Shown one piece after another: positions 1 through 64,000 of a stretch of DNA of 64,000 bases. Under the pieces are notes generated by a model, which did no database searches, was not told the origin of the DNA, and saw nothing but the letters and a program-made list of their open reading frames with translations. Location: positions 1 through 64,000 of the forward strand of contig JAPMOS010000082.1 of assembly GCA_027972325.1 (NCBI GenBank), read 5' to 3'. The stretch comes from Paratrimastix pyriformis (Eukaryota > Preaxostyla > Paratrimastigidae). Made by a program: the position numbers and the translations under genes. Each line of letters begins with the position of its first letter. The first letter of the stretch is position 1.

Positions 1-349
1 CGGGTTTCGGGCTGACGAGAGCTACGAGATAGAGAGGCATCAGTCAGGGGACCCTTTCATGTCTGCTATTTATCTCATTTATGGAAGTGCTGGCGGAGGT
101 GTGTCATACATGTTTGCAACATAGAGATGCAAAACTCCCGATTCCGGCCGAAGCCGGGGGAACATGACCCCAGTCCCTCCCATGTCCCCCGCAATTCTGC
201 GGGCAACTAGGGCTAGGGGCGGGGGCTATGGTGACAGGGAGGTAGAAAAGAACGGGGGAGGGACCAAGGAATAGGGTGGATCGAGGAGATAAATCAGGAA
301 AAGACTGAACAACGGGACAAAGATTGAACCGAAAGGAACACAATTCCCT
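1..349. other. No gene recognised
   Basis: I see no supported coding region, RNA gene or repeat here. It lies just past the C-terminal end of the minus-strand ORF family copy that follows and may be its 3' flank. It shows no match to the tail of the second copy near 7.6-7.8 kb. Confidence 0.4.
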
Positions 350-1503
350 TACATTGGGACTTCTTGGGCGTTGGGCATCCGCGTCCCCATGTACCATCTG
401 GTACTGGTGCGTAACACGAACATCGGGGCGTGTTGTTGGCGGATCCACCATCCAAAGTCCCGCCTCCGCGGCCCGTCCGGTCCCGCGGGCACTCGAGCCC
501 CGCTCCCCTTCAACCCCAGATCCGTGGGGCAGAGCGAGGCTCCCTTCGGCGTGGCAAAGCCCTTGCGCTGGGGCAGGGACAAGCGCAGGGGCAGCATGGG
601 CAGGGGCAGCATGGGCAGGGGCAACATGGGCAGGGGCAACATGGGCAGGGGCAGGGGCAGGGGGCAGGGCAGGGGCATGGGCAGGGGCCACAGTGGGAGT
701 CGCAGTGGGGGCTGGTGCAGATGCAGTGGGGGCTGGTGCAGATGCAGTGGGGGCTGCTGCAGATGCAGTGGGGGCTGGGGCGGCACCCTGGCGAACGGAT
801 TCCCGACCGGCGCGGGCTGCTGGTGGGCAACAGGGCGCACAGCAAAGGATTGCTGTCAGCCTTCTCCTCAACCCTGTCCTTCTTCTTTGCTGGCGAAGGT
901 TCGGGGATGGCGGACGTGGCCGACTCGTACCACCTCCAAGCTGAAGCGGGGCAGCTGAGGGGTCGATGCAATGTGCGGTCACTTTTCCGGGAGGCTGTTT
1001 GACAGTGCTCGGTGACTTTGGACACAGGCCGGATTGCGGCGAAGCAGTGGACGGGTTCACCGAAGCCACAGGTCGGGCGGGAACGGGGTCGCCATCGATA
1101 CTCGCGATACAGTAACGGGCTTGCTGGAAGACTCCAAATTGAAAATGGTGGCACCACAAATGAATTGAATCAATTGCGCAAGCTTTTGGCAGCACAGAGA
1201 TTGATCGCCCCCGCCGACCGTAAGATGCTCAAACTGATGCGCTGAAGCAACTTGGTCGACGGGATGCGCTTCTCAGAGGCCACCAAATACCCAAAAAGTT
1301 TGCCAAACTCAGGGATCATGGTAGAAGTGAAGGAAAGACGGCTCAGCTGGTCCATGCTCCGGAAGATAGCTCGATGATCGTCGAGCTCGTCAATAAAGCA
1401 CAGAAATGGATCTTCTTCATCAAGAATAGAAGCATGTTTTTCAATAAAAGCAATGGTTGCGTCGTCCAGATCATCATTCACCGCAGTGATTTCGCAGGCC
1501 ATA
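350..1503 (-). pseudogene. Unrecognised ORF family, copy 1 (degenerate)
   Basis: Reading the minus strand from the ATG at 1503 gives a helical, acidic N-terminal region (MACEITAVNDDLDD, then an FGKLFGYLVASEKRIPSTKLL segment). A long Pro/Ala-rich middle follows, built on heptads like PAPTASA, and then a short conserved C-terminal stretch with RDFGWW and RWYMGTR. The same three blocks occur in the same order in the plus-strand copy at 6449-7571 (FCKLFGHLGFSSGALPSSTLL; RDFSWL; RWYVGSK), so the two are paralogues. The blocks lie in more than one frame, so this copy is either broken or spliced. No known domain is recognised. Its head abuts the truncated head of the LINE-A fragment at about 1552, an arrangement that twin priming of a LINE could create; in that reading the ORF would be a LINE ORF1. 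That is inference only. Confidence 0.5.
586..775. repeat. Two coding minisatellites (about 18 bp and 21 bp units)
   Basis: About four units of an 18-bp GGGCAGCATGGGCAGGG-like repeat run from about 590 to 665. About four units of a 21-bp AGTGGGGGCTGGTGCAGATGC-like repeat (one unit longer than it looks because of divergence) run from about 695 to 775. On the minus strand they encode the Pro/Ala-rich heptads of the copy 1 ORF. Confidence 0.75.
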
Positions 1504-1529
1504 GCCCTGCGTAAATCGTGTTGAACTGA

Positions 1530-2797
1530 GAATAGTGCCGGGGAACCAGAGGTGCGAAAGCAGGAAGGTGGGTATATCCTGGATAGTGGAAGGAAGGTGA
1601 AAGTCCTTGCGTTCGCTGACGATGTCATGCTTGTCACTCGAACCAAGGAGCAGATGGTCCGGTTGGTCAACACAGTGAGGCGGAAGGTGGAGGAGGCAGG
1701 CATGCAGCTGTCGTGGACCAAGTGTGACTACCTGTGTGGGGGGGTGAAGAGTAAGACGGACCTGGACCTGGGTGAGGGTCGGGTCATCAAGGTCCAGCAG
1801 AAGGGCGGGGCCATCCGGTACCTGGGGATTTGGATAGACGAGGAGATGAACATGAAGGTCAACACGGAGAAGGTCATCCAGAAAATGTGTGGGAGGCTGC
1901 ACAGGCTGATGGACAAGAAGGTCCCCCCGAGGTTGATGGTGCAGATGATCAACGAGTGCGTGTCGACATGCCTCCAATATACTGCGAGGCAGTGCCCCAT
2001 GCCGCAGAAGGACCTTGAGATCCTGCAGCAGCGTTATGCACGAGTATTTAGGGAGATTGGTGGGTGCTTGGGGAAATGCGACCCGGCGGAGGTGCTCTTC
2101 TTCCCGGAGGATGAGGGTGGGATGGGTCTCAAGGACCCGGTGGATGTGCACGACATGATGGTGCTCACGCAACTGCTGGGCAGGGTGGCGGACCAGCAAG
2201 GGTGCGGCGTGATGCTCCGTGAAGAGATAGCCCTATTGCAAAAGTTGTGGACGACGAGTGAGCCCCTGCTGGACAACCCCGGGAAGTGGGTCAGACTGCA
2301 CGCGAAGGAGAAGATGCCGGGGGTGGTGTCGGGGATGCTGAGGATCTTGCACAAGAAGGGGTTGGCCATTGTGGGATGGGGAGGTATCGAAGAAAGAAGT
2401 GGAATGGGGAATGCCGACAACACTGGAGGAGTTGGCAGAACCATGCAAAATCACCAAGAGGCACAGGCAGACACTCATGAAGAGGGGCATCAGGAGTGTG
2501 GCTGACCTGATTGTGGGCGGTAGGTTCCAGTGGAAGGGCACGATGCCGCAGTACGTGGAGGCCATCAAGGAGCGTGTGTGCGTGTGGGGAAACAAAGTGG
2601 AGACGGAATATGTTAAGCTGGCGAGGAGGATCCGAGAGGAGGAAGTGGCAGAAAGAGATCGAAAGAGGGCAAGGACGGAGCAGGAAAGGGAGGAGAGCCG
2701 AGAGGGCGGGAGGGGATGCGGGCAAGAGAGGAGGATGGTTTGCGCATTTTACCCGGAGCGTAGCCACCCGCCCCTCCCCCCCCACTCCTCCCCCCCC
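1530..2797 (+). mobile_element. LINE-A fragment (C-terminal half of reverse transcriptase)
   Basis: The translation from 1552 begins just upstream of the RT catalytic motif (AFADDVMLVT) and runs through the thumb region (GAIRYLGIWID, MPQKDLEILQQRYARVFREI, GGMGLKDPVDVHD). It continues after a frame change near 2.37-2.4 kb to about 2815 (MPTTLEELAEPCKITKRHR). The same protein is recognisable on the minus strand at 16981-17487. The RT fingers, any endonuclease and the RNase H are absent, so this is a 5'-truncated copy. Its 3' end is cut by the left end of the DIRS element. The family normally continues into an RNase H domain, preserved in the copy at 13.7-16.1 kb. Confidence 0.8.
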
Positions 2798-2992
2798 TCC
2801 TACGGACCTCCCTAGACCGACCACCCCCACCACCACAATCTAATAATAGGATAAGGATCCCATGTTCATTCTCTCTCGAAACATTTAAAGATTAATTTTT
2901 AATCCTTATTTTCTTTTCCTTCAAATATAGCTATCCTCACCATGGTACTTGAGACCTTATCCCCCGCGAATTTTCGCGTTCGACAAAGATCT
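2798..2992. repeat. DIRS left inverted terminal repeat
   Basis: Positions 2829-2992 match the reverse complement of about 9010-9170 almost base for base, including an AT-rich core and a CGCGAATTTTCGCG palindrome at about 2975. The outermost 30 bases (2798-2828) are not in the right repeat but recur in inverted form in the internal complementary region, as expected for DIRS. Confidence 0.85.
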
Positions 2993-3194
2993 GCACCACG
3001 GACTTCCGCCCTTACGACGGACCCCTCCAGGGGAGGTAGGATGAAAGGGCGCCCTTCCGACTCGATCCTTCTGCCGGGAAAAAAGAAGGGCTAGTAAAAA
3101 ACCCGGTCTGAGTCGCATGTCTTTACCTTCACCCTCTCCACACTGGAGAGCGTCCGCAAACCGCCAAGTCGCGGCCTGGGGCAGGTGGGTGGGA

Positions 3195-3330
3195 TTATCT
3201 CGTGGTGGTGGGGGGTGGTCGGTCTAGGGAGGTCCGTAGAAATCCTTCATGGAATTCGGACTTCCCAGACCACCTACGACAGGAGACCACCCCCCACCAC
3301 CACAATCTCATAATAGGATTTTCAAAGATC
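3195..3330. repeat. DIRS internal complementary region
   Basis: The left part of this segment (3199-3235) is the reverse complement of the left outer end (2798-2828). The right part (about 3240-3320) is the reverse complement of the right outer end (about 9145-9232). A segment that joins the complements of both ends is diagnostic of DIRS elements, where it is thought to template circle closure. Confidence 0.85.
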
Positions 3331-4410
3331 CTCATCAGTCCCGAAGAGGGTCACCATTGGTGCCTCCCTAGGGGCTGCGCGATTGTAGTGCCTGTCCATT
3401 GCGCTGGACTGGCTCGACCACCCAAACATCCTCCGAACCACCGCGTCAGGGACCTGGTGTTCAAGGAGTTTCGTCGCCGCGGCGCCCCTCAGGGCATGCG
3501 GTCGGAATTCTGGCGGGATGCCGGCCTCCCGCATCAAGCGGGAGGTGAGCGTGGAGATGCGTTCCGCAGACAGAGGCTCTCCCCCGCAAGGCGACAAAGA
3601 GTGCGTCCGAGTCGCCAGGGCGGCGCCTACGGCGGACCTCCTTTGCGCAGCAATGGGGGCAGGTGACGTCATTTTCCGGTACTCCACCGATATGACGCGC
3701 CTCCCACTGACCCGCCGACGTCTTCGTCTTCAGGGTCAAGTCCATCCCATGGTCGGCCTCCTCCCAGTGGGAGAGGCTGACCGAAATCCTGGCCATGTCA
3801 CCGCCCCTCAATCCTGAGGTGTACAGGAGTATGGCCATCTTCCCGAGCAGGTCATCGCGCGAAAGGGATCCATTCGGACCCTTTCTGCGAAGCAACTCGC
3901 CCAATGGGAGGGGATCGAAGGTCCGATCATACTTCGGGACCGACGGACGTTGTCTTTTGATCCCCTCAAGAACCAGACGCACCCAGGGGTTGTCCCCCAG
4001 GTTCTTGCCGAGCAGTATCGAGAGCTTTGCTGAAATAGCACTCGAGAGGTTTGTGAACCACTTACTGCTGAATGCATTTCCTGCGAACTGTTCCGCCAGG
4101 AAATTCCCGAGGCGAACACCTGTCGCCTCAAAGGGGTCCAGGGATTTCTCCTGGCACCAGCGCGTCCAGCGTGCCCAGGCCAAAGCTATGGCTTTCCGGC
4201 GAGACTCAGAACGAGCCATATTCACCAGGGCTATAGCGCCGTCGCCGGCCTCCTCTGGAGGAAAGAAGGCGCAGCGGTTGGGTGCCACCGCACCCATCAA
4301 CTCTGGGTCAGCCAGGTCGTCCAGTTGAACGACAGCTTCTTCTTGCTCGGATGCCCCGAGAGAAGAACCGCTATCGCTCTCCATTGCGGTTTCCCCACCC
4401 GAAAGCATTC
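3320..4410 (-). pseudogene. DIRS tyrosine recombinase (fossil)
   Basis: This is the tyrosine recombinase (integrase) region of the DIRS element. The N-terminal SAM-like part contains WARWTRWCQEKSLDPFEATG. The catalytic part contains the family blocks LLYTSGLRGGDMARI (first arginine), HALRGAAATKLLEH (H-x-x-R), and then the GWSS and HYNR boxes with the nucleophile tyrosine. The enzyme would integrate a circular DNA intermediate by strand exchange. It lies directly upstream of the internal complementary region, as in other DIRS elements. The reading frame is not whole. Confidence 0.85.
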
Positions 4411-6385
4411 CCGCCGATCCCCGGCAGAAAGGTCTCCGGGGAATCCGGCAAAAGGAGGGGTGTCTCGATAAGCAATTTGCTCATCGTCGGGAACCACAAC
4501 GCGGACCTCCAGAGCGGGAGAATCAGCATCATTGTTGCCTTCTCCCGGATTATTTTCCGGAGGACACGTGCCACCTGATTGAAGGGTGTATTGGCGTACA
4601 GCCGCCTCCGCCCCCAGTCCTGTACGTAGGCATCGATCGCTTCCGCTTGAGGGTCCAGTCGCATCGACCAGAATCTCGGAAGCTGCGCATTCGCCATCGT
4701 GGCGAATGCGTCGAGTTCGGGCTGAAAACCCAGCGTCTGGCATGCCCACTCGAATATCTGAGGGTTCAACTTCCAGTCCGAGTTGTCCCTCATCCTGCTC
4801 AGGCGATCGGCATGCAGGTTGGTCGTATCGGCAATATGTTCCGGTACGACCCTCACCTGCATGCGTTGCGTCTCCTGCCATATTTCCAACAGCAAGGGAT
4901 GCAGGGCCGTGCTCCCCGTGTTCCAGTTCCTCACTGTCGCGACCGCAACGGTCGAGTCGCTCTGCCAACGGATCACCGTGCCGCTGGGCAGGTGTTTCCG
5001 GAAGGCACGGAGGGCCCAGAGGAGCGCAGCCAATTCGCGCCAGTTGATGTGCATCTCCGTCTCCTGGAGCGCTTGCCTCCAAAACCCCTTGCTTCGAGCT
5101 GTTTCGGTGACATTTCCAACGCCGCACCCCAGGCCAGGTTGCTGGCATCGGTGTGGAGGGTCATCGTGGGGCGATGATCCGTCGAGGCCATCCCGTTCTG
5201 CGGGAGGTTCCTCACCCACCATTCCACTTCTCCCAAAGCCTCGTTGTTGAGTAGGCTGGTGCCATCCCAACCCGACCTCTGCACCGCACGTGCCTTGCAG
5301 CGGTTCAGATGGAACAGGTGGAGGTGAGCCGGCTCGATCGCCGGTCGGGTGGCAACCAAAGAGCCCACCAGGCGCGCTAACAGCGCTGTCGAGACCGACG
5401 ACCTGCCTTTGACCTGTTCCAACAGCGTCAGAAGGTTCCCCACCCTTTCGGGGGCAATGAGATCGTCAACTTGTTCGAGTCCAGCACAAAGCCGAGGAAC
5501 ACAATCTTTTGTGTCCCCTCGAAGATGCATTTGTTCTCGGAAATTGTGAACCCGAGTTTCACAAAGAGTTCCACCGCCCAGAGTGTGTGGAGCTGCGACT
5601 CCTGCCGGCTGCCGGCAATAAGGAGGAGGTCGTCGAGGTACGAGACACCTGACGCCTCTCCTGCAGCTCCTCCACCACTGGTCTGAGAACCTTTGTAAAT
5701 GTGAAAGGGGCTAACTTTGTGCCGAACGGCATGGCTAGTGACACGAACACTCGGTCCTGCCAGGCGAAGGCCAGCATCTTCTGGGATTCCTTTTCCACAG
5801 GAAGATGCCAGTATGCCTTTTAAATCTATTTTGGACAGCAGGTCGCTCTTCCCCATCAACAAGAGCGCGTCCCTGATGCCTTCCATCTTGAAATGCCTGT
5901 CGTCCACAAATTGGTTCGACATTCGGCAGTCCAGGATCGGTCTGTACGTTCCGTCCGGTTTTGTCACTGTAAACAAATTTTGTTTCAGTAGGCCCGGGGT
6001 TTGCGGCGGTACTTCGCTCACCGCGCCAAGTTGGAGCAGTTCCTTGATCTCGAGAGCCACTGCCTGTGCCGCTGCCTCTGGTAAGGCCAGCTGACGTTGT
6101 GGCGCACGAAACGGTTTGCGTGGTATGATTTCCCTTTTGACCTGGAAACCATCTCTTATAACTTGCAGGGCAAATGCCCTTGATGGAGAGGCTAATGCCT
6201 CCCATTCCCCCAAACAGGCCCGCAGTTTCCCTGGAAAGTTTTCCAGTGACTGCGTCCTTTGGCATGTTTCCCGCACCCTTGCGAAAAAAGTCGAGGCAAT
6301 AGTGCTGCTCCTTGATCTTCTTTGTCGACGTGGGAGGCGGGATGGGCTTTGCAGGGGCTCGCTTAAAACGAGCAAACTTACCAGG
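4371..6385 (-). pseudogene. DIRS reverse transcriptase-RNase H (fossil)
   Basis: The RT region shows the fingers/palm blocks KQNLFTVTKPDGTYRPILDCR and SDLLSKIDLKG and a YLDD catalytic box. It is followed by LGFVLDSNKLTISLP and a Ty3/DIRS-type RNase H with LHTDASNLAWGAAL, NWRELAALLWALRAFR and QSDSTVAVATVRNWNTG. This is the usual DIRS RT-RH order. The region is interrupted in a few places and is not a whole gene. The segment nearest its start is cut off by the nested insertion at 6386. Confidence 0.85.
6375..6385. repeat. Target-site duplication, left (AACTTACCAGG)
   Basis: The 11-bp AACTTACCAGG occurs exactly at 6375-6385 and again at 7822-7832, directly flanking the nested insertion. Confidence 0.85.
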
Positions 6386-6448
6386 TTTTCTCCCCGGGGT
6401 TCTAGCCGATCAGCACATTCAAATTGCGTGCTCGCTCTTCCCTCGTGC

Positions 6449-7571
6449 ATGCATATTGCCGAGGAGAATCATCTTAGTGACTTTCAGGCTCATTTTCTAA
6501 AAGAGCACGCACAATGTGGCAAGCGCGAAGTGTTTCTTGAATTTTTCAATCGCGCTGAGGAAGATGATCTGGTCTTCCACGACCTTGACCACATTTCTAC
6601 TTTCAAGAATTCGATGCTGGATGAATTTTGCAAACTCTTTGGGCATTTGGGTTTCTCTTCTGGAGCGCTTCCTTCGAGTACCTTGTTGAAGGGCATCATT
6701 GAATCGCTGCAGAAGGGCTGTTCTCCAGCTGTGTCTCGGGATCGCATTGCAGTCTGGATCCAGAAACTATTGTCCTCGTTTATGTGGCAGTGCTATCTCA
6801 AGTATCGAGACGACGCTCCACCATCTCATTCTCGCCACTCTTCGGCATCCTCAACTGACGACTCTTCTGAACCTCCAACTTCGCCAGAAAGTTTTCCTAC
6901 GCGTACCCATCAGCGTGGTGGGGACCGGGACGTGTCCATTCCCGGTCTCACTCATCATCTGATTCATCGGCGACGAGGCGCAACAAGACTCCCGCTCCCG
7001 CGTCCGTTCACGCTCACCGAAGCACGCGGATGCAAGGGGGTTCGCCTCGCCCCTCGGCCAAGAAGGCTGCGCGTACGGAAGCGACCTCCACACGGAAGTT
7101 GCCTGCCTCCCCGCCTGCCCGGGAGGTGTCGCCGCCCTCCGCCCCCTGCCGCCACGGTGTCGGCCCCGGTCCGGTCCCGACTGAGCAGGGGAAGCCGCTC
7201 CTGCAGTCCGCCTTGGGTCTCGCCCAGGCGGGATGGAAGGCGATCAAGGGGCCATTTGCGCGGGCAGCCCCGCTCCAACCAAGCCGGCTGCGGCCAAGTC
7301 GAGTGTTCTGGCGCCCCCTCCACCACCTCCCCCCACTTCTTGCCCTTCTGACCCTCCTTCACGTCCATCTGCTCCTCTTCCCTCTGCCTCCCCAATCTCG
7401 TGTGCCGATCTTGGCGTCCGTGTGGTGCGTGCTGGGCGTTCTCCTGTTCCAACCCCGGATGGACCGGCGGTGAGAGACTTCTCGTGGTTGCGCGCGAGCA
7501 CTGTCTATGTGTGCTACACCCACGCACGATGGTATGTCGGGAGTAAACCTCCCCCGTTCAGGCCTTTTTAA
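6449..7571 (+). CDS. Unrecognised ORF family, copy 2 (helical head, Pro-rich middle, RWYVG tail)
   Basis: The ATG at 6449 opens a frame with a helical N-terminus of about 110 residues (FLEFFNRAEEDDLVFHDLDH, DEFCKLFGHL, SSTLLKGIIESL). It then runs into Ser/Pro/Arg-rich sequence until 7351. The conserved C-terminal block (RDFSWL...RWYVGSK) lies in a different frame that closes at 7571. A third frame is rich in Ala/Pro/Lys between 7030 and 7300. So the product needs splicing, frameshifting, or the copy is broken by one or two indels. The head and tail blocks match copy 1 at 350-1503. I do not recognise a known domain. An RNA-binding or particle-forming ORF1-like role for a LINE is possible but unsupported. 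Confidence 0.5.
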
Positions 7572-7821
7572 GATGTCTTTTCGTTCTTTTGTTTCATGGA
7601 TGCGGGAGGTTCTGCGTGTTGTCTCTCTCCTGTCCGCTCCTTCCATTCCATGCGTCTGCTGCTGGTCTTCCTGGACGAGTGCGTCGTCCGTGTCGGTTGG
7701 CGGTTTATCGCATGTTACCCCCCCACTTCGGTGGGATGCACCCCCCGTTATGAGCTGATCAATACAGGGGGTGTTGGGCGGGGGACCCCTTTTGGGGTTT
7801 CTCCAAGTATCCAACAACAAC
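7572..7821 (+). ncRNA. 3' UTR and CAA tail of the nested element
   Basis: This 250-bp segment lies between the stop at 7571 and the duplication at 7822. It carries two clear hairpins (about 7720-7738 and 7775-7802) and ends with CAACAACAAC. A hairpin next to a microsatellite tail is typical of LINE/SINE 3' ends recognised by RT. Confidence 0.55.
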
Positions 7822-7832
7822 AACTTACCAGG
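7822..7832. repeat. Target-site duplication, right (AACTTACCAGG)
   Basis: Exact second copy of the 11-bp sequence at 6375-6385; it marks the 3' boundary of the nested insertion. Confidence 0.85.
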
Positions 7833-8978
7833 CCGCTGGCGACGTTGAGTTCCAGCAGGGCGGGTAGATGACGAGGCCGCAGATGCAGCAGCCGGGCGAG
7901 TAGCCTGCGCCAGAGTTGGGGCGGTCCTCGTTGCCTGGGCGCCTGAGACGGATTTCTCAAGCGCCGCCAAGTCCTCACGGCTGAACATATCAGTCGTGTC
8001 GTCAATGCCCTTGGGCGCCGAGGCCAGCATCACGCTGGGGCGCACGAATGGAACGAGCCGCTGCTTGCGCGTCCGCTCAATTGCGGACAATAAATATTCA
8101 GTGAGTTGGGACGCGTGCCTGATGGCCCGTCCCACCTTCTCCGCATCTGCTTCCGGTGCCACCATTTGAGAGAGGGCCGAAACCAGCACTCGACGGAGGA
8201 GCACCGCTCGACCCTCGAATCCCACGAGGATGCGCTCCACCTCGGGGGCGCCAAGAGGGCTGGCGCGGAATCAAGTGCCGAAGTCTCCGGTTGACGGAGC
8301 GGCAACTTGAGGTCATAGGGCAACGACGGGTACATGCGGCAAAGGGAAATGATCGCGGAGCGGGGGAGCGGTTCGTGTTGAACCGCCGCGCGTCCGGGCT
8401 TGACAGCCTCGGTAAGAAGGTCTGGGACCTTGGCAAGCACTTTGGGGGCGAACAGGTCCAGATCATCTGCGGAGACAACGTCCTGTTCTTCAGGGGCAGG
8501 AAGCTCGTCGCCGCCTTCCTCGGGCAATTCGCCTGGAAGGGGTTCACCGTCGTTCATCGCAGCGTCGTTAAATTCGGCGCCTGCGCATGAATCGGATAAG
8601 TGCAAAAGTGCAGTGTTTTGACACAGACCTGCATCAGCTAGATCTTTAGCCTCGTCCGACGGCAAATCCTCGGGGCCAACGGCTTGAACGGCAGCGGGCT
8701 TTTCTTGGACACCAGCACCTGTCGGAGCCGCAGGCGGAGTGGTCTTGACGGGAGCCTTTCTTGAGCGGGATCCGCGGGAGCCGCGGAGCCTCCAAAGCGA
8801 GCAAAAACGGATCTTCCTTGGGCGAGGCCAGGCCGTTGCCAGGCGTCAGTGGAGCCAGCGCAGTGGGAGCCGGCGCCAGAGGGGTCCCCGCCGGAGGCGG
8901 AGGGGTTGCAAGAGCAGCAGAGGGCGCCGTAGCCGTAGCGGTAGCCGTAGCAGTAGTAGCAGTGGGTGCAGACATCGC
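7833..8978 (-). pseudogene. DIRS Gag-like region (fossil)
   Basis: This minus-strand open region begins near 8976 (MSAPTATTATATATATAPSA), just inside the right terminal repeat. It runs through an Ala/Pro-rich head, an acidic stretch (EEGGDELPAPEEQDVVSADD), and a helical part (RLVPFVRPSVMLASAPKGID; MFSREDLAALEKSVS). The position before RT and the composition fit the Gag-like first ORF of DIRS elements. No zinc knuckle is visible. It is not whole, and its end is separated from the RT by the nested insertion. Confidence 0.6.
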
Positions 8979-9009
8979 AAAAACGAACGAGAGAGAGTGA
9001 GTAGCAGAC

Positions 9010-9235
9010 ACCAGCGGCGCGAATGCGAAAATTCGCGGGGAATAAGGTCTCAAGTACCATGGAGAGGATAGCTATATTTGAAGGAAAAGAAAATAAGGAT
9101 TAAAAATTAATCTTTAAATGTTTCGAGAGAGAATGAACATGGGATCCTTATCCTATTATTAGATTGTGGTGGTGGGGGGTGGTCTCCTGTCGTAGGTGGT
9201 CTGGGAAGTCCGAATTCCATGAAGGATTTCCTCCA
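9010..9235. repeat. DIRS right inverted terminal repeat and outer extension
   Basis: Positions 9010-9170 mirror the left terminal repeat. Positions 9165-9232 (ending GAAGGATTTCCTCCA) are absent from the left repeat but are found inverted in the internal complementary region at about 3240-3320. Together these set the right boundary of the element. Confidence 0.85.
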
Positions 9236-10727
9236 CCCTCTCCCTCCCCTCCCCCCCCCTCCCCCCTCCCCCCCACACACACACTCCCGCCCTCCCCCCT
9301 CCCCCCCACCCCGCCCCCGACCGGCCGCTCAACGTTGGGATCTTGAAGGACCAACTGAAAGTGGTGAAGACACAGCATGCTCTCACAGGAGACGGTGTAG
9401 TGAGCTGAGGCTTCATGATGTTGTCGCACCCGTGGTCTAAATGCCCGTGGTAGTTTCGATGGTCGGTACCCGTGATTGTCATAAGTGGGACGCAGACAGA
9501 ACGATCGATGGCCTGAACCGGGCACGGTTGGGAGCCGGGCATCGATCGATCGTTTTTCAGCTGGCCTCATCCAGCGTGCTTTTGGTGCCCAAAACAAGCA
9601 CAGATTAAAAAAAAAAAACTTTGGAACAAAGCGAGAATCGAGACCCGCAGCATTCCGTGGGTGGTGGTAAAGAATGCAAATGCATTGAAGTGACCTGACC
9701 ACTCTTGTGGTCTGTTTATTCAAATATCACAAAGTGATGTGAAAAAACATCTGGGATCGAATGGTCAGCATTTCGAAAACGGTCGAATGCAATGAGGCGA
9801 ACGAAACCGCTTGGCGTCAGATCGAATGAAAATCATAAAAATGAAATGAGGATTGCAGGAAAGCCGCGTGTGAAAGAGAGCTTCACAGCAGAGAGGCGGA
9901 AACGAGCACGCCGTCAAAGAAGAGCGAGTGGGTCTTGCGAATGGGTTCGGTCGGCTATCGCAAACTTGACAGGTCAGAGCGGCGAGTTCGCAATTCAGGC
10001 CGGAATCGCACCAAATTGCATGGGCTAACTAGAGTAAATGAGGAGAAGCCAATCGTATGATGTCCAATGACGCTGGTCTCGGGTCGTCCAAAGATCATCT
10101 TCCGAGCATTTCCGGGAAGTCCTTGCGTCGGCAACCCGGGAAAGTGGCTCAGTCGATTTGTATGTGCGCCAGGTCTGTGCCACGCACATTGCTTCCGCCC
10201 TGCAAATCGAAGTCTCCGCAATGCACATGTCGGAATGAGGTCCCGGCTCCCCGGGACGGGTTTGCCGGAGAGGGTCCCCGACCCCACCAGTCCACCGGCC
10301 CCACCACGGTGCGTGAGGCGCACGAAGACCCGCGAGCGGGACCCACCGGGCTGGCCCGAGCCGCCCCCGTGAACCTTTGGCACGACCTGTGGCTCCAACC
10401 CCGGGGAGGCGGACCCCCAAAATGTCGAGCGTGCTGGGCCATGGGGCCCCGCCCAGACTGGTGGGGTTACCTTGGGAGCATTCGGATTTTCAGTTTTTTT
10501 CACTGTGCACTCGGATCTCCCCGCCCAGGGCCGATCTCGAAAATCGCCCCAAGACCCCCAGGACCCCTCCCGAACAAGAGCTGTGAGTTTCCCGGTCGAT
10601 TTGCGGCCGTGAGTTTGCCCGGTAGTTTTCCCAGGAACGCTCCCTATATAGGCCCGGGGCTACGCTCCGGGTAAATTCTCTATTATCTTCGATCGTCCGA
10701 GGCCCGAGCTGTTCGCGAGAGTTGAGG

Positions 10728-10730
<3 letters not shown>
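9236..10730. other. Non-coding spacer, C-rich at left, AT-richer in the middle
   Basis: A CCCCTCCC-rich tract occupies 9236-9320, a 12-bp A run lies at 9607-9618, and the rest shows no coding pattern I can defend. An 18-19 base motif at about 10657-10675 (CTACGCTCCGGGTAA core) recurs inverted at about 2750-2768 in the LINE-A fragment. No gene is recognised. Confidence 0.4.
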
Positions 10731-10761
<31 letters not shown>

Positions 10762-10987
10762 TACTTCCCGGCTTACGCCGAGTCCGTTATCGGGCCGAAG
10801 CCCGCGGGTAACATAGACCTCCCGGTTCGCCCTCCTCGCGAGACAAGCTCGCAAGAAGGAACGCCCCAAGTGGCCCATGGGTCGGCTCGCGCCCACAAGG
10901 GGCGGTCACCGCCGACACTCGGACGACGTACCTTCATCCATCCCTTCCTCATTCTTCTCGTTCTTCTTCCGTTGCTTGATCGCTACA
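10731..10987 (-). mobile_element. LINE-A solo 3' end with CA-repeat tail
   Basis: Positions 10758-10987 match 13677-13907 almost perfectly. That is the 3' end of the LINE-A copy, including the last ORF codons and the 3' UTR. On the minus strand the segment ends in a CA repeat (GT repeat on plus, 10731-10759). It is therefore a 5'-truncated LINE-A insertion of about 230 bp plus tail. Confidence 0.8.
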
Positions 10988-11209
10988 AGCATTTCTCCTG
11001 TGGGCAGGGTGGTGTGCAGAGAGGGTGCCTGCACGAGTATATTACCCAGGCGAACTATCCTATTCCAGACGCCTTGTACAACACGCACACTACCCCCCTT
11101 CGTGAGGAGAAAGAAGGGGAATGGAGACGAAGGCAGGGCGGAGAAGACGGGTGGAATAGACAAAACGAAAACTCAAAAAGAAGTCCGACTTTGCGTCAAA
11201 CCAACATAT

Positions 11210-12244
11210 GTGAACGGGGTCAATAGAAACCCCGCGCGAGCCCCCTGTATAGAAAATTCCCCCATCCCCGTCCGAAGGGCCCCGAGGGGGCCCCCCGGGG
11301 CCTGGGTCTGGGGTGTCTGTGGGGTAGTAGGGCAGGGCCCAGCCCGGTGCTGCTGGTGTGGCGGGCTCGGGCGGACCCCCGGGTCGGGGGGTATACCCGG
11401 GGGGGTGAGATGTCGAAGCGGCCTGCATGTGGGCACCTGCGCCCCGAAGACCGGACTTGTTGGCAGTGTGCAGGGGGCCCCTTGGCCACTCTGGGGCGGG
11501 CAGCAGACCCCAGCCTGGACGCATCGGGCTGAGTGGGTGTGATGAAGTGTCCTCACCCGGACCCCCCCCTTTCGTCTTCCGGTCATGGTTGTTGGTGATG
11601 GGGGTGGATGTGGACGGCAAACCGCTAGTGCCCCGTAATCTACACTCCATGGGGTCTCTGCAGATGTATGCAGATTGCGCCACTGACGTAGACTTGGGTG
11701 TGGGTGGACATCCGAACCGGGGCCATTCGAGGAGTGACTTCCGATGTCCACTCACACCCAAGTCTACGTCAGCGGCGCAATCTGCATACATCTGCAGAGA
11801 CCCCATGGAGTGTAGATTACGGGGCACTAGCGGTTTGCCGTCCACATCCACCCCCATCACCAACAACCATGACCGGAAGACGAAAGGGGGGGGTCCGGGT
11901 GAGGACACTTCATCACACCCACTCAGCCCGATGCGTCCAGGCTGGGGTCTGCTGCCCGCCCCAGAGTGGCCAAGGGGCCCCCTGCACACTGCCAACAAGT
12001 CCGGTCTTCGGGGCGCAGGTGCCCACATGCAGGCCGCTTCGACATCTCACCCCCCCGGGTATACCCCCCGACCCGGGGGTCCGCCCGAGCCCGCCACACC
12101 AGCAGCACCGGGCTGGGCCCTGCCCTACTACCCCACAGACACCCCAGACCCAGGCCCCGGGGGGCCCCCTCGGGGCCCTTCGGACGGGGATGGGGAATTT
12201 TCTATACAGGGGGCTCGCGCGGGGTTTCTATTGACCCCGTTCAC
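11210..12244. repeat. 1-kb near-perfect palindrome (fold-back element?)
   Basis: Two arms of about 504 bp (11210-11713 and 11742-12244) are reverse complements with only a handful of mismatches, separated by about 28 bp. The outer end reads GTGAACGGGGTCAATAGAAA. Open frames on both strands here simply mirror each other (the same peptide is predicted from each arm) and none resembles a known protein. A fold-back DNA transposon or an inverted duplication are the main options. No clear target duplication is visible outside the arms. Confidence 0.85.
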
Positions 12245-12791
12245 CAATCCTAAAATACAAATCGTATGGTCACGACGGGCAGCGTGTCCAATACGTGTCC
12301 ATAAATCACAACAAAAATCGGGGAGAGAGGTCAAGGGGAGCCAAGAACATCGGGCGAAACGGATAAATTAACACGCATCGGAAGGGGTGAGATTCGGTGT
12401 GAACGGCCCGAGATTCGGCAAATCTCCGATCTCCGAAAACCGTTAAGGTAATTGCGGGCCAACGGTCCATGATCAAACCGTGAAGTGACCCCGCTTTGGG
12501 CTTCGGAAGGGGTCCCAAGAGAGGGGAAAAAAACCCGGATGTCGAAATCACAACAGGGCAAAAGTTGAAAAAATCAGGTCCGAAATTTCCCGCCCAATTC
12601 CAGTACTTAAGGGGGCGCCCCGGACCAGCACAGTGCCTTCGTTTTGGAGTGGTGTTCTCCGTACGAGTCGCGGCAGAGGCGGCCGGTTGAAATGGCGTAC
12701 GAACCCCGTCAGTAGCAGCAGGATGGGTGCGGGTGGGTTCAGCGCCCAAGGGGAGAAGCAGAAAAATCAAAATCAGCAGACAAAAGGGAGG
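12245..12791. other. No gene recognised
   Basis: This gap between the palindrome and the imperfect inverted repeat shows no supported coding region or repeat. Confidence 0.4.
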
Positions 12792-12895
12792 GTAGCACCT
12801 ATCCTGCCTCGACTTCGGCTGTCGACTCACTATCCATCGTAAGACTCAGGATAGCAGCCGACAGCCTCCGTCTTCGGCAGTCTAGGTGCTATCAC
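12792..12895. repeat. Imperfect 45-bp inverted repeat
   Basis: GGTAGCACCTATCC...CACTATCC (12792-12838) pairs with the reverse complement of GGATAGCAGCCGAC...AGGTGCTATC (about 12850-12895), with scattered mismatches. Smaller hairpins such as TCGAC-loop-GTCGA sit inside it. It could be the end of a small DNA element or a structured RNA. Confidence 0.6.
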
Positions 12896-13088
12896 ATGCA
12901 GAGAGGGGGAAAAAGACAAAAAACAAAAAACCCCAGAGCAGCACAGCATCTAATCGGCTGGCCGCGAAAAGAAGGAAGACTGAAATTCCCAGAAAGGCAT
13001 GCCAAAACCAGCATCTAGTCGGCCGGCGGCAGCAGGAGAAACACAGAAAACAAAAAAACAGACAAATGAGGCCCGGCGGAGCGGCAGC

Positions 13089-13657
13089 TCAAAAGCACTC
13101 GCCGGCGGGCAGGCTGGACGAATCCGCCTCGGGCTCGTCGTTCTCGTCTTCGTCGTCAGACGGCCTGGCCCAGAGAGCGCTCCGGCGGCGGCGGCGCGGA
13201 GCAGAAGGCGCCCTGCTCGAACGGCGGCGAGCAGGCGCAGCAGGCGTGCTCGTGGCATCGCCCGAAGGACTCGCCTCCTCGGAAACGTCGTCGTCGCAGA
13301 CCACAAAGCGCCGGCGCGGCGGAGCGGCCGGACGGTGACGCGGCGTGGCCGACAGCGAGAGCGACGAAGCAGGCGAGCCTGGCGGCAGAGGCGGAGGCGG
13401 AGGCGGAGGCGGAGGCGGAGGCGGGCGCACGGCCTGGACGAGGTCCGTGGCGGCGAGCGGCGCGGCGGCACGGGGCGGCGGCGGTGGCGCCGGGGCGAAC
13501 ATGAGGTCGGTGAAGTTGCTGTCGACGCCCGTCTGCACGTAGTGCTGCGCAAACACTTTGGCCGAAGCCCAGCGGCCCAGGTGCAGGATCTTGTCGGGCA
13601 TGACCTCGCGCGCAATGGCCCAGCTGGCCCCGCCACGGCGGAAGCCGCGAGCTGAGA
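13089..13657 (-). pseudogene. Tyrosine recombinase C-terminal fragment (Crypton- or DIRS-type fossil)
   Basis: The minus strand from about 13656 reads LSARGFRRGGASWAIARE, then KILHLGRWASAKVFAQHYVQ. These are the last catalytic boxes of a tyrosine recombinase: the R-x-x-G-A arginine block, the GRW box and the HY nucleophile box. A Pro-, Ala- and Asp/Glu-rich tail of about 120 residues follows to a stop at 13089. Only the final part survives; the upstream part is cut off by the CA-tailed LINE-A 3' end at 13658-13675. The sequence differs from the DIRS recombinase at 3320-4410 and comes from another element. Confidence 0.7.
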
Positions 13658-13661
13658 GGAG

Positions 13662-13850
13662 CGTGTGTGTGTGTGTGATACTTCCCGGCTTACGCCGAGT
13701 CCGTTATCGGGCCGAAGCCCGCGGGTAACATAGACCTCCCGGTTCGCCCTCCTCGCGAGACAAGCTCGCAAGAAGGAACGCCCCAAGTGGCCCATGGGTC
13801 GGCTCGCGCCCACAAGGGGCGGTCACCGCCGACACTCGGACTACGTACCT
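13662..13850 (-). ncRNA. LINE-A 3' UTR with conserved hairpins
   Basis: On the plus strand the segment contains CGGGC-CGAA-GCCCG inside a GTTA/TAAC stem (13703-13729), GCGAG-ACAAG-CTCGC, and a two-part stem (CGCCCC and GTGG pairing with CCAC and GGGGCG). The same elements occur at 10.77-10.9 kb. A variant at 16981-17135 keeps the pairings with different bases. It ends in a GT/CA repeat that acts as the LINE tail. A role in RT recognition is inferred from LINE biology. Confidence 0.65.
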
Positions 13851-14492
13851 TCATCCATCCCTTCCTCATTCTTCTCGTTCTTCTTCCGTTGCTTGATCGC
13901 TACAAGCATAGTTCTCCGCAGTCCACCCAGTTCGCTCCCAATCTCCCTCTGGGTCTCTTCATCCACAATCCCCAACTCTGCTGCCAGTCTGCAGTCATTC
14001 GCATATATCTCCCGAAACCCGCATCGTCTTCGCAGTCTCCCAGCGACTTTCTTCACCACACCTTCTGAGATCCCCCTCCAGTTATAGAGCACTTCGCCCT
14101 CTTTCGGACGCCCCTCATAGTCAGCTTCCACTCTTCGCGCTCCCGCCTCCTTTCGCAACATGTTCTCCAATGCCCACAAGGGGGCTGGGTCCATCGGGAA
14201 TCTCTCGGGCCCTCTGGTTCTCGAAGAGCAGGATGCCCACGTCAAACGGGGCCTTCCCCGCACCTTTCTCCCCCGTCCGCCAGAAGCTCGGCAGCCAGAA
14301 GCTGAAGCCCCCTTCCTCAATGATGAACAGCTCCCTCAGCTGCATGTCTCCCCTCAGCGCCAACCCGACTCCATGCTGCGCCTTCATTCCCTGCACCGGC
14401 CGCGTCCGGTTTGGCTTGCCCACTCCGTACGGGACTATCGCGATGCATCGGAAGGCTCTCTTCCAGCTCTCCCAATTGGGCTCTCCGCCCAA
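13841..14492 (-). pseudogene. LINE-A ORF2 C-terminal domain, unrecognised
   Basis: Two overlapping minus-strand frames (14492-14121 and 14320-13841) carry non-repetitive sequence that reads as a continuation of the LINE-A ORF. The first has FRCIAIVPYGVGKPNRTRPV and LRELFIIEEGGFSFWLPSFW. The second has ALENMLRKEAGARRVEADYE and YANDCRLAAELGIVDEETQR. The change of frame indicates an indel. I do not recognise the fold; the basic, aromatic-rich first part could bind nucleic acid. Confidence 0.55.
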
Positions 14493-16072
14493 TCGCCAAT
14501 TGCCATAAATAATCGGTCCATCTCTTCCTGTGGGTTGTACTCAGGGTTGGCGAAGATGAGAAGGTCGCGATTCTCCTTGAACAACCCGTAGCCATTCAGT
14601 CTTCCACCCAAAAACCAATCATCTTTGCTGGGTGTCCTGAATTCAGGGAAGCTCAAATCAGCATTCCCAGGATGTGAGAATGCCATCGTCGTCAAACTGC
14701 CTGCCTGCCTGAGCAGAGAGGACACCACGTGGGGGGTCGTCCACTGGTTCCGCAGGGTGCTCTTGTGGGTCTGCCCTTCTGCCATCTCCGTACTCATCCC
14801 ATCCACATATCGATCGCATAGGTTCGCCACTTCTGTGGTGAATGTTTCCCAGAAGCTGTCCCAGGTTCGGGCGCGGTACCAGCGCCCCCGCGATCGCTCG
14901 ATGAGCTCCCAGAGTCTGTCCATCGCTATCTGCTTACCTCTCACCTGCACACTTTGACCCATAGGCTCCACCCATTTTTCTTGGAGCACTTGTTCTGCAT
15001 CTTTTGCTCCTTCCCCCTTGTCCAGCCACGCGATCAGTTTGATCGCATTGGCGCCACCCCACCTTTCGGCAACACTGCCCATCATCGCAGGGCATTCAAA
15101 AACCAGATGGTTTGTGTAATCTCTCGCCCCACACCAACATTTCCCATCCCCTTCCCCATTGATGTAGAATCTGATGTTTGCCGTGATATAACGCTGCAAG
15201 ATTGCCATCATGGCCAGTCTGCCCGACATTTCGCATCGCATGGTCTGCGTATTTATTCCGCCATTTCCCGTCTGCGCGTTGATTACCACTAGGGCGTTCT
15301 TGCATTTCCGGGCCGCCCTGTAGATGCGGCCGCTACGATTCCATTCCTTCAGGCTCTCGCGGAAGTCTCCCTCCACTTCCACCCCGTCGCATTGGTGGAC
15401 AAGCCTATATCCCCATGTCCGTTCCTGTTGCACCTTGCCTATGTCCTGTTTGATACTTTGCCCAGCAATCTTATCCGCCAGCCTATTCCCCTCCGCATCC
15501 AGCAATGCTCCTGTTTCCTGGTGCCCCTTCACCCACACCAACCGGACACCCCCCCTGTGCTCCTTCAGAATTCGCTGTCCCCTTCGGAGGAGGCCCTCTG
15601 CCTTCGACTCGATCAGGTCGGTCGGTGTCCAGTCATCCTTCATCAGCCTCTCCACCCATCCCTTTGCCACTCTACTGTCCGTGCGCACCTCCACGTTTGC
15701 ATCCTGCCCCACCCTGATGGCTTCCAGGATGGCCTCCAGCTCTGCCTCATTGTTTGTCTGCCCCCTTCCCGTACACCTTCTCCCGACCCGCACTGCCAGT
15801 GCCCCATTGGACAGCCGCTCCACCACCGCCAGTGCCGCTCGCCGGTCCTTCTTCTTCTTGGTCGCGCTGCCATCAGTGTAAAAAGTCCGCCACTTCAGCT
15901 CCGGCTCCTCCACCCGGATCTCCACCTCCTCACACTCCGCCCGCAGTGCCTCCCACCGCCTCCACATTGCCTCATCCCACTTGCCCGCTTTCATCCGGCT
16001 CTTCTTGCTTTCCCCGCTCTGGTCCAGGTGCCTCTCCGCCCCCCTCTTCCTGTCGCTGGCTTCAACATGCAT
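14435..16072 (-). pseudogene. LINE-A ORF2 part: RNase H and zinc knuckle
   Basis: The protein shows a type I RNase H. FYTDGSATKKKK carries the first Asp. TNNEAELEAILEAI carries the Glu. VEVRTDSRVAKGWVERL carries the second Asp. WVKGHQ and NRLADKIAG carry the His and last Asp. A C-x-C-x6-H-x4-C knuckle follows (CWCGARDYTNHLVFEC), as is common after RNase H in LINEs of the I, R1 and Tad groups. It would degrade the RNA strand after target-primed reverse transcription. The RT that should precede it is missing here but preserved in the fragments at 1.5-2.8 kb and 17.1-17.5 kb. The frame closes at 14435, and homologous coding sequence continues in another frame. Confidence 0.85.
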
Positions 16073-16153
16073 CCTCTCCGTTTCGCCGTCCCCTTGCTCG
16101 TCGGGCTTCCCTTTCTTGGTGGCCTCGCACCCCGGCTCCCCGCTCCGGCGTTG

Positions 16154-16322
16154 TCGAATAAAGAAGGAACGAAGTAACGGGAAAATAAAACAAAAACCAG
16201 AGAGGTAGAAGAGACAGCACGAATGTCACTGCACCCGTGGGCGAAGGAATCCCCTGTGGAGGGCGTTTGATAGGCTCGTTAGGGAGAGGACGGACCTGCC
16301 GTCGTGGCGTCATGCGGAGGGA
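16154..16322. repeat. 169-bp direct repeat, copy 1
   Basis: TGTCGAATAAAGAAGG...CATGCGGAGGG is repeated at 16812-16980 with only two or three mismatches, in the same orientation. This copy begins exactly where the LINE-A RNase H copy ends. Confidence 0.9.
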
Positions 16323-16527
16323 CCCCCACCAGGTGGTAGCAGCGAGTAGCGGCGCAAGGGGATTTGCACAACCACCCACCACCACCAGATATAGCAGGGA
16401 GAGCACGCACACCCAACGAACGACCGGTCCATAAGTCCAGTCCCTTCGGAGCGAATCGCGCACCCAACCACCCCTTCACCACATCGGCCCGTCATGTGCA
16501 TAAGTGAACATCGGCGCGCAACACCGA

Positions 16528-16781
16528 ACCCGAAAAGCTTCGGGTGGGAACCCGGAGGCTCCCAACAAAGTCCGCCAAAGCGGATAGCAGCCGAAGTAGG
16601 CCGCCAAAACCCGATGAGCATCGGGAGAGAGCCATGTGCACTCTCTGAAAAGGACGCAGCCGGAGCTGCCTTGGTGTGCGATCCCCAAAATTGGGGAGAG
16701 AGTCCGGAGACCCTCTATGTCCGACAGAACGGACTCAGCCGCGGACCGCTCAACTGGCTGGGGACCTCTGTGGAAGTCCCC
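16528..16781. ncRNA. String of about nine adjacent short hairpins
   Basis: Consecutive perfect stems include ACCCGAA/TTCGGGT (16528-16545), TCCGC/GCGGA (16571-16584), CCCGAT/ATCGGG (16610-16625), AGAGAG/CTCTCT (16626-16646), GCAGC/GCTGC (16656-16669), TCCCC/GGGGA (16682-16697), GAGTCCG/CGGACTC (16700-16736), CAGCC/GGCTG (16736-16760) and GGGGAC/GTCCCC (16760-16781). They are nearly back to back, with loops of mostly 4-10 bases. No coding pattern is seen. This looks like a structured RNA or the internal region of a small element bounded by the 169-bp repeats. Function unknown. Confidence 0.6.
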
Positions 16782-16811
16782 CTCCGAGGAGCAGGAATGG
16801 CTGACGATGTG

Positions 16812-16980
16812 TGTCGAATAAAGAAGGAACGAAGTAACGGGAAAATAAAACAAAAACCAGAGAGGTAGAAGAGACAGCACGAATGTCACTGCACCCGTGG
16901 GCGAAGGAATTCCCTGTGGAGGGCGTTTGATAGGCTCGTTAGGGAGAGGACGGACCTGCCGTCGTGGCGTAATGCGGAGG
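16812..16980. repeat. 169-bp direct repeat, copy 2
   Basis: Second copy of the repeat at 16154-16322. It abuts the 3' end of the LINE-A fragment at 16981. Confidence 0.9.
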
Positions 16981-17487
16981 GTGATACTTCCCGGCTTGCG
17001 CCGAGTCCGGAATCGGGCCGAAGCCCGCGGGTAACATGATACCCCCAGGTTGCCTTCCCGCAGGACGAGCCTGCAGAAAGAGCCTCCCAGGAAGCTCATG
17101 GGTCGGCTAACGTCCCTCCTGGGGCGGTCACCGCCGCGCCCCTGTTCATGAGTGTCTGCCTGTGCCGCTTGGTGATTTTGCATGGTCCTGCCAGCTCCTC
17201 CAGTGTTGTCGGCATTCCCCATTCCGCTTCCTCTTTCGGTACATCCCCATCCCTCACTCTGGCCAGCCCCTTCTTGTGCAAGATCCTCAGCATCCCCGAC
17301 ACCACCCCGGCATCTTATCCTTCGCGTGCAGTCTGACCCACTTCCCGGGGTTGTCCAACAGGGGCTCACTCGTCGTCCACAACTTTTGCAGCAGGGCAAT
17401 TTCTTCACGGAGCATCACGCCGCACCCTTGTTGGTCTGCCACCCTGCCCAGCAGTTGTGTGAGCACCTTCATGTCGTGCACATCACC
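16981..17487 (-). mobile_element. LINE-A fragment: RT thumb fused to a variant 3' UTR
   Basis: The minus strand from 17487 reads VHDMKVLTQLLGRVADQQGC, then GMLRILHKKGLARV and MPTTLEELAGPCKITKRHRQ. It matches the plus-strand fragment at 2140-2480 with small indels. At about 17140 it passes directly into a 3' UTR related to that at 13.66-13.85 kb, without any RNase H, so the copy is internally deleted. The UTR variant ends at 16981 with GTGATACTTCCCGGC on the plus strand. Confidence 0.8.
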
Positions 17488-17966
17488 CACCTCCCTGCCT
17501 GATGAGGGCACTGTTTGTTTTTTTTCTGCTTTCCCCCCGAAGTCTGGACAGCTGCACGTCAACGTATACCCCACAGTGAATGATGGTGGGCATTGTGTCT
17601 TCGCAGCGCTGTCTTAGTACGTGCTTCCTTTGTTGTGCTGCTCCTTTGCGGCCACACGATCTGATTGACAAGTCAAAGTGAGCAATGAAAAAGCAGCGAA
17701 GCGCAGAGGAATTGAAAGCGTAGCGGAGCTAGCTCCCGTAACTAGTTGACAAAGTTACGTTTGACAGTCACTGTTGGGGGGCCTTCTGTTTCTGTTATGC
17801 TCTCTGTTTCCCCTGAAGGCCATCAAGCCATGCGCGAATGGCTGCGACTCCAGGAGCATTCGGGACTTCCGGAGCGATACCTTCGATCTGGAGCAAATCA
17901 TCGAATGTGTTCGGAATCAAAACTCACAGACCGACCCAAGGTCAACGCCTGGGCGTAGCAGAGAAA
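17488..17966. other. No gene recognised
   Basis: AT-richer spacer between the LINE-A fragment and the stop of the EDEM-like gene. I see only a small GTAAC...GTTAC stem near 17735-17757. It probably includes the 3' UTR of the EDEM-like gene. Confidence 0.4.
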
Positions 17967-20267
17967 TCATGTAGAAAAGGCGAAATGAAACGGGGAAGTG
18001 AGCAGACCGTCAGCAGAGTATTTCGACTCGTAGCCTTGCAGTGGGCAGCTCATCCCCCATGGCGATGGGGCAGTTTGGGTTCTCAGGGGAGGATGAGTGG
18101 GTGGTGAAGGATTGACAAAATGGGGAAGGATGGGCACCCAGTGCGCCTCGGTTGTGAAAGCATGGAAGATTGGGTGGAGATCAACAATGTCCTGCTCGAC
18201 TGGAGAGGAAGGGGCAGTGGGATGCGGGGTGACGGGGAAGGAAAGAACCGGAACAACTGGGTCAGGGTCGGTCGTTGGGGTCAATAGCTCCACGGCTCGA
18301 GGAGAGGGGATCGCCGAAGACATCGTGGATTGTGCATCGAGATCTGAATCGGCAAGATCATCTTCGCACATGACCGGATCGAGAGGAGGCTCACTGAACA
18401 GAAGATACAAATATTTCAGAGTTTCAGAGAGAAAGAAGGATTCCATTTTGTCACGAGGCGATCGCCGGTTGACAGATTCAAGACCGTGGTACCCGCAAGA
18501 AGCGCGTAAAGTCTAGGAGGAGAATGCAGAGCCGGAGGAGAAATGACGGACCTGCAGGGCGGAAACGATGGAGCGACCCACCTTCAGATACAACCGATCG
18601 TGCGTCGCGGTATACAGGTAAAGACAACTCTCGGCGAGCTCGGGGCGCAATGGGTAACTGAGGATCGCATAAATTTGCATTCCGGCGAAACAACGGACCC
18701 TTCTTGTCCGGGTTGACTCTCCTGTGTGAGGAGGTTGTATCCTTCGGGGAGTGCCCCGTAAAGCTGCCAAATGGAGGCGAAAGCAAAGAGACTTCTTCTG
18801 GCAGAGTTCAAATCGCCGACGAGAGTCTGAGACGGGGCGCGTTGTCAGTTCAAGTGCAGGGCCAGAGACGACCTGGAGCCCTGGCCAGAAAGCCTGTAAG
18901 GAGGCGAACAGGGGCCAAGTCACTTGACCGGAGCTCATTTGGACGTCCACGTACCATGGCCCCTTGGCCAAATTGGTCATGATCGCTTTGTAACACTGAA
19001 GAACCCGGTAATGAGAGAATTCGCCAGAAGTCGCAAACCGTTTGGAACATTCGGGAATACTCGGAGTCCCCGAAAACGAGTGCCGCCTTCAGAAGATACT
19101 CGAAATAGCTGTCCATTGAGCCGCCGATCCCGGCGTCTTGGTGGGTCCAGGATCCCGTGATAATGTTGATGTGATTTCCTGGCGGCGAAACGAAAGGTTT
19201 AGATGCCGATCATTATCGACAAACCGAGAAGATCCAGATTTGAGCGACGCTGAAACAAAGCGACTGCCGCGCGCCGAGCTAGACGCTAGGACGGGGAATG
19301 AGGTGACTCTAAGAGTGGTGAAGACGACTTCGTACTGAGGGTCCTTCAGGAGGGACGAGAGGAGGCCAAATTCGAGCGCCAAGGTGCCCCCTGTCGCGGT
19401 CGCTGTCAGTGCCGATTCGTTTTTGTGCACACCGGTGGCGAGGTTCACCTGGAAGAGGATGGGGAAAAATTCAAGCCAAATCCAGACCGATCCATATGGA
19501 ATCCCGGTTGGCGTATCGAAGGCAGGCACCAATTTCTGGCCCAGTCGCCGCGCTTGCTCGAGCAAGCACCCTACTCCGAGAAAGGTGAACGCAACAGAGC
19601 GGCCGCGCTGAGACCATCATAAGTCGGAAAGGAGCCCTCGGCAAGGATGTGTGCGCTGCGGAATGGAATGAGTCCGGGTGATCAAAGAGTCAAACCTGAG
19701 AAGGCCTCCGAGCACTCGAATGTTGATTTCGAACAGAGAAACGGTTTTATTGCGCTCAAAAAACAGAGCGATTTGAGGATCATAACATGCAAGTTGAACA
19801 GCCTCAAAAAACGCACTCATATTCCCCATCACCTTCACCATAAAAATGTCGGAGTGGACAAAACCGTGAGACGGACTGCTAAAGTATCGAGGACGTCAAA
19901 CAGCAAAAGTCCTCCCCTGGTCTTAAAAAATGACGCCTTGATGAAAACACAAGCAACAAACCCAAGGTAGGAAGTCCGTTGGTGGCAGGAGATCGGGGTC
20001 ACTTCATCGGCCGGGTAGCCATGCGCCATGTAGGCACCATACGCATGAAAAAACATTTCGGACACTGACACAATATAAAATTAACCAGAGCAATGTCAGC
20101 GAGGTTTCCAGACCCTCGAGACGAAGGGCTTTCTGTTCGGCATTATCGACACCCTCCAGCAAACCTTCATCGGAGAATTGGGACGGTTCTGGAAGAAGCA
20201 TCGACTCTTCCGAAATATCGGACAGGGCAAGGACAAACAACATTGGGAAGAACAGCCACCATCGCAT
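17967..20267 (-). CDS. EDEM: EDEM-type GH47 alpha-1,2-mannosidase (multi-exon)
   Basis: Exons on the minus strand give, in order: a hydrophobic signal sequence ([15 protein letters not shown]) from the ATG at 20267; [76 protein letters not shown] followed by [55 protein letters not shown]; and FTTEAH near the C-terminus. These are the ordered blocks of glycoside hydrolase family 47. The PADE start and the [11 protein letters not shown] ending favour the EDEM subgroup, which trims mannose from misfolded glycoproteins in the ER and marks them for degradation. Introns are short and phase-varied; I infer at least six. An insertion of about 60 residues rich in Ser/Pro separates [11 protein letters not shown] from FTTEAH. 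The stop is at 17967. It lies 192 bp downstream of the RSP7-like stop, on the same strand. Confidence 0.9.
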
Positions 20268-20459
20268 CAGAGTGTCCACGCCCGGCAGACTCAGTCGCAG
20301 AGGCCTTGGTTCGAACCGCGGGCTCAGTGTGCTGGGATTCATGGGATGGTCGTCAGTCTCTTTCAAAGTTTTCAAAAGTTCGCTGGGTGCAGGTTCCAAT
20401 AGTTCGTCAATGCATACTGTGCCTTCTTTTCATCATTTGGCTCATGCATCCCAAACAAC

Positions 20460-22173
20460 TTACTGTTCGTCGAGGGCAAGTTTCTTCATTTGTAGCAAAA
20501 CGTCGAAGGCGCGTTGAACAACAACTGCTGTTGAAATGTTCTGGGGGTCCATTCCTGGAGGGCTGGTGAGCCGCTGGCTGTGGGAGAAGACCGACAGACC
20601 AACGCAGAGCGACTCAACAGCCGAAGCTTGTGGGGGACTGAATCCCATTTCGGTCAAGACCGAGTGAACTTGGGCAAACGAGACAGGGCCTGCGGGAGTG
20701 CGGGAGAGATGTGCGGTGAGGCGGATGTATCGTGGCAGATCCGCAGTGCGATTGGTTTCATGACAAACCGCTTTCCTCGAAAGCAGCCAGGCGTTGGGCA
20801 AGCTCGTCTGTGAGCGTGGCACGCTCCATGCCGTTGACTCGCGCATCGGGAGGGTTTTTCTGAGGAACAGAAACGAGCTGAGTTGTGAAACCGACACCTG
20901 CAGCAGACCATCTCCTCGCCTTGAAGGATGGAGAAGATCGTGGGTGCGATCCGCCTGAGGATCGGCAAGTATTCCACTGAGGGCACAGAACGGCATGAAG
21001 GAAAGACCGGACAGGAACGGGCGGACCCTGCTCGAGGTCGGGTGGGACGAGGCTCATCAAGGCGCCGATCTGGAAGCGGGTCAGGCCCATGTCTGCCGAG
21101 GTGAGGGCGCTCTGCAGGTCGGAAGGAGCCAGCACGCCGCTAAATGGGCGGCAGAAGGCAAAACACATCGAATGAGTGACGCTCAGGATCATCCTTCGTT
21201 CACGTCTTCTGGACGAACCTTTGGTCGGGATCTTTCATCCGAGCAGCCTGGACAAGGATGTCCAGCACCTCCTCGGAGGACCGCGGCAGCCCCAACTCAT
21301 GAGCTCCGTATGCGTTCAGAAGGGCGTCGTATGTGTGCCTGCTGAACTCCTCCCAGGAGAAGAACCCGTCCCCGTTGTCGTCCGACGTGGCAATCAACAG
21401 GTTGATCTCGTGGCGGGTCAATCCAATCTCGCCGTCTTCCAGCACAGCGCGCAGCTTGTGTCGGGGGATTCGCCCCGTCCCATCGGGGTCTGCGTGGAAG
21501 GGGGAGAAATCGAGGTGGCAAAGGATGGAAATCGGGACCGACCTGCCTCTTGGAATTTATGAATGAGAAGCTCGTTCAACTCTTGCCGATACATGCCGTG
21601 AATCTGCTGCCGGACCATCTGCTGTGCAGCATTGCGAGCGGCATTCTGGAAGGCAGCCTTCAAAATCTGGGCGGCGATTGGGACAAACTCTCGATATTCG
21701 ATCCTTCCGTCTGGGTATTCGTCGGCCTACCAGAGAAATGGCAGGAACAACCAAAAACCACCAGACCTCAGTCATCAAAATCCGAATTTGATGATCGGTG
21801 AGCCCCAACTGCGCCTTGTGAAGAATCTAAATTCCAAAAAAGAACTTTAAGATAGTGTGCAAAGTGAGACGGACGGCTTGAAATTCGTTGTGGTCCAAAA
21901 AGCCAGAGCCGTCTGTATCTGCTTCGATGAACAGAGCTTCGAGAAGTTTTGGGAGATTGTCGGAGCTCTCTGCTTTCCGCTGTTGCTCAAGAAGTTGCCT
22001 GAAATAGATCGCTCCAAACTCATACTGCGTTGTTGGGTGGGAATTCAAATAATTCTTAGAAATCGGGGGAAACACAAACTGACAATATTAGTGGGCTGTG
22101 CACGTAAAACTTCCCGAGTGAAGGTCTTGAGGAGGTTGGGCAGCTCCGGCGGGATCGAATAATTCGATGCCAT
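20460..22173 (-). CDS. Radial spoke protein 7-like (RIIa domain plus EF-hands)
   Basis: The ATG at 22173 opens an RIIa/DPY-30-type dimerisation domain (IPPELPNLLKTFTREVLRAQ, then YEFGAIYFRQLLEQQ), split by a 59-bp intron (22083-22025). Then come EF-hand-like loops: ADTDGSGFLDHNEF, ADEYPDGRIEYREF, DPDGTGRIPRHKL and SDDNGDGFFSWEEF. Further helical sequence (DLQSALTSADMGLTRFQIGA, VSFAQVHSVLTEMGFSPPQA) runs to the stop at 20460. RIIa plus several EF-hands is the architecture of flagellar radial spoke protein 7, which binds AKAP-type partners in the spoke stalk. Introns of 40-80 bp with GT...AG ends separate the exons; one junction near 20.99 kb is unclear. Other RIIa/EF-hand sperm-type proteins are the alternative. 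Confidence 0.75.
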
Positions 22174-22239
22174 TTCAAAATACACCGTTAGAGAGAGGAA
22201 CCCCGGGCTTTGTCTCAATCCAGAGATTTTGAATTATAA
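22174..22239. promoter_or_regulatory. Possible bidirectional promoter
   Basis: Only 66 bp separate the divergent start codons at 22173 (-) and 22240 (+). The region ends AT-rich (TTTTGAATTATAAAT). A shared promoter is inferred from position only. Confidence 0.4.
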
Positions 22240-23142
22240 ATGGAGAAAGTTTTTGAGGAGATTAAAAAGCGGAGGAAACCGAATTTTTCGTCCTGCGAAA
22301 AAATTGTTTCCTTCGGCCGGGAGTTTTCTATCTGTAGCGATAATTCGGGAGGTGTAGCTGGCTCGATATGGTGTGTTCTTGCTGCCGTTCGTCATCATCC
22401 GTTGTTGAACTTGTTGCTAGGAACTCGGCCTTTGAAATTATATCTTACTTGGAGGAGCGAGGATTTGATCCAAACGTACCGATCCTTGATCTGGGTTCGG
22501 GGACGGGGGTCATGCTCAGTTTGTCCGCCCAAGCGAGACTCTGCGTGCTCAGGTCTCCTGCACGCCAGTTAGTTTTAGCTATAAACAGGGATGGGACCTC
22601 TTGAGCTTTTTGTTGCTCTTTTTCTGACATTTCTATTCTTTGGTGATTGTGGGGCCCAGTGATTTACCAGAAGCCGAGCCCCTGATTCAACATAACATCA
22701 TCCTTAATCACGTCGAGGCGAGGTGCTGTTTCGCGCCACTCCGGGTCTGCTGTTTCAGAGGCGTTTTCTAAATTTCGGGGGGTACTAAATATCGTGTTTT
22801 ACGGTATTCCGTCGGCAGTGGGGCTGGGCCGGTGCATCCGCCTGTCCCATCACTTCCTATGGCCCCGCGGGTCCCTGTGATTTGCACGAGCTCCTACCCT
22901 TCGCATTGGTCATTGTATCTGACTGCCTGTACAAGAGCGCTGCCTATTCGGACTTAGCGTGTACATTGGCGGCTGTAACCAGGCCAGGGAGCGAGGTCAT
23001 TTTTGCGTACTCCGTGCGGATTCAACGCGAGCATGAGTTCCTCGATTCACTCACCCGAGAGGGCAGTCTTCCCCGCTTCGAAGTGCGACTGCGCCGAGTG
23101 CACAAAGATCGGTTTTTGGTGGTGCTGCGGAGAATGTCGTGA
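22240..23142 (+). CDS. METTL21-family protein methyltransferase (multi-exon)
   Basis: Exon 1 from the ATG at 22240 encodes FGREFSICSDNSGGVAGSIW. A GT...AG intron (about 22370-22420) leads into NSAFEIISYLEERGFDPNVP and the SAM-binding motif I, ILDLGSGTG. A later exon carries TDLPEAEPLIQHNIILNHVE, and the last exon has LVIVSDCLYKSAAYSDL, followed by a beta-rich end closing with VHKDRFLVVLRRM and a stop at 23142. Motif I, the T-D-L-P-E block and the D-C-L-Y block are the hallmarks of Methyltransferase family 16, which methylates lysines on proteins such as eEF1A, HSP70 and VCP. The exact substrate cannot be told. The gene is convergent with the coiled-coil gene that ends at 23290. Confidence 0.8.
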
Positions 23143-23269
23143 CGCTCCGTTGTTGCCTCCGCATCATCCCGGCATCGCCGAAACCGCCTGAAGTCGCTCG
23201 CCGCAACCAAGACGAGAGGGAAAGAAGAAAATCAAAAAGATTGCCGCTTTCAGAGCCCTCGAGGCCGAG

Positions 23270-23289
23270 TTTGGGGGGGGGGGGGGGGG
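23270..23289. repeat. G homopolymer
   Basis: A run of about 16-17 G bases between the convergent stops at 23142 (+) and 23290 (-). Confidence 0.8.
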
Positions 23290-26156
23290 TCATTCGGCTC
23301 TGGGGCGCAATGGTTGTGGAGCGAGGGGCCTGCGGAGGCGACCCACCGGCGTGTCGACTTGTTGTACCTCAATCCCCGCATCGTACTCGGACAACTCTAG
23401 ACGAAGTCCGTTCTCGTCCGAATCAGCGCCCTCCCCTTCGTAGCCGCAGTGCCGGTCATCGCCTCCGCCTTCGATGCTCACCGCCTGCTCCTCGATCGCA
23501 GCACCCGCAGCAGCGACACTCGTATGGCGGGAGGTGTCTTTTCGTCGTGAGATGGCGGCGGACACGGGACGGGCGGTCGGAGGGATCGGCGGGGCGGGCC
23601 GACATCCCCCAACCGGCCCCGGAGGGAGGCCGCCAGGGCGGCGGCTGACGGGCTCAGGTTGGATTCGATGGCGGCACCGCCACGGGAGGCACCCCGGCTG
23701 CACAGAAACGAGCAACGAAATACCGAAGTGAGTTTTGATTGCTCCCGATGCGAGGAGCAGGCGACCTGCTCGAGGAGGCTGCCGAATGAGGTCTCGGGGC
23801 TGCCGCGGGAGAACCCGTTTCGGGGATCTGCGATTCGAAGGGCAACACACGGATGGTGAATCGGACACGTGTGAAATAATGAGGGTGAAGGTTTAACGAC
23901 GCGCAAAATGGAAGGCGGACCAAGTTTGGTGGTAGGGAGACGCCTCTTTGATGAAGGAAGAGGACGATTTCGCGGTCGCGGCGCAGGCTCCGTCCAAGCT
24001 GCCCCTCCAGGTACTGAATACGCGATCGCAGCTCTGCGATGCGCTCTGGCGGACCCGGCGGAACGGGACGGAGGTGAGGTGCAACGCCTGCACAGCGGAG
24101 GGGAGGTGGCGGGGGAGGGGCCAGTCGGACCGTCTGCGATCTCGGCCTCCCGTTGGCGCGCCTCATCCGGGTCCGCCTCGGCCGCAGGGGAGGCCGACGA
24201 TGGAGTCACGGGGATCCCCACGCGACCCATGCCGTCTGAGTGCGAAAACCGGGAGGAGCATGGAGGGATCAGGGAAGGTGAGTACCTCCGTCCGGTGCAC
24301 CCTCCAGCGTGTGGGAATGAGAAGGGAGGCTGCGGACCCACTTGGCGCTGGGCCTCGTCCCGCTGGGCCTCGAGGGCCTTGGCAACGTCGTGCCAGTGGT
24401 CGCTTTGCTGCTGCAACTCGTCCCGCTCGTGGCGCAGCACAGAGTGTTCGTATTGAAGCCGGTCGTACTGCTCATACACGCTGCAGCGGAGAGCGATGGA
24501 AGTGGGACTGTCGTTAGTCTTCCGAGTGTACGTGCCTCCATGGTGGTGAGCGGTCCGGGACACGGACTCATCAGGCCCTCGGCCAGCCCTGATCGCCTCC
24601 TCGTAAGCCTCGATGACCCGGGCCAGCAGGGGTCCGTAATAGGCCACGTTCTGCACGATGGTGGCTCCGACCTCCCGGAAAACCTGCCCCACGGGAGGCG
24701 TCAAGCGAAAGAATGGAATCGCGAGAAGGGCGCACATCAAACAATGCTGTGGCCGGGTGAGAACAGCAGGAGAAAACTGACCTGGAGTTTGACGGGCGAG
24801 AAGCCACCACCAGAGATGCCCAGATCCTTGAGCCGCTCCGAGGTTCGCACCTAGCAGCACGCCGCGAGGGGAAACGGGAAAATGGGTGGCGAGGAAGAGT
24901 CGTGCGTCCTCCATGTGCTCTGTGTGGCATGGTGAGCAAGGCACCCGACTGGGGGGCCGAGAAACAACGGCACACGTTCGGCGAGGGTCATCCGGCTGAC
25001 CTCGAGGTCGATGATGGGACTCCGGAAGCTGTGTGTCTGGCGGCGACTGGCCGAGCTGCTGGCCCACAGCAGCGACTCCCCAGAAGCCTCAACCTCCCGG
25101 AATGCGGCCGCCGAAGGAGAGACCAAGCTGATTCCTTTGCAACGGCAGGAAGAGCAGGGGGATGGGGGAGTGAAGAAAGGTGGGCGGATGCGTTGGATGA
25201 GAAAAGTGGTTGCGGAGGTGGTGATGGCAGTGGCAGTGGGCGGGCCGAGGTTCTTGTCATCTCGTCAAACCCGCCTCTGCCTGCCCCTTTGTAAAGCCAT
25301 CCGGCTGCAGTTGTGCGATGGAGTCAAAGGCACGAACCATCGCCATCTCGCCGAGTGCGCGGCGGGGCCATGGAGTCGCCATCTTCGTCCACGGCCACCT
25401 CGATGCCTTCCATGCCCTCCTCCTCGGGTGCCCATCCGACCCGCTGCCCCGCGGCACTGGCGGGTCGCGCCCGACCGGCTGAGAGCGCCGAGAGGGGCCG
25501 GCCAGCCCGCCCCGTGGAGGAGGCAGGCCGCGGGTGCGGGTCGTAGGGCGAGACGGTGTAGAGTGGCGGGCGATCGGAAGAAGGAGGGTGGGGAACTGAG
25601 GGGGTCGTCTGGGTGGAAGAGACGAGCAGTGATGTGACCGGCCGCTGGTCGGCGAAATTGTACAGTTGCTCGGCAGGGATGGGCCGATGCCTTGAGTGGG
25701 GGAGCGGAGAGAACTTCGATGAACGGCAAAGAATCGGGGTTGGAAATGAGAGCTCACACGCACGCGACCGCAGCTGTGCAGCCGGAAATCGGAGTAAGCC
25801 CGAGGCACCACAGACCGACAACTTGCCGGGCGGAGAGGAACCACAACGGGTGGTGGTGGTCTGGCCGACCGTGGACGGCGCGGTCGTATGGACAAAAGGG
25901 AAGCAGGGTTGCTGGTTCTGGTGGATTCAGTGGAGATTTGTGGGGAACTCCACCGATTTTGGCGCGGAGGACTCGGGGCGGATACCGCCATCTCCGGCTG
26001 GTCAGGAGGGAATTGCTTGGTCTGATCGAGTGAGGATTGAACAGAGTTTTGGGGAGAACGAGGTTTGTAAGAACGGGTCAGGGGAGAACTGGTCCCGGGT
26101 GCATGTGATGATGTTGGCGTTCCACCTTCGGGCAATGTCTTAATGCGGCTCACCAT
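23290..26156 (-). CDS. Coiled-coil protein, possibly TSNAXIP1-like (multi-exon)
   Basis: The first exon starts at the ATG at 26156 (MVSRIKTLPEGGTPTS). It encodes a Pro/Ser-rich disordered region, followed by LYNFADQRPVTSLLVSSTQ and YTVSPYDPHPRPASSTG. Later exons read SPIIDLEVSRMTLAERV, DARLFLATHFPVSPRG, a helical block VGQVFREVGATIVQNVAYYG then LLARVIEAYEEAI, a coiled coil YEQYDRLQYEHSVLRHERDE, and RIAELRSRIQYLEGQLGRSL. The C-terminus is acidic (EGADSDENGLRLELSEYDAG), with a stop at 23290. The VFREV...LLARVIEAYEEAI block recalls the N-terminal domain of TSNAXIP1, a cilium/sperm-associated coiled-coil protein, but the match is by eye. Intron boundaries are only approximate. Confidence 0.5.
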
Positions 26157-26645
26157 TAAACATGGGTCGTTTTGTCTGGTGGGCCTTTTTGCATGCGAAA
26201 AAGAAGCCCGGTCCACGGTTGGAACGAAAACGGCTCGACTGGTTTGAAAAAGCGACGGACAGTGGAAAGACCCGGTGAATTTGAATTTGAATTTTTGGGA
26301 TCAATGCCATGGAATGAATCGGATCGCGCCCACTCGGCTTCCGAAGCTGCGTCCACGAACAGAATCAGGGTCAATCCCCCCTGTGCGAATTGGCGGTCTC
26401 TTCTGAATCATGGACACCAATTGTTCCCAACGAGTCAAAGCGGACGGGGTGGTGGCATACTGGTCGTCCGCACCCTTCCCGCCCAGGTTTGTGAAGGATC
26501 TGCTGCGGCGGGCTCAGGGCTGACAGAGAAACATCGGGGCCCTTGTACCCAAATCCTGGTGTCTCGACTCGTCATAACTGTTGCAGATCGGGTGCGCTTC
26601 CATAGTGGACGAGTGGGAGGAAGGGGACCGAAAGGGCTGAGAAAA
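26157..26645. other. Intergenic, no gene recognised
   Basis: Spacer of about 490 bp between the coiled-coil gene start and the ITPA stop, both on the minus strand. It presumably holds the promoter of the coiled-coil gene and the ITPA 3' UTR. Confidence 0.4.
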
Positions 26646-27588
26646 TTAGGCGAAGAGTTCGGGGTGGCTCTGGAGGTACTCCCGAAGCATACCAAGAGAT
26701 CTGGAGCGATGGGAAATCCGGTTTTTCGTGGCGGCACCCATCTCGGCGAAGCTGAAGGAAACAGTCAGCCAACAGGGAAAGAGAGGGAAACGAACGGCAC
26801 GGACGTTTCGGCGAACCCGTCCGGTTGGAAGATGGGGTCCCAACCAAAGGTGTTCGGGCCACGGGCAGGCACGATGCGGCCCTAAGGCGGCAAAAAGAAT
26901 GGAGCCAGGGGAAGGTGCTCCAACAGACGGGGCACTTGCCCACAAAGGGGACAACGGACTGGCCCTTTCCGGGGCAGAAGGCAAAGATGCACATTGCATC
27001 TGCAGACTTGTCCTCATACCCGGCCAGGATGCGGTTCAGCCCTGTGGGGTCAAATGAAGCTAGGCGCGGAACGCCCCCATGAACAGACCCTCGTGGCCCA
27101 GGCTCTTCAGGAACCACTTACTACCCGAGCCGTGAATCAGCCAATTGGCGAAGACGAACAGACATGTAGGGACCGGGAAGACCTGAAAGCCGAAAAAGAT
27201 AAGGGACTTGAAACAGGCCAACAAACCGTGAAGAGCATTGTAGCAGAGGGAAGTGTCTTCCGTGATCACGGGACCATCTACTTGCTCAGAGGCCAAGCGG
27301 CACTTCTCAACAGAGATATCGGTGGGGTCTGGGGATTTGTGTGGTGAAGGGGAAAGAAGCAGGATCAAAGACCTCCCTAATCGAAACTTAGCCAAAAAAA
27401 TAGGCTGCGACAGATCAGACCTGAAGTTCAGGCACTAATACAGAAAAAAGAAATGAAACGAAAGAGCACCAGAAAAGCAGACAGTCCACATTTTGAGAAA
27501 CAACAGAAATTCCCGATTGCTCGAGGATTTCTTTAACTTCACGGAGCTTGTTGGCGTTGCCGGTGATAAAAGTGAGTGGTTTGGGCAT
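26646..27588 (-). CDS. ITPA: Inosine triphosphate pyrophosphatase
   Basis: The enzyme hydrolyses ITP, dITP and XTP to monophosphates, keeping deaminated purines out of nucleic acids. Exons on the minus strand give [20 protein letters not shown] (the TGN..K nucleotide-binding start), VPELQ, then [17 protein letters not shown] with [14 protein letters not shown] (acidic metal site), [54 protein letters not shown], and the C-terminal [11 protein letters not shown] with the S-H-R base-recognition residues. The ending [13 protein letters not shown] closes at 26646. All canonical blocks of the Ham1/ITPA family are present in order across about five exons. The start at 27588 gives the usual N-terminus directly before the first beta strand. 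It is divergent from the membrane-protein gene starting at 27651. Confidence 0.92.
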
Positions 27589-27650
27589 GATCGGGTGATA
27601 ACAGCTACTCCCTCGGTCGAAGCTATTCAATTCCGGGTTTGAAGCCGATC
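27589..27650. promoter_or_regulatory. Possible bidirectional promoter
   Basis: The start codons of ITPA (27588, -) and the COPI-associated-type gene (27651, +) are 62 bp apart, head to head. A shared promoter is inferred from spacing only. Confidence 0.4.
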
Positions 27651-28458
27651 ATGGCCGGGCACAAGCTCGCGAACTTTCTCTTCAATGTTTTGACAATTGC
27701 CTCAATTATTGTTGACCTTTTTGCTGCCGTCGTTGCTGTTTTGATGATCGTCTTCCTCTTCCCCCTGACCACTGTCCGTCCGTCCACCTCTGTTCTGGCC
27801 AGCCGTTGTTTCTCCATTCTAGATCGAAGCGGTTATTCGCATGATTCTTTTTGCCTGTCTTGTTGTTCTCCTCTTGGTCATGATTCTCGGAGAGACGGAG
27901 AGTAAGCGGCTGCTCCAGTTCGCCGGTCTGGTTCCCATCCCTCTTTGTGCGATTTTTTTCCTATTTTTTCAGCGTTCCTGAGATATTGGCCCGGTCGTTC
28001 GATTCCGTATCTCTTGTCTGTGGCTCTGGTCCCATGTCACTCATTCCTTCGCAGCATCGGACTCGTGATTCTGTCGAATACCGCTTCGAATGCTATTATC
28101 AACATTCTTCGACAAATCGCTGGTTGGGCTGTTGTTTCTCTCGGCCTCCTGTACTTCCTCTTGGGAGTAACGTGTGTCCAGGTCTGTCGAGGCAATGCTT
28201 CCTTTCCATTTTCTTTCTCCTTTTATTCAGCGGGTCAAATTCGCACTTCGCGGCGAGGGCAAGGTTGGCTCCGCTTCAGGTGTGGGTTCCGGAGTGTCCG
28301 TCCATGAGGGGGCCGATGACTTCGGGGGTCCGGCAACTTATGCGCCGCCTGCTGCAGCTCCCGCATTTACTGGGGAGGCTGCGGCGCCGGCGGCGCCAAC
28401 AACCGGTGGCCCTGGTGATTTCAACTGGGACAAGCCCGGGAGTGATCCTTTTGCCTGA
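27651..28458 (+). CDS. COPI-associated-type four-helix membrane protein
   Basis: Exons give MAGHKLANFLFNVLTIASII continuing into a hydrophobic helix; IRMILFACLVVLLLVMILG with ETESKRLLQF; FAFLRYWPGRSIPYLLSVAL; and RQIAGWAVVSLGLLYFLLGV. That makes four membrane segments. The cytosolic tail is Gly/Ala/Pro-rich and ends GGPGDFNWDKPGSDPFA at the stop 28458. The E...F.FL..W.GR order between helices 2 and 3 and a soluble NPF/DPF-like tail match the COPI-associated protein family (PF08507), Golgi/vesicle membrane proteins of poorly known role. Introns are short. The gene ends 158 bp before the RRP5-like gene on the same strand. Confidence 0.65.
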
Positions 28459-28615
28459 GGAAAGACCCGATCCCTTTTTTTTGAGATTGTGTCGAGTCGG
28501 GCCGGGAGGGGATCCTGGCGCTTGTTTTTCGTGGGGCAAATGATATGTTTTCCGGAATTGACTCTGTCACCGCGGCGCAAGTCGACAAACGAAAAAAGGC
28601 CGGCTTGCTCGCGCA

Positions 28616-31600
28616 ATGAGTACCCCCACTCCACAAAACAAGAATGCCTCTGCTGCGAGTCGAAAGCAACCTTCCAGTTCCACCGAACCCCATCGCCCTG
28701 CCCCCGTGCAACCGCTGCGCTTCCGTGATCTTCAGGTGGGCATGCTGCTTCTGGGTGCCGTGAAAGAGATTCGTGAGTTCGAAGTTCTTGTCTCACTTCC
28801 GAATGGGCTGAAGGGGACACTCGCGATCACTCAGGTTTCCTCTTCAGTCGAAAAAATGGTCACTGATGTTCTGGAAAAGGAAGGGGATCAGGTCTGTTTG
28901 GTCACTTCACCGTTCCTTTCATGGCATTTGGTTTCTCCGCTGCTCTTAACGCTCGTTCTTCAGGATGTCGATTCGCTCCCGTCCCTCAAGTCACTGTTCC
29001 GAGTCGGGCAAGTCCTTTGTTTTGCGATCCATAAGCTCACCGCAAAGAAAAAGATCGAACTGACTTGCAAGGCAGAGGTTCTGAACCACAACCTCACTCT
29101 GCCCCTCATCACCCCCAGCACTTTGGTGTGGGGCAACGTCGAAAGCCACGGTGATTATGGTTATGAGGTCTCGCTCGGCCATTCCGAATACGCTGGCTTC
29201 CTGAAGACTGCAAGTCTGCATTTCGTTTTTTGTGGCTCTGTTTCCATCGTGTCCGTAGTCACGCTGGCTGTGGGCCAACCCATTTTCTGCGAGGCGAAGA
29301 GCGTCACAGGCCGGACCGTCCAATTGGCTCTCTGTGATTCCCCTGCTCCCGTCCGTCCTGCCCTTCGCGGGGTTTTGTACTGACCGTCGCGCTCCCTCTC
29401 GCCCCCTTTTCCTGGCCCACGCCGCCCGCAGAAGCCCAACAAGGCCGGCCCCGCCTTCCAGACCATCCACCCGGGGCTGCTTGTCCAGGCCCGCGTGGAC
29501 GAGGTTCTCCAGGGAGGCCTGCGTGTGTCCTTCCTGGGCAGCTTCCGGGCCACGGTCGACATGATGCAGCTCGACCCGACCCGGCCCGACTACAACCCGC
29601 TTGCCGAGCTTCCGCCCTATCGGACGGGCGAGCGCCTCTCGGCCTGCGTGCTCACCGTCGACCCGGCCTCGCACACATGCCGCCTCTCCCTGGCGCCCCA
29701 CCTTGTGTCCCGGGTGAACCCCTTCCCGGCTGATGTGCGGGTCCGGAAGTGCTCCGCCTTTTCGCCTGCTCCCCCCCCCCCCCCATACAGAACCACAGCG
29801 CACCGCCTTCGTTCCCCACTCGTGCTGATTCTTTGCACCTTCCCTTGCGTGGCATCTGCTGCGGGGCCTCATGGACAGCTTGGGACCATCTTCGAGGGCT
29901 GCATCGTGGCCCGGGTCGACGAGGTGGTGGGTGTCATCCTCCGCCTGCCCACCGAGCCGCCAGCCCTGGCCCACGTCCCGGTCCGTCCCTTGTTCCTTCC
30001 GCTCCACCCGGGGTGTTCCCACCATTTGGTCCTCCTCGGCCACTGGGTTGTCGTCTTCATGCCCCATGGCCCCGCTTCCCCCACCTTCTGTGGTGCATCC
30101 AGGTTGGCCGGTGCGCGGACACGCCCCTGGAATCGATCCGCAAGCGGTTCACCGTGGGCAAGCCGGCCCTGCCCATGCGCGTCCTGGACTTCGACCTGCT
30201 CGACGGGATGCTCCGCGGCACGATGGAGTCGGCCGTCGTGACGCAGCCCATCCTCCGCTACGATGACGTGGCCGCCCCGATGATCGTCCAGGGGACCGTC
30301 CGCGAGCTGATCCCGCAGGGGGTCCTCGTCGACCTGACGCCCCACGTGCGCGGCCTCATCCCCAACCAGCACCTGGCTGATGCGCCCGCCGTGGCCCACC
30401 CCGACAAGTTCTACAAGACGGTCTGATCTCGCTGAAACCCTCCGTGTGCGCCGCCTCCTCTTCGGCTTCGGTTGCCTCAGTTCTCCCCGTCCCCTCTCCG
30501 GTCGCCTTCCCCTCCGTTCTTGGGTGCGCACGCCGCAGGGCGCCCGCGTCGTGTGCCGCGTCCTGAGCGCCGACCCGACCCAGCGGAAGGTGCTGCTGAG
30601 CCGCAAGAAGACCCTCATCAAGAGCGACCTGCCCCTGCTCACCCGCTATGCCGACTGCCAGCCCGGCATGGCCGCCCACGGCGTCGTGACCAGCCTGGTC
30701 GAGGTCCGGGCTCGCGCGGTGTCGCGTCGCCCCCATGAGGATCAAAGCGCTTTGATGGGCTTTCACTCATCGGATTCCCTCTCGGTCCGCTCCCCCCGCA
30801 GGGCAAGGGCCTCATCGTGACCTTCTACAACAACGTGCACGGCTTTGTGCCGTACGCCCATCTGGGGGTGCCCGCCCTGAGCAACCCCGACCAGGCCTCG
30901 CGGGCCTCCCAGCCCCCGCTCTCGCGCTTCTTCACCATCGGGCAGGTCGGCCGACGCCCCTCCTCCCTGCCGCCTCCACGCGCCTCCGTCCCGCATCCCT
31001 CGCGTCACCCTGTGATCTGTGTCCCCATCCGCCTCTGCTGCCCAACAGGTGGTTCGTTGCCGCGTCACGCGCAACCCGCCCCGGCACCACGGCGGCGCCC
31101 GGCTGCTGCTGTCCCTGCTGGCGGCTGGCGGCGAGGAAGCCATCGAGTCCCGCAAGCGCTCTGCCGGTCCGGCTGTGCTCTGATGTTGGCATTGCGCGTC
31201 GCCCCTTTTTGCGCGTGCCCTTTCTAAGTCATCCCCTCTGCGCAGAGGACGAGGCTGATGAGGCCGCCCCTCAGCTGGCCCCCGGATCGGCCCTGCCCTC
31301 CGGCTGCGTGCTGGTGGGCCTGGTGCGCCTCGACGCGGCCCTGAACGAGGACTCCAAGAAGCGCCGCACGGAGCGCAAGGGGCGCCCGCAGCCCGCCGCC
31401 GAGGCTGAGGCCGACAAGGAGGACGAGCACAAGCCCGAGCCGACCGAGGGGGACGAGGACGAGGATGTGGATGAGGATGTCGTCCGTGGCAGCCCCCTGC
31501 CCCCCCCCCCCCCCCCCCCCCCCCCCGACCGGACTCCCGCCCCGCCCCGCCCCGCCTCCTGCTCTGCTCTGCTCTGCTCTGCTCACCCGTCTGTCTCTCC

Positions 31601-32322
31601 CTGTTCTCGCCTCCGCTCGGGCCGCAGCTCCCTGCCGATGTGACGGCCGCCCCTGAAGGCGAGCCCGAGCCTGTGCACCCCCTGGCGGACACCCCCCAGG
31701 CCGACCTGGCCGGTTTCCTGGTTGCCCTGCCTGAGATGGACGCCGAGGGGCTGCCCCAGCTCGCCTTCCTGCCGCTGACCCAAGTGGCCGACCACCCCAC
31801 CCACCTGGCGGGCATGGTCCAGTGCCTGACCGCCCTCGTGCAGGCCGGCCGCAAGCCCACCCCTGCCACGGCCCTGCCCCCCATGGTGGTCGTCCGGTCC
31901 CAGGTCCGCCCCCCGCCCCTGCGCCAGGAGCGGTGAGGCCCCCTCTTTGCCTCCTTCGGCACATCCTCCTCCCCCGACTGACTCCCGCTCTTCGCTCCTC
32001 CTTGGCCAGGGCCTGCCCCGCAAGAATGGCCTGGCCCTGCGCCAGAAGGCGGCCGTCTTCCTGAAGGCCTCCCTCACTTCCGTCGGGGCCAGCGCCCCCG
32101 CGCCCATCACGGTTTCGGTCGGCTCGCTCATCGGCGTCCCGGGCGGCATGTCGGCCGTGGTCTCGGCCAAGCCCACCATGACCATGGTCGCTCGCCAGCT
32201 GGCCGGCCACGTGCCGACCACGCTGGACCTCATCCACCCCCAGGTCCGCCGCCGCTCCGCCTCACGCGGCCCCGAGCGCCTGCTCCCCGTTCGGCTCGAC
32301 GCCCACCATCTCCCGGCTCGCT

Positions 32323-32366
<44 letters not shown>

Positions 32367-35300
32367 ACCACCACCACCACCACCACCACCACCACCGCAG
32401 GACACCATGGTCGGCACGGTGCGCGCCTGCCGGTCGTTCGGTGTCTTTGTCGAGTTCTGGGGCGGCCTGACGGGGCTTGCCCACGTGGCCCAGCTGCGCG
32501 ACCACAAGAAGCTCGCCCCCGGCGCACCCCCGGCCGACCTGCGGACGGAGCGCCTCTTCAGCCTGGGGCAGACGGTGGTCGCGCTGGTCACCAAGGTCAC
32601 CCCCGAGACGCAGCGGCTCTCGCTCAGCCTCCGGCCGGGTCTCACCCGGACGGCCAACACCGACATGATGTACGTCGAGTCCCTGTTCGCCGAGCAGGCG
32701 ACCCTCTACCGGCTCCGCGTGGCCACCTTCAGCCCCGGTCCGTCCCTCGCCCCCCACTCCCTCGCCCCACGATTGCCGTCGTTCCTGTTTCGGATCCCTG
32801 GCTCAACCTGACTCCCTCCCCCCTGTGCCGGCCAGCCGCCCCCGCGGAGAGCCAGGTGCAACTGCTGCCGCCCCTGTCGCCCGGCCAGTCGGCCGCGGCC
32901 ACCGTCGCCTCGCTGCTGCCCTCGGGCATCGTCCTCGACGTGACCCCCGTCCCGCCCCTGCCCACCACACCCGCCACACCCGCCACCCCGGGCAAGCGGA
33001 AGGCCCCCGTCCCGGCCACTCCGACCTCGCCCGCAGTTCGGGCCTGGGTTGGCTTCACGCAGCACCAGCATAGCAGGGGCGTCTGCCCACGCCAGGGCGA
33101 CTCCGTGCAGGTCGGTGGAAATGCTGTGCCCCTGCCCCGTGAGGCCCGTGCCCCCGTGAGGGAGAGGGGAGGGGGGGACCGGGGTGGGGTGCCTCGCTCA
33201 GCCCATTTTCGCCGTGCCCGGGCCCTGGGTGTGCAGTCGTGTGTTCTCGATGTGGACCCGGCCCTCGGGGTGGCCGACCTGACCCTGCGCCCCGAGCTCG
33301 TCGCCGCCGTCCATGCCGCCCGGGGGGCCGACCAGGCGCCCGCCGAGAGCGAGGCCGCCGAGGGCGAGAAGGAGGCGGACCGGAAGGCCCAGCGCAAGAA
33401 GGTTCCCTGCATAATTCCCGTCCCGTCCCGTCCCGTCCCGTCCCGTCCCGTCCCCCACGGGTTGTGATGGGCGAAAGAGACGAAGAGCAGCGGGGCTCAT
33501 TCCCCGTTCTTTCGCCCCGTTGGTTGGTGTCGCAGGTCCTGCAGAAGATGCTCTCGAAGACCAAGTCCGGCAAGGAGGCCGATGAAGACGAGGAGGAGGA
33601 GGAGGAGGATGGCGATCAGGACGAGGAGGAGGAGGAGCCTGCTCCCGTCTGTCCACCAGCCCGCACACCACGCACCGCGCCCGCTCATGGGGCCGAATTG
33701 TGTCCCGGCACACTTGCTCCTGTGGCCCGTTGACACCCGCCGTATTCACTTTTCTGGCTCCCTTGCGCAGGCCGCCGTCTCCCCGCTGGGGACCACGGCC
33801 GAGGCCACGGTGCTGCTGGCCAAGGAGAACTACCTGGTTCTGGGTGTCATGACCTCGCCCACCGAGTGCACCCTCGCCTACGCGGCCACCGGGTCCTTCA
33901 ACCGGTGCCGCCCCGCCACCTCCGGCACGGGCCCCGCCACCGGCACGCCCGCCGTGGCCTCGGCCTCAGAGCGGCACGCAATCGACAGCAGCCTGACCGT
34001 CGTCCCGTCCACGGCCCGCCTGGTGAGCCACACCTACGTCCCGCTGCCACCCCCCGAGGGCATGACGGGCGGGGTCAGCATCCCGGCCGGGTTCGCGCCG
34101 CAGCTCGTGCCCCGGGTCGTCTGTGCCATCGACCTGGCAGCCCTCAAGGCGGCCCGCAAGAAGGTCCGCGCCCATCCCCACCCCCACCCCCCGTTCGGCT
34201 CCGATGAGGCCGAGGGTGGCCACTGGGTGTCTTACCCGGTCTCATATATTCTTCCGTTTTTTTCCTTGCCCGGGGCAGCCAATCACCACCAACATCTCGA
34301 CGGCCGCCCTCAAGTCGCCCGCCCCGCCGCAGACGCCCACCCGGGCCCTCGAGGGGGCCGCCCGGGGTGCCAGCAGCGTGTCGAGCGTGGGCGAGGTCGT
34401 GCCGGGCATGCTCGTCACGGGCCGCGTGATGGGGCTCCGGCCCCACCAGCTCGACATCAAGCTCGGCCGCCGGGTGCGCGGTCGGTACCCCATCCCATCC
34501 AGCCCGACATGACTCGTTGTGATGTGATCTCCCTCCCGCCAGTTCCCTTCGTCGTATTCACCCCACTCACCCGCACACCCACACCGCACACAGGTCGGGT
34601 GCATGTGACGGCCATCCTGGACGAGCCTTCTGGCGTCTCGCCGCTGGCCGGCTTCAAGGTCCCCCTGCCACTGCCTTCGCTCCCATCCCTCCCTCTCCCT
34701 CCCCCTTCGTTCCGTGCTGACCCGATCCTCTGACACCCGCACACCCCTTGGCGCCCGCAGAAGAACCAGGTGCTCATCTTCCGGGTGATGGGCTGGGTGA
34801 CGCCCCGCCTGTCGGCCGACGGGGAGCCCTCAGACGGCATGTCGGTCGCCGATACCGACTCGATCGCCACCGAGGACAGCAGGTCCGCACCCCCACCCCC
34901 ACCCCCACCCCACCTTGCCCGGGTGATGCTCTCACAACCCACACACGCGCACTCCCCTTCCCACTCCATCCCGTTTTGTTTTTTGTTTTTTTGTTTTTTT
35001 TCCTGTTTTTCGATGATCGGGCTTCTCCAGTTTTCCACTCCTCATGTCCTCCTGCCTTGAACGTCCTCCTGCCCTCAGCATGACTTCCGGCTCTGCGGCC
35101 CGGCTTGTTGAGCTCTCGCTGCGGCCTGTGGACCTGGGTGTGGACCCGGCCCAGGAGCTCGAGGACCAGGAGGCCGTCCGCAAGACGGGCGCCGCCTTCG
35201 AGGGCCGCTTCCTGGCCCCCAAGGACAAGCAGTTCCCCAGCTGGGAGTCGCTCCGCGTCGTCCGTACAACCCACCTGCCCTTTGGCCCGGCCTTGGGTTG

Positions 35301-37357
35301 GGGCTCGCTGGATCGTCCGATCAGCTGCTGATGGGGCTCTCTCGCACCCCGGCAGGCGACCCCGCAGGCCCCCGGCCCTCCCGACTCATCTCCTCTGTTG
35401 TTCAATGGCATTGACACCCTTCCTCCCTTCGCTTCCTTCCACGGCTGCGGGGTGGTGGCTGCAGGGGGAGCGCCGGCTGGGCTACGTGACCAAGGTGGGC
35501 ACCCAGTTCGCCTGGGTGGCCCTGGCCCCCTCCGTCCAAGGGCGCCTCTCGCTCCTCGACTTCGCCGAGACCACCCACGACGCAGCCGCTTTCAACAGTC
35601 CGCACCGCACACCGCACACCGCACACCGCACACCGCACCGCACCCCTCTGGCCCTCACATTATGTGGCCCCCTGGCTCCGCAGTACCCCCCCCCCCCCCC
35701 CCCCCCCCTGCTTGTGTCTGGGCAGGCAAGGTGGTTGTGGGCCAGAGCTTCCACGTCTGGGTGGCCGCCGTGGACGTGGCCTCGAGGCGGCTCGACGTCA
35801 CCATGCGCGCTCCCGGGGCCTCGGCCGCCCCCGCTGCTGCGACCCCGGCCACCCCTGCCACTCCCGGGGCTGCCAGCATGGTCCGCCCCTGGCACATGAG
35901 CCTCTCGCCTTGCCCTGCGGTCTCGTCTCCATCTGACCGTCCTCCCTCCCCCGCATCCTCTCGCTTATCATCTGCCATCCTCCTTCCCTCCATCCATCAG
36001 GAACTTGCCCCCGGCTCGCGGCTGCTCTGCCGCGTCCTGCGGCACAACCCCGGCCGCCACGCCGTGGTGGCCCTGCCGGCGGGGGCCCGCGGGCTGCTGC
36101 ACCTCGCCGACATTGTCGATGTGCCGGCCAAGGCCCTGGTGGCCCCCGGCACGCCCGCCGAGTCCCTTGGGCTGACCGCCGACGAGCTCAAGCACCTCGC
36201 CGATCCCCTCACCGGTCCGTGCCTGCCGATGCACGGCCTCTGGTGCTGGGTGGCCTTTGAGGGGACAACTCGCTCACTCGTTTTCATTCTCTATCGCATT
36301 CTCTTCATCCGCAGCCGTTCCGGTTGGCGACACGGTGACCTGCATTGTGCTTGGCCCCGTCCCGGAGCGTGTGGCCAACGCCCCCGCGACCCCCCGGACG
36401 CCCCGGACCCCCTCAAAGGCCACCGAGTCGAGCGACGAGGAGGAGGAGGTCCCCGCCAATCTCGAGGTCCGTGACCCTCCCCCTGAGGTGCTCGATGGCT
36501 CGATGGCATGCCTTCCTCTGACGGTGGCTTTTCAACGATTGGCTCTTCACCGATTCTGTTTTTGTTGTTCTTCGCCATCGGGCAGGATGACGAGCCCATG
36601 CCCGCCACTCCCGGCAAGAGCCCCCGCCGCGCTCGGCAGGCCGTGCAGGCCGCCCTGCAGTGGGTCTCGGCCCGCCCCTCCGTCCTGGCCGCCTTCGAGG
36701 CCATCGCCAGCCCCGCCGCCCGGCGCGAGGTCCGTCCGGGGTATCCGCGGGTGCTGTGTGCCTCCCTGTATGCCTCCGTCTGAGGCCGTGAACTTGCTTT
36801 TTGGATTCTTTGTTGAGGACGCTCGGGGTAGCGATGAGGATGGATGAGGATGAGGATGGCGATGATTGAATGATGCTGATTTGAGCCTGTACTTATGCCA
36901 CTGCTCTCCTGTCCTGCCCGCAGAAAGCGGCTGCCCTTCTGGAGGCCGAGCAGCCTTCCCGGCGCCTGGCCACCCTGAAGCCCGATGAGCTGGTCAGCGC
37001 GTGGGTCGACAACGTCTCGCCTAAGGTCCGCCCACCCAAAGGCTCCTCCCCACCCCCGCGCGAGCACCCCGCCTCGTCTTCGCCTCACGTCCATCCCCCA
37101 TCCCCACCGCACCAGGGCTGCTTCGTGTGGCTGAGCCGCTCGGTCAAGGCCCTGATCCGCCTGCAGAACCTGAGTGACTCCTTCCTGCGCCAGGCCCAGT
37201 GCCAGGTCCTCTTCCCGGCAGGCCGCCACCTCTCGGCCAAGGTGCTCAGGTCTGGCCGCCGCCCCCCTTCTTCCGGCCACGTCCCGCCCTGCCTCGCCAC
37301 GTCCTCCCGGCATACGGCTCGGTCCTCTGATTCCGCTCTCCTTTGCTAACCGGCACG

Positions 37358-37393
<36 letters not shown>

Positions 37394-39843
37394 CCCAGTG
37401 TCGACACGGCCGGGTCTCGGGTGGAGCTGACCCTTCGCACCAAGGCCCTGCCCCTGCCTCGTAGCGCCCTGCTCAACCTGGGCGACCTGAAGGAAGGCGA
37501 CGTGGTTTGTGCCCCCCCCTGCTGCCCCTCCCCGCCCCCCCTCCGTCCTGTCGTGGTGTTCTTGGCGTTGCTTGTGAAGATGAGTGAATGTCTGCCTGCC
37601 TGCCTCATCTGCTTCCGTCTCTGCTGCTTTGGGTTGGGCTCGATGATGTCCTCTCGCCTCTCCATCCCCGTTCTTGTCCGGACCGTGAGGGAACCCGATC
37701 CAGGATTCCTGCATGGGGCAGCCCCCGAGGGTCGATGGACGGGCGGTGCGCTTCGCGCCCCCCGGACTCCCCTGCCGGTTTCTTGTAGAATCGCCCCCTC
37801 CACGGGCCGTTGACCCCCCATTCCAACCCCACATCTTGTGCGCATCGGCCCCGAACAGCACCTGCCCGGTGCGTTCGTTCTCGCCGCAATTTCAACACTC
37901 GATCTCTCGAGTGACCTTGCCACCTCGCTTGTTGGTGCGCCTGCCCTGTTGTTGTTGTCCCGTCCGCTGTCCCGTGGCAGCTGGTGCTGTGTGCGTCTGG
38001 TGCTGATTGGCTGATGATCGTGGCTGTTTGTCTTTTTGTTCTGCCTTGTCTTCCCGATGCCGTGGCTGCCTCTGCCCGCCTGCCCGCGCCTCTCCATCCT
38101 CTTTCTTTGCCCCGCCGCGGCCACGGCCTTCTGACCCGCCCCCGCTCGCCCATCATCCCCTCCTTCGATCGATCGGCGCGTCCTTCCAGGTGACCGGCGC
38201 CGTGCGGAGCATCCAGAAGTATGGCCTCTTCGTGCGCATCCACAACAGCAACAAGCTGACCGGCTTCTGCCACGTCTCCGAGGTGGCCGACACCCCCGTG
38301 AAGGACGTCGCCGCCGTGTATGACGTGGGTCTGCTTTCCGTGCGCCAGCCACTCCCGGTTCGTGATGGCATCTGACGCCTCACGTTTTTGAACGCCTGCC
38401 CGCTTGGCCCACGTTTTCCATCGCCTCTGCTGAATGAAATGATGATGCTTGATGCTTGAGATACGATCGGTGATTGATGAGGGTGATGGTTCATGATTGG
38501 GGTGTTGATGTCGACGATCGCACTCACTTCCCTCGTGCGCCCGACGGCCCACTCGACTCGCAGGGGACCTGGTCAAGGCCCTGGTGACCAAGGTGGACCC
38601 GGCCGCCCAGAAGATCTGGGTCACCCTGCGCCCCTCCAAGCTGGCCGCATCTCCCGCTGCCGCTGCCGCTGCCGCTGCCGTCCCGACGGAGGCCGAAGAC
38701 GATGACGCGGAGGTGGTGCTGCTGCCCCAGACCCCTGCCCCTGCTGCCGCTGCGACGGCCACCCCGACTCCGGCCAAGGTCAGCGCCCTCCGCCAGCAGC
38801 ACAGTGTCGTCTTCATTGGCTCGCACATTTCTGTGCTCGTCCACTCCGCCACTCTGATTGCCCGTCGCCTGCCTGCCCGGCCGCCTGCCCAACCACCTGC
38901 CTGCCCGGACCACCTCTGCCCGGCTACCTGCCCAACCACCCTGGCCCCGCCGCTGCGCTTCTTGTGGGCCTTGCTGATGCCGTTCCCTTTGTTTCCTGGC
39001 TCGGTGGCTGCAGGCCGCCCCGAAGGAGGCCGACCGGGTGACGCCCCGCCCCGCCAAGCGCGCCGCCTCCCCCGCCCCGGCCCTCGCCATCACGCCCCCT
39101 GCCCTCTTCGAGGAGGAGGAGGATGAGGAGGAGAAGGACGTTAAGGCGGAGGAGGAGGAGGAAGTGAAGGAGGAGGAGGAGGCCGAAGAGGTGGCCCTGG
39201 AGGCCCCCGCGCCCGCGCCCGCGCCCGTCACCCCCAAGAAGGAGGCTGTCCCCACCCCCAAGAAGGCCACCCCCGCTCCCAAGAAGGAGGCCACCCCTGT
39301 GAAGGCCGCCGCCCCCACCCCCAAGAAGGAGGCCACCTCCACCCCTAAAAAGGCCGCCACCCCAGCGAAGGCCGCCGCCCCCACCCCCAAGAAGGAGGCC
39401 ACCCCGAAGAAGGCCACTCCCACCCCCAAGAAGGCCGCCACCCCGTGAAGGAAGCCCCGTGAAGGAAGCCCCCAAGGAGGGAGGAGGAGGAGGAGGAGGA
39501 GGAGGAGGAGGAGGAGGAGGAGGAGGAGGAGGAGGAGGAGGAGGAGGAGGAGGCTGAGAAGTCCGCTGAGGAGGCTGAGGAGGATGCCGCTGAGGAGGAG
39601 GAGGACGAGGAGGAGTGCCAGCAGGCCACCCCGCCTCCGCCCCCACCGCGCACCCCGCGCGCCCGGGTGGCCCGCGTCTCGATGGCGGCCCCGTCCCCCA
39701 AGACCCCAGCCCGCAGCCCCGGGCTGAAGTCTCGCCTCCGCAGCGCCAACACGCCCGCCCGGACGCCCGCCCCCACGCCGGCCACCCAGCGGGCCAAGCG
39801 GACCCGGACTGAGGCCACCCCCGCCCGCACGCCCCGCCGGTAA
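28616..39843 (+). CDS. RRP5: RRP5/PDCD11-like S1-repeat rRNA biogenesis protein (many exons)
   Basis: An 11-kb plus-strand gene starting MSTPTPQNKNASAASRK. It encodes a chain of S1 RNA-binding domains, for example LRFRDLQVGMLLLGAVKEIR; FRVGQVLCFAIHKL; QTIHPGLLVQARVDEVLQGG; APMIVQGTVRELIPQGVLVD then VRGLIPNQHL; DTMVGTVRACRSFGVFVEFW; and VTGAVRSIQKYGLFVRIHNS then GFCHVSEVADTPVKDV. Tandem S1 domains of this number and the opening GMLLLGAVKEI...GLKGTL fit RRP5, needed for 18S and 5.8S/25S rRNA processing in the nucleolus. The C-terminus is a Lys/Pro tail (TPKKEA-type repeats), a long Glu tract and RTEATPARTPRR before TAA at 39841. The HAT/TPR repeats that usually end RRP5 are not seen. About 20 short introns, several with long C runs. 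A frame change falls within the GAG-repeat region (39.45-39.6 kb). Confidence 0.8.
31499..31526. repeat. C homopolymer in RRP5 intron
   Basis: About 26 C bases in an intron of the RRP5-like gene, downstream of an acidic exon. Similar tracts at 29770-29783, 32325-32366, 35688-35708 and 37362-37392 also lie in introns. Confidence 0.85.
32325..32399. repeat. C homopolymer followed by CCA repeat at an intron 3' end
   Basis: About 40 C bases pass into a CCA trinucleotide run and then CGCAG before the exon reading DTMVGTVRACRS. It occupies the place of a polypyrimidine tract. Confidence 0.85.
33416..33455. repeat. CCCGT pentanucleotide repeat
   Basis: About eight CCCGT units within an intron of the RRP5-like gene. 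Confidence 0.85.
37362..37392. repeat. C homopolymer in RRP5 intron
   Basis: About 31 C bases just before an exon beginning SVDTAGSRVELTL. Confidence 0.85.
39478..39552. repeat. GAG trinucleotide repeat (poly-Glu)
   Basis: About 25 GAG/GGA units in the C-terminal coding part of the RRP5-like gene. The reading frame differs on its two sides, so repeat-length error in the assembly or a real length change is likely. Confidence 0.8.
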
Positions 39844-40099
39844 GAAGGCTGGTCCCGCGGCCTCTGTGCCCGTCCTGTTTGTGGTTTTCTCTCGTGCGTT
39901 CGGGTTTTTCAAGAAGATTTGTGATGCGAAGCGCAAGAGGGCCCTTTGATCGCTCTGGTGCCCCTGGCCCAGTCGCCCTGCCCGGGGGGGGGTCGAGTCG
40001 ATGGATGCTCCCCTTTCCCCACCACCACCACCCACACCGCCGCAAGCGAACATTACTCCCGGAAATAGCCACCTCAACCAACTGACCCGCGCATTCGCC

Positions 40100-43000
40100 T
40101 AAGCTTCAGTTCGATCGCCACCATCCCAGACGCCGTGTATACGTGCCATGTGGGGCCGGCGCCGCCTGAACCCATCAGGGCCCTCTGCTTCCAGCATCTA
40201 CAGACGCGCGGCCGCTGTGGGCTCTCTTTCCCGCGGCTCTCAGGCCGTCTTCCTCACGGAGACCTGGCTCTGCGCAGAGGTTACCCCTCATCCCCGGTTA
40301 CCGGTGGTTCGGGGCTGGCCACCCATGTGCGGAAGGCTCTCGCCTCTCTGGTGGGGTCGCGCTTGGCCTCGCCGGGCCGTGGGCGCTTTGTGCGGAGCGC
40401 TTCTCCCCGCCACTGGCTGATCAGAGCGTCTGGGTGCTCTCCCGGGGGGTCCTTTTCGTCGCCGTCTACCTCAGACCCCCCGGGATTGATCTCGCATCGG
40501 CTGGCGAGCTGGCTGAATGCCTTGCGGAGCTGCGTCCCCAGGGAGCCCCCAATCATTATCGGTGGGGACTTTAATGCACATGTCCGGGGTCGCTTCGCCG
40601 GGGCCAAGGGGAACGCTGCGGGCGAACACCTCAGGATAATTGCGGAACAGGCCGGCTGACTGATCGTCGATCAAAGCGGGGCCCAGCGGCCAACCTATGA
40701 CCCCGGCGGGGCGCCCAGTTGCCACTGAGGTTGACTCCTTCCTGGTGGACGGTGTGGACACCGCGGGAGTGGGTCACGCTCCGGGCCGCCAACCGTAACC
40801 TCCTGGATCGGGGTGGACATGAGGTCCTGAAGTCGGCTTGCGAACACAGGGCTTTGATGCTGGAAGGGTCCATACTCGTCGCGCCACCCCCCACACTCAG
40901 GCGCAAGAAGCCGCGCTGGGCCTGGTGCCTTGACCAAGCCGACTGGGCCAGGTTCGAGGAGGAGGCGTCCCTCTCAGCAGCCGAACTGCTGCCGCTGCTC
41001 GAGGAGGATACCAGGAGCCTGGCATCCCCTGAGGTGCTCGAAAGCCGGTGGGAGCAACTGCTGGGCATCCTCCGCGGAGCGGGACGGCGTGCAGTGGGAC
41101 GAAAGCGGGTCACTGCCACCTCCCGCGCCTGGTGGACTCCCCGGTTGGCTGAGCTATGGCGAGCCCAGAGGCGGGGCCCTGGTGCAAAGACGGCCCGCAG
41201 CACCTTCAGGCGGGAGGCCCGCGCAGCCAGGTATGGCATGATGGCCGAGTTCCGCTTATCTGGGGAGCGCTCCTGGTGGACCCTCACCCGGCTCCTGGGG
41301 GAGGACCAAGTTAATGATGGAGACCCCGGCCAGGAGATTGGAGGGGGCCTCACGGCCCATCTCCGTCAGGTTGAAGCCGTATCCCCCCCCCGCCGCCCAT
41401 CAACCTTGAGTTTGAGCCTCCGCCGGCGGACCGCAAGGCAACCGAGACGATGGATAGGCCACTCTCCCAGGAGGAAGTGGAGATGGCCCTCGGGGCTCTG
41501 CGGAGCGGTGGGGCCCCGGGGCCCGATGGTATCCCTCCACTTTTCTCAAGCGGGCAGGCTCAACATTTACAGAGGCCCTCCGCCTGCTGTTCCAGCTTGC
41601 CTGGCGGTGGAGCCTCTGGCCCCAGCAATGGCGCCTCTCCCATCTGGTCCCGGTCTCCAAGAACAAGGGTGACAGGCACCGTGAGTCATCGTACAGACCC
41701 ATTGCCCTCCTGCCGGTGGTCTCCAAGGTCCTAGCGTTAGCCCTGGACCGGCGGCTGCGTTCCTTCATGGAGCCGAGCCTTTGCGACGAGCAAGGGGGCT
41801 TCCGCAAGCAATTTTCAGCGGTGCAGCAGATCATTGTCCTGAAGCAGGTCGTGGCCCTCCGCCGCAAGGCCAAGAAGAGCACGTACGCCGCCTTTCTCGA
41901 CATAAAGGCGGCGTACGATACCGTCAGCCGGCCGACCTTGTGGGCGATCCTGCGGGCGCGGGGCTGCAGGGGGTGCCTCATGCACTTGTTGACGGCCATG
42001 TACGGTAGAACCGAGGCAGCGGTCGTGGTACGGGGCCAGCGGGGGCCCACTTTTCAAGTCGAGCGGGGCCTCCGTCAGGGGTGCCCGGCGTCCCCTGGCC
42101 TCTACCTGTTCTTCATTGATGGCCTCATCAGGAGACTCCGAGCGCTGAACCTTGGCGTCCAGGTGCCAGGTCGGAGGGAGCGAGAGCCCCGAAGAACTCC
42201 AGCAGGCCCTGAATGAGTGCGGCGCGGTGGCCCTGGAGAGGCGCTTTGAGTGGTCTCCCGACAAGTGTCGTGCGATGGTCTTTGAGCGCTGGGCGGCCAG
42301 GCGCAGGAAGGAGCCGGCCAACGACAAGCGGGAGCTGGCTGCGGTTCAGCAGAAGCCGTGGTCAGTGAGCCTCAGCGGCAAGGAGATGACGCAGACCCGG
42401 AGTTTCCGCTTCCTGGGGGCGGAGCTTGAGGACGACGCGAGCACGAAGGCCCACGAGCGGGTGTCCGGGCGGCCTGCGCGATGATGGGCTCCATCAGCCG
42501 GCTGCTGGGCCGAGTGGGGGCTCTCCCTCCACAGGCGTGCGTGTGTGGAACAGAGAAAAGCGTTCGACCCCACCAAACCGGGAGATCTTTGTCTCACCAA
42601 AAGCTGTTCAAAAGGGGAGGGAACGAGGCTGCTCGGAGCGTTGTGGCGCACCTTTGGCCTTCCGAGGTTGCTCTGGGCGGCGGCAGCTTTCTCCAACCTG
42701 CGTGACGAGAAGGCGGAGCGGGCCATGGACACAGTGCAGCGCATCTTCGCCTGTTTCGCCCTTCAGTGCATTGGACAAGCATCGTCTGCCGCTGTCGAGG
42801 CGGACCTGGGCCTGACACCGGTCGCTGCTTTGCGGGCCCAGGAGGTCATGATCGAGTGGGGCCGGATCCAGCTGCTGCCGCGCCGCCTCGTCCGTGAGCT
42901 GGTTGAGCTGGGCGAGAAGCTTCCAGAGATGAGGGCGGGGCACCAGTGCATCGGCGAATGGGCCGGAGCCGCCGAGGCGGTCCTGAGGGACTACGGCCTG

Positions 43001-43713
43001 GGCAGAGAGACCAGGCCTGGAGACGAGACGATCTGGGCCAATGGCATCGCCGCCTGGAAGGACATGGACCGGAAGAAGGTGCGTGAGCGCGTCGAGGCCC
43101 AGTGGCGCGCGAAGGTGGAGGATGCCCACTCGCACCCGAGGCTGGCGCTCCTGCGGCAGGTCAAGCAGGACTATGGCCACAGCGAGGCCTACCTGGACGA
43201 CACGAGCCCGGCTGGACGCCGTATCCGTCCCAACTGCGAGCAGGGATGTACCTCGATGGTGAACTCCTCCGAACCTGGAAGGGCAGACCTGAGGCGGAGC
43301 GTGGCTGAGCCTGCGTGTGCTGCTGCAGCGCGGGACCGCTTGAGGATGCCCAGCACATCATCCAGCAGTGCCCCGCCTATGAGGAGCTGCGCAAGAAGGC
43401 CTGGGACCGCATCCATGCCGCTTTGGGGGCCCCGGACTGGGCCCGGCTGGAGGCCCTGGGCCCCGATAAGTGGCAGATCATGATCGGGAGGCCCGCGGCA
43501 GGCTGGGGACGGCCGACCAGAGGGGCCGTCAACAGGATCGCGGGGGACTTCCTGACTGAGGCCCATGCGCTCCGGCTTCAACTGCTCCGGGAGCGGCGGG
43601 CTGGACCACCGCGAGTGGCCAGCGAGCGGGGGGCCCGGCGGGAGGCTGCATCGCGGCCACGACGACGGAGACGGCTGCCTGCTGGCCTCAAGCGCTGGAG
43701 TGGCGGGAGATGA
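40100..43713 (+). mobile_element. LINE-B: APE endonuclease plus RT LINE, degenerate
   Basis: Parts in order. An APE-type endonuclease at about 40148-40659 (AVFLTETWLCAE; then PPIIIGGDFNAHVRGRF). A linker rich in RAWWTPRLAELWRA-type sequence at 40.7-41.4 kb. RT at 41.45-42.4 kb (AFLDIKAAYDTVSRPTLWA, VERGLRQGCPASPGLYLFFI). A thumb/connection region at 42.5-43.3 kb. A CCHC knuckle near 43315 (CCCSAGPLEDAQHIIQQC). The frames change many times. The FADD catalytic segment expected between LNLGVQVPG and EELQQALNECGAVAL is missing, evidently by a deletion near 42175. So this copy is dead. It lies just downstream of the RRP5-like gene. Confidence 0.85.
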
Positions 43714-44221
43714 GGTGATCGTTTGTGAAAATGGGGCTGGGGAATCGGGGGTAATGGGAGTAAAAACCTTTTGTGAATTCTTCTCGATCGCGATTTTCTA
43801 GTTAGCCTCCTACGAGGCTGCATTAACAGCAGCGAGACTGACTGACTGGTCGATTTCCCTGATTCGAACCCGGTGTGGTGCGAAATTGTCGAACAGGGAA
43901 AATTGCCAACCAAAAGCCGGAATGTTCCAAAAACCGCCCGACGGCTTCGGCCGACAGGGTACCGGATGGGTCAGAAGAGTGGCCCGGTTAGTCTGGTTTG
44001 AGAACGGCCACCAAATGAGATGGGTGGCGACCAGGCAAGACACCTCAAATAACGGGAAACCACATGGTGTGGCGGACCGTCGCGCTCCCCTCGTGAGAGG
44101 GCTTAGTTGAGCGGCGTGACAGATGGCTAGCGGGTGTCGGTCGGGCTGGTGAAGCCTGGCTTAAGGTTCCACGGGGAGTCGGGGCTCGTGCCGGTAACCA
44201 GTCCGGGCGGGCCCCTACTTT
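43714..44221. other. Non-coding spacer, including a LINE-B 3' flank hairpin
   Basis: No coding region seen. A strong stem pairs TTTCCCTGATTCGA (about 43852) with TGTCGAACAGGGAAA (about 43888-43903). Several G/C-rich short stems lie at 44060-44200. The segment may contain the LINE-B 3' UTR. Confidence 0.4.
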
Positions 44222-44254
44222 CGGGAGAAGGACAGGCCGTGGCGCCTCCGGGCC

Positions 44255-47200
44255 GTGCTGACGGGTTTTGAGTCCAAGGAGGAGGCCCTGAGAGCGGAGG
44301 AGCAGGTGCGGCACCCGCGGAAGAGGGGCCTCCGACGGATCCTCACGGCGGCGGGGACGGTGCGCGTCATGACGGACTTCACCCGGAAGAAGGGGAGCGG
44401 CCTCCACCTCTGGTGCGCCTCGGCGGCCCTGGCCCAGTCGCTGGCTCGGAGCGAGCATGTGACGATCAGCCACGGGAGCCTCGTGCACCTGCAACAGGAG
44501 GAAGCCCGGGAGGGCCCCCTGCGGCAATGGGAGGAGGCCAATGAGCGGCGACTCACCACCCTGGAGGCCATTGCGGACCTGCTGACGAGCGCCCGCAGAG
44601 GAACGGAACGAAGGCGACCGCACCAAGGCGAAGGGCGCGAGCAAGGGGGTTGCGCTCGACCGAGACCGAGACAGACGCGTGTGCAGCGGCTGAAGGCGAT
44701 GCTGAAGAGGAAGCACCTGAGCGTGAGGCGCCCCCCGGCCCCGTATCGAGCGCAGCTGGCCCGGGCAGCTAAGATGGACCGAGAGACCCGAAACGCCGCC
44801 CAGAGGGCCATGAAGGCGGCCAAGGCCGGGAAGCACCTGCACCTCTTCTTCACGGCCCGCAGAAGGCTTCACCGAGCGCTGATGGGCAAGCAACGGGCAG
44901 CCTGTGCAGTGCCCAAGGCGAAACTCCTCGAGCACCACCGCCGCGAGGCGGGGAGAAGGCAGGAGACGGGGGGTGACGCCCTGGAACGGTGGCTGCGAGG
45001 CCTGCCGAAGCCAGGAGGAGGGGAGCGGGAGGCCTCCGAGATGTGCGCCGAGGTGAAGACGGAGGAGGTGGTCCACGTAATCAGCCGGGCCCCCCGCGGA
45101 GTGGCCCCGGGCGACGACGACGCGGACACTGAGTTCCTGCGGAGAGTGGCGACAACATTGGGGGAAGAGTCGAGGCTGATGAGAGGCCTGGCGCGCCAAT
45201 TCACGAGCCTCATGAGGGGGAACGGGAGCCCCGACCGGCTGGTCCCTCTCGGCCGCAACGCTCCTCCCAAGCCCGGGGCGGACCTCACCAAGGCGAAGGC
45301 CTGGCGGCACGTGACCCTGGGGGATACCCTCTCGAGGGTCTACGGCGGAGTACTGGCCGACCGTCTGACGAACTTCATGGTGCCGGGGAGGCTCGCCCAA
45401 GCGCAATGCGGCTTCGTGGCCGACGGGCGGGTCCACGTGTGGACGCTCACCGAGATGCTGTGCAAGGCCAAGAGGAAGGAGGCATCAGTGGCTGCGGTGT
45501 GGATCGACCTGGCCAATGCGTACGGACGAGTGGACCGGGAGCTGGCCGATCGGATCCTGGACCATTACGGGGTGCCCCGGGCGTTCCGCGAGGCGGTGGG
45601 CCAGCTGTACCGGAACCCGGAGATGTACTTCAGGGGCCTGAGCGAGCGCGAGGACCCCGACGGGCACGTGCACCTCGAGCGAGGCCTGAGGCAAGGGTGC
45701 CCCCTGTCGCCAATGTTGTTCAACTGTTTGCTCAATCCCCTGCTGGAGCGCCTCGAGAGGGCGGCGGGAGGCTTCAAGTGGGGAGACGGGTCGCAGACGG
45801 CAGCCATGGCCTATGCGGACGACCTCCTCCTGACGGCCAATACCCCCGAGGAGGCAGAGCGGCTCCTGCGAACGGCCGAGGAGTACTTCGCCATCGTGGG
45901 GCTGGAGCTGAACCCCGCCAAGTGCATGGCGGCATGGATGAGCGCCGGAGAGCCGCAGCAATGGGGCCTACAGACCAGGACTGGGGCGCCGATCCCTCTG
46001 ATGGAGGCCGGGGGGGAGTACAAGTACCTGGGGTTCGTGATCAACCTGCGGCTCGACTGGGGGCCGGCCAGGGAACGGGCAAGGGCCACGCTGGAGGAGC
46101 GGCTCGCTGCAATTGATGAGTCGGAGCTGCCGCCCATGGCCAAGATCCAGACCGCCAACTGCTGGGCCGCCCCGGTGCTGAGCTACCTCTTCCCCATCGC
46201 GGACTTCCCCCTGAAGTGGCTGGGGAAGATGGAGAAGGCCTTGGAACACAGGTGCGTGGCCTGGCTGCGGAACGAGCGAGGCAAGGGGCTCCCGGGCATC
46301 CCGCATCGCTTCTTTTTCGAGCCCATCCGAAAGCGCGGGCTGGGCCTGCGGGGGCTGAAGACGGCCTACGAGAGAGATCGCCTCGCCTTTGCGGCCCGGC
46401 TCCTGGCCCACGAGGGGCAAGAGATCTCCCAGAGGGCCTGGGCCTGCTACGAGGAGCGCCGGGCGGCAGCGGACGGACTCTGGGGGTGGGTACGCCACGC
46501 CGGCATCGAGCGACGCTTCGCCTTCAAGCGTGGAGGAGAGGAGAGGATGCTGTTGGAGTACCGCCGGGTCCACGCTCATAAACTGTTCTCCCCCAAGAGG
46601 CCCAGTGGCATGACGCCAGAGGTCAAGCGGGCCCTCGAAGCGGCAGACCTGATGGAATACCTCGGACAGGCACCAGCCGACGCGGTGCTGGTCTGGACGG
46701 ACGGGTCGATGGTCCGCAGCGCGGCCAGGCAGGATGGCGGTGCAGCGGCGCTGATCGTCGGCCTACCCCCGAGGGACGAGCGGGGGTCGACCCTCGGCGC
46801 GACGATGGGCCTCCCGGGCTGCGGATCAAACGGCCTGGCGGAGCTGATGGGGGTGAGCATGGCCCTGAGACTTCTGGAGGAGGAGCAGGCAGACCGGCGG
46901 GCGAACTACATCCTCCTCAGCGATTCGCAGTACACCCTGGGGGCCATCGCGGGCGTGGCCCGCGTGGAGCGCTACCGGGACGTGGTTGGCGAGATCAGGC
47001 GAGAGCTACTGAAGTATCCCCGTCTGGTGCTGCGCTACTGCCCGGCCCACCTCGACGAGGTGGCGCTCCCGGCACCCCGCCTGCCGGCGAACCAGTGGGT
47101 CGATCGACAGGCCAGAGCAGCGGCGGAGGCGGCGAGGGGGAAGCCTCCCATGCCGCTCGGCTTCTTGGACCGGACACCCACCACGGGCCTGCAGGTCGAG

Positions 47201-48259
47201 CTCCAGATGATCACCGTCGAGGCGGAGACCCCGGTGGGACCGAGGGCGAGCGGGCCGCCCGCAGGGGACCTGCCCTTCTGCTACAGGCTGCTGAGCGAGG
47301 CGGCGGCCAAGCGGACCGCCGAAGGGTGGAACGAGGAGGACATCGCGGAGGAATGGCTGAAGGCGCCCACGGGGTGGTGGCACACCCTGGACCCTCTGGA
47401 GGGGAAGCTCTCGTCGGGCTGGGCTGGCAAGATCACGCGCCCGGTCCAGCAGCTCCGGAACATCTGCTTCGGGTTTTTCCATGCCTTCCCGGGCGTGAAG
47501 GCCGTGTCGGCCCGGTTCGGCGGCGGAGGAGACCGCTGGTGCCCCTTTGGATGCGGGGCCCCCGAGACGCAGAGCCACCTGCTGGGAGGATGCGGCAGGA
47601 AGTTCGGAGACTACTACGTCAAGAGGAGTGACGCCATCACGGACCGGGTCTTCAGGTTCCTGGCCCAGAGGGTCCCGCACAAGTTTGGATACCACGGGGT
47701 GGCCAGAACCAACAAGCAGGCAGCCTTCCCAGAAGAGGTCCTTGCCGCGGTGCCGGAGGCCAGGGACCAGCACCCGGACATCGTCCTGGAGCGGCCGGAC
47801 GGCGGGGTGGAGGTCCTGGAGATCCAGGTCACCTCGAACTTTGAGAAGGCGTTCCAGGCCAAAAGCGCGAAGTACGGGCCCCTCTGCGAGGCCCTCGCCA
47901 GGAGCGGGCGAGCGTGCCGGTACCGCATCCTCCTCTTCGGGAGCACAGGCATTGTGCCGCGCCTGACGTACCAGGAGCTCCTCGAGCTGTCACTGAGCCC
48001 GCTGGGAGCGCCGCAGAGGAAGGGCAGAGAGCCACGACCGCCGGAGGATGCTGAGGCCAGGAAAAGGCGCCTGGAGATGAGGGGCAAGGCCAGACTGGAT
48101 GTACAAAGCCTCTGCCGGCGCATCGGGACGCAGCTGGTGGAGAGCATGCTCGCCCTGTTCGGCATGAGGTGCGCAGCAACCATGAGCGGCGGCATGCGGA
48201 AGACCGACGGCAGACCGGCAAGAGCGGGAAGCCGCGCCCCCCCAGGTCGCGCCGCCTAG
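44255..48259 (+). CDS. LINE-C ORF2: RT, RNase H, zinc knuckle and restriction-like endonuclease (1334 aa)
   Basis: One uninterrupted frame. Residues 3-25 are the end of a GIY-YIG-like segment (TGFESKEEALRAEEQVRHP). The RT spans about 300-620, with motif A VWIDLANAYGRVD, LERGLRQGCPLSPMLFN and catalytic YADD at 520-523. RNase H runs from about 805: D816 in VWTDGS, E863 in LAELMG, D890 in LLSDSQ, D950 in WVDRQA. A CCHC knuckle is C1096, C1100, H1108, C1113. A PD-(D/E)xK nuclease of the R2 type follows: D1175 in HPDIVLE, E1189 and Q1191 in LEIQVT, then K and Y in AKSAKYG. The enzyme would nick target DNA, prime reverse transcription from the nick and clear the RNA. The true start lies upstream in intact copies (ATG overlapping the ORF1 stop); the internal ATG at 44255 is only the first one left. 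Confidence 0.9.
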   Translation: MLTGFESKEEALRAEEQVRHPRKRGLRRILTAAGTVRVMTDFTRKKGSGLHLWCASAALAQSLARSEHVTISHGSLVHLQQEEAREGPLRQWEEANERRLTTLEAIADLLTSARRGTERRRPHQGEGREQGGCARPRPRQTRVQRLKAMLKRKHLSVRRPPAPYRAQLARAAKMDRETRNAAQRAMKAAKAGKHLHLFFTARRRLHRALMGKQRAACAVPKAKLLEHHRREAGRRQETGGDALERWLRGLPKPGGGEREASEMCAEVKTEEVVHVISRAPRGVAPGDDDADTEFLRRVATTLGEESRLMRGLARQFTSLMRGNGSPDRLVPLGRNAPPKPGADLTKAKAWRHVTLGDTLSRVYGGVLADRLTNFMVPGRLAQAQCGFVADGRVHVWTLTEMLCKAKRKEASVAAVWIDLANAYGRVDRELADRILDHYGVPRAFREAVGQLYRNPEMYFRGLSEREDPDGHVHLERGLRQGCPLSPMLFNCLLNPLLERLERAAGGFKWGDGSQTAAMAYADDLLLTANTPEEAERLLRTAEEYFAIVGLELNPAKCMAAWMSAGEPQQWGLQTRTGAPIPLMEAGGEYKYLGFVINLRLDWGPARERARATLEERLAAIDESELPPMAKIQTANCWAAPVLSYLFPIADFPLKWLGKMEKALEHRCVAWLRNERGKGLPGIPHRFFFEPIRKRGLGLRGLKTAYERDRLAFAARLLAHEGQEISQRAWACYEERRAAADGLWGWVRHAGIERRFAFKRGGEERMLLEYRRVHAHKLFSPKRPSGMTPEVKRALEAADLMEYLGQAPADAVLVWTDGSMVRSAARQDGGAAALIVGLPPRDERGSTLGATMGLPGCGSNGLAELMGVSMALRLLEEEQADRRANYILLSDSQYTLGAIAGVARVERYRDVVGEIRRELLKYPRLVLRYCPAHLDEVALPAPRLPANQWVDRQARAAAEAARGKPPMPLGFLDRTPTTGLQVELQMITVEAETPVGPRASGPPAGDLPFCYRLLSEAAAKRTAEGWNEEDIAEEWLKAPTGWWHTLDPLEGKLSSGWAGKITRPVQQLRNICFGFFHAFPGVKAVSARFGGGGDRWCPFGCGAPETQSHLLGGCGRKFGDYYVKRSDAITDRVFRFLAQRVPHKFGYHGVARTNKQAAFPEEVLAAVPEARDQHPDIVLERPDGGVEVLEIQVTSNFEKAFQAKSAKYGPLCEALARSGRACRYRILLFGSTGIVPRLTYQELLELSLSPLGAPQRKGREPRPPEDAEARKRRLEMRGKARLDVQSLCRRIGTQLVESMLALFGMRCAATMSGGMRKTDGRPARAGSRAPPGRAA

Positions 48260-48543
48260 AGAGCGACGGACGGATCGCGCACACGACGCACCACCCCGGC
48301 ACCATCACCAGCTCCATCTTGCCCGGTCGGAGCGATCGGAGCAAGGAAGTCAGTGACCATTGACTATCTCCACCGAGCGCTCCCACGGAATTCGAGGGAG
48401 TCAATGCGGATCTGCGATTCGCACGCTTAGTGGACGCGTGTGGCATGCGAGGACTCAGGAGAGTGACAGACTTGAATGTAATAACTTGAGTTTGAATTTC
48501 AACTTAGTCTGCGTGCCGTTGAGGTTGAACACGCTATCTCTCT
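48260..48543 (+). ncRNA. LINE-C copy A 3' UTR and TC tail
   Basis: From the stop to the TCTCTCTC end this matches copy B 59098-59462, except for an 82-bp block missing after GGAGCAA (about 48345). It ends GAACACGCTATCTCTCTC. Confidence 0.8.
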
Positions 48544-48588
48544 CCGATTGTTCGGGGTTTTTCCGACGACTCAAATCAAACTCGTGTC

Positions 48589-48914
48589 ATGACTGAGACG
48601 CCGCATCCTTTCCGAGTCAAGTCTGTTGTCCCAGGCCAGCCTTGTGTCCGGAATCTTCCATTCTATTTAGATCGGGAGATGGGACCCAGTTTGCTTGGAT
48701 CGACTTTGCCCAGAGGCCTACATATGCCGAGTTTTGCGAGGCACTCCGTCAAGAGTATCAATGCCCAATCCTTCGCGTTGAATATAAAGACCCAGAAGGT
48801 GATTTGTGTCATATTACTAACGATGCACAAATGGCCGGCGCCTTTGATTTCGCTGCGCGAAGTGCCGATCATGTCCTTCGCGTTGTTGTGAACCGCCCCC
48901 TCGGTCCGTGGTGA
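48589..48914 (+). CDS. Small PB1-domain protein
   Basis: Exon 1 (48589-48620) encodes MTETPHPFRV. A 50-bp GT...AG intron (48621-48670) follows, and exon 2 (48671-48914) continues KSGDGTQFAWIDFAQRPTYA, EFCEALRQEY, LRVEYKDPEGDLCHITNDAQ, MAGAFDFA, and HVLRVVVNRPLGPW. The spliced length is 276 bases, divisible by three, giving 91 residues. The basic start, the T-Y-x-E-F helix and the acidic Y-K-D-x-E-G-D-x-x-x-I-T-N-D-x-x-M block form a type I/II PB1 domain with an OPCA motif, a protein-protein dimerisation module. No other domain is present, so it probably serves as a stand-alone adaptor. It survives between two LINE insertions. Confidence 0.8.
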
Positions 48915-49375
48915 AGCGTGTTCTTTGCTTCTGCGGCCTTTCACCCACATTCTTGCTCAACTCCACTCGCGCGCTTCCCATTTCTCCTTCTGATGCTTCT
49001 TCTTCTTTTGACGCTTCTGCTTCTTTTGGTGCTACTGCTTCTTTTGGTGCTCCTGCTTCGACTGCTTCTCTGTGCTTCTGATGCTTCTGATGCTTCTTTT
49101 TGCAGGCCATGAATTCGTTCACTCTCAAAATTTTCTTCGCGCATCGATTACAAGACGACAAAAATGATTTATGCCCGATTGCCAAGGTTCAATGCGCCGT
49201 TCACTTCACGGCGTTCACTTCACGGCGTTCACTTCACGGCGTTCACTTCACGGCGTTCACTTCACTTCACGCGCTGTGATTATTATGTATATACATGTAT
49301 TTTAATATTTTGTGCGGGCCACTTCGGGCTCACCACCAATTCGTTGCACTGACCGGCATCCCAGGTCCTGCCACG
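48915..49375. other. CT-rich spacer with a 14-bp tandem repeat
   Basis: A TTCTGATGCTTC-like pyrimidine-rich stretch runs over 48985-49105. A tandem array of about five CGTTCACTTCACGG units lies at 49196-49268. No gene seen. Confidence 0.6.
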
Positions 49376-51050
49376 ATGGCGACCGGGGCGGCTCCTGGGG
49401 TGGCGACGACTGGGGCGAGCGCAGTTCCGGAGGGTCTGTTTTTCGAGCCTACTTGATGATGATGGCTCCACAACCAACCACACCAATCGATTGGTGCGCG
49501 CGGTCACTCTCGTGTCTTCATTATCGCTTTCTTCTCTTGTCCTCAGCCGCCCTGGTGCGCAATGTCGCTCGAGAACTCGCCAAGCTCGGGTTTCTTTCAG
49601 ACCCAGCCCCCTCTTCTGCTCGGCTCCCTGACCAGGAGGTTGTGGAAAAATTGCGACAGAGCGGTGCATTGCGCACTGTTGCCCCGGTAGATCTGCAAAC
49701 ATTCGGAGACTTCAACCTCCTCCCTGACACTTCCGAGCCGCCGCCGTCGCCACCACCAGAGACGGGCGATGAAGAAGCGATCCACCTATTTTTGGAAAAG
49801 CTGGTCGAGTGGTGCACCCACGGCAGGCCAAGTGGCTCCGGCTCTCTTGTCCATGTATGCAAGACGGTCTTCCTCCTTCGGTTTGTTGGACTCTTCGCGG
49901 AACCATTGATTTCAGGCGACCCTGACCCATCATAACCACTCTCTTGTTCCTGATGTCGTCCGGGCGCGCGCCCAACCGACGCGACACCACCGCGCGGCAC
50001 AGCCTCCCGCTGCACGGCCTGAGCCGTGGGATATTGCCTGCGTCTTTGAGCTCAAAAGCGCGGGACTTCGCCGCGGCAGACACTCGCCAGGCCTTGCAGT
50101 ATGGTGAGGCGCTCCTGACGAGCTCGATTCGACCGGCTGCCTACGTTGCCTTGACGAATGGCGCTTCCATCCAGTTCTTCCGTGTGACTCGCTCCGAAGG
50201 CCGGACCTTCGCCTACCTTGCCTCCGACCCGCTGCCCCTCAGCGCGCCCATTGCCAAATCCCTGCTCTGCTTCATGCTCACCTCGGGTCCGTGACGACCC
50301 ATCCATACAGCGCCACTCATCTCCTCTGTGTGTGTACGATTGCTCTGGCTTGGCCCACAGATGCCCTCTTCCCGAACTTGCCCCTCTTCGGCGACTTCCG
50401 TCTCGCCGAGTTGCGGCTCCTCTCCGAGACCTCCAACAGTCGCGTCGTCGCAGCCACCATTCTGACGGCGCCGCGCTGGGTGGCGTCGCGGGACTGCGTC
50501 TTGAAGACGGTCCGTGGCGTTCTCGTTCGTGGTTCCCTTCTGACGCCCCTTCTGCGCTGTTGGCCGTTTTCAGGTGAAGCTCGACGCCTCATATGTCCGC
50601 ACCGAAAAGGAGGCGCTGTATGCCCTCGAAACGGTTTCCCCCCATGTGCCCGTGGTGCTCGCTGCCTCACCATCGGCCCTCCTCCTCGCCCCACTGGGCA
50701 AGCGCATCGAGCTCATCGCGGGCATGTTCTTCCCGAAAATGGAGGGCGACCCGTTGTACGCCGCCGACCGGCTGCTGCAGCCGCAGTCAGGCCCCTATCA
50801 CGCGACTCCGCAGGATGATTGCGAGGCCCTGGTGAAAGTTCTGTACCCCATGCCGGCATGTACGTGCCAGTATCTCCGGAGCCACCACCGTGGGGACATG
50901 GCCGAGTATCTTCAGTTCTGGCAGATGATGGCGAACCGGTGCGTCCCATTCAAGGAGGCCCTGGCGGCCGCCCGGAGGGTGCCCCTCGACTACGACGCGC
51001 TGAGGCTCGCCTGTGAGTGCCTTGTGACTCTCATTGGGGCCCCCTCGTGA
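49376..51050 (+). CDS. Multi-exon protein, possibly nuclease-like plus kinase-like (Crinkler-type layout)
   Basis: Exon 1 (49376-49433) reads MATGAAPGVATTGASAVPE. A 113-bp intron ends at 49546, and exon 2 continues AALVRNVARELAKLGFLSDP to EEAIHLFLEKLVEWCTHG. Later exons carry RQALQYGEALLTSSIRPAAY then ALTNGASIQFFRVTRSEGRT; LFGDFRLAELRLLSETSNSR; and LDASYVRTEKEALYALETVS then VVLAASPSALLLAPLGKRIE, and CEALVKVLYPMPACTCQYLR. The stop is at 51048-51050. The R-Q-A-x-x-Y...ALTNG..IQFFRV pattern and the following kinase-like small-lobe pattern recall proteins that join a restriction-like nuclease to a kinase-like domain, but I see no catalytic HRD or DFG motif. Exon borders after exon 2 are approximate. 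The function is uncertain. Confidence 0.5.
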
Positions 51051-51308
51051 AGGCGATTCTTTTCTCTCTTCTGTAACGTTGCACGAAAAAAAAAGCTGTG
51101 TTCTTCTTGTTACTTCTGCTTTCTGACCGCTCGAGTCAACGCCCACAAGTGAACGGGGTCAATAGAGTTGCACGAAAGTTGTAAAAAAGGAGAAAGAAGT
51201 GGAGAAAGAAAAAAGAAAGTGCGTTCATGTTCTTTTTTCCCCATCCCACGTCGGCACCCTAGGGTCCGCTCGTAACGGTAACAGTTCCGAAGTCGTTCTG
51301 TTACCAAG
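51051..51308. other. Spacer with a palindrome-end motif and the LINE-C target duplication
   Basis: GTGAACGGGGTCAATAG at 51150-51166 equals the outer end of the palindrome at 11210. It overlaps the start of the 17-bp repeat TAGAGTTGCACGAAAGT (51163-51179). No gene seen. Confidence 0.55.
51163..51179. repeat. Putative target-site duplication of LINE-C copy B, left
   Basis: TAGAGTTGCACGAAAGT occurs exactly here and at 59463-59479. The latter directly follows the TC tail of LINE-C copy B. Confidence 0.65.
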
Positions 51309-51398
51309 TTGTGCCCCGCCTATGAGGAGCTGCGCAAGAAGGCCTGGGACCGCCCCGGACTGGGCCCGGCTGGAGGCCCTGGGCCCCGATAAGTGGCC
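51309..51398 (+). mobile_element. LINE-B fragment (90 bp)
   Basis: GTGCCCCGCCTATGAGGAGC through GGCCCCGATAAGTGG equals 43372-43472 of LINE-B, except that about 20 bases (from ATCCATGCCG) are missing in the middle. It is either a remnant insertion or part of a chimeric 5' end of LINE-C copy B. Confidence 0.8.
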
Positions 51399-52777
51399 CC
51401 TCTCCCTTGCAGGTGGACGACGGCAGCGTCAGGCTCGCCGGGTGGGCTCGTCCTCAAAACCTGCAGGGAGGGTGCGTCAGATGGGGTTTTCCCGGACCTT
51501 TTCCAAAAAAGCCCTCTGGAGTGATGTGCACTGTGGTGGGGGAACTTCATCCCCTGTGAGAAAATGGGGCCCCTCCCAACCAGGCCGCGGGAAAATGGGC
51601 GCCAAACCCACCACAGAAACGCGCCCCGAAAAATAGCCGCTCTCACCACTGTGCGCTTTTGGCTCTGCCCGGCAGAGAATTCGGCGGCCTTCCGCCTTTC
51701 CGAGGGTCTTTCCGGGTGTCTTATCAGCTGTTCGTGGCTTCTGTTGCGGATTTTTCTATCTTGGCGCGTTTTTCCGGCCGCCGTTCAAGCTTTTCAACCA
51801 ATCTACTCTTTGGGATCTTCTGAGGGTGGTTGGCTCTCCGCGGCGCATGTTTCCGAGTTGCAGTCATAGATCATCTCATTTTATGCTTCGACACGGTTCA
51901 TTGCCTGCCCTTTCTAATGCATTGCCACGGGGCCTTTCTGAGCCTGTCTTCGTGTCCAAAACCATTATTACGTTCATTTTCTCATCCTCTGTGGCGTTTT
52001 CCATTCGCTTTTTGTTTCACAACGCTGGGCCAAACCAAAACACGACGCGAAAGAGAGCTTCTTGATCCGTGAGGTTGGAGCGGCGCCTCATTTTTTGATG
52101 TCAGTTTGGGTGCGCTTTTGGTGAGTCGGGGTTTTTTTCGACCGGGTTTTTTCCTCTGATCCCGTTTTTATTCTGTGAGGACTTCCCTCTCACAAGTTGA
52201 CGCTCCGCAACGGGAGCATCTCATGATGGCGCCCACTTTCCCAGAGTTGGGCAGGATTATGAAACCACAAAACACCACGGGCTGAATCCTGGCGTGGGGC
52301 TATCGATCACTCCAGAGCCCTCTTTGGGAGATCACCTTCCGGTTTCGGGCATCGCCATCACCGGCATGCCGATTGCACACCACCCCCACCCACGTTGGTC
52401 ACCGCCCCACCTGGTTTGGGCCCCCAGGTGCCCCTCATCGAGAGCTCGCCACCCAGCACCTCACTGGGGCACCCCGGGGGGCTGGTCGAAAATGGGCGAA
52501 TTCCTGTACCCATTTCGACGGTTGCTCAGTGTAGATTTCCCAACCCATCGACTCATGGGACTGGTTTCTACATTTTGAAGGGCCCTGGGCCCGGGTGGGG
52601 AGGCTGATCAAGAATGTGCATTCGCCGGTGCCGAGTGGCGGTGGTGAAATGAGGATACTTGAATGTCTGAAGTGAACCGAGTGAGTTGAGGCCTGGAAAT
52701 GACCGAGATGCGATAATGAATAGATAAGATGCGAATGACTGGGTGATCTAGTGCAAGAGTAAGGTGAAAAGTGATAA
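51399..52777. other. Presumed 5' UTR/5' flank of LINE-C ORF1
   Basis: No supported coding region. It contains T-rich and GA-rich stretches (51.65-52.25 kb; 52.65-52.77 kb). If the 17-bp duplication is right, all of this is the LINE-C 5' UTR. Confidence 0.4.
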
Positions 52778-54760
52778 GTGATTCCCATCCCGAAAAAAGC
52801 GAGAAAGCGTCGATCTATTCGAAAAGGAAGCAATGAAATACATAAAAAAATACAACAGAAACAAAAGATTCGCCAGAAAAAGAAAGCGCCGCGACCAAAG
52901 GCGGCTGGAAAAATTGACGCGTTCAAAAAAGGCAGAGATACTGAAGCGCAGGTTGAAGCCGCTCCGGTCGTTTTTAAATCTCCCACAACGACGGAGCCAG
53001 CCCCCCTGGTCTCTGCTTCGCTGATCGTCGTCCCGCCGATGTGGTACGCCAATGACCCAGGACTGCACCAAGGCCGCCTCGCCTGGGAGAGGGCGAAGAA
53101 AATGGAATTACAATCCAGAACCGAAAGACAGCGGGAGCTGGCCCGGGAGGTGCGAGCAATCCGGGTCAGCGCACTGACACCATGGCAATGGTTCATTGAT
53201 GGGCTCCAGGAGGCCGTCCTCCGGCCCGAGGCGGGGCGCGTCGAGGCCCTATGGGAGAAGTGGGTTCAAGAAGAAGGGCGACAGCCGGACACCCAAGCCC
53301 CGCCTAAGGCATCGGAGCACCCCGCGGCCCAACCCCGAGGGACGACCACGGACAGGGGAAAAGAGTCCCACCCCGAAGCCGCCGGAGCGCCCACCAGGGG
53401 GAGCTGCGTGGGTCAGGCCGGCCGAGAGAAGCAAACCGTGGGGGCACCGCAGCCCTCGGGGCGGGTCGGCCACCAGAGTGTGGAGGGGAAGGATGCTTCG
53501 GTCGGCGAAGCGGCCCCAACGTCGCCGGAGAAAACCCACGCCGGGGTGGCGAACCCCGGAAGGTGGTGCGCCGTCACCGCGGCGGTGCACCTGATCACCA
53601 CCATGTGCGACTCCGACCAACGGCTGGCTCAGGCATTGCGGGTCCAACCCGAGACCAGACCGCTGGCGGAATACGTGGCCGCCCTCCAGAAGGAGAGGGG
53701 CAAGGCGACCCTGGAGAAGCGACAGGTGAAGTCGCTCGACATCCCGGCTGCCCTTCGCGCGCAAGTGGAGCCACAGCTGTACGATGACAAAGGGTGTCTC
53801 CGTGGCGGCAGCGGCCGGGAGGTTGCGGAGTTCCTACTGAGACCGGTGAAAGAGCTGTTGGCCGCGGAGCTCCAGCTGGATCAGACCTGCGCCTGCCGGA
53901 AGGTGACGCTGAAGAAGGAGAGCCCCGAGCTCGGCCTGACCCTGTCCTCGGCGCAGCTGGACAAGTGGCTTGCATCAGACAGACTGAAGTGCTCTTGCGG
54001 TCGTGTTCATCACGCACAGCGGCGCATCCTCGGGGACTGGATCGTGGTCACACCGGCAGAGGGATGGACCCCACCAAGCATGATTCGGGCCGGCGACATC
54101 TACCGGTTGGCGGCCGGGCTGGTCCACACGCCACCAGCAGATGGAGGAACTCTGGCACACGAAACAGCGTTCACTGTCGGCTCCGGAAGGCGGGATGCGG
54201 TCGAGTACTCGGATGGGGCCCCCGCTCGACGGCTCCCGAGCTGGCGATCCCTGCCGGAAGGGAAGACGATTGAATGGGTCGTGTATCGCAGGGCGAACCC
54301 ACTGGAAGAGCCACAACCGGGACCGCAGCGGCGGACGGACCAAGCGGGAACCCCCGACGGAGCAGCTGGCCAGGGGAACCCCGGGAGCCCGAGGGTGAGA
54401 GGGGAAACCCGAACAACTCGAGCGTGTGGATCACCCCCGTATGGACAGCCGCGCAGGCCCAAGCGGCAGCCCGCGCGGCGGTGGGACGACGGGCTCGCAC
54501 TGCATCGATGGTCGATGGTGGGACCAGATACGGCCTGCCTGACCTTCGTGACCCGGGCGGAGGCCGAGCGGTTCATGGCGGCCCCGCTCGTAGGCCTGCG
54601 GAGGGTGTGGGGACAAGACCCCAGCTGGCAAGGCGACAGTCCGCTGCGAAGCGGCGGCCACACGGGAATGGGGCCCCGACCTGCAGGACCAATGACCCCA
54701 CGGGCCATGAGGGGCCCTGCAATGGCCGAGACGCTGAGCACCCCTCAGCGCCCGGTCTGA
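52778..54760 (+). CDS. LINE-C ORF1 with a USP-like cysteine peptidase domain (660 aa)
   Basis: The N-terminus (1-60) is Lys/Arg/Gln-rich (RKRRSIRKGSNEIHKKIQQK), suited to RNA binding. Residues 94-170 are helical (LAWERAKKMELQSRTERQRE; WQWFIDGLQEAV). Residues 170-255 are low complexity. From 261 the sequence has the block order of ubiquitin-specific proteases: a Cys box GRWCAVTAAVHLITTM with C264; two C-x-C pairs (C371/C373 and C405/C407) in the place of the USP zinc finger; a His box IYRLAAGLVH...HETAFTV with H461; EYSDG with D479; and an end strand WVVYRR (498-504). This suggests a deubiquitinase-like peptidase, perhaps stabilising or processing the element's proteins. Ulp1- and OTU-type peptidases are known in other LINEs. 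The C-terminal 150 residues are Arg/Pro-rich. The stop TGA overlaps the next ATG (TGATG). Confidence 0.75.
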   Translation: MIPIPKKARKRRSIRKGSNEIHKKIQQKQKIRQKKKAPRPKAAGKIDAFKKGRDTEAQVEAAPVVFKSPTTTEPAPLVSASLIVVPPMWYANDPGLHQGRLAWERAKKMELQSRTERQRELAREVRAIRVSALTPWQWFIDGLQEAVLRPEAGRVEALWEKWVQEEGRQPDTQAPPKASEHPAAQPRGTTTDRGKESHPEAAGAPTRGSCVGQAGREKQTVGAPQPSGRVGHQSVEGKDASVGEAAPTSPEKTHAGVANPGRWCAVTAAVHLITTMCDSDQRLAQALRVQPETRPLAEYVAALQKERGKATLEKRQVKSLDIPAALRAQVEPQLYDDKGCLRGGSGREVAEFLLRPVKELLAAELQLDQTCACRKVTLKKESPELGLTLSSAQLDKWLASDRLKCSCGRVHHAQRRILGDWIVVTPAEGWTPPSMIRAGDIYRLAAGLVHTPPADGGTLAHETAFTVGSGRRDAVEYSDGAPARRLPSWRSLPEGKTIEWVVYRRANPLEEPQPGPQRRTDQAGTPDGAAGQGNPGSPRVRGETRTTRACGSPPYGQPRRPKRQPARRWDDGLALHRWSMVGPDTACLTFVTRAEAERFMAAPLVGLRRVWGQDPSWQGDSPLRSGGHTGMGPRPAGPMTPRAMRGPAMAETLSTPQRPV

Positions 54761-54763
54761 TGT
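54757..54763 (+). promoter_or_regulatory. ORF1/ORF2 stop-start overlap (TGATG)
   Basis: The ORF1 stop TGA (54758-54760) shares its A with an ATG that opens the frame leading to GFESNEEALRAEEQ. Such TGATG/TAATG overlaps allow termination-coupled reinitiation of ORF2 in some LINEs. The mechanism here is inferred. Confidence 0.5.
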
Positions 54764-57700
54764 CGACGTGGGGCACGGCCGGGTGGGCCGTGGAGCAGCG
54801 GCCGAGCAGGGGCAGAAATTTTCGAAGGTGGGGGCCCCCAGGCTTCAAGAGTGGCGAGTGGAGGCCTGAGGGCCCCCCAAGGGGGCCGTCGCCTGGGGGG
54901 AGAGGCCGGTGGTGGTGCTGGCGGACGATGAGGAGGACCGAGCTGTGGGGCGATCGCCCACGGCCACGTGGTCTACCTGCTGGAAGAACGAAGGCGGCGC
55001 GTCTACGTCGGCAGCACCAAGAACGTGGCACAACGGCAAGGGAGGCCGGGGGAGCCCAGCGAACGGAGAAGGACAGGCCATGGCGCCTCCGGGCCGTGCT
55101 GACGGGTTTCGAGTCCAACGAGGAGGCCCTGAGGGCGGAGGAGCAGGTGCGGCACCCGCGGAAGAGGGGCCTCCGACGGATCCTCACGGCGGCGGGGACG
55201 GTGCGCGTCATGACGGACTTCACCCGGAAGAAGGGGAGCGGCCTCCACCTCTGGTGCGCCTCGGCGGCCCTGGCCCAGTCGCTGGCTCCGGAGCGAGCAT
55301 GTGACGATCAGCCACGGGAGCCTCGTGCACCTGCAACAGGAGGAAGCCCGGGAGGGCCCCCTGCGGCAATGGGAGGAGGCCAATGAGGGCGACTCACCAC
55401 CCTGGAGGCCATTGCGGACCTGCTGACGAGCGCCCGCAGAGGAACGGAACGAAGGCGACCGCACCAAGGCGAAGGGCGCGAGCAGGGGTGGCGCTCGACC
55501 GAGACCGAGACAGACGCGGGTGCAGCGGCTGAAGGCGATGCTGAGGAGGAAGCACCTGAGCGTGAGGCGCCCCCGGCCCCGTATCGAGCGCAGCTGGCCC
55601 GGGCAGCTAAGATGGACCGAGAGACCCGGAACGCCGCCCAGAGGGCCATGAAGGCGGCCAAGGCCGGGAAACACCTGCACCTCTTCTTCACGGCCCGCAG
55701 AAGGCTTCACCGAGCGCTGATGGGCAAGCGACGGGCAGCCTGTGCAGTGCCCAAGGCGGAACTCCTCGAGCACCACCGCCGCGAGGCGGGGAGAAGGCAG
55801 GAGACGGGGGGCGACGCCCTGGAACGGTGGCTGCGAGGCCTGCCGAAGCCAGGAGGAGGGGAGCGGGAGGCCTCCGAGATGTGCGCCGAGGTGAAGACGG
55901 AGGAGGTGGTCCACGTGATCAGCCGGGCCCCGCGGAGTGGCCCCGGGCGACGACGACGCGGACACCGAGTTCCTGCGGAGAGTGGCGACAACATTGGGGG
56001 AAGAGTCGAGGCTGATGAGAGGCCTGGCGCGCCAATTCACGAGCCTCATGAGGGGGGAACGGGAGCCCCCGACCGGCTGGTCCCTCTCGGCCGCAACGCT
56101 CCTCCCCAAGCCCGGGGCGGACCTCACCAAGGCGAAGGCCTGGCGACACGTGACCCTGGGGGATACCCTCTCGAGGGTCTACGGCGGAGTACTGGCCGAC
56201 CGTCTGACGAACTTCATGGTGCCGGGGAGGCTCGCCCAAGCGCAACGCGGCTTCGTGGCCGACGGGCGGGTCCACGTGTGGACGCTCACCGAGATGCTGC
56301 GCAAGGCCAAGAGGAAGGAGGCATCAGTGGCTGCGGTGTGGATCGACCTGGCCAATGCGTACGGACGAGTGGACCGGGAGCTGGCCGATCGGATCCTGGA
56401 CCATTACGGGGTGCCCCGGGCGTTCCGCGAGGCGGTGGGCCAGCTGTACCGGAACCCGGAGATGTACTTCAGGGGCCTGAGCGAGCGAGAGGACCCCGAC
56501 GGGCACGTGCACCTCGAGCGAGGCCTGAGGCAGGGGTGCCCCCTGTCGCCAATGTTGTTCAACTGCCTGCTCAATCCCCTGCTTGGAGCGCCTCGAGAGG
56601 GCGGCGGGAGGCTTCAAGTGGGGAGACGGGTCGCGGACGGCAGCCATGGCCTATGCGGACGACCTCCTCCTGACGGCCAATACCCCCGAGGAGGCAGAGC
56701 GGCTCCTGCGAACGGCCGAGGAGTACTTCGCCATCGTGGGGCTGGAGCTGAACCCCGCCAAGTGCATGGCGGCATGGATGAGCGCCGGAGAGCCGCAGCA
56801 ATGGGGCCTACAGACCAGGACTGGGGCGCCGATCCCTCTGATGGAAGCCGGAGGGGAGTACAAGTACCTGGGGTTCGTGATCAACCTGCGGCTGGACTGG
56901 GGGCCGGCCAGGGAACGGGCAAGGGCCACGCTGGAGGAGCGGCTCGCTGCAATTGATGAGTCGGAGCTGCCGCCCATGGCCAAGATCCAGACCGCCAACT
57001 GCTGGGCCGTCCCGGTGCTGAGCTACCTCTTCCCCATCGCGGACTTCCCCCTGAAGTGGCTGGGGGAGATGGAGAAGGCCTTGGAACACAGGTGCGTGGC
57101 CTGGCTGCGGAACGAGCGAGGCAAGGGGCTCCCGGGCATCCCGCATCGCTTCTTCTTCGAGCCCATCCGAAAGCGCGGGCTGGGCCTGCGGGGACTGAAG
57201 GCGGCCTACGAGAGAGATCGCCTCGCCTTTGCGGCCCGGCTCCTGGCCCACGAGGGGCAAGAGATCTCCCAGAGGGCCTGGGCCTGCAACGAGGAGCGTC
57301 GGGCGGCAGCGGACGGACTCTGGGGTGGGTACGCCACGCCGGCATCGAGCGACGCTTCGCCTTCAAGCGTGGAGGAGAGGAGAAGATGCTGTTGGAGTAC
57401 CGCCGGGTCCACGCTCATAAGCTGTTCTCCCCCAAGAGGCCCAGCGGCATGACGCCAGAGGTCAAGCGGGCCCTCGAAGCGGCAGACCTGATGGAATACC
57501 TCGGACAGGCACCAGCCGACGCGGTGCTGGTCTGGACGGACGGGTCGATGGTCCGCAGCGCGGCCAGGCAGGATGGCGGCGCAGCGGCGCTGATCGTCGG
57601 CCTACCCCCGAGGGACGGGCGGGGGTCGACCCTCGGCGCGGCGATGGGCCTCCCGGGCTGCGGATCGAACGGCCTGGCGGAACTGATGGGGGTGAGCATG

Positions 57701-59097
57701 GCCCTGAGACTGCTGGAGGAGGAGCAGGCAGACCGGCGGGCGAACTACATCCTCCTCAGCGATTCGCAGTACACCCTGGGGGCCATTGCGGGCGTGGCCC
57801 GCGTGGAGCGCTACCGGGACGTGGTTGGCGAGATCAGGCGAGAGCTGCTGAAGTATCCCCGGCTGGTGCTGCGCTACTGCCCGGCCCACCTCGACGAGGT
57901 GGCGCTCCCGGCACCCCGCCTGCCGGCGAACCAGTGGGTCGATCGACAGGCCAGAGCAGCGGCGGAGGCGGCGAGGGGGAAGCCGCCCATGCCGCTCGGC
58001 TTCTTGGACCGGACACCCACCACGGGCCTGCAGGTCGCGCTCCAGATGATCACCGTCGAGGCGGAGACCCCGGTGGGACCGAGGGCGAGCGGGCCGCCCG
58101 CAGGGGACCTGCCCTTCTGCTACAGGCTGCTGAGGCGAGGCGGCGGCCAAGCGGACCGCCGAATGGTGGAACGAGGAGGACATCGCGGAGGAATGGCTGA
58201 AGGCGCCCACGGGGTGGTGGCACACCCTGGACCCCTCTGGAGGGGAAGCTCTCGTCGGGCTGGGCTGGCAAGATCACGCGCCCGGTCCAGCAGCTCCGGA
58301 ACATCTGCTTCGGGTTTTTCCATGCCTTCCCGGGCGTGAAGGCCGTGTCGGCCCGGTTCGGCGGCGGAGGAGACCGCTGGTGCCCCTTTGGATGCGGGGC
58401 CCCCGAGACGCAGAGCCACCTGCTGGGAGGATGCGGCAGGAAGTTCGGAGACTACTACGTCAAGAGGAGTGACGCCATCACGGACCGGGTCTTCAGGTTC
58501 CTGGCCCAGAGGGTCCCGCACAAGTTCGGATACCACGGGGTGGCCAGAACCAACAAGCAGGCAGCCTTCCCGGAAGAGGTCCTCGCCGCGGTGCCGGAGG
58601 CCAGGGACCAGCACCCGGACATCGTCCTGGAACGGCCGGACGGCGGGATGGAGGTCCTGGAGATCCAGGTCACCTCGAACTTTGAGAAGGCGTTCCAGGC
58701 CAAAAGCGCGAAGTACGGGCCCCTCTGCGAGGCCCTCGCCAGGAGCGGGCGAGCGTGCCGGTACCGCATCCTCCTCTTCGGGAGCACAGGCATTGTGCCG
58801 CGCCTGACGTACCAGGAGCTCCTCGAGCTGTCACTGAGCCCGCTGGGAGCGCCGCAGAGGAAGGGCAGAGAGCCACGACCGCCGGAGGATGCTGAGGCCA
58901 GGAAAAGGCGCCTGGAGATGAGGGGCAAGGCCAGACTGGATGTACAAAGCCTCTGCCGGCGCATCGGGACGCAGCTGGTGGAGAGCATGCTCGCCCTGTT
59001 CGGCATGAGGTGCGCAACCATGAGCGGCGGCATGAGGAAGACCGACGGCAGACCGGCGAGAGCGGGGAGCCGCGCCCCCCCAGGTCGCGCCGCCTAG
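54760..59097 (+). pseudogene. LINE-C copy B ORF2 (GIY-YIG-like, RT, RNase H, CCHC, restriction-like endonuclease), frameshifted
   Basis: The same domain order as copy A, plus the upstream part missing there. At 54962-55033 one frame reads GHVVYLLEERRRRVYVGSTK then NVAQRQ, a GIY-YIG-like nuclease start (V-Y-x-L...V-Y-V-G-S-T-x-N). About 50 bases later another frame gives WRLRAVLTGFESNEEALRAE, which fits the second half of such a domain with its catalytic Glu. RT pieces follow (VWIDLANAYGRVD; YADD near 56661), then RNase H (VWTDGS near 57535), the knuckle and the PD-(D/E)xK end (58336-59097, open). Comparison with copy A shows about eight single-base-scale indels, for example near 55.28, 55.39, 55.93, 56.06, 56.58, 57.33 and 58.13 kb. 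So it is not functional as it stands. Confidence 0.85.
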
Positions 59098-59462
59098 AGC
59101 GACGGACGGATCGCACACACGACGCACCACCCCGACACCATCACCAGCCCCATCTTGCCCGATCGAAGCGATCGCAGCAACGAGGTCCTATTGCCGTCGA
59201 TCAGGAGTGACGACGACGAGAACGAACGAGACCCATGAAGAGCACGACGAAGAAGAAGTCGGAAGTCAGCGACCATTGACTATCTCCACCGAGCGCTCCC
59301 ACGGAATTCGAGGGAGGCAATGCGGATCTGCGATTCGCACGCTTAGTGGACGCGTGTGACATGCGAGGACTCAGGAGATTGACAGACTTGAATGTAATAA
59401 TTTGAGTTTGAATTTCAACTTAGTCTGCGTGCCGTTGAGGTTGAACACGCTATCTCTCTCTC
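59098..59462 (+). ncRNA. LINE-C copy B 3' UTR and TC tail
   Basis: About 365 bp from the stop to TATCTCTCTCTC. It contains an extra block (about 59180-59262, GAGGTCCTATTGCC to AAGAAGAAG) relative to copy A. Confidence 0.8.
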
Positions 59463-59479
59463 TAGAGTTGCACGAAAGT
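59463..59479. repeat. Putative target-site duplication of LINE-C copy B, right
   Basis: TAGAGTTGCACGAAAGT, identical to 51163-51179, begins at the base after the TC tail. Confidence 0.65.
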
Positions 59480-62400
59480 GGGGGGAAAAACGTGTTGGCC
59501 CGGGGACAATGGGGCAATTGCCGGAGAAGAACGATGAAAGGGGTGAGGGAAAGGAGAAGTAAGAGAGGGAAGGGGAGACGATACAAGAGGAAAAGAAGAG
59601 GATTCATTTCAAGAAAAGGGACAAAAAGAAAGGATTTTACCCCACTCACCGTTTTAGCCCATCTTGGCGTTGGGGTCGCTCTCCATCTTGTACTGGTCGA
59701 GAGCCACGTTGAAGCATGCCAGGCCCGTGCTCTTGTGGTGGGCGGTGGCGGCCTGGGCCCAGGTCTCCTCGAGCGCCGCACCCCAGCGGGCCAGCGTGGC
59801 AGCAAAGCGAGCCAGCCAGAAGGAGCGGTTGAAGGTCCGCTCGGCCTTGCGGTGCGCCTCACCCACCAGGTGGAAGAACTTCTCGGCCTTGGGGCCAAGC
59901 TGAGCGACCACCGTGATGCCGAAGGGCCAGAGGTTGCCCGGGTTCTTCGCGCACCATTCCTTGTAATCGGTCTCCTTCTGTGCCTCGGCCTGGCTCGGCA
60001 CGTCCCCTCGGGCAGCGGCGGCGGAGTGGGAGATGGCCAGGGGCTCGGCCACTACCAGGTCGAGGTAGTGCACCCCTCCGGAGACGAAAGTGAAGGAGAT
60101 GTCGGGGCGGCGCACCTTCGCCTTGGGGCACGCGCGGGACGGGTCCCACGGCGGCAGCTTGGGGCCGTAGTCCAAGGATTGCTCGGCCCGGACGATGCAG
60201 CCGGGCGTGGTGTGCAGGAGGGACACCAGGATGGATCGCACGTTGTTGTGGCGCTTGTAGTAGAGGTTGCGAGCACACTTGCAGAGGCGCTCGTGGCCCT
60301 GGGCGATGTCCTTCTTGCAGACGGGGCACATCTCAGGTCCGAAGGGGCCCGAGAAGATGGCATGGATGGAGGGAGCGCAGGCGGCTCCGGCCAGGCGCAT
60401 GACCAGGGCTGTGAAGTCTGCATCCGAGAGCCTGAGGAGATTCGAGGGAAAGGCGGCGAGGAGGGCAGTGGTAGCGGGGTTCACCGAAGAGAGCCTCATG
60501 TTGCGAGCCGGCCCGGGGGGGAGGCGCGCAAGAGCCCTGGCGGCCGCAGCCTTGTGCCGATCCGCCAGAAGACTGTGCTGAACCTGGCCTCGCAGGGTCT
60601 TCCCATCTGCACCACAAAAACGCGGCAGAGCCGCGCAAGGTTTGGCCGGAGCTTCCCGACGAATCGAGAAGCTCTTGGCAGCGGTGCGGAGGGAGTCCCC
60701 CACGAAGCTGGGTCCATCCAGCTTGGCGATCCCGGCAAGAAGCGTCGACAGCCGAGGTGAAAGGTCCTCGACGGCGTTGAAGAGCGAGATGAGGCCCCCG
60801 ACCTGCATGGCCTCCTGTGAGTCACACAGAGGGGGGAGGCCCAGCCCACCCTCCGAAGGGGGCAATGAGATCACGTCATCGAACAAGGAGGGGGGCTGCC
60901 CCGCAGGCAGGAGCGGGAGGCCAAGCTTCTCCTTGACGAGCAGGCGAAGGGAGGCATCGAAACGCCCAAGACCACCCTCTGGGCCGGGGAGCAGGCCGTG
61001 GTCCTAAGAAGATAGGTCAGCTTGGGCAACACGCAGAGGCGAAGGAGCAGGATGAACGACTGCGACGACAGCTCAGCGAGCTTGCGAGCCAGCTCCAGGG
61101 CGCCCTCAACCTTCTTGGCCACCACCTCGGCCACCTTGCACGCCGGGCCGAAGGGGACCCCGAGAACCGTCACCCCGTCCGCCAGGCGACGGACGGGTAG
61201 AGGAAGCCCGCCAGGGACCAGGCGGACTTTGGGGTCGAGAGCATTGGAGAGAACCCAACACTTCTCGGGGCTGATCTCGAAACCCAGGGGAGTGATGAGG
61301 GCGCGCAGGAGACCCAGAAGGTGCTGGGCAACGTCGGGAGAAGGTGCCAACAGGAGAATGTCATCAAAGTAGCTCAGAACGCGGGGGACGACCAGGCCCA
61401 AGCCCTCTCCCGGGAGCATGAGCCTCGGAATTGCCTTGTCCGCCTCGAGGGCCTGCAGGGCTGGGTCGAGGATCCCTGCAAACAAGGGGGGGCTCGCCGG
61501 GCATCCCTGGCGGACTCCTCTTGCATTAGGGACCCTCTCCCCACCGGAGAAAAGGGCCTCGTTAGCGTACAGACCTTGGACCAGCTTGACAGCCGGTTGG
61601 CTCCACCCGACGCGCTGAGCGGCCAGGGGCACCGCCTCGCGCGAAGGGGCTTGGAACGCGTTGCGGAGGTCGACAGCCACAAGGCAGTAGGGCTGCCGAC
61701 CCGCCTCGCACGCCTCCACGACGGACGCTGAGATGCATGCCATGAGGGGCGCACCCTCCTTGACGGACACACCAAACTGGAAGGGTGAAAGCCTCTCCCT
61801 CGTCACCCCCTCGAAGCGCCGAACCAGCAGCCTCATGGCGAGCCTGCAAAGGGTCTCGCTAATTCCAATCGGTCGCGTGCCTCCTTTGGGCTTCGGGATC
61901 GCGACAAGTCGGGCTGCGGCCAGGGTCGGGGGGAGACGCCCGCACTTCACGAAGAAGTTCAGGGCCTCGGCGAGCAGAGGCAGGATGGCAGGATCTTTGC
62001 GGACCGCGCTGCGGATGTGGTCGGGGGCCAGGCCACTCGGACCCGCAGCGGCCCCGTGCTTGAAGCCGAACAAGGCGCGCCTGACATCGCGGTCGCTGAA
62101 GTGCGGCGCCGACTCGTCCGGGCCGGGAGCCTGGCTTGGCCGGTAGAAAGCTTCCGCCTCGGAACACCCACCGTCTGGGCGGCAACCGCCAACAGGGCGG
62201 CGGTTGCCTCATCCACCTCGACCCCCGTGGGTTCGTCCCCACGGATCTTCCCACAGAGGGACTCCAGCTTGGCACGGAATTCATGAGCGAAAGGAACCAC
62301 TTTGCCAAACGGGAGGGTGGACGGAATATGCAACTGGGCGAACGGGGGCGGCGGGGGGCGAACGTCGGGCGGGGGTCCAGGACGAGCAGAGGAAGCGGAA

Positions 62401-62660
62401 CGGGGGGCACGGGACCCGGGAGCAGCCTTTGGAACTGCAGCCGGATGGGAAGAGGCACCCACCCGGGTGACCGGCTCAGAGGCGGCCCGCTCTGGCTCAG
62501 CAGAAGGAGCGGGGTGTTGCGTATCGAGGGCTCCAAAATGCGCAGCAGCAGCCTGAGCAGGCCCTTGAACTTGTTCAACAGAGGCGGATTCGGGCGATCC
62601 CGGTGGACTAGGGCGAGTATTGGCACGATGATGCACTTCGGCATCGAAAGAAGCGTCCGA
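59480..62660 (-). mobile_element. LINE-D: restriction-like-endonuclease LINE, degenerate
   Basis: A minus-strand element with an N-terminal region (62636-61959), RT (62073-60871) and a C-terminal region (60886-59654). The frames change about twice. The 3' flank toward 59480 is pyrimidine-rich on the minus strand. It differs from LINE-C in lacking RNase H and in protein sequence throughout. The 5' end near 62660 is set only by the end of coding similarity. Confidence 0.8.
59654..62636 (-). pseudogene. LINE-D ORF: RT, CCHC knuckle and restriction-like endonuclease
   Basis: The N-terminus is Pro/Ala-rich (PPPPPFAQLHIPSTLPFGKV) with FAHEFRAKLESLCGKIRGDE. RT blocks: FGFKHGAAAGPSGLAPDHIR, LVAIPKPKGGTRPIGISETL, YCLVAVDLRNAFQAPSREAV (motif A), RGVRQGCPASPPLFAGILDP, and LSYFDDILLLAPS (motif C, FDD). 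The C-terminal part has a CCHC knuckle CPVCKKDIAQGHERLC. A PD-(D/E)xK-like end follows (RRPDISFTFVSGGVHYLDLV), as in R2/NeSL-type LINEs that nick DNA with a restriction-like endonuclease. No APE or RNase H is seen. Frame changes near 62.0 and 60.9 kb show the copy is broken. Confidence 0.85.
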
Positions 62661-62769
62661 GTCAGGAGTGCCGGGAGAACGAGGATGTTGTTTTCTTCCC
62701 CCGGTCCTACCGACCTGGAAAGTGTTTGAATTTGGGATCTTCGCCTTTTCTATTGGCCAATTGACGATG

Positions 62770-63832
62770 TCTTCTGAAACTCATTCTGTTGAAGATGCTG
62801 GTGCGGTTCCTCTGACGCTGGAAAGTGTTGAGGCTGAAGCCAATCGCCAAAGAATGGAGGCGGCTGGTAAAAAAAGAGTGGCCGAAAAGAGCCAGGCCGA
62901 GGAGCAGGGTGAAAAGAAGGAAAAAGTTATGGTCTGTGTTAATTGGATAGTGGCTTTCCTACCGAAAGTCCGCCTATCAAGGATGTTTGTTGGGCTCATC
63001 TTGGGTCTTTGTTTGTCAATTGCCTTTTGTGAATTACAGGCTGAGACAATGAGATTCGCTATTAAATTTGAGCCAAGTGCTGTGCAATTTAGCTGGTACG
63101 AACTTGAATGCCAGCTTCGTGAGATCCTTGGCGAGGCCCGTGTTCAACAAGGCCTGGAAGAAGGAACTTTTGGCGTGACGTGTCTGAGACCCGATGCCGC
63201 GGAGATTCTTGGAGCTTTTGCAAGTCGGAATCAGGCCGTCCTGACTGATCTGGGAAGTGAATGTGAGCGGCCGGCCTCAGCTGTGACCTTTGTTACAATG
63301 AGGGCTCATCTGGGTGGTTTGCCCCTGGAAGCTAAAGAAGAGGAGGTTCGCCAATGGTTGCGTGAAGCGAACCCGAGTGCGCAGTGTCTGTTCGCAATCG
63401 CTGACTTATTGATCGCCACCCCCGGTAGTTTGGGTCAAGCCTGCTCGCCAGCCGGGTGCATGGCGTGTGTCTGTGACATGCTCGGTGGGACAGCCCCACA
63501 TCCCGGAGATCTTCCGGGGCAAGCGCATAGTACAGATCGCTCCTGGGGAGGATCGGCCTCTCCGGGCGGACCATCGTTTGGCCTTTATTCGTGCGGCCGG
63601 TGTCGAGTGGCCGCAGCAGATGCAGGAGTACCTCAAGAACCACCACATTGTGGTAGAGGTCTCCGATATTTGGAGATCAGAAGTGGCGTGGTCAAGTGGG
63701 CGGTGGGACGGGACGTTTTGTGTCATGGCAACCCCGGAGCAGAGGGAGGCCATCGACGCTTTGAAGCGGGAGTCGCGTCCGCGTGTGGTGAAGGTGTCGG
63801 TGGGGGTGAATGCGGGGAAGAAGTTCAAGTAA
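62770..63832 (+). CDS. Unrecognised multi-exon host protein
   Basis: Exon 1 starts at about 62767 (MSSETHSVEDAGAVPLTLES) and continues through a Lys/Glu-rich helix (GKKRVAEKSQAEEQGEKKEK). A GT...AG intron of about 110 bp (62926-63040) leads to AETMRFAIKFEPSAVQFSWY, ELECQLREILGEARVQQGLE, and VTFVTMRAHLGGLPLEAKEE then EVRQWLREANPSAQCLFAIA. A second intron of about 70 bp follows near 63.43-63.49 kb. The last exon reads HIPEIFRGKRIVQIAPGEDR, FIRAAGVEWPQQMQEYLKNH, HIVVEVSDIWRSEVAWSSGR and TPEQREAIDALKRESRPRVV, with a stop at 63830-63832. I do not recognise the family. The pattern is of an ordinary spliced soluble protein, perhaps nucleic-acid related. Exact exon joins are uncertain. Confidence 0.55.
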
Positions 63833-64000
63833 AGGTTGGGGGGCTGTGTTTCTCTTCCACCCTCTTACGCTCTTGCTCCTGGGACATGCGTGTGGAAAGA
63901 AACAGCCTTCTATTGGAATGGCGTGGGGAGGAGAGTGGTTGGCGGGGGGGAGCAATCGAATGAAGGAAAAAGAAGGTGGAGTGGGGGTAAAATTGGAGAA
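63833..64000. other. Window end, no gene recognised
   Basis: G/A-rich sequence after the last stop, probably the 3' UTR and flank of the preceding gene. Confidence 0.4.

Follow-up and report, generated by a model that had tools for sequence, protein, structure and literature searches.

The genome of Paratrimastix pyriformis, a free-living anaerobic flagellate, raises the question of whether a LINE can carry a GIY-YIG nuclease and a restriction-like endonuclease (REL) in one protein. In the account of PMC5718144, GIY-YIG is the nuclease of Penelope-like elements, and REL that of non-LTR elements. A preliminary description of the locus studied here, which lies within a 64,000-nucleotide stretch of DNA (the whole stretch analysed, hereafter the window), placed both nucleases in the ORF2 of one LINE and suggested that this design may be new. 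Consistent with that suggestion, we found no earlier description of a LINE combining GIY-YIG and REL among the papers listed by searches of the openly licensed literature (Repbase lay outside the search). A shrimp GIY-YIG/reverse transcriptase (RT) construct proved to consist of unlinked parts, as reported by its own authors (PMC3849965).

Results and Discussion

The window holds a damaged copy

The motif series of the preliminary description (GIY-YIG, YADD, RNase H, CCHC, REL) was recovered in full on the plus strand and in the order given there (Table 1). YADD falls within 56646-56672, the RNase H acids within 57530-57961, HPDIVLE at 58612-58632 and LEIQVT from 58657, and GFESNEEALRAEEQVRHP ends at 55158, all on the plus strand. 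The single ORF2 of that description is absent from the window, where the GIY-YIG halves and the RT lie in different frames, but is found in a copy elsewhere in the genome (L039). That the window copy is broken in GIY-YIG had been missed, as had the SLX1 type of the domain.

Table 1. Features of the LINE copies in the window
Feature	Position	Strand	Length or basis
ORF1 frame of the window LINE	52778..54757	+	660 aa
SLX1-type GIY-YIG, first half (VVY...YVG), VVYLLEERRRRVYVGSTKN from 54968	54968..55027	+	motif, Pfam
Site of 17-bp deletion	55027..55028	+	alignment with L039, L001, L002
GIY-YIG second half, GGAQRTEKDRPW...ALRAEEQVRHP with presumed catalytic Glu, other frame	55048..55158	+	motif
Reverse transcriptase, split over two frames	56105..56879	+	Pfam
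RNase H domain	57521..57964	+	Pfam RNase_H, E 1.8e-7
CCHC zinc finger	58381..58434	+	motif
REL (PD-(D/E)xK), predicted R2-like	58468..58836	+	residues, structure model, profile
Conserved 3' end with terminal (CT)n tail	59380..59463	+	comparison of copies
Second copy of this LINE, with a 5' truncation inside GIY-YIG, REL uninterrupted	44223..48544	+	

The first GIY-YIG half matched Pfam with E 8.9e-4 and 20 bits, below the cut-off of 22.6. At about 55027 a 17-bp deletion, common to the window copy and copy L059, takes out the VVRRML segment with the presumed catalytic Arg and shifts the frame; a 1-bp insertion follows it, and a 1-bp deletion precedes the domain. Pfam RVT_1 matched once in each of two frames (E 3.5e-14 and 1e-7), and ORF1 had no Pfam match. 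The final 855 bp of the window copy match L039 at 98.7% identity; upstream of about 54804 the two have no DNA match.

Intact copies and recurrence across the genome

The L039 element has two ORFs. Its ORF2 runs uninterrupted for 1737 aa and contains GIY-YIG (Pfam E 7.3e-11), RVT_1 (E 2.6e-27), RNase H, CCHC and a REL identified by profile; at the L039 locus on contig C484, a 1744-aa open frame holds GIY-YIG (74488-74691), RT and REL (78151-78543). A diverged family, represented by L043, has GIY-YIG, RVT_1, RNase_H and REL within a single 1515-aa ORF, ordered as in L039. The succession GIY-YIG, RT, RNase H, CCHC, REL in one open frame was seen in these two families.

Searches of the host's own genome, which yield lower bounds, were used to pair 45 of 82 GIY-YIG rows with 64 of 111 RT rows, chosen by hand. 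PF01541 lies 805-1021 bp upstream of the RT on the same strand in 27 of the 64 RT matches examined, the family labels of these pairs coming from spacing alone where the locus was not read. Twelve others belong to a low-identity, APE-type group (two read, L047 and L048). Nine of the other 25 were read upstream: four retain an interrupted GIY-YIG (the window copy, L059, L046 and L060), one starts inside GIY-YIG (the copy at 44223) and four are 5'-truncated (the second element of L040, L062, L064 and L065). In a second hand-chosen set of 45 GIY-YIG rows, differing from the first by one row, 13 have a REL row on their strand no more than 12 kb further downstream, ten of them at 3.4-4.3 kb, as judged against 70 REL rows among those listed of 151 matches. 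The left-out GIY-YIG rows were assigned to PolB-type genes from their profile range and the length of their frames, with translations viewed for L005, L007, L056 and L058.

The preliminary description had proposed, as support for its reading, a GIY-YIG match in most full-length copies and in frame with ORF2. This holds for the copies read: GIY-YIG shares one open frame with RT, RNase H and REL in L039 and L043, and 27 RT matches have GIY-YIG upstream on the same strand. A separate insertion, an outcome it had named as adverse, is unsupported: GIY-YIG recurs at near-constant spacing, and the RT-REL part of family A shares 31-34% identity with that of families B, C and D. Chance association of a GIY-YIG gene or fragment with a LINE, through insertion or assembly, might be suspected from the out-of-frame halves in the window and from the many other GIY-YIG genes in this genome. 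It is contradicted by L039 and L043, each with all domains in one open frame, and the near-constantly spaced pairs on many contigs further argue against it; we regard it as vanishingly improbable. We are highly confident that at least four families of this genome (A-D) form a clade in which ORF2 comprises an SLX1-type GIY-YIG followed by RT, RNase H, CCHC and REL.

A REL-type LINE near R2

The element is a REL-type non-LTR retrotransposon (LINE). Its copies share a common 3' end and include 5'-truncated members, and its RVT_1 is placed among non-LTR rows. Of the 30 loci retrieved for family A, 28 extend to the same CT tail and, inspected by eye, have differing flanks; family A insertion is dispersed. 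In an RT tree of 42 of 77 rows, hand-chosen to thin redundant APE-type rows, families A-D grouped with P0001, P0002 and P0019 (93/86), and this group lay on one side with the R2 rows and P0018 (93/98). R2, represented by only three near-identical spider rows, formed with P0018 a branch of its own (99/96) beside the GIY-YIG LINEs. The RT of the element groups near R2, adjoining the R2 rows in a tree that contains neither Penelope nor telomerase rows.

The C-terminal REL of the preliminary description holds by its residues and by an R2-like structure model; Pfam support was lacking, the window REL having no Pfam match and no PDB sequence match. Proteins of R2 retrotransposons take the first five places among the Foldseek matches of the REL model, led by 8gh6 (E 1.2e-4). 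TM-scores normalized by query are low, at 0.26-0.31, with viral cap-snatching endonucleases close behind. Together, residues, profile and model identify a C-terminal CCHC and PD-(D/E)xK endonuclease, predicted to be R2-like at modest structure scores. An APE domain (Exo_endo_phos) was not detected by Pfam in L039 at E<=1 or in L043 at E<=0.1; two other loci of this genome, L047 and L048, gave Exo_endo_phos slightly below cut-off. Were the REL degenerate, GIY-YIG would be the sole endonuclease, and REL is indeed broken over frames in both family D copies read. Retention of P-D, D/E and K in families A, B and C, and also in P0001 and P0002, along with the R2 proteins heading the model's matches, makes this very unlikely.

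The GIY-YIG domain resembles SLX1

Recognition of the LINE GIY-YIG as SLX1-type, from sequence comparison, is new in this analysis. The best PDB matches of the family A domain are SLX1 endonucleases (five distinct sequences, best 7wme, E 1.6e-12), and that of family C is the SLX1 endonuclease 6seh (E 2.5e-8); the whole family C protein scored 21.4 bits against PF01541, below the cut-off of 22.6. Family A is 49% identical to the SLX1 7cq2 over 67 columns. The LINE domain differs from SLX1 endonucleases in being joined to RT and REL and in lacking a detectable RING finger, none having been found when L039 and L043 were scanned with Pfam. A small GIY-YIG tree failed to unite the LINE rows in one clade and placed a host SLX1 exon (L050) with solved SLX1 rows, apart from the LINE domains.

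Two Tyr, the Arg and the Glu, which we take to be the catalytic residues of GIY-YIG, are kept in families A-D, the Glu of B and C being aligned by hand. In one family pair (B/C), GIY-YIG is about as constrained as RT, with omega of 0.24 for GIY-YIG, 0.27 for RT and 0.52 for the stretch after GIY-YIG; omega was 0.43 for A/C, 0.57 for A/D and 0.69 for A/A1, with dS near 1 in the wider pairs. The window copy and a copy at about 76 kb of contig C477 have the same disrupting 17-bp deletion but different 3' flanks; therefore, GIY-YIG-broken sequences were still copied, and two insertions sharing a broken domain weigh against an essential role. Such mobilization of broken copies also suits a non-cutting module that attaches to branched DNA or vies with host proteins for the SLX4 scaffold, Slx4 being the partner of Slx1 (PMC1564403). 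Binding alone need not preserve the presumed active site in four families, and we find a non-cutting role distinctly unlikely.

Comparison with known systems

Dualen, a LINE with two different endonucleases, combines APE with REL; the present element, also a LINE with two endonucleases, pairs GIY-YIG with REL and is set apart from Dualen by description. The clade name Dualen/RandI is that of PMC5753468. R2-type LINEs share with the element their side of the RT tree and a C-terminal CCHC followed by a PD-(D/E)xK REL, and their proteins are closest to its REL model. The element differs from them in its SLX1-type GIY-YIG before RT, its RNase H after RT, its two ORFs (L039) and its dispersed insertion. 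GIY-YIG is not its only endonuclease, REL being present, and we know of no Penelope-like element with REL. Like the element, Penelope-like elements join RT and GIY-YIG in one protein; their RT is telomerase-like, and canonical members have GIY-YIG at the C terminus (PMC11167929), whereas the element, set apart by description, has GIY-YIG before RT plus REL. GIY-YIG-like nucleases can also sit in separate ORFs, as described for rotifer Terminons, which fall in the same subclass as Penelope-like elements (PMC6431247), and Penelope and Slx1 are given as separate GIY-YIG families in PMC1564403.

Proposed mechanism

From a domain order that is itself well documented, we infer function. Taken as a whole, the data are probably best explained by a REL-type LINE clade to which an SLX1-type GIY-YIG was added, perhaps serving a junction or second-strand cut. 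REL would nick the target, and the nick would prime reverse transcription of the RNA from its 3' end. The SLX1-like domain would then act on a branched intermediate (open four-way or flap) and make, or help to make, the second-strand cut, freeing a primer for second-strand synthesis. In favor of this reading, the R2 protein, as reported in PMC6895275, cuts an open four-way junction to give a primer for second-strand synthesis. This division of labor, with the first nick assigned to REL and the second-strand cut to the SLX1-like domain, is tentative, its chances being a little under even. It is possible, and we propose it with greater reserve, that the lineage gained an SLX1-type nuclease and so carries its own junction-cutting enzyme, with target nicking (REL) and resolution of the branched intermediate (GIY-YIG) each given to a catalytic domain of its own within a single protein.

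The opposite assignment, in which GIY-YIG would make the first nick or select the target, a role proposed for it in Penelope-like elements, while REL would make the second cut, we judge rather unlikely. SLX1 acts on junctions and not on a sequence, and the domain is of SLX1 type; REL performs first-strand nicking in R2, and families A, B and C retain its P-D, D/E and K. In its favor, (GAT)n repeats border some copies of B and C, and (GT)n repeats some copies of D, so family-specific target choice may exist, and GIY-YIG mutants of a Penelope-like element lose DNA cleavage (PMC11167929). Further points count against the favored reading, in which REL nicks first and GIY-YIG serves the second-strand cut. 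The element has no detected RING although orthodox SLX1, as described in PMC1564403, has a RING domain and the partner SLX4. R2, which has no GIY-YIG domain, nevertheless makes a second-strand cut (PMC6895275), so a second nuclease is not needed in principle.

Conclusions

The element breaks the division stated in PMC5718144 between GIY-YIG in Penelope-like elements and REL in non-LTR elements. Completion of LINE integration is described in PMC6895275 as poorly understood, with a four-way branched intermediate proposed to be cut for second-strand synthesis. A LINE with an SLX1-type nuclease and an RT-REL part offers a natural system in which single-residue mutants may separate first-strand from second-strand cleavage.

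Results

The motifs quoted for ORF2 in the preliminary description lie in the order claimed, but the window copy that carries them is broken, with GIY-YIG and reverse transcriptase (RT) each spread over two frames. A 17-bp deletion splits the GIY-YIG domain, the first half of which matches Pfam at 20 bits, under the cut-off. On contig C484, the three domains GIY-YIG, RT and restriction-like endonuclease (REL) are encoded together in a single 1744-aa open frame, and its REL is 98% identical to that of the window. ORF2 of this copy (L039; 1737 aa) follows an ORF1 in a different frame; RNase H motifs and CCHC were recognized in translation, and REL by profile in the same frame. The L039 ORF2 protein gave no RNase_H match in the Pfam scan; the window copy did match. 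Family C (L043) encodes RVT_1, RNase_H and REL in one 1515-aa ORF, along with a GIY-YIG domain of 21.4 bits, slightly under the whole-protein cut-off of 22.6, whose best solved match is SLX1 (E 2.5e-8). GIY-YIG in frame with ORF2 was thereby confirmed in other copies, L039 and L043. Families B (L042, L044, L049) and D (L041, L046) possess the same domains, the copies read having frame breaks or, in L044, 5' truncation.

Despite a nearly identical 3' part, the window LINE has no DNA match to L039 at its upstream end, which suggests a chimera with a swapped ORF1. A second LINE lies tail to tail with the first; it has a REL-like stretch recognized by eye (RRPDISF...LDLVVAEP) and a long branch in the RT tree.

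Coordinates of features in the window and at other loci
Feature	Sequence	Position	Strand	Remark
LINE ORF2 of the preliminary description	window	54760-59097		
ORF2 motifs	window	54968-58716		
17-bp deletion	window	about 55027		in GIY-YIG
Upstream segment	window	52778-54804		no L039 match upstream of about 54804
Second LINE	window	59654-62208	-	
RVT_1 of second LINE	window	60871-62073		E 1.2e-20
Truncated copy	window	44223	+	begins within GIY-YIG
ORF1	L039	128-2869		913 aa; long glutamine run plus tandem repeats close to N-terminus
GIY-YIG of ORF2	L039	residues 355-421		
RVT_1 of ORF2	L039	residues 742-999		
GIY-YIG-like frame	L055 (contig C135)	484500-485400		SCG instead of YxG; no RT in 4.5 kb read beside it

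The family A GIY-YIG domain matched SLX1 endonucleases (E 1.6e-12 to 2.9e-10 across five distinct solved structures' sequences), followed by bacterial 1zg2 (E 3.1e-7) and 1ywl (E 0.14), both likewise assigned to the Slx1 family in PMC1564403. In a small GIY-YIG tree, LINE domains and SLX1 rows grouped together versus PolB-type rows (100/100), the LINE rows not forming one clade. Because the host's own SLX1 exon (L050) fell among solved SLX1 rows (95/97), recent capture of the host SLX1 gene by the LINE is not indicated. Families A-D retain two Tyr, the second Arg of RR/HR and a Glu six residues ahead of a conserved Pro, which we take to be catalytic; for B and C the Glu was positioned manually, because MAFFT put it at another site. 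Searched against proteins, the GIY-YIG segment of L039 ORF2 matched a single entry, PAPYR_9035 of P. pyriformis. Many rows of the GIY-YIG search (e.g. L005, L007, L056, L058) resemble stand-alone proteins of ~250 aa; in L005 and L007, by our reading of the translation, a DNA-polymerase-B-like frame adjoins, which suggests Polinton-like elements.

Between families B and C, NG86 dN/dS was 0.24 for GIY-YIG (71 codons), 0.27 for RT (145 codons) and 0.52 for 87 codons downstream of GIY-YIG. The GIY-YIG ratios of the other pairs, 0.43 for A/C, 0.57 for A/D and 0.69 for A/A1 (the last from very few changes), are weaker, and the wider pairs have dS close to 1, so these values support, and do not prove, constraint on GIY-YIG. 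The AlphaFold2 model of REL had a mean pLDDT of 53.8 over 298 residues, with 77-86 in blocks of residues 121-190. Its top five Foldseek matches were R2 retrotransposon proteins (low TM-scores, E between 1.2e-4 and 1.0e-3), ahead of viral cap-snatching endonucleases.

In an RT tree of 42 rows, families A-D grouped with proteins P0001, P0002 and P0019 (93/86), which are interleaved with the GIY-YIG families; the other window LINE lay beside this group, R2 rows plus protein P0018 formed an adjoining branch, and the other rows, mostly APE-type per Pfam entries, were set apart (93/98). By our own reading, P0001 and P0002 as listed start shortly before RT, and P0019 starts further upstream, still past the place of GIY-YIG.

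We surveyed 64 hand-entered rows of a 111-row RT search, those reaching the N-terminal part of RT. In 27, a same-strand PF01541 row preceded the RT row by 805-1021 bp: six family A pairs (805-839 bp), three presumed D (823-841 bp) and 18 presumed B or C (924-1021 bp), labels being set by spacing for loci not read. Twelve others had 25-28% identity; the two read (L047, L048) gave an APE-type domain slightly under its cut-off and no GIY-YIG match in the Pfam scan. Both also have a weak UCH (ubiquitin hydrolase) match before APE (E 1.1e-3 and 3.2e-4, under cut-off). Nine of the remaining 25 were read upstream: GIY-YIG was kept but interrupted in four (window, L059, L046, L060), one copy, at 44223, begins inside it, and four are truncated before it (L040, second element; L062, L064, L065). 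A GIY-YIG hit in most full-length copies is shown for the copies read, which include 9 of the 25 unpaired rows; within this survey, we met no full-length family of the clade lacking it.

The 3' end is shared by 28 of the 30 family A loci retrieved through REL and reads CTATCTCTCTCTCT or has a slightly shortened CT run; flanks differed by eye, apart from a repeat common to L022 and L039. Three copies, two of family B and one of family C, terminate in TGTCTCTCTC or in more CT repeats; (GAT)n directly follows L043 (C) and one of the B elements in L042, and the D copy L046 terminates in (TG)n. Some families are located at microsatellites, and the 3' ends fit target-primed reverse transcription that leaves a short repeat tail. 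Stretches rich in (ATC)n/(GAT)n or (GT)n adjoin the 5' or 3' end in L040, L042, L043, L046, L049 and L063 (B, C, D), possibly reflecting target preference.

Discussion

Paratrimastix pyriformis is a member of Preaxostyla, Metamonada, with a published assembly of 56.6 Mb and 60.94% GC; the main text of that report contains zero words starting with 'transpos' (PMC10703272). The genome searched here comprised 56.06 Mb. Canonical non-LTR elements are described as encoding APE, REL or both, and Penelope-like elements may carry GIY-YIG (PMC5753468). PMC5718144 divides the two nucleases, GIY-YIG being that of Penelope-like elements and REL that of non-LTR elements. Our search of openly accessible papers, Repbase aside, found no LINE with both GIY-YIG and REL.

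The window copy and L059 (~76 kb on contig C477) share the 17-bp GIY-YIG deletion and differ in 3' flanks; across 477 bp, the truncated copy at 44223 matches L059 with 100% identity. By this comparison, GIY-YIG-broken sequences were copied, via action in trans or because the domain is dispensable, and these copies speak against GIY-YIG being essential for the element. SLX1 is a nuclease for junctions and flaps. Cleavage of an open four-way junction by the R2 protein lets second-strand synthesis start, according to PMC6895275. Because of these two activities, we infer that the added GIY-YIG domain most likely works on the branched intermediate, the open four-way junction, and that REL would make the first nick of the target.
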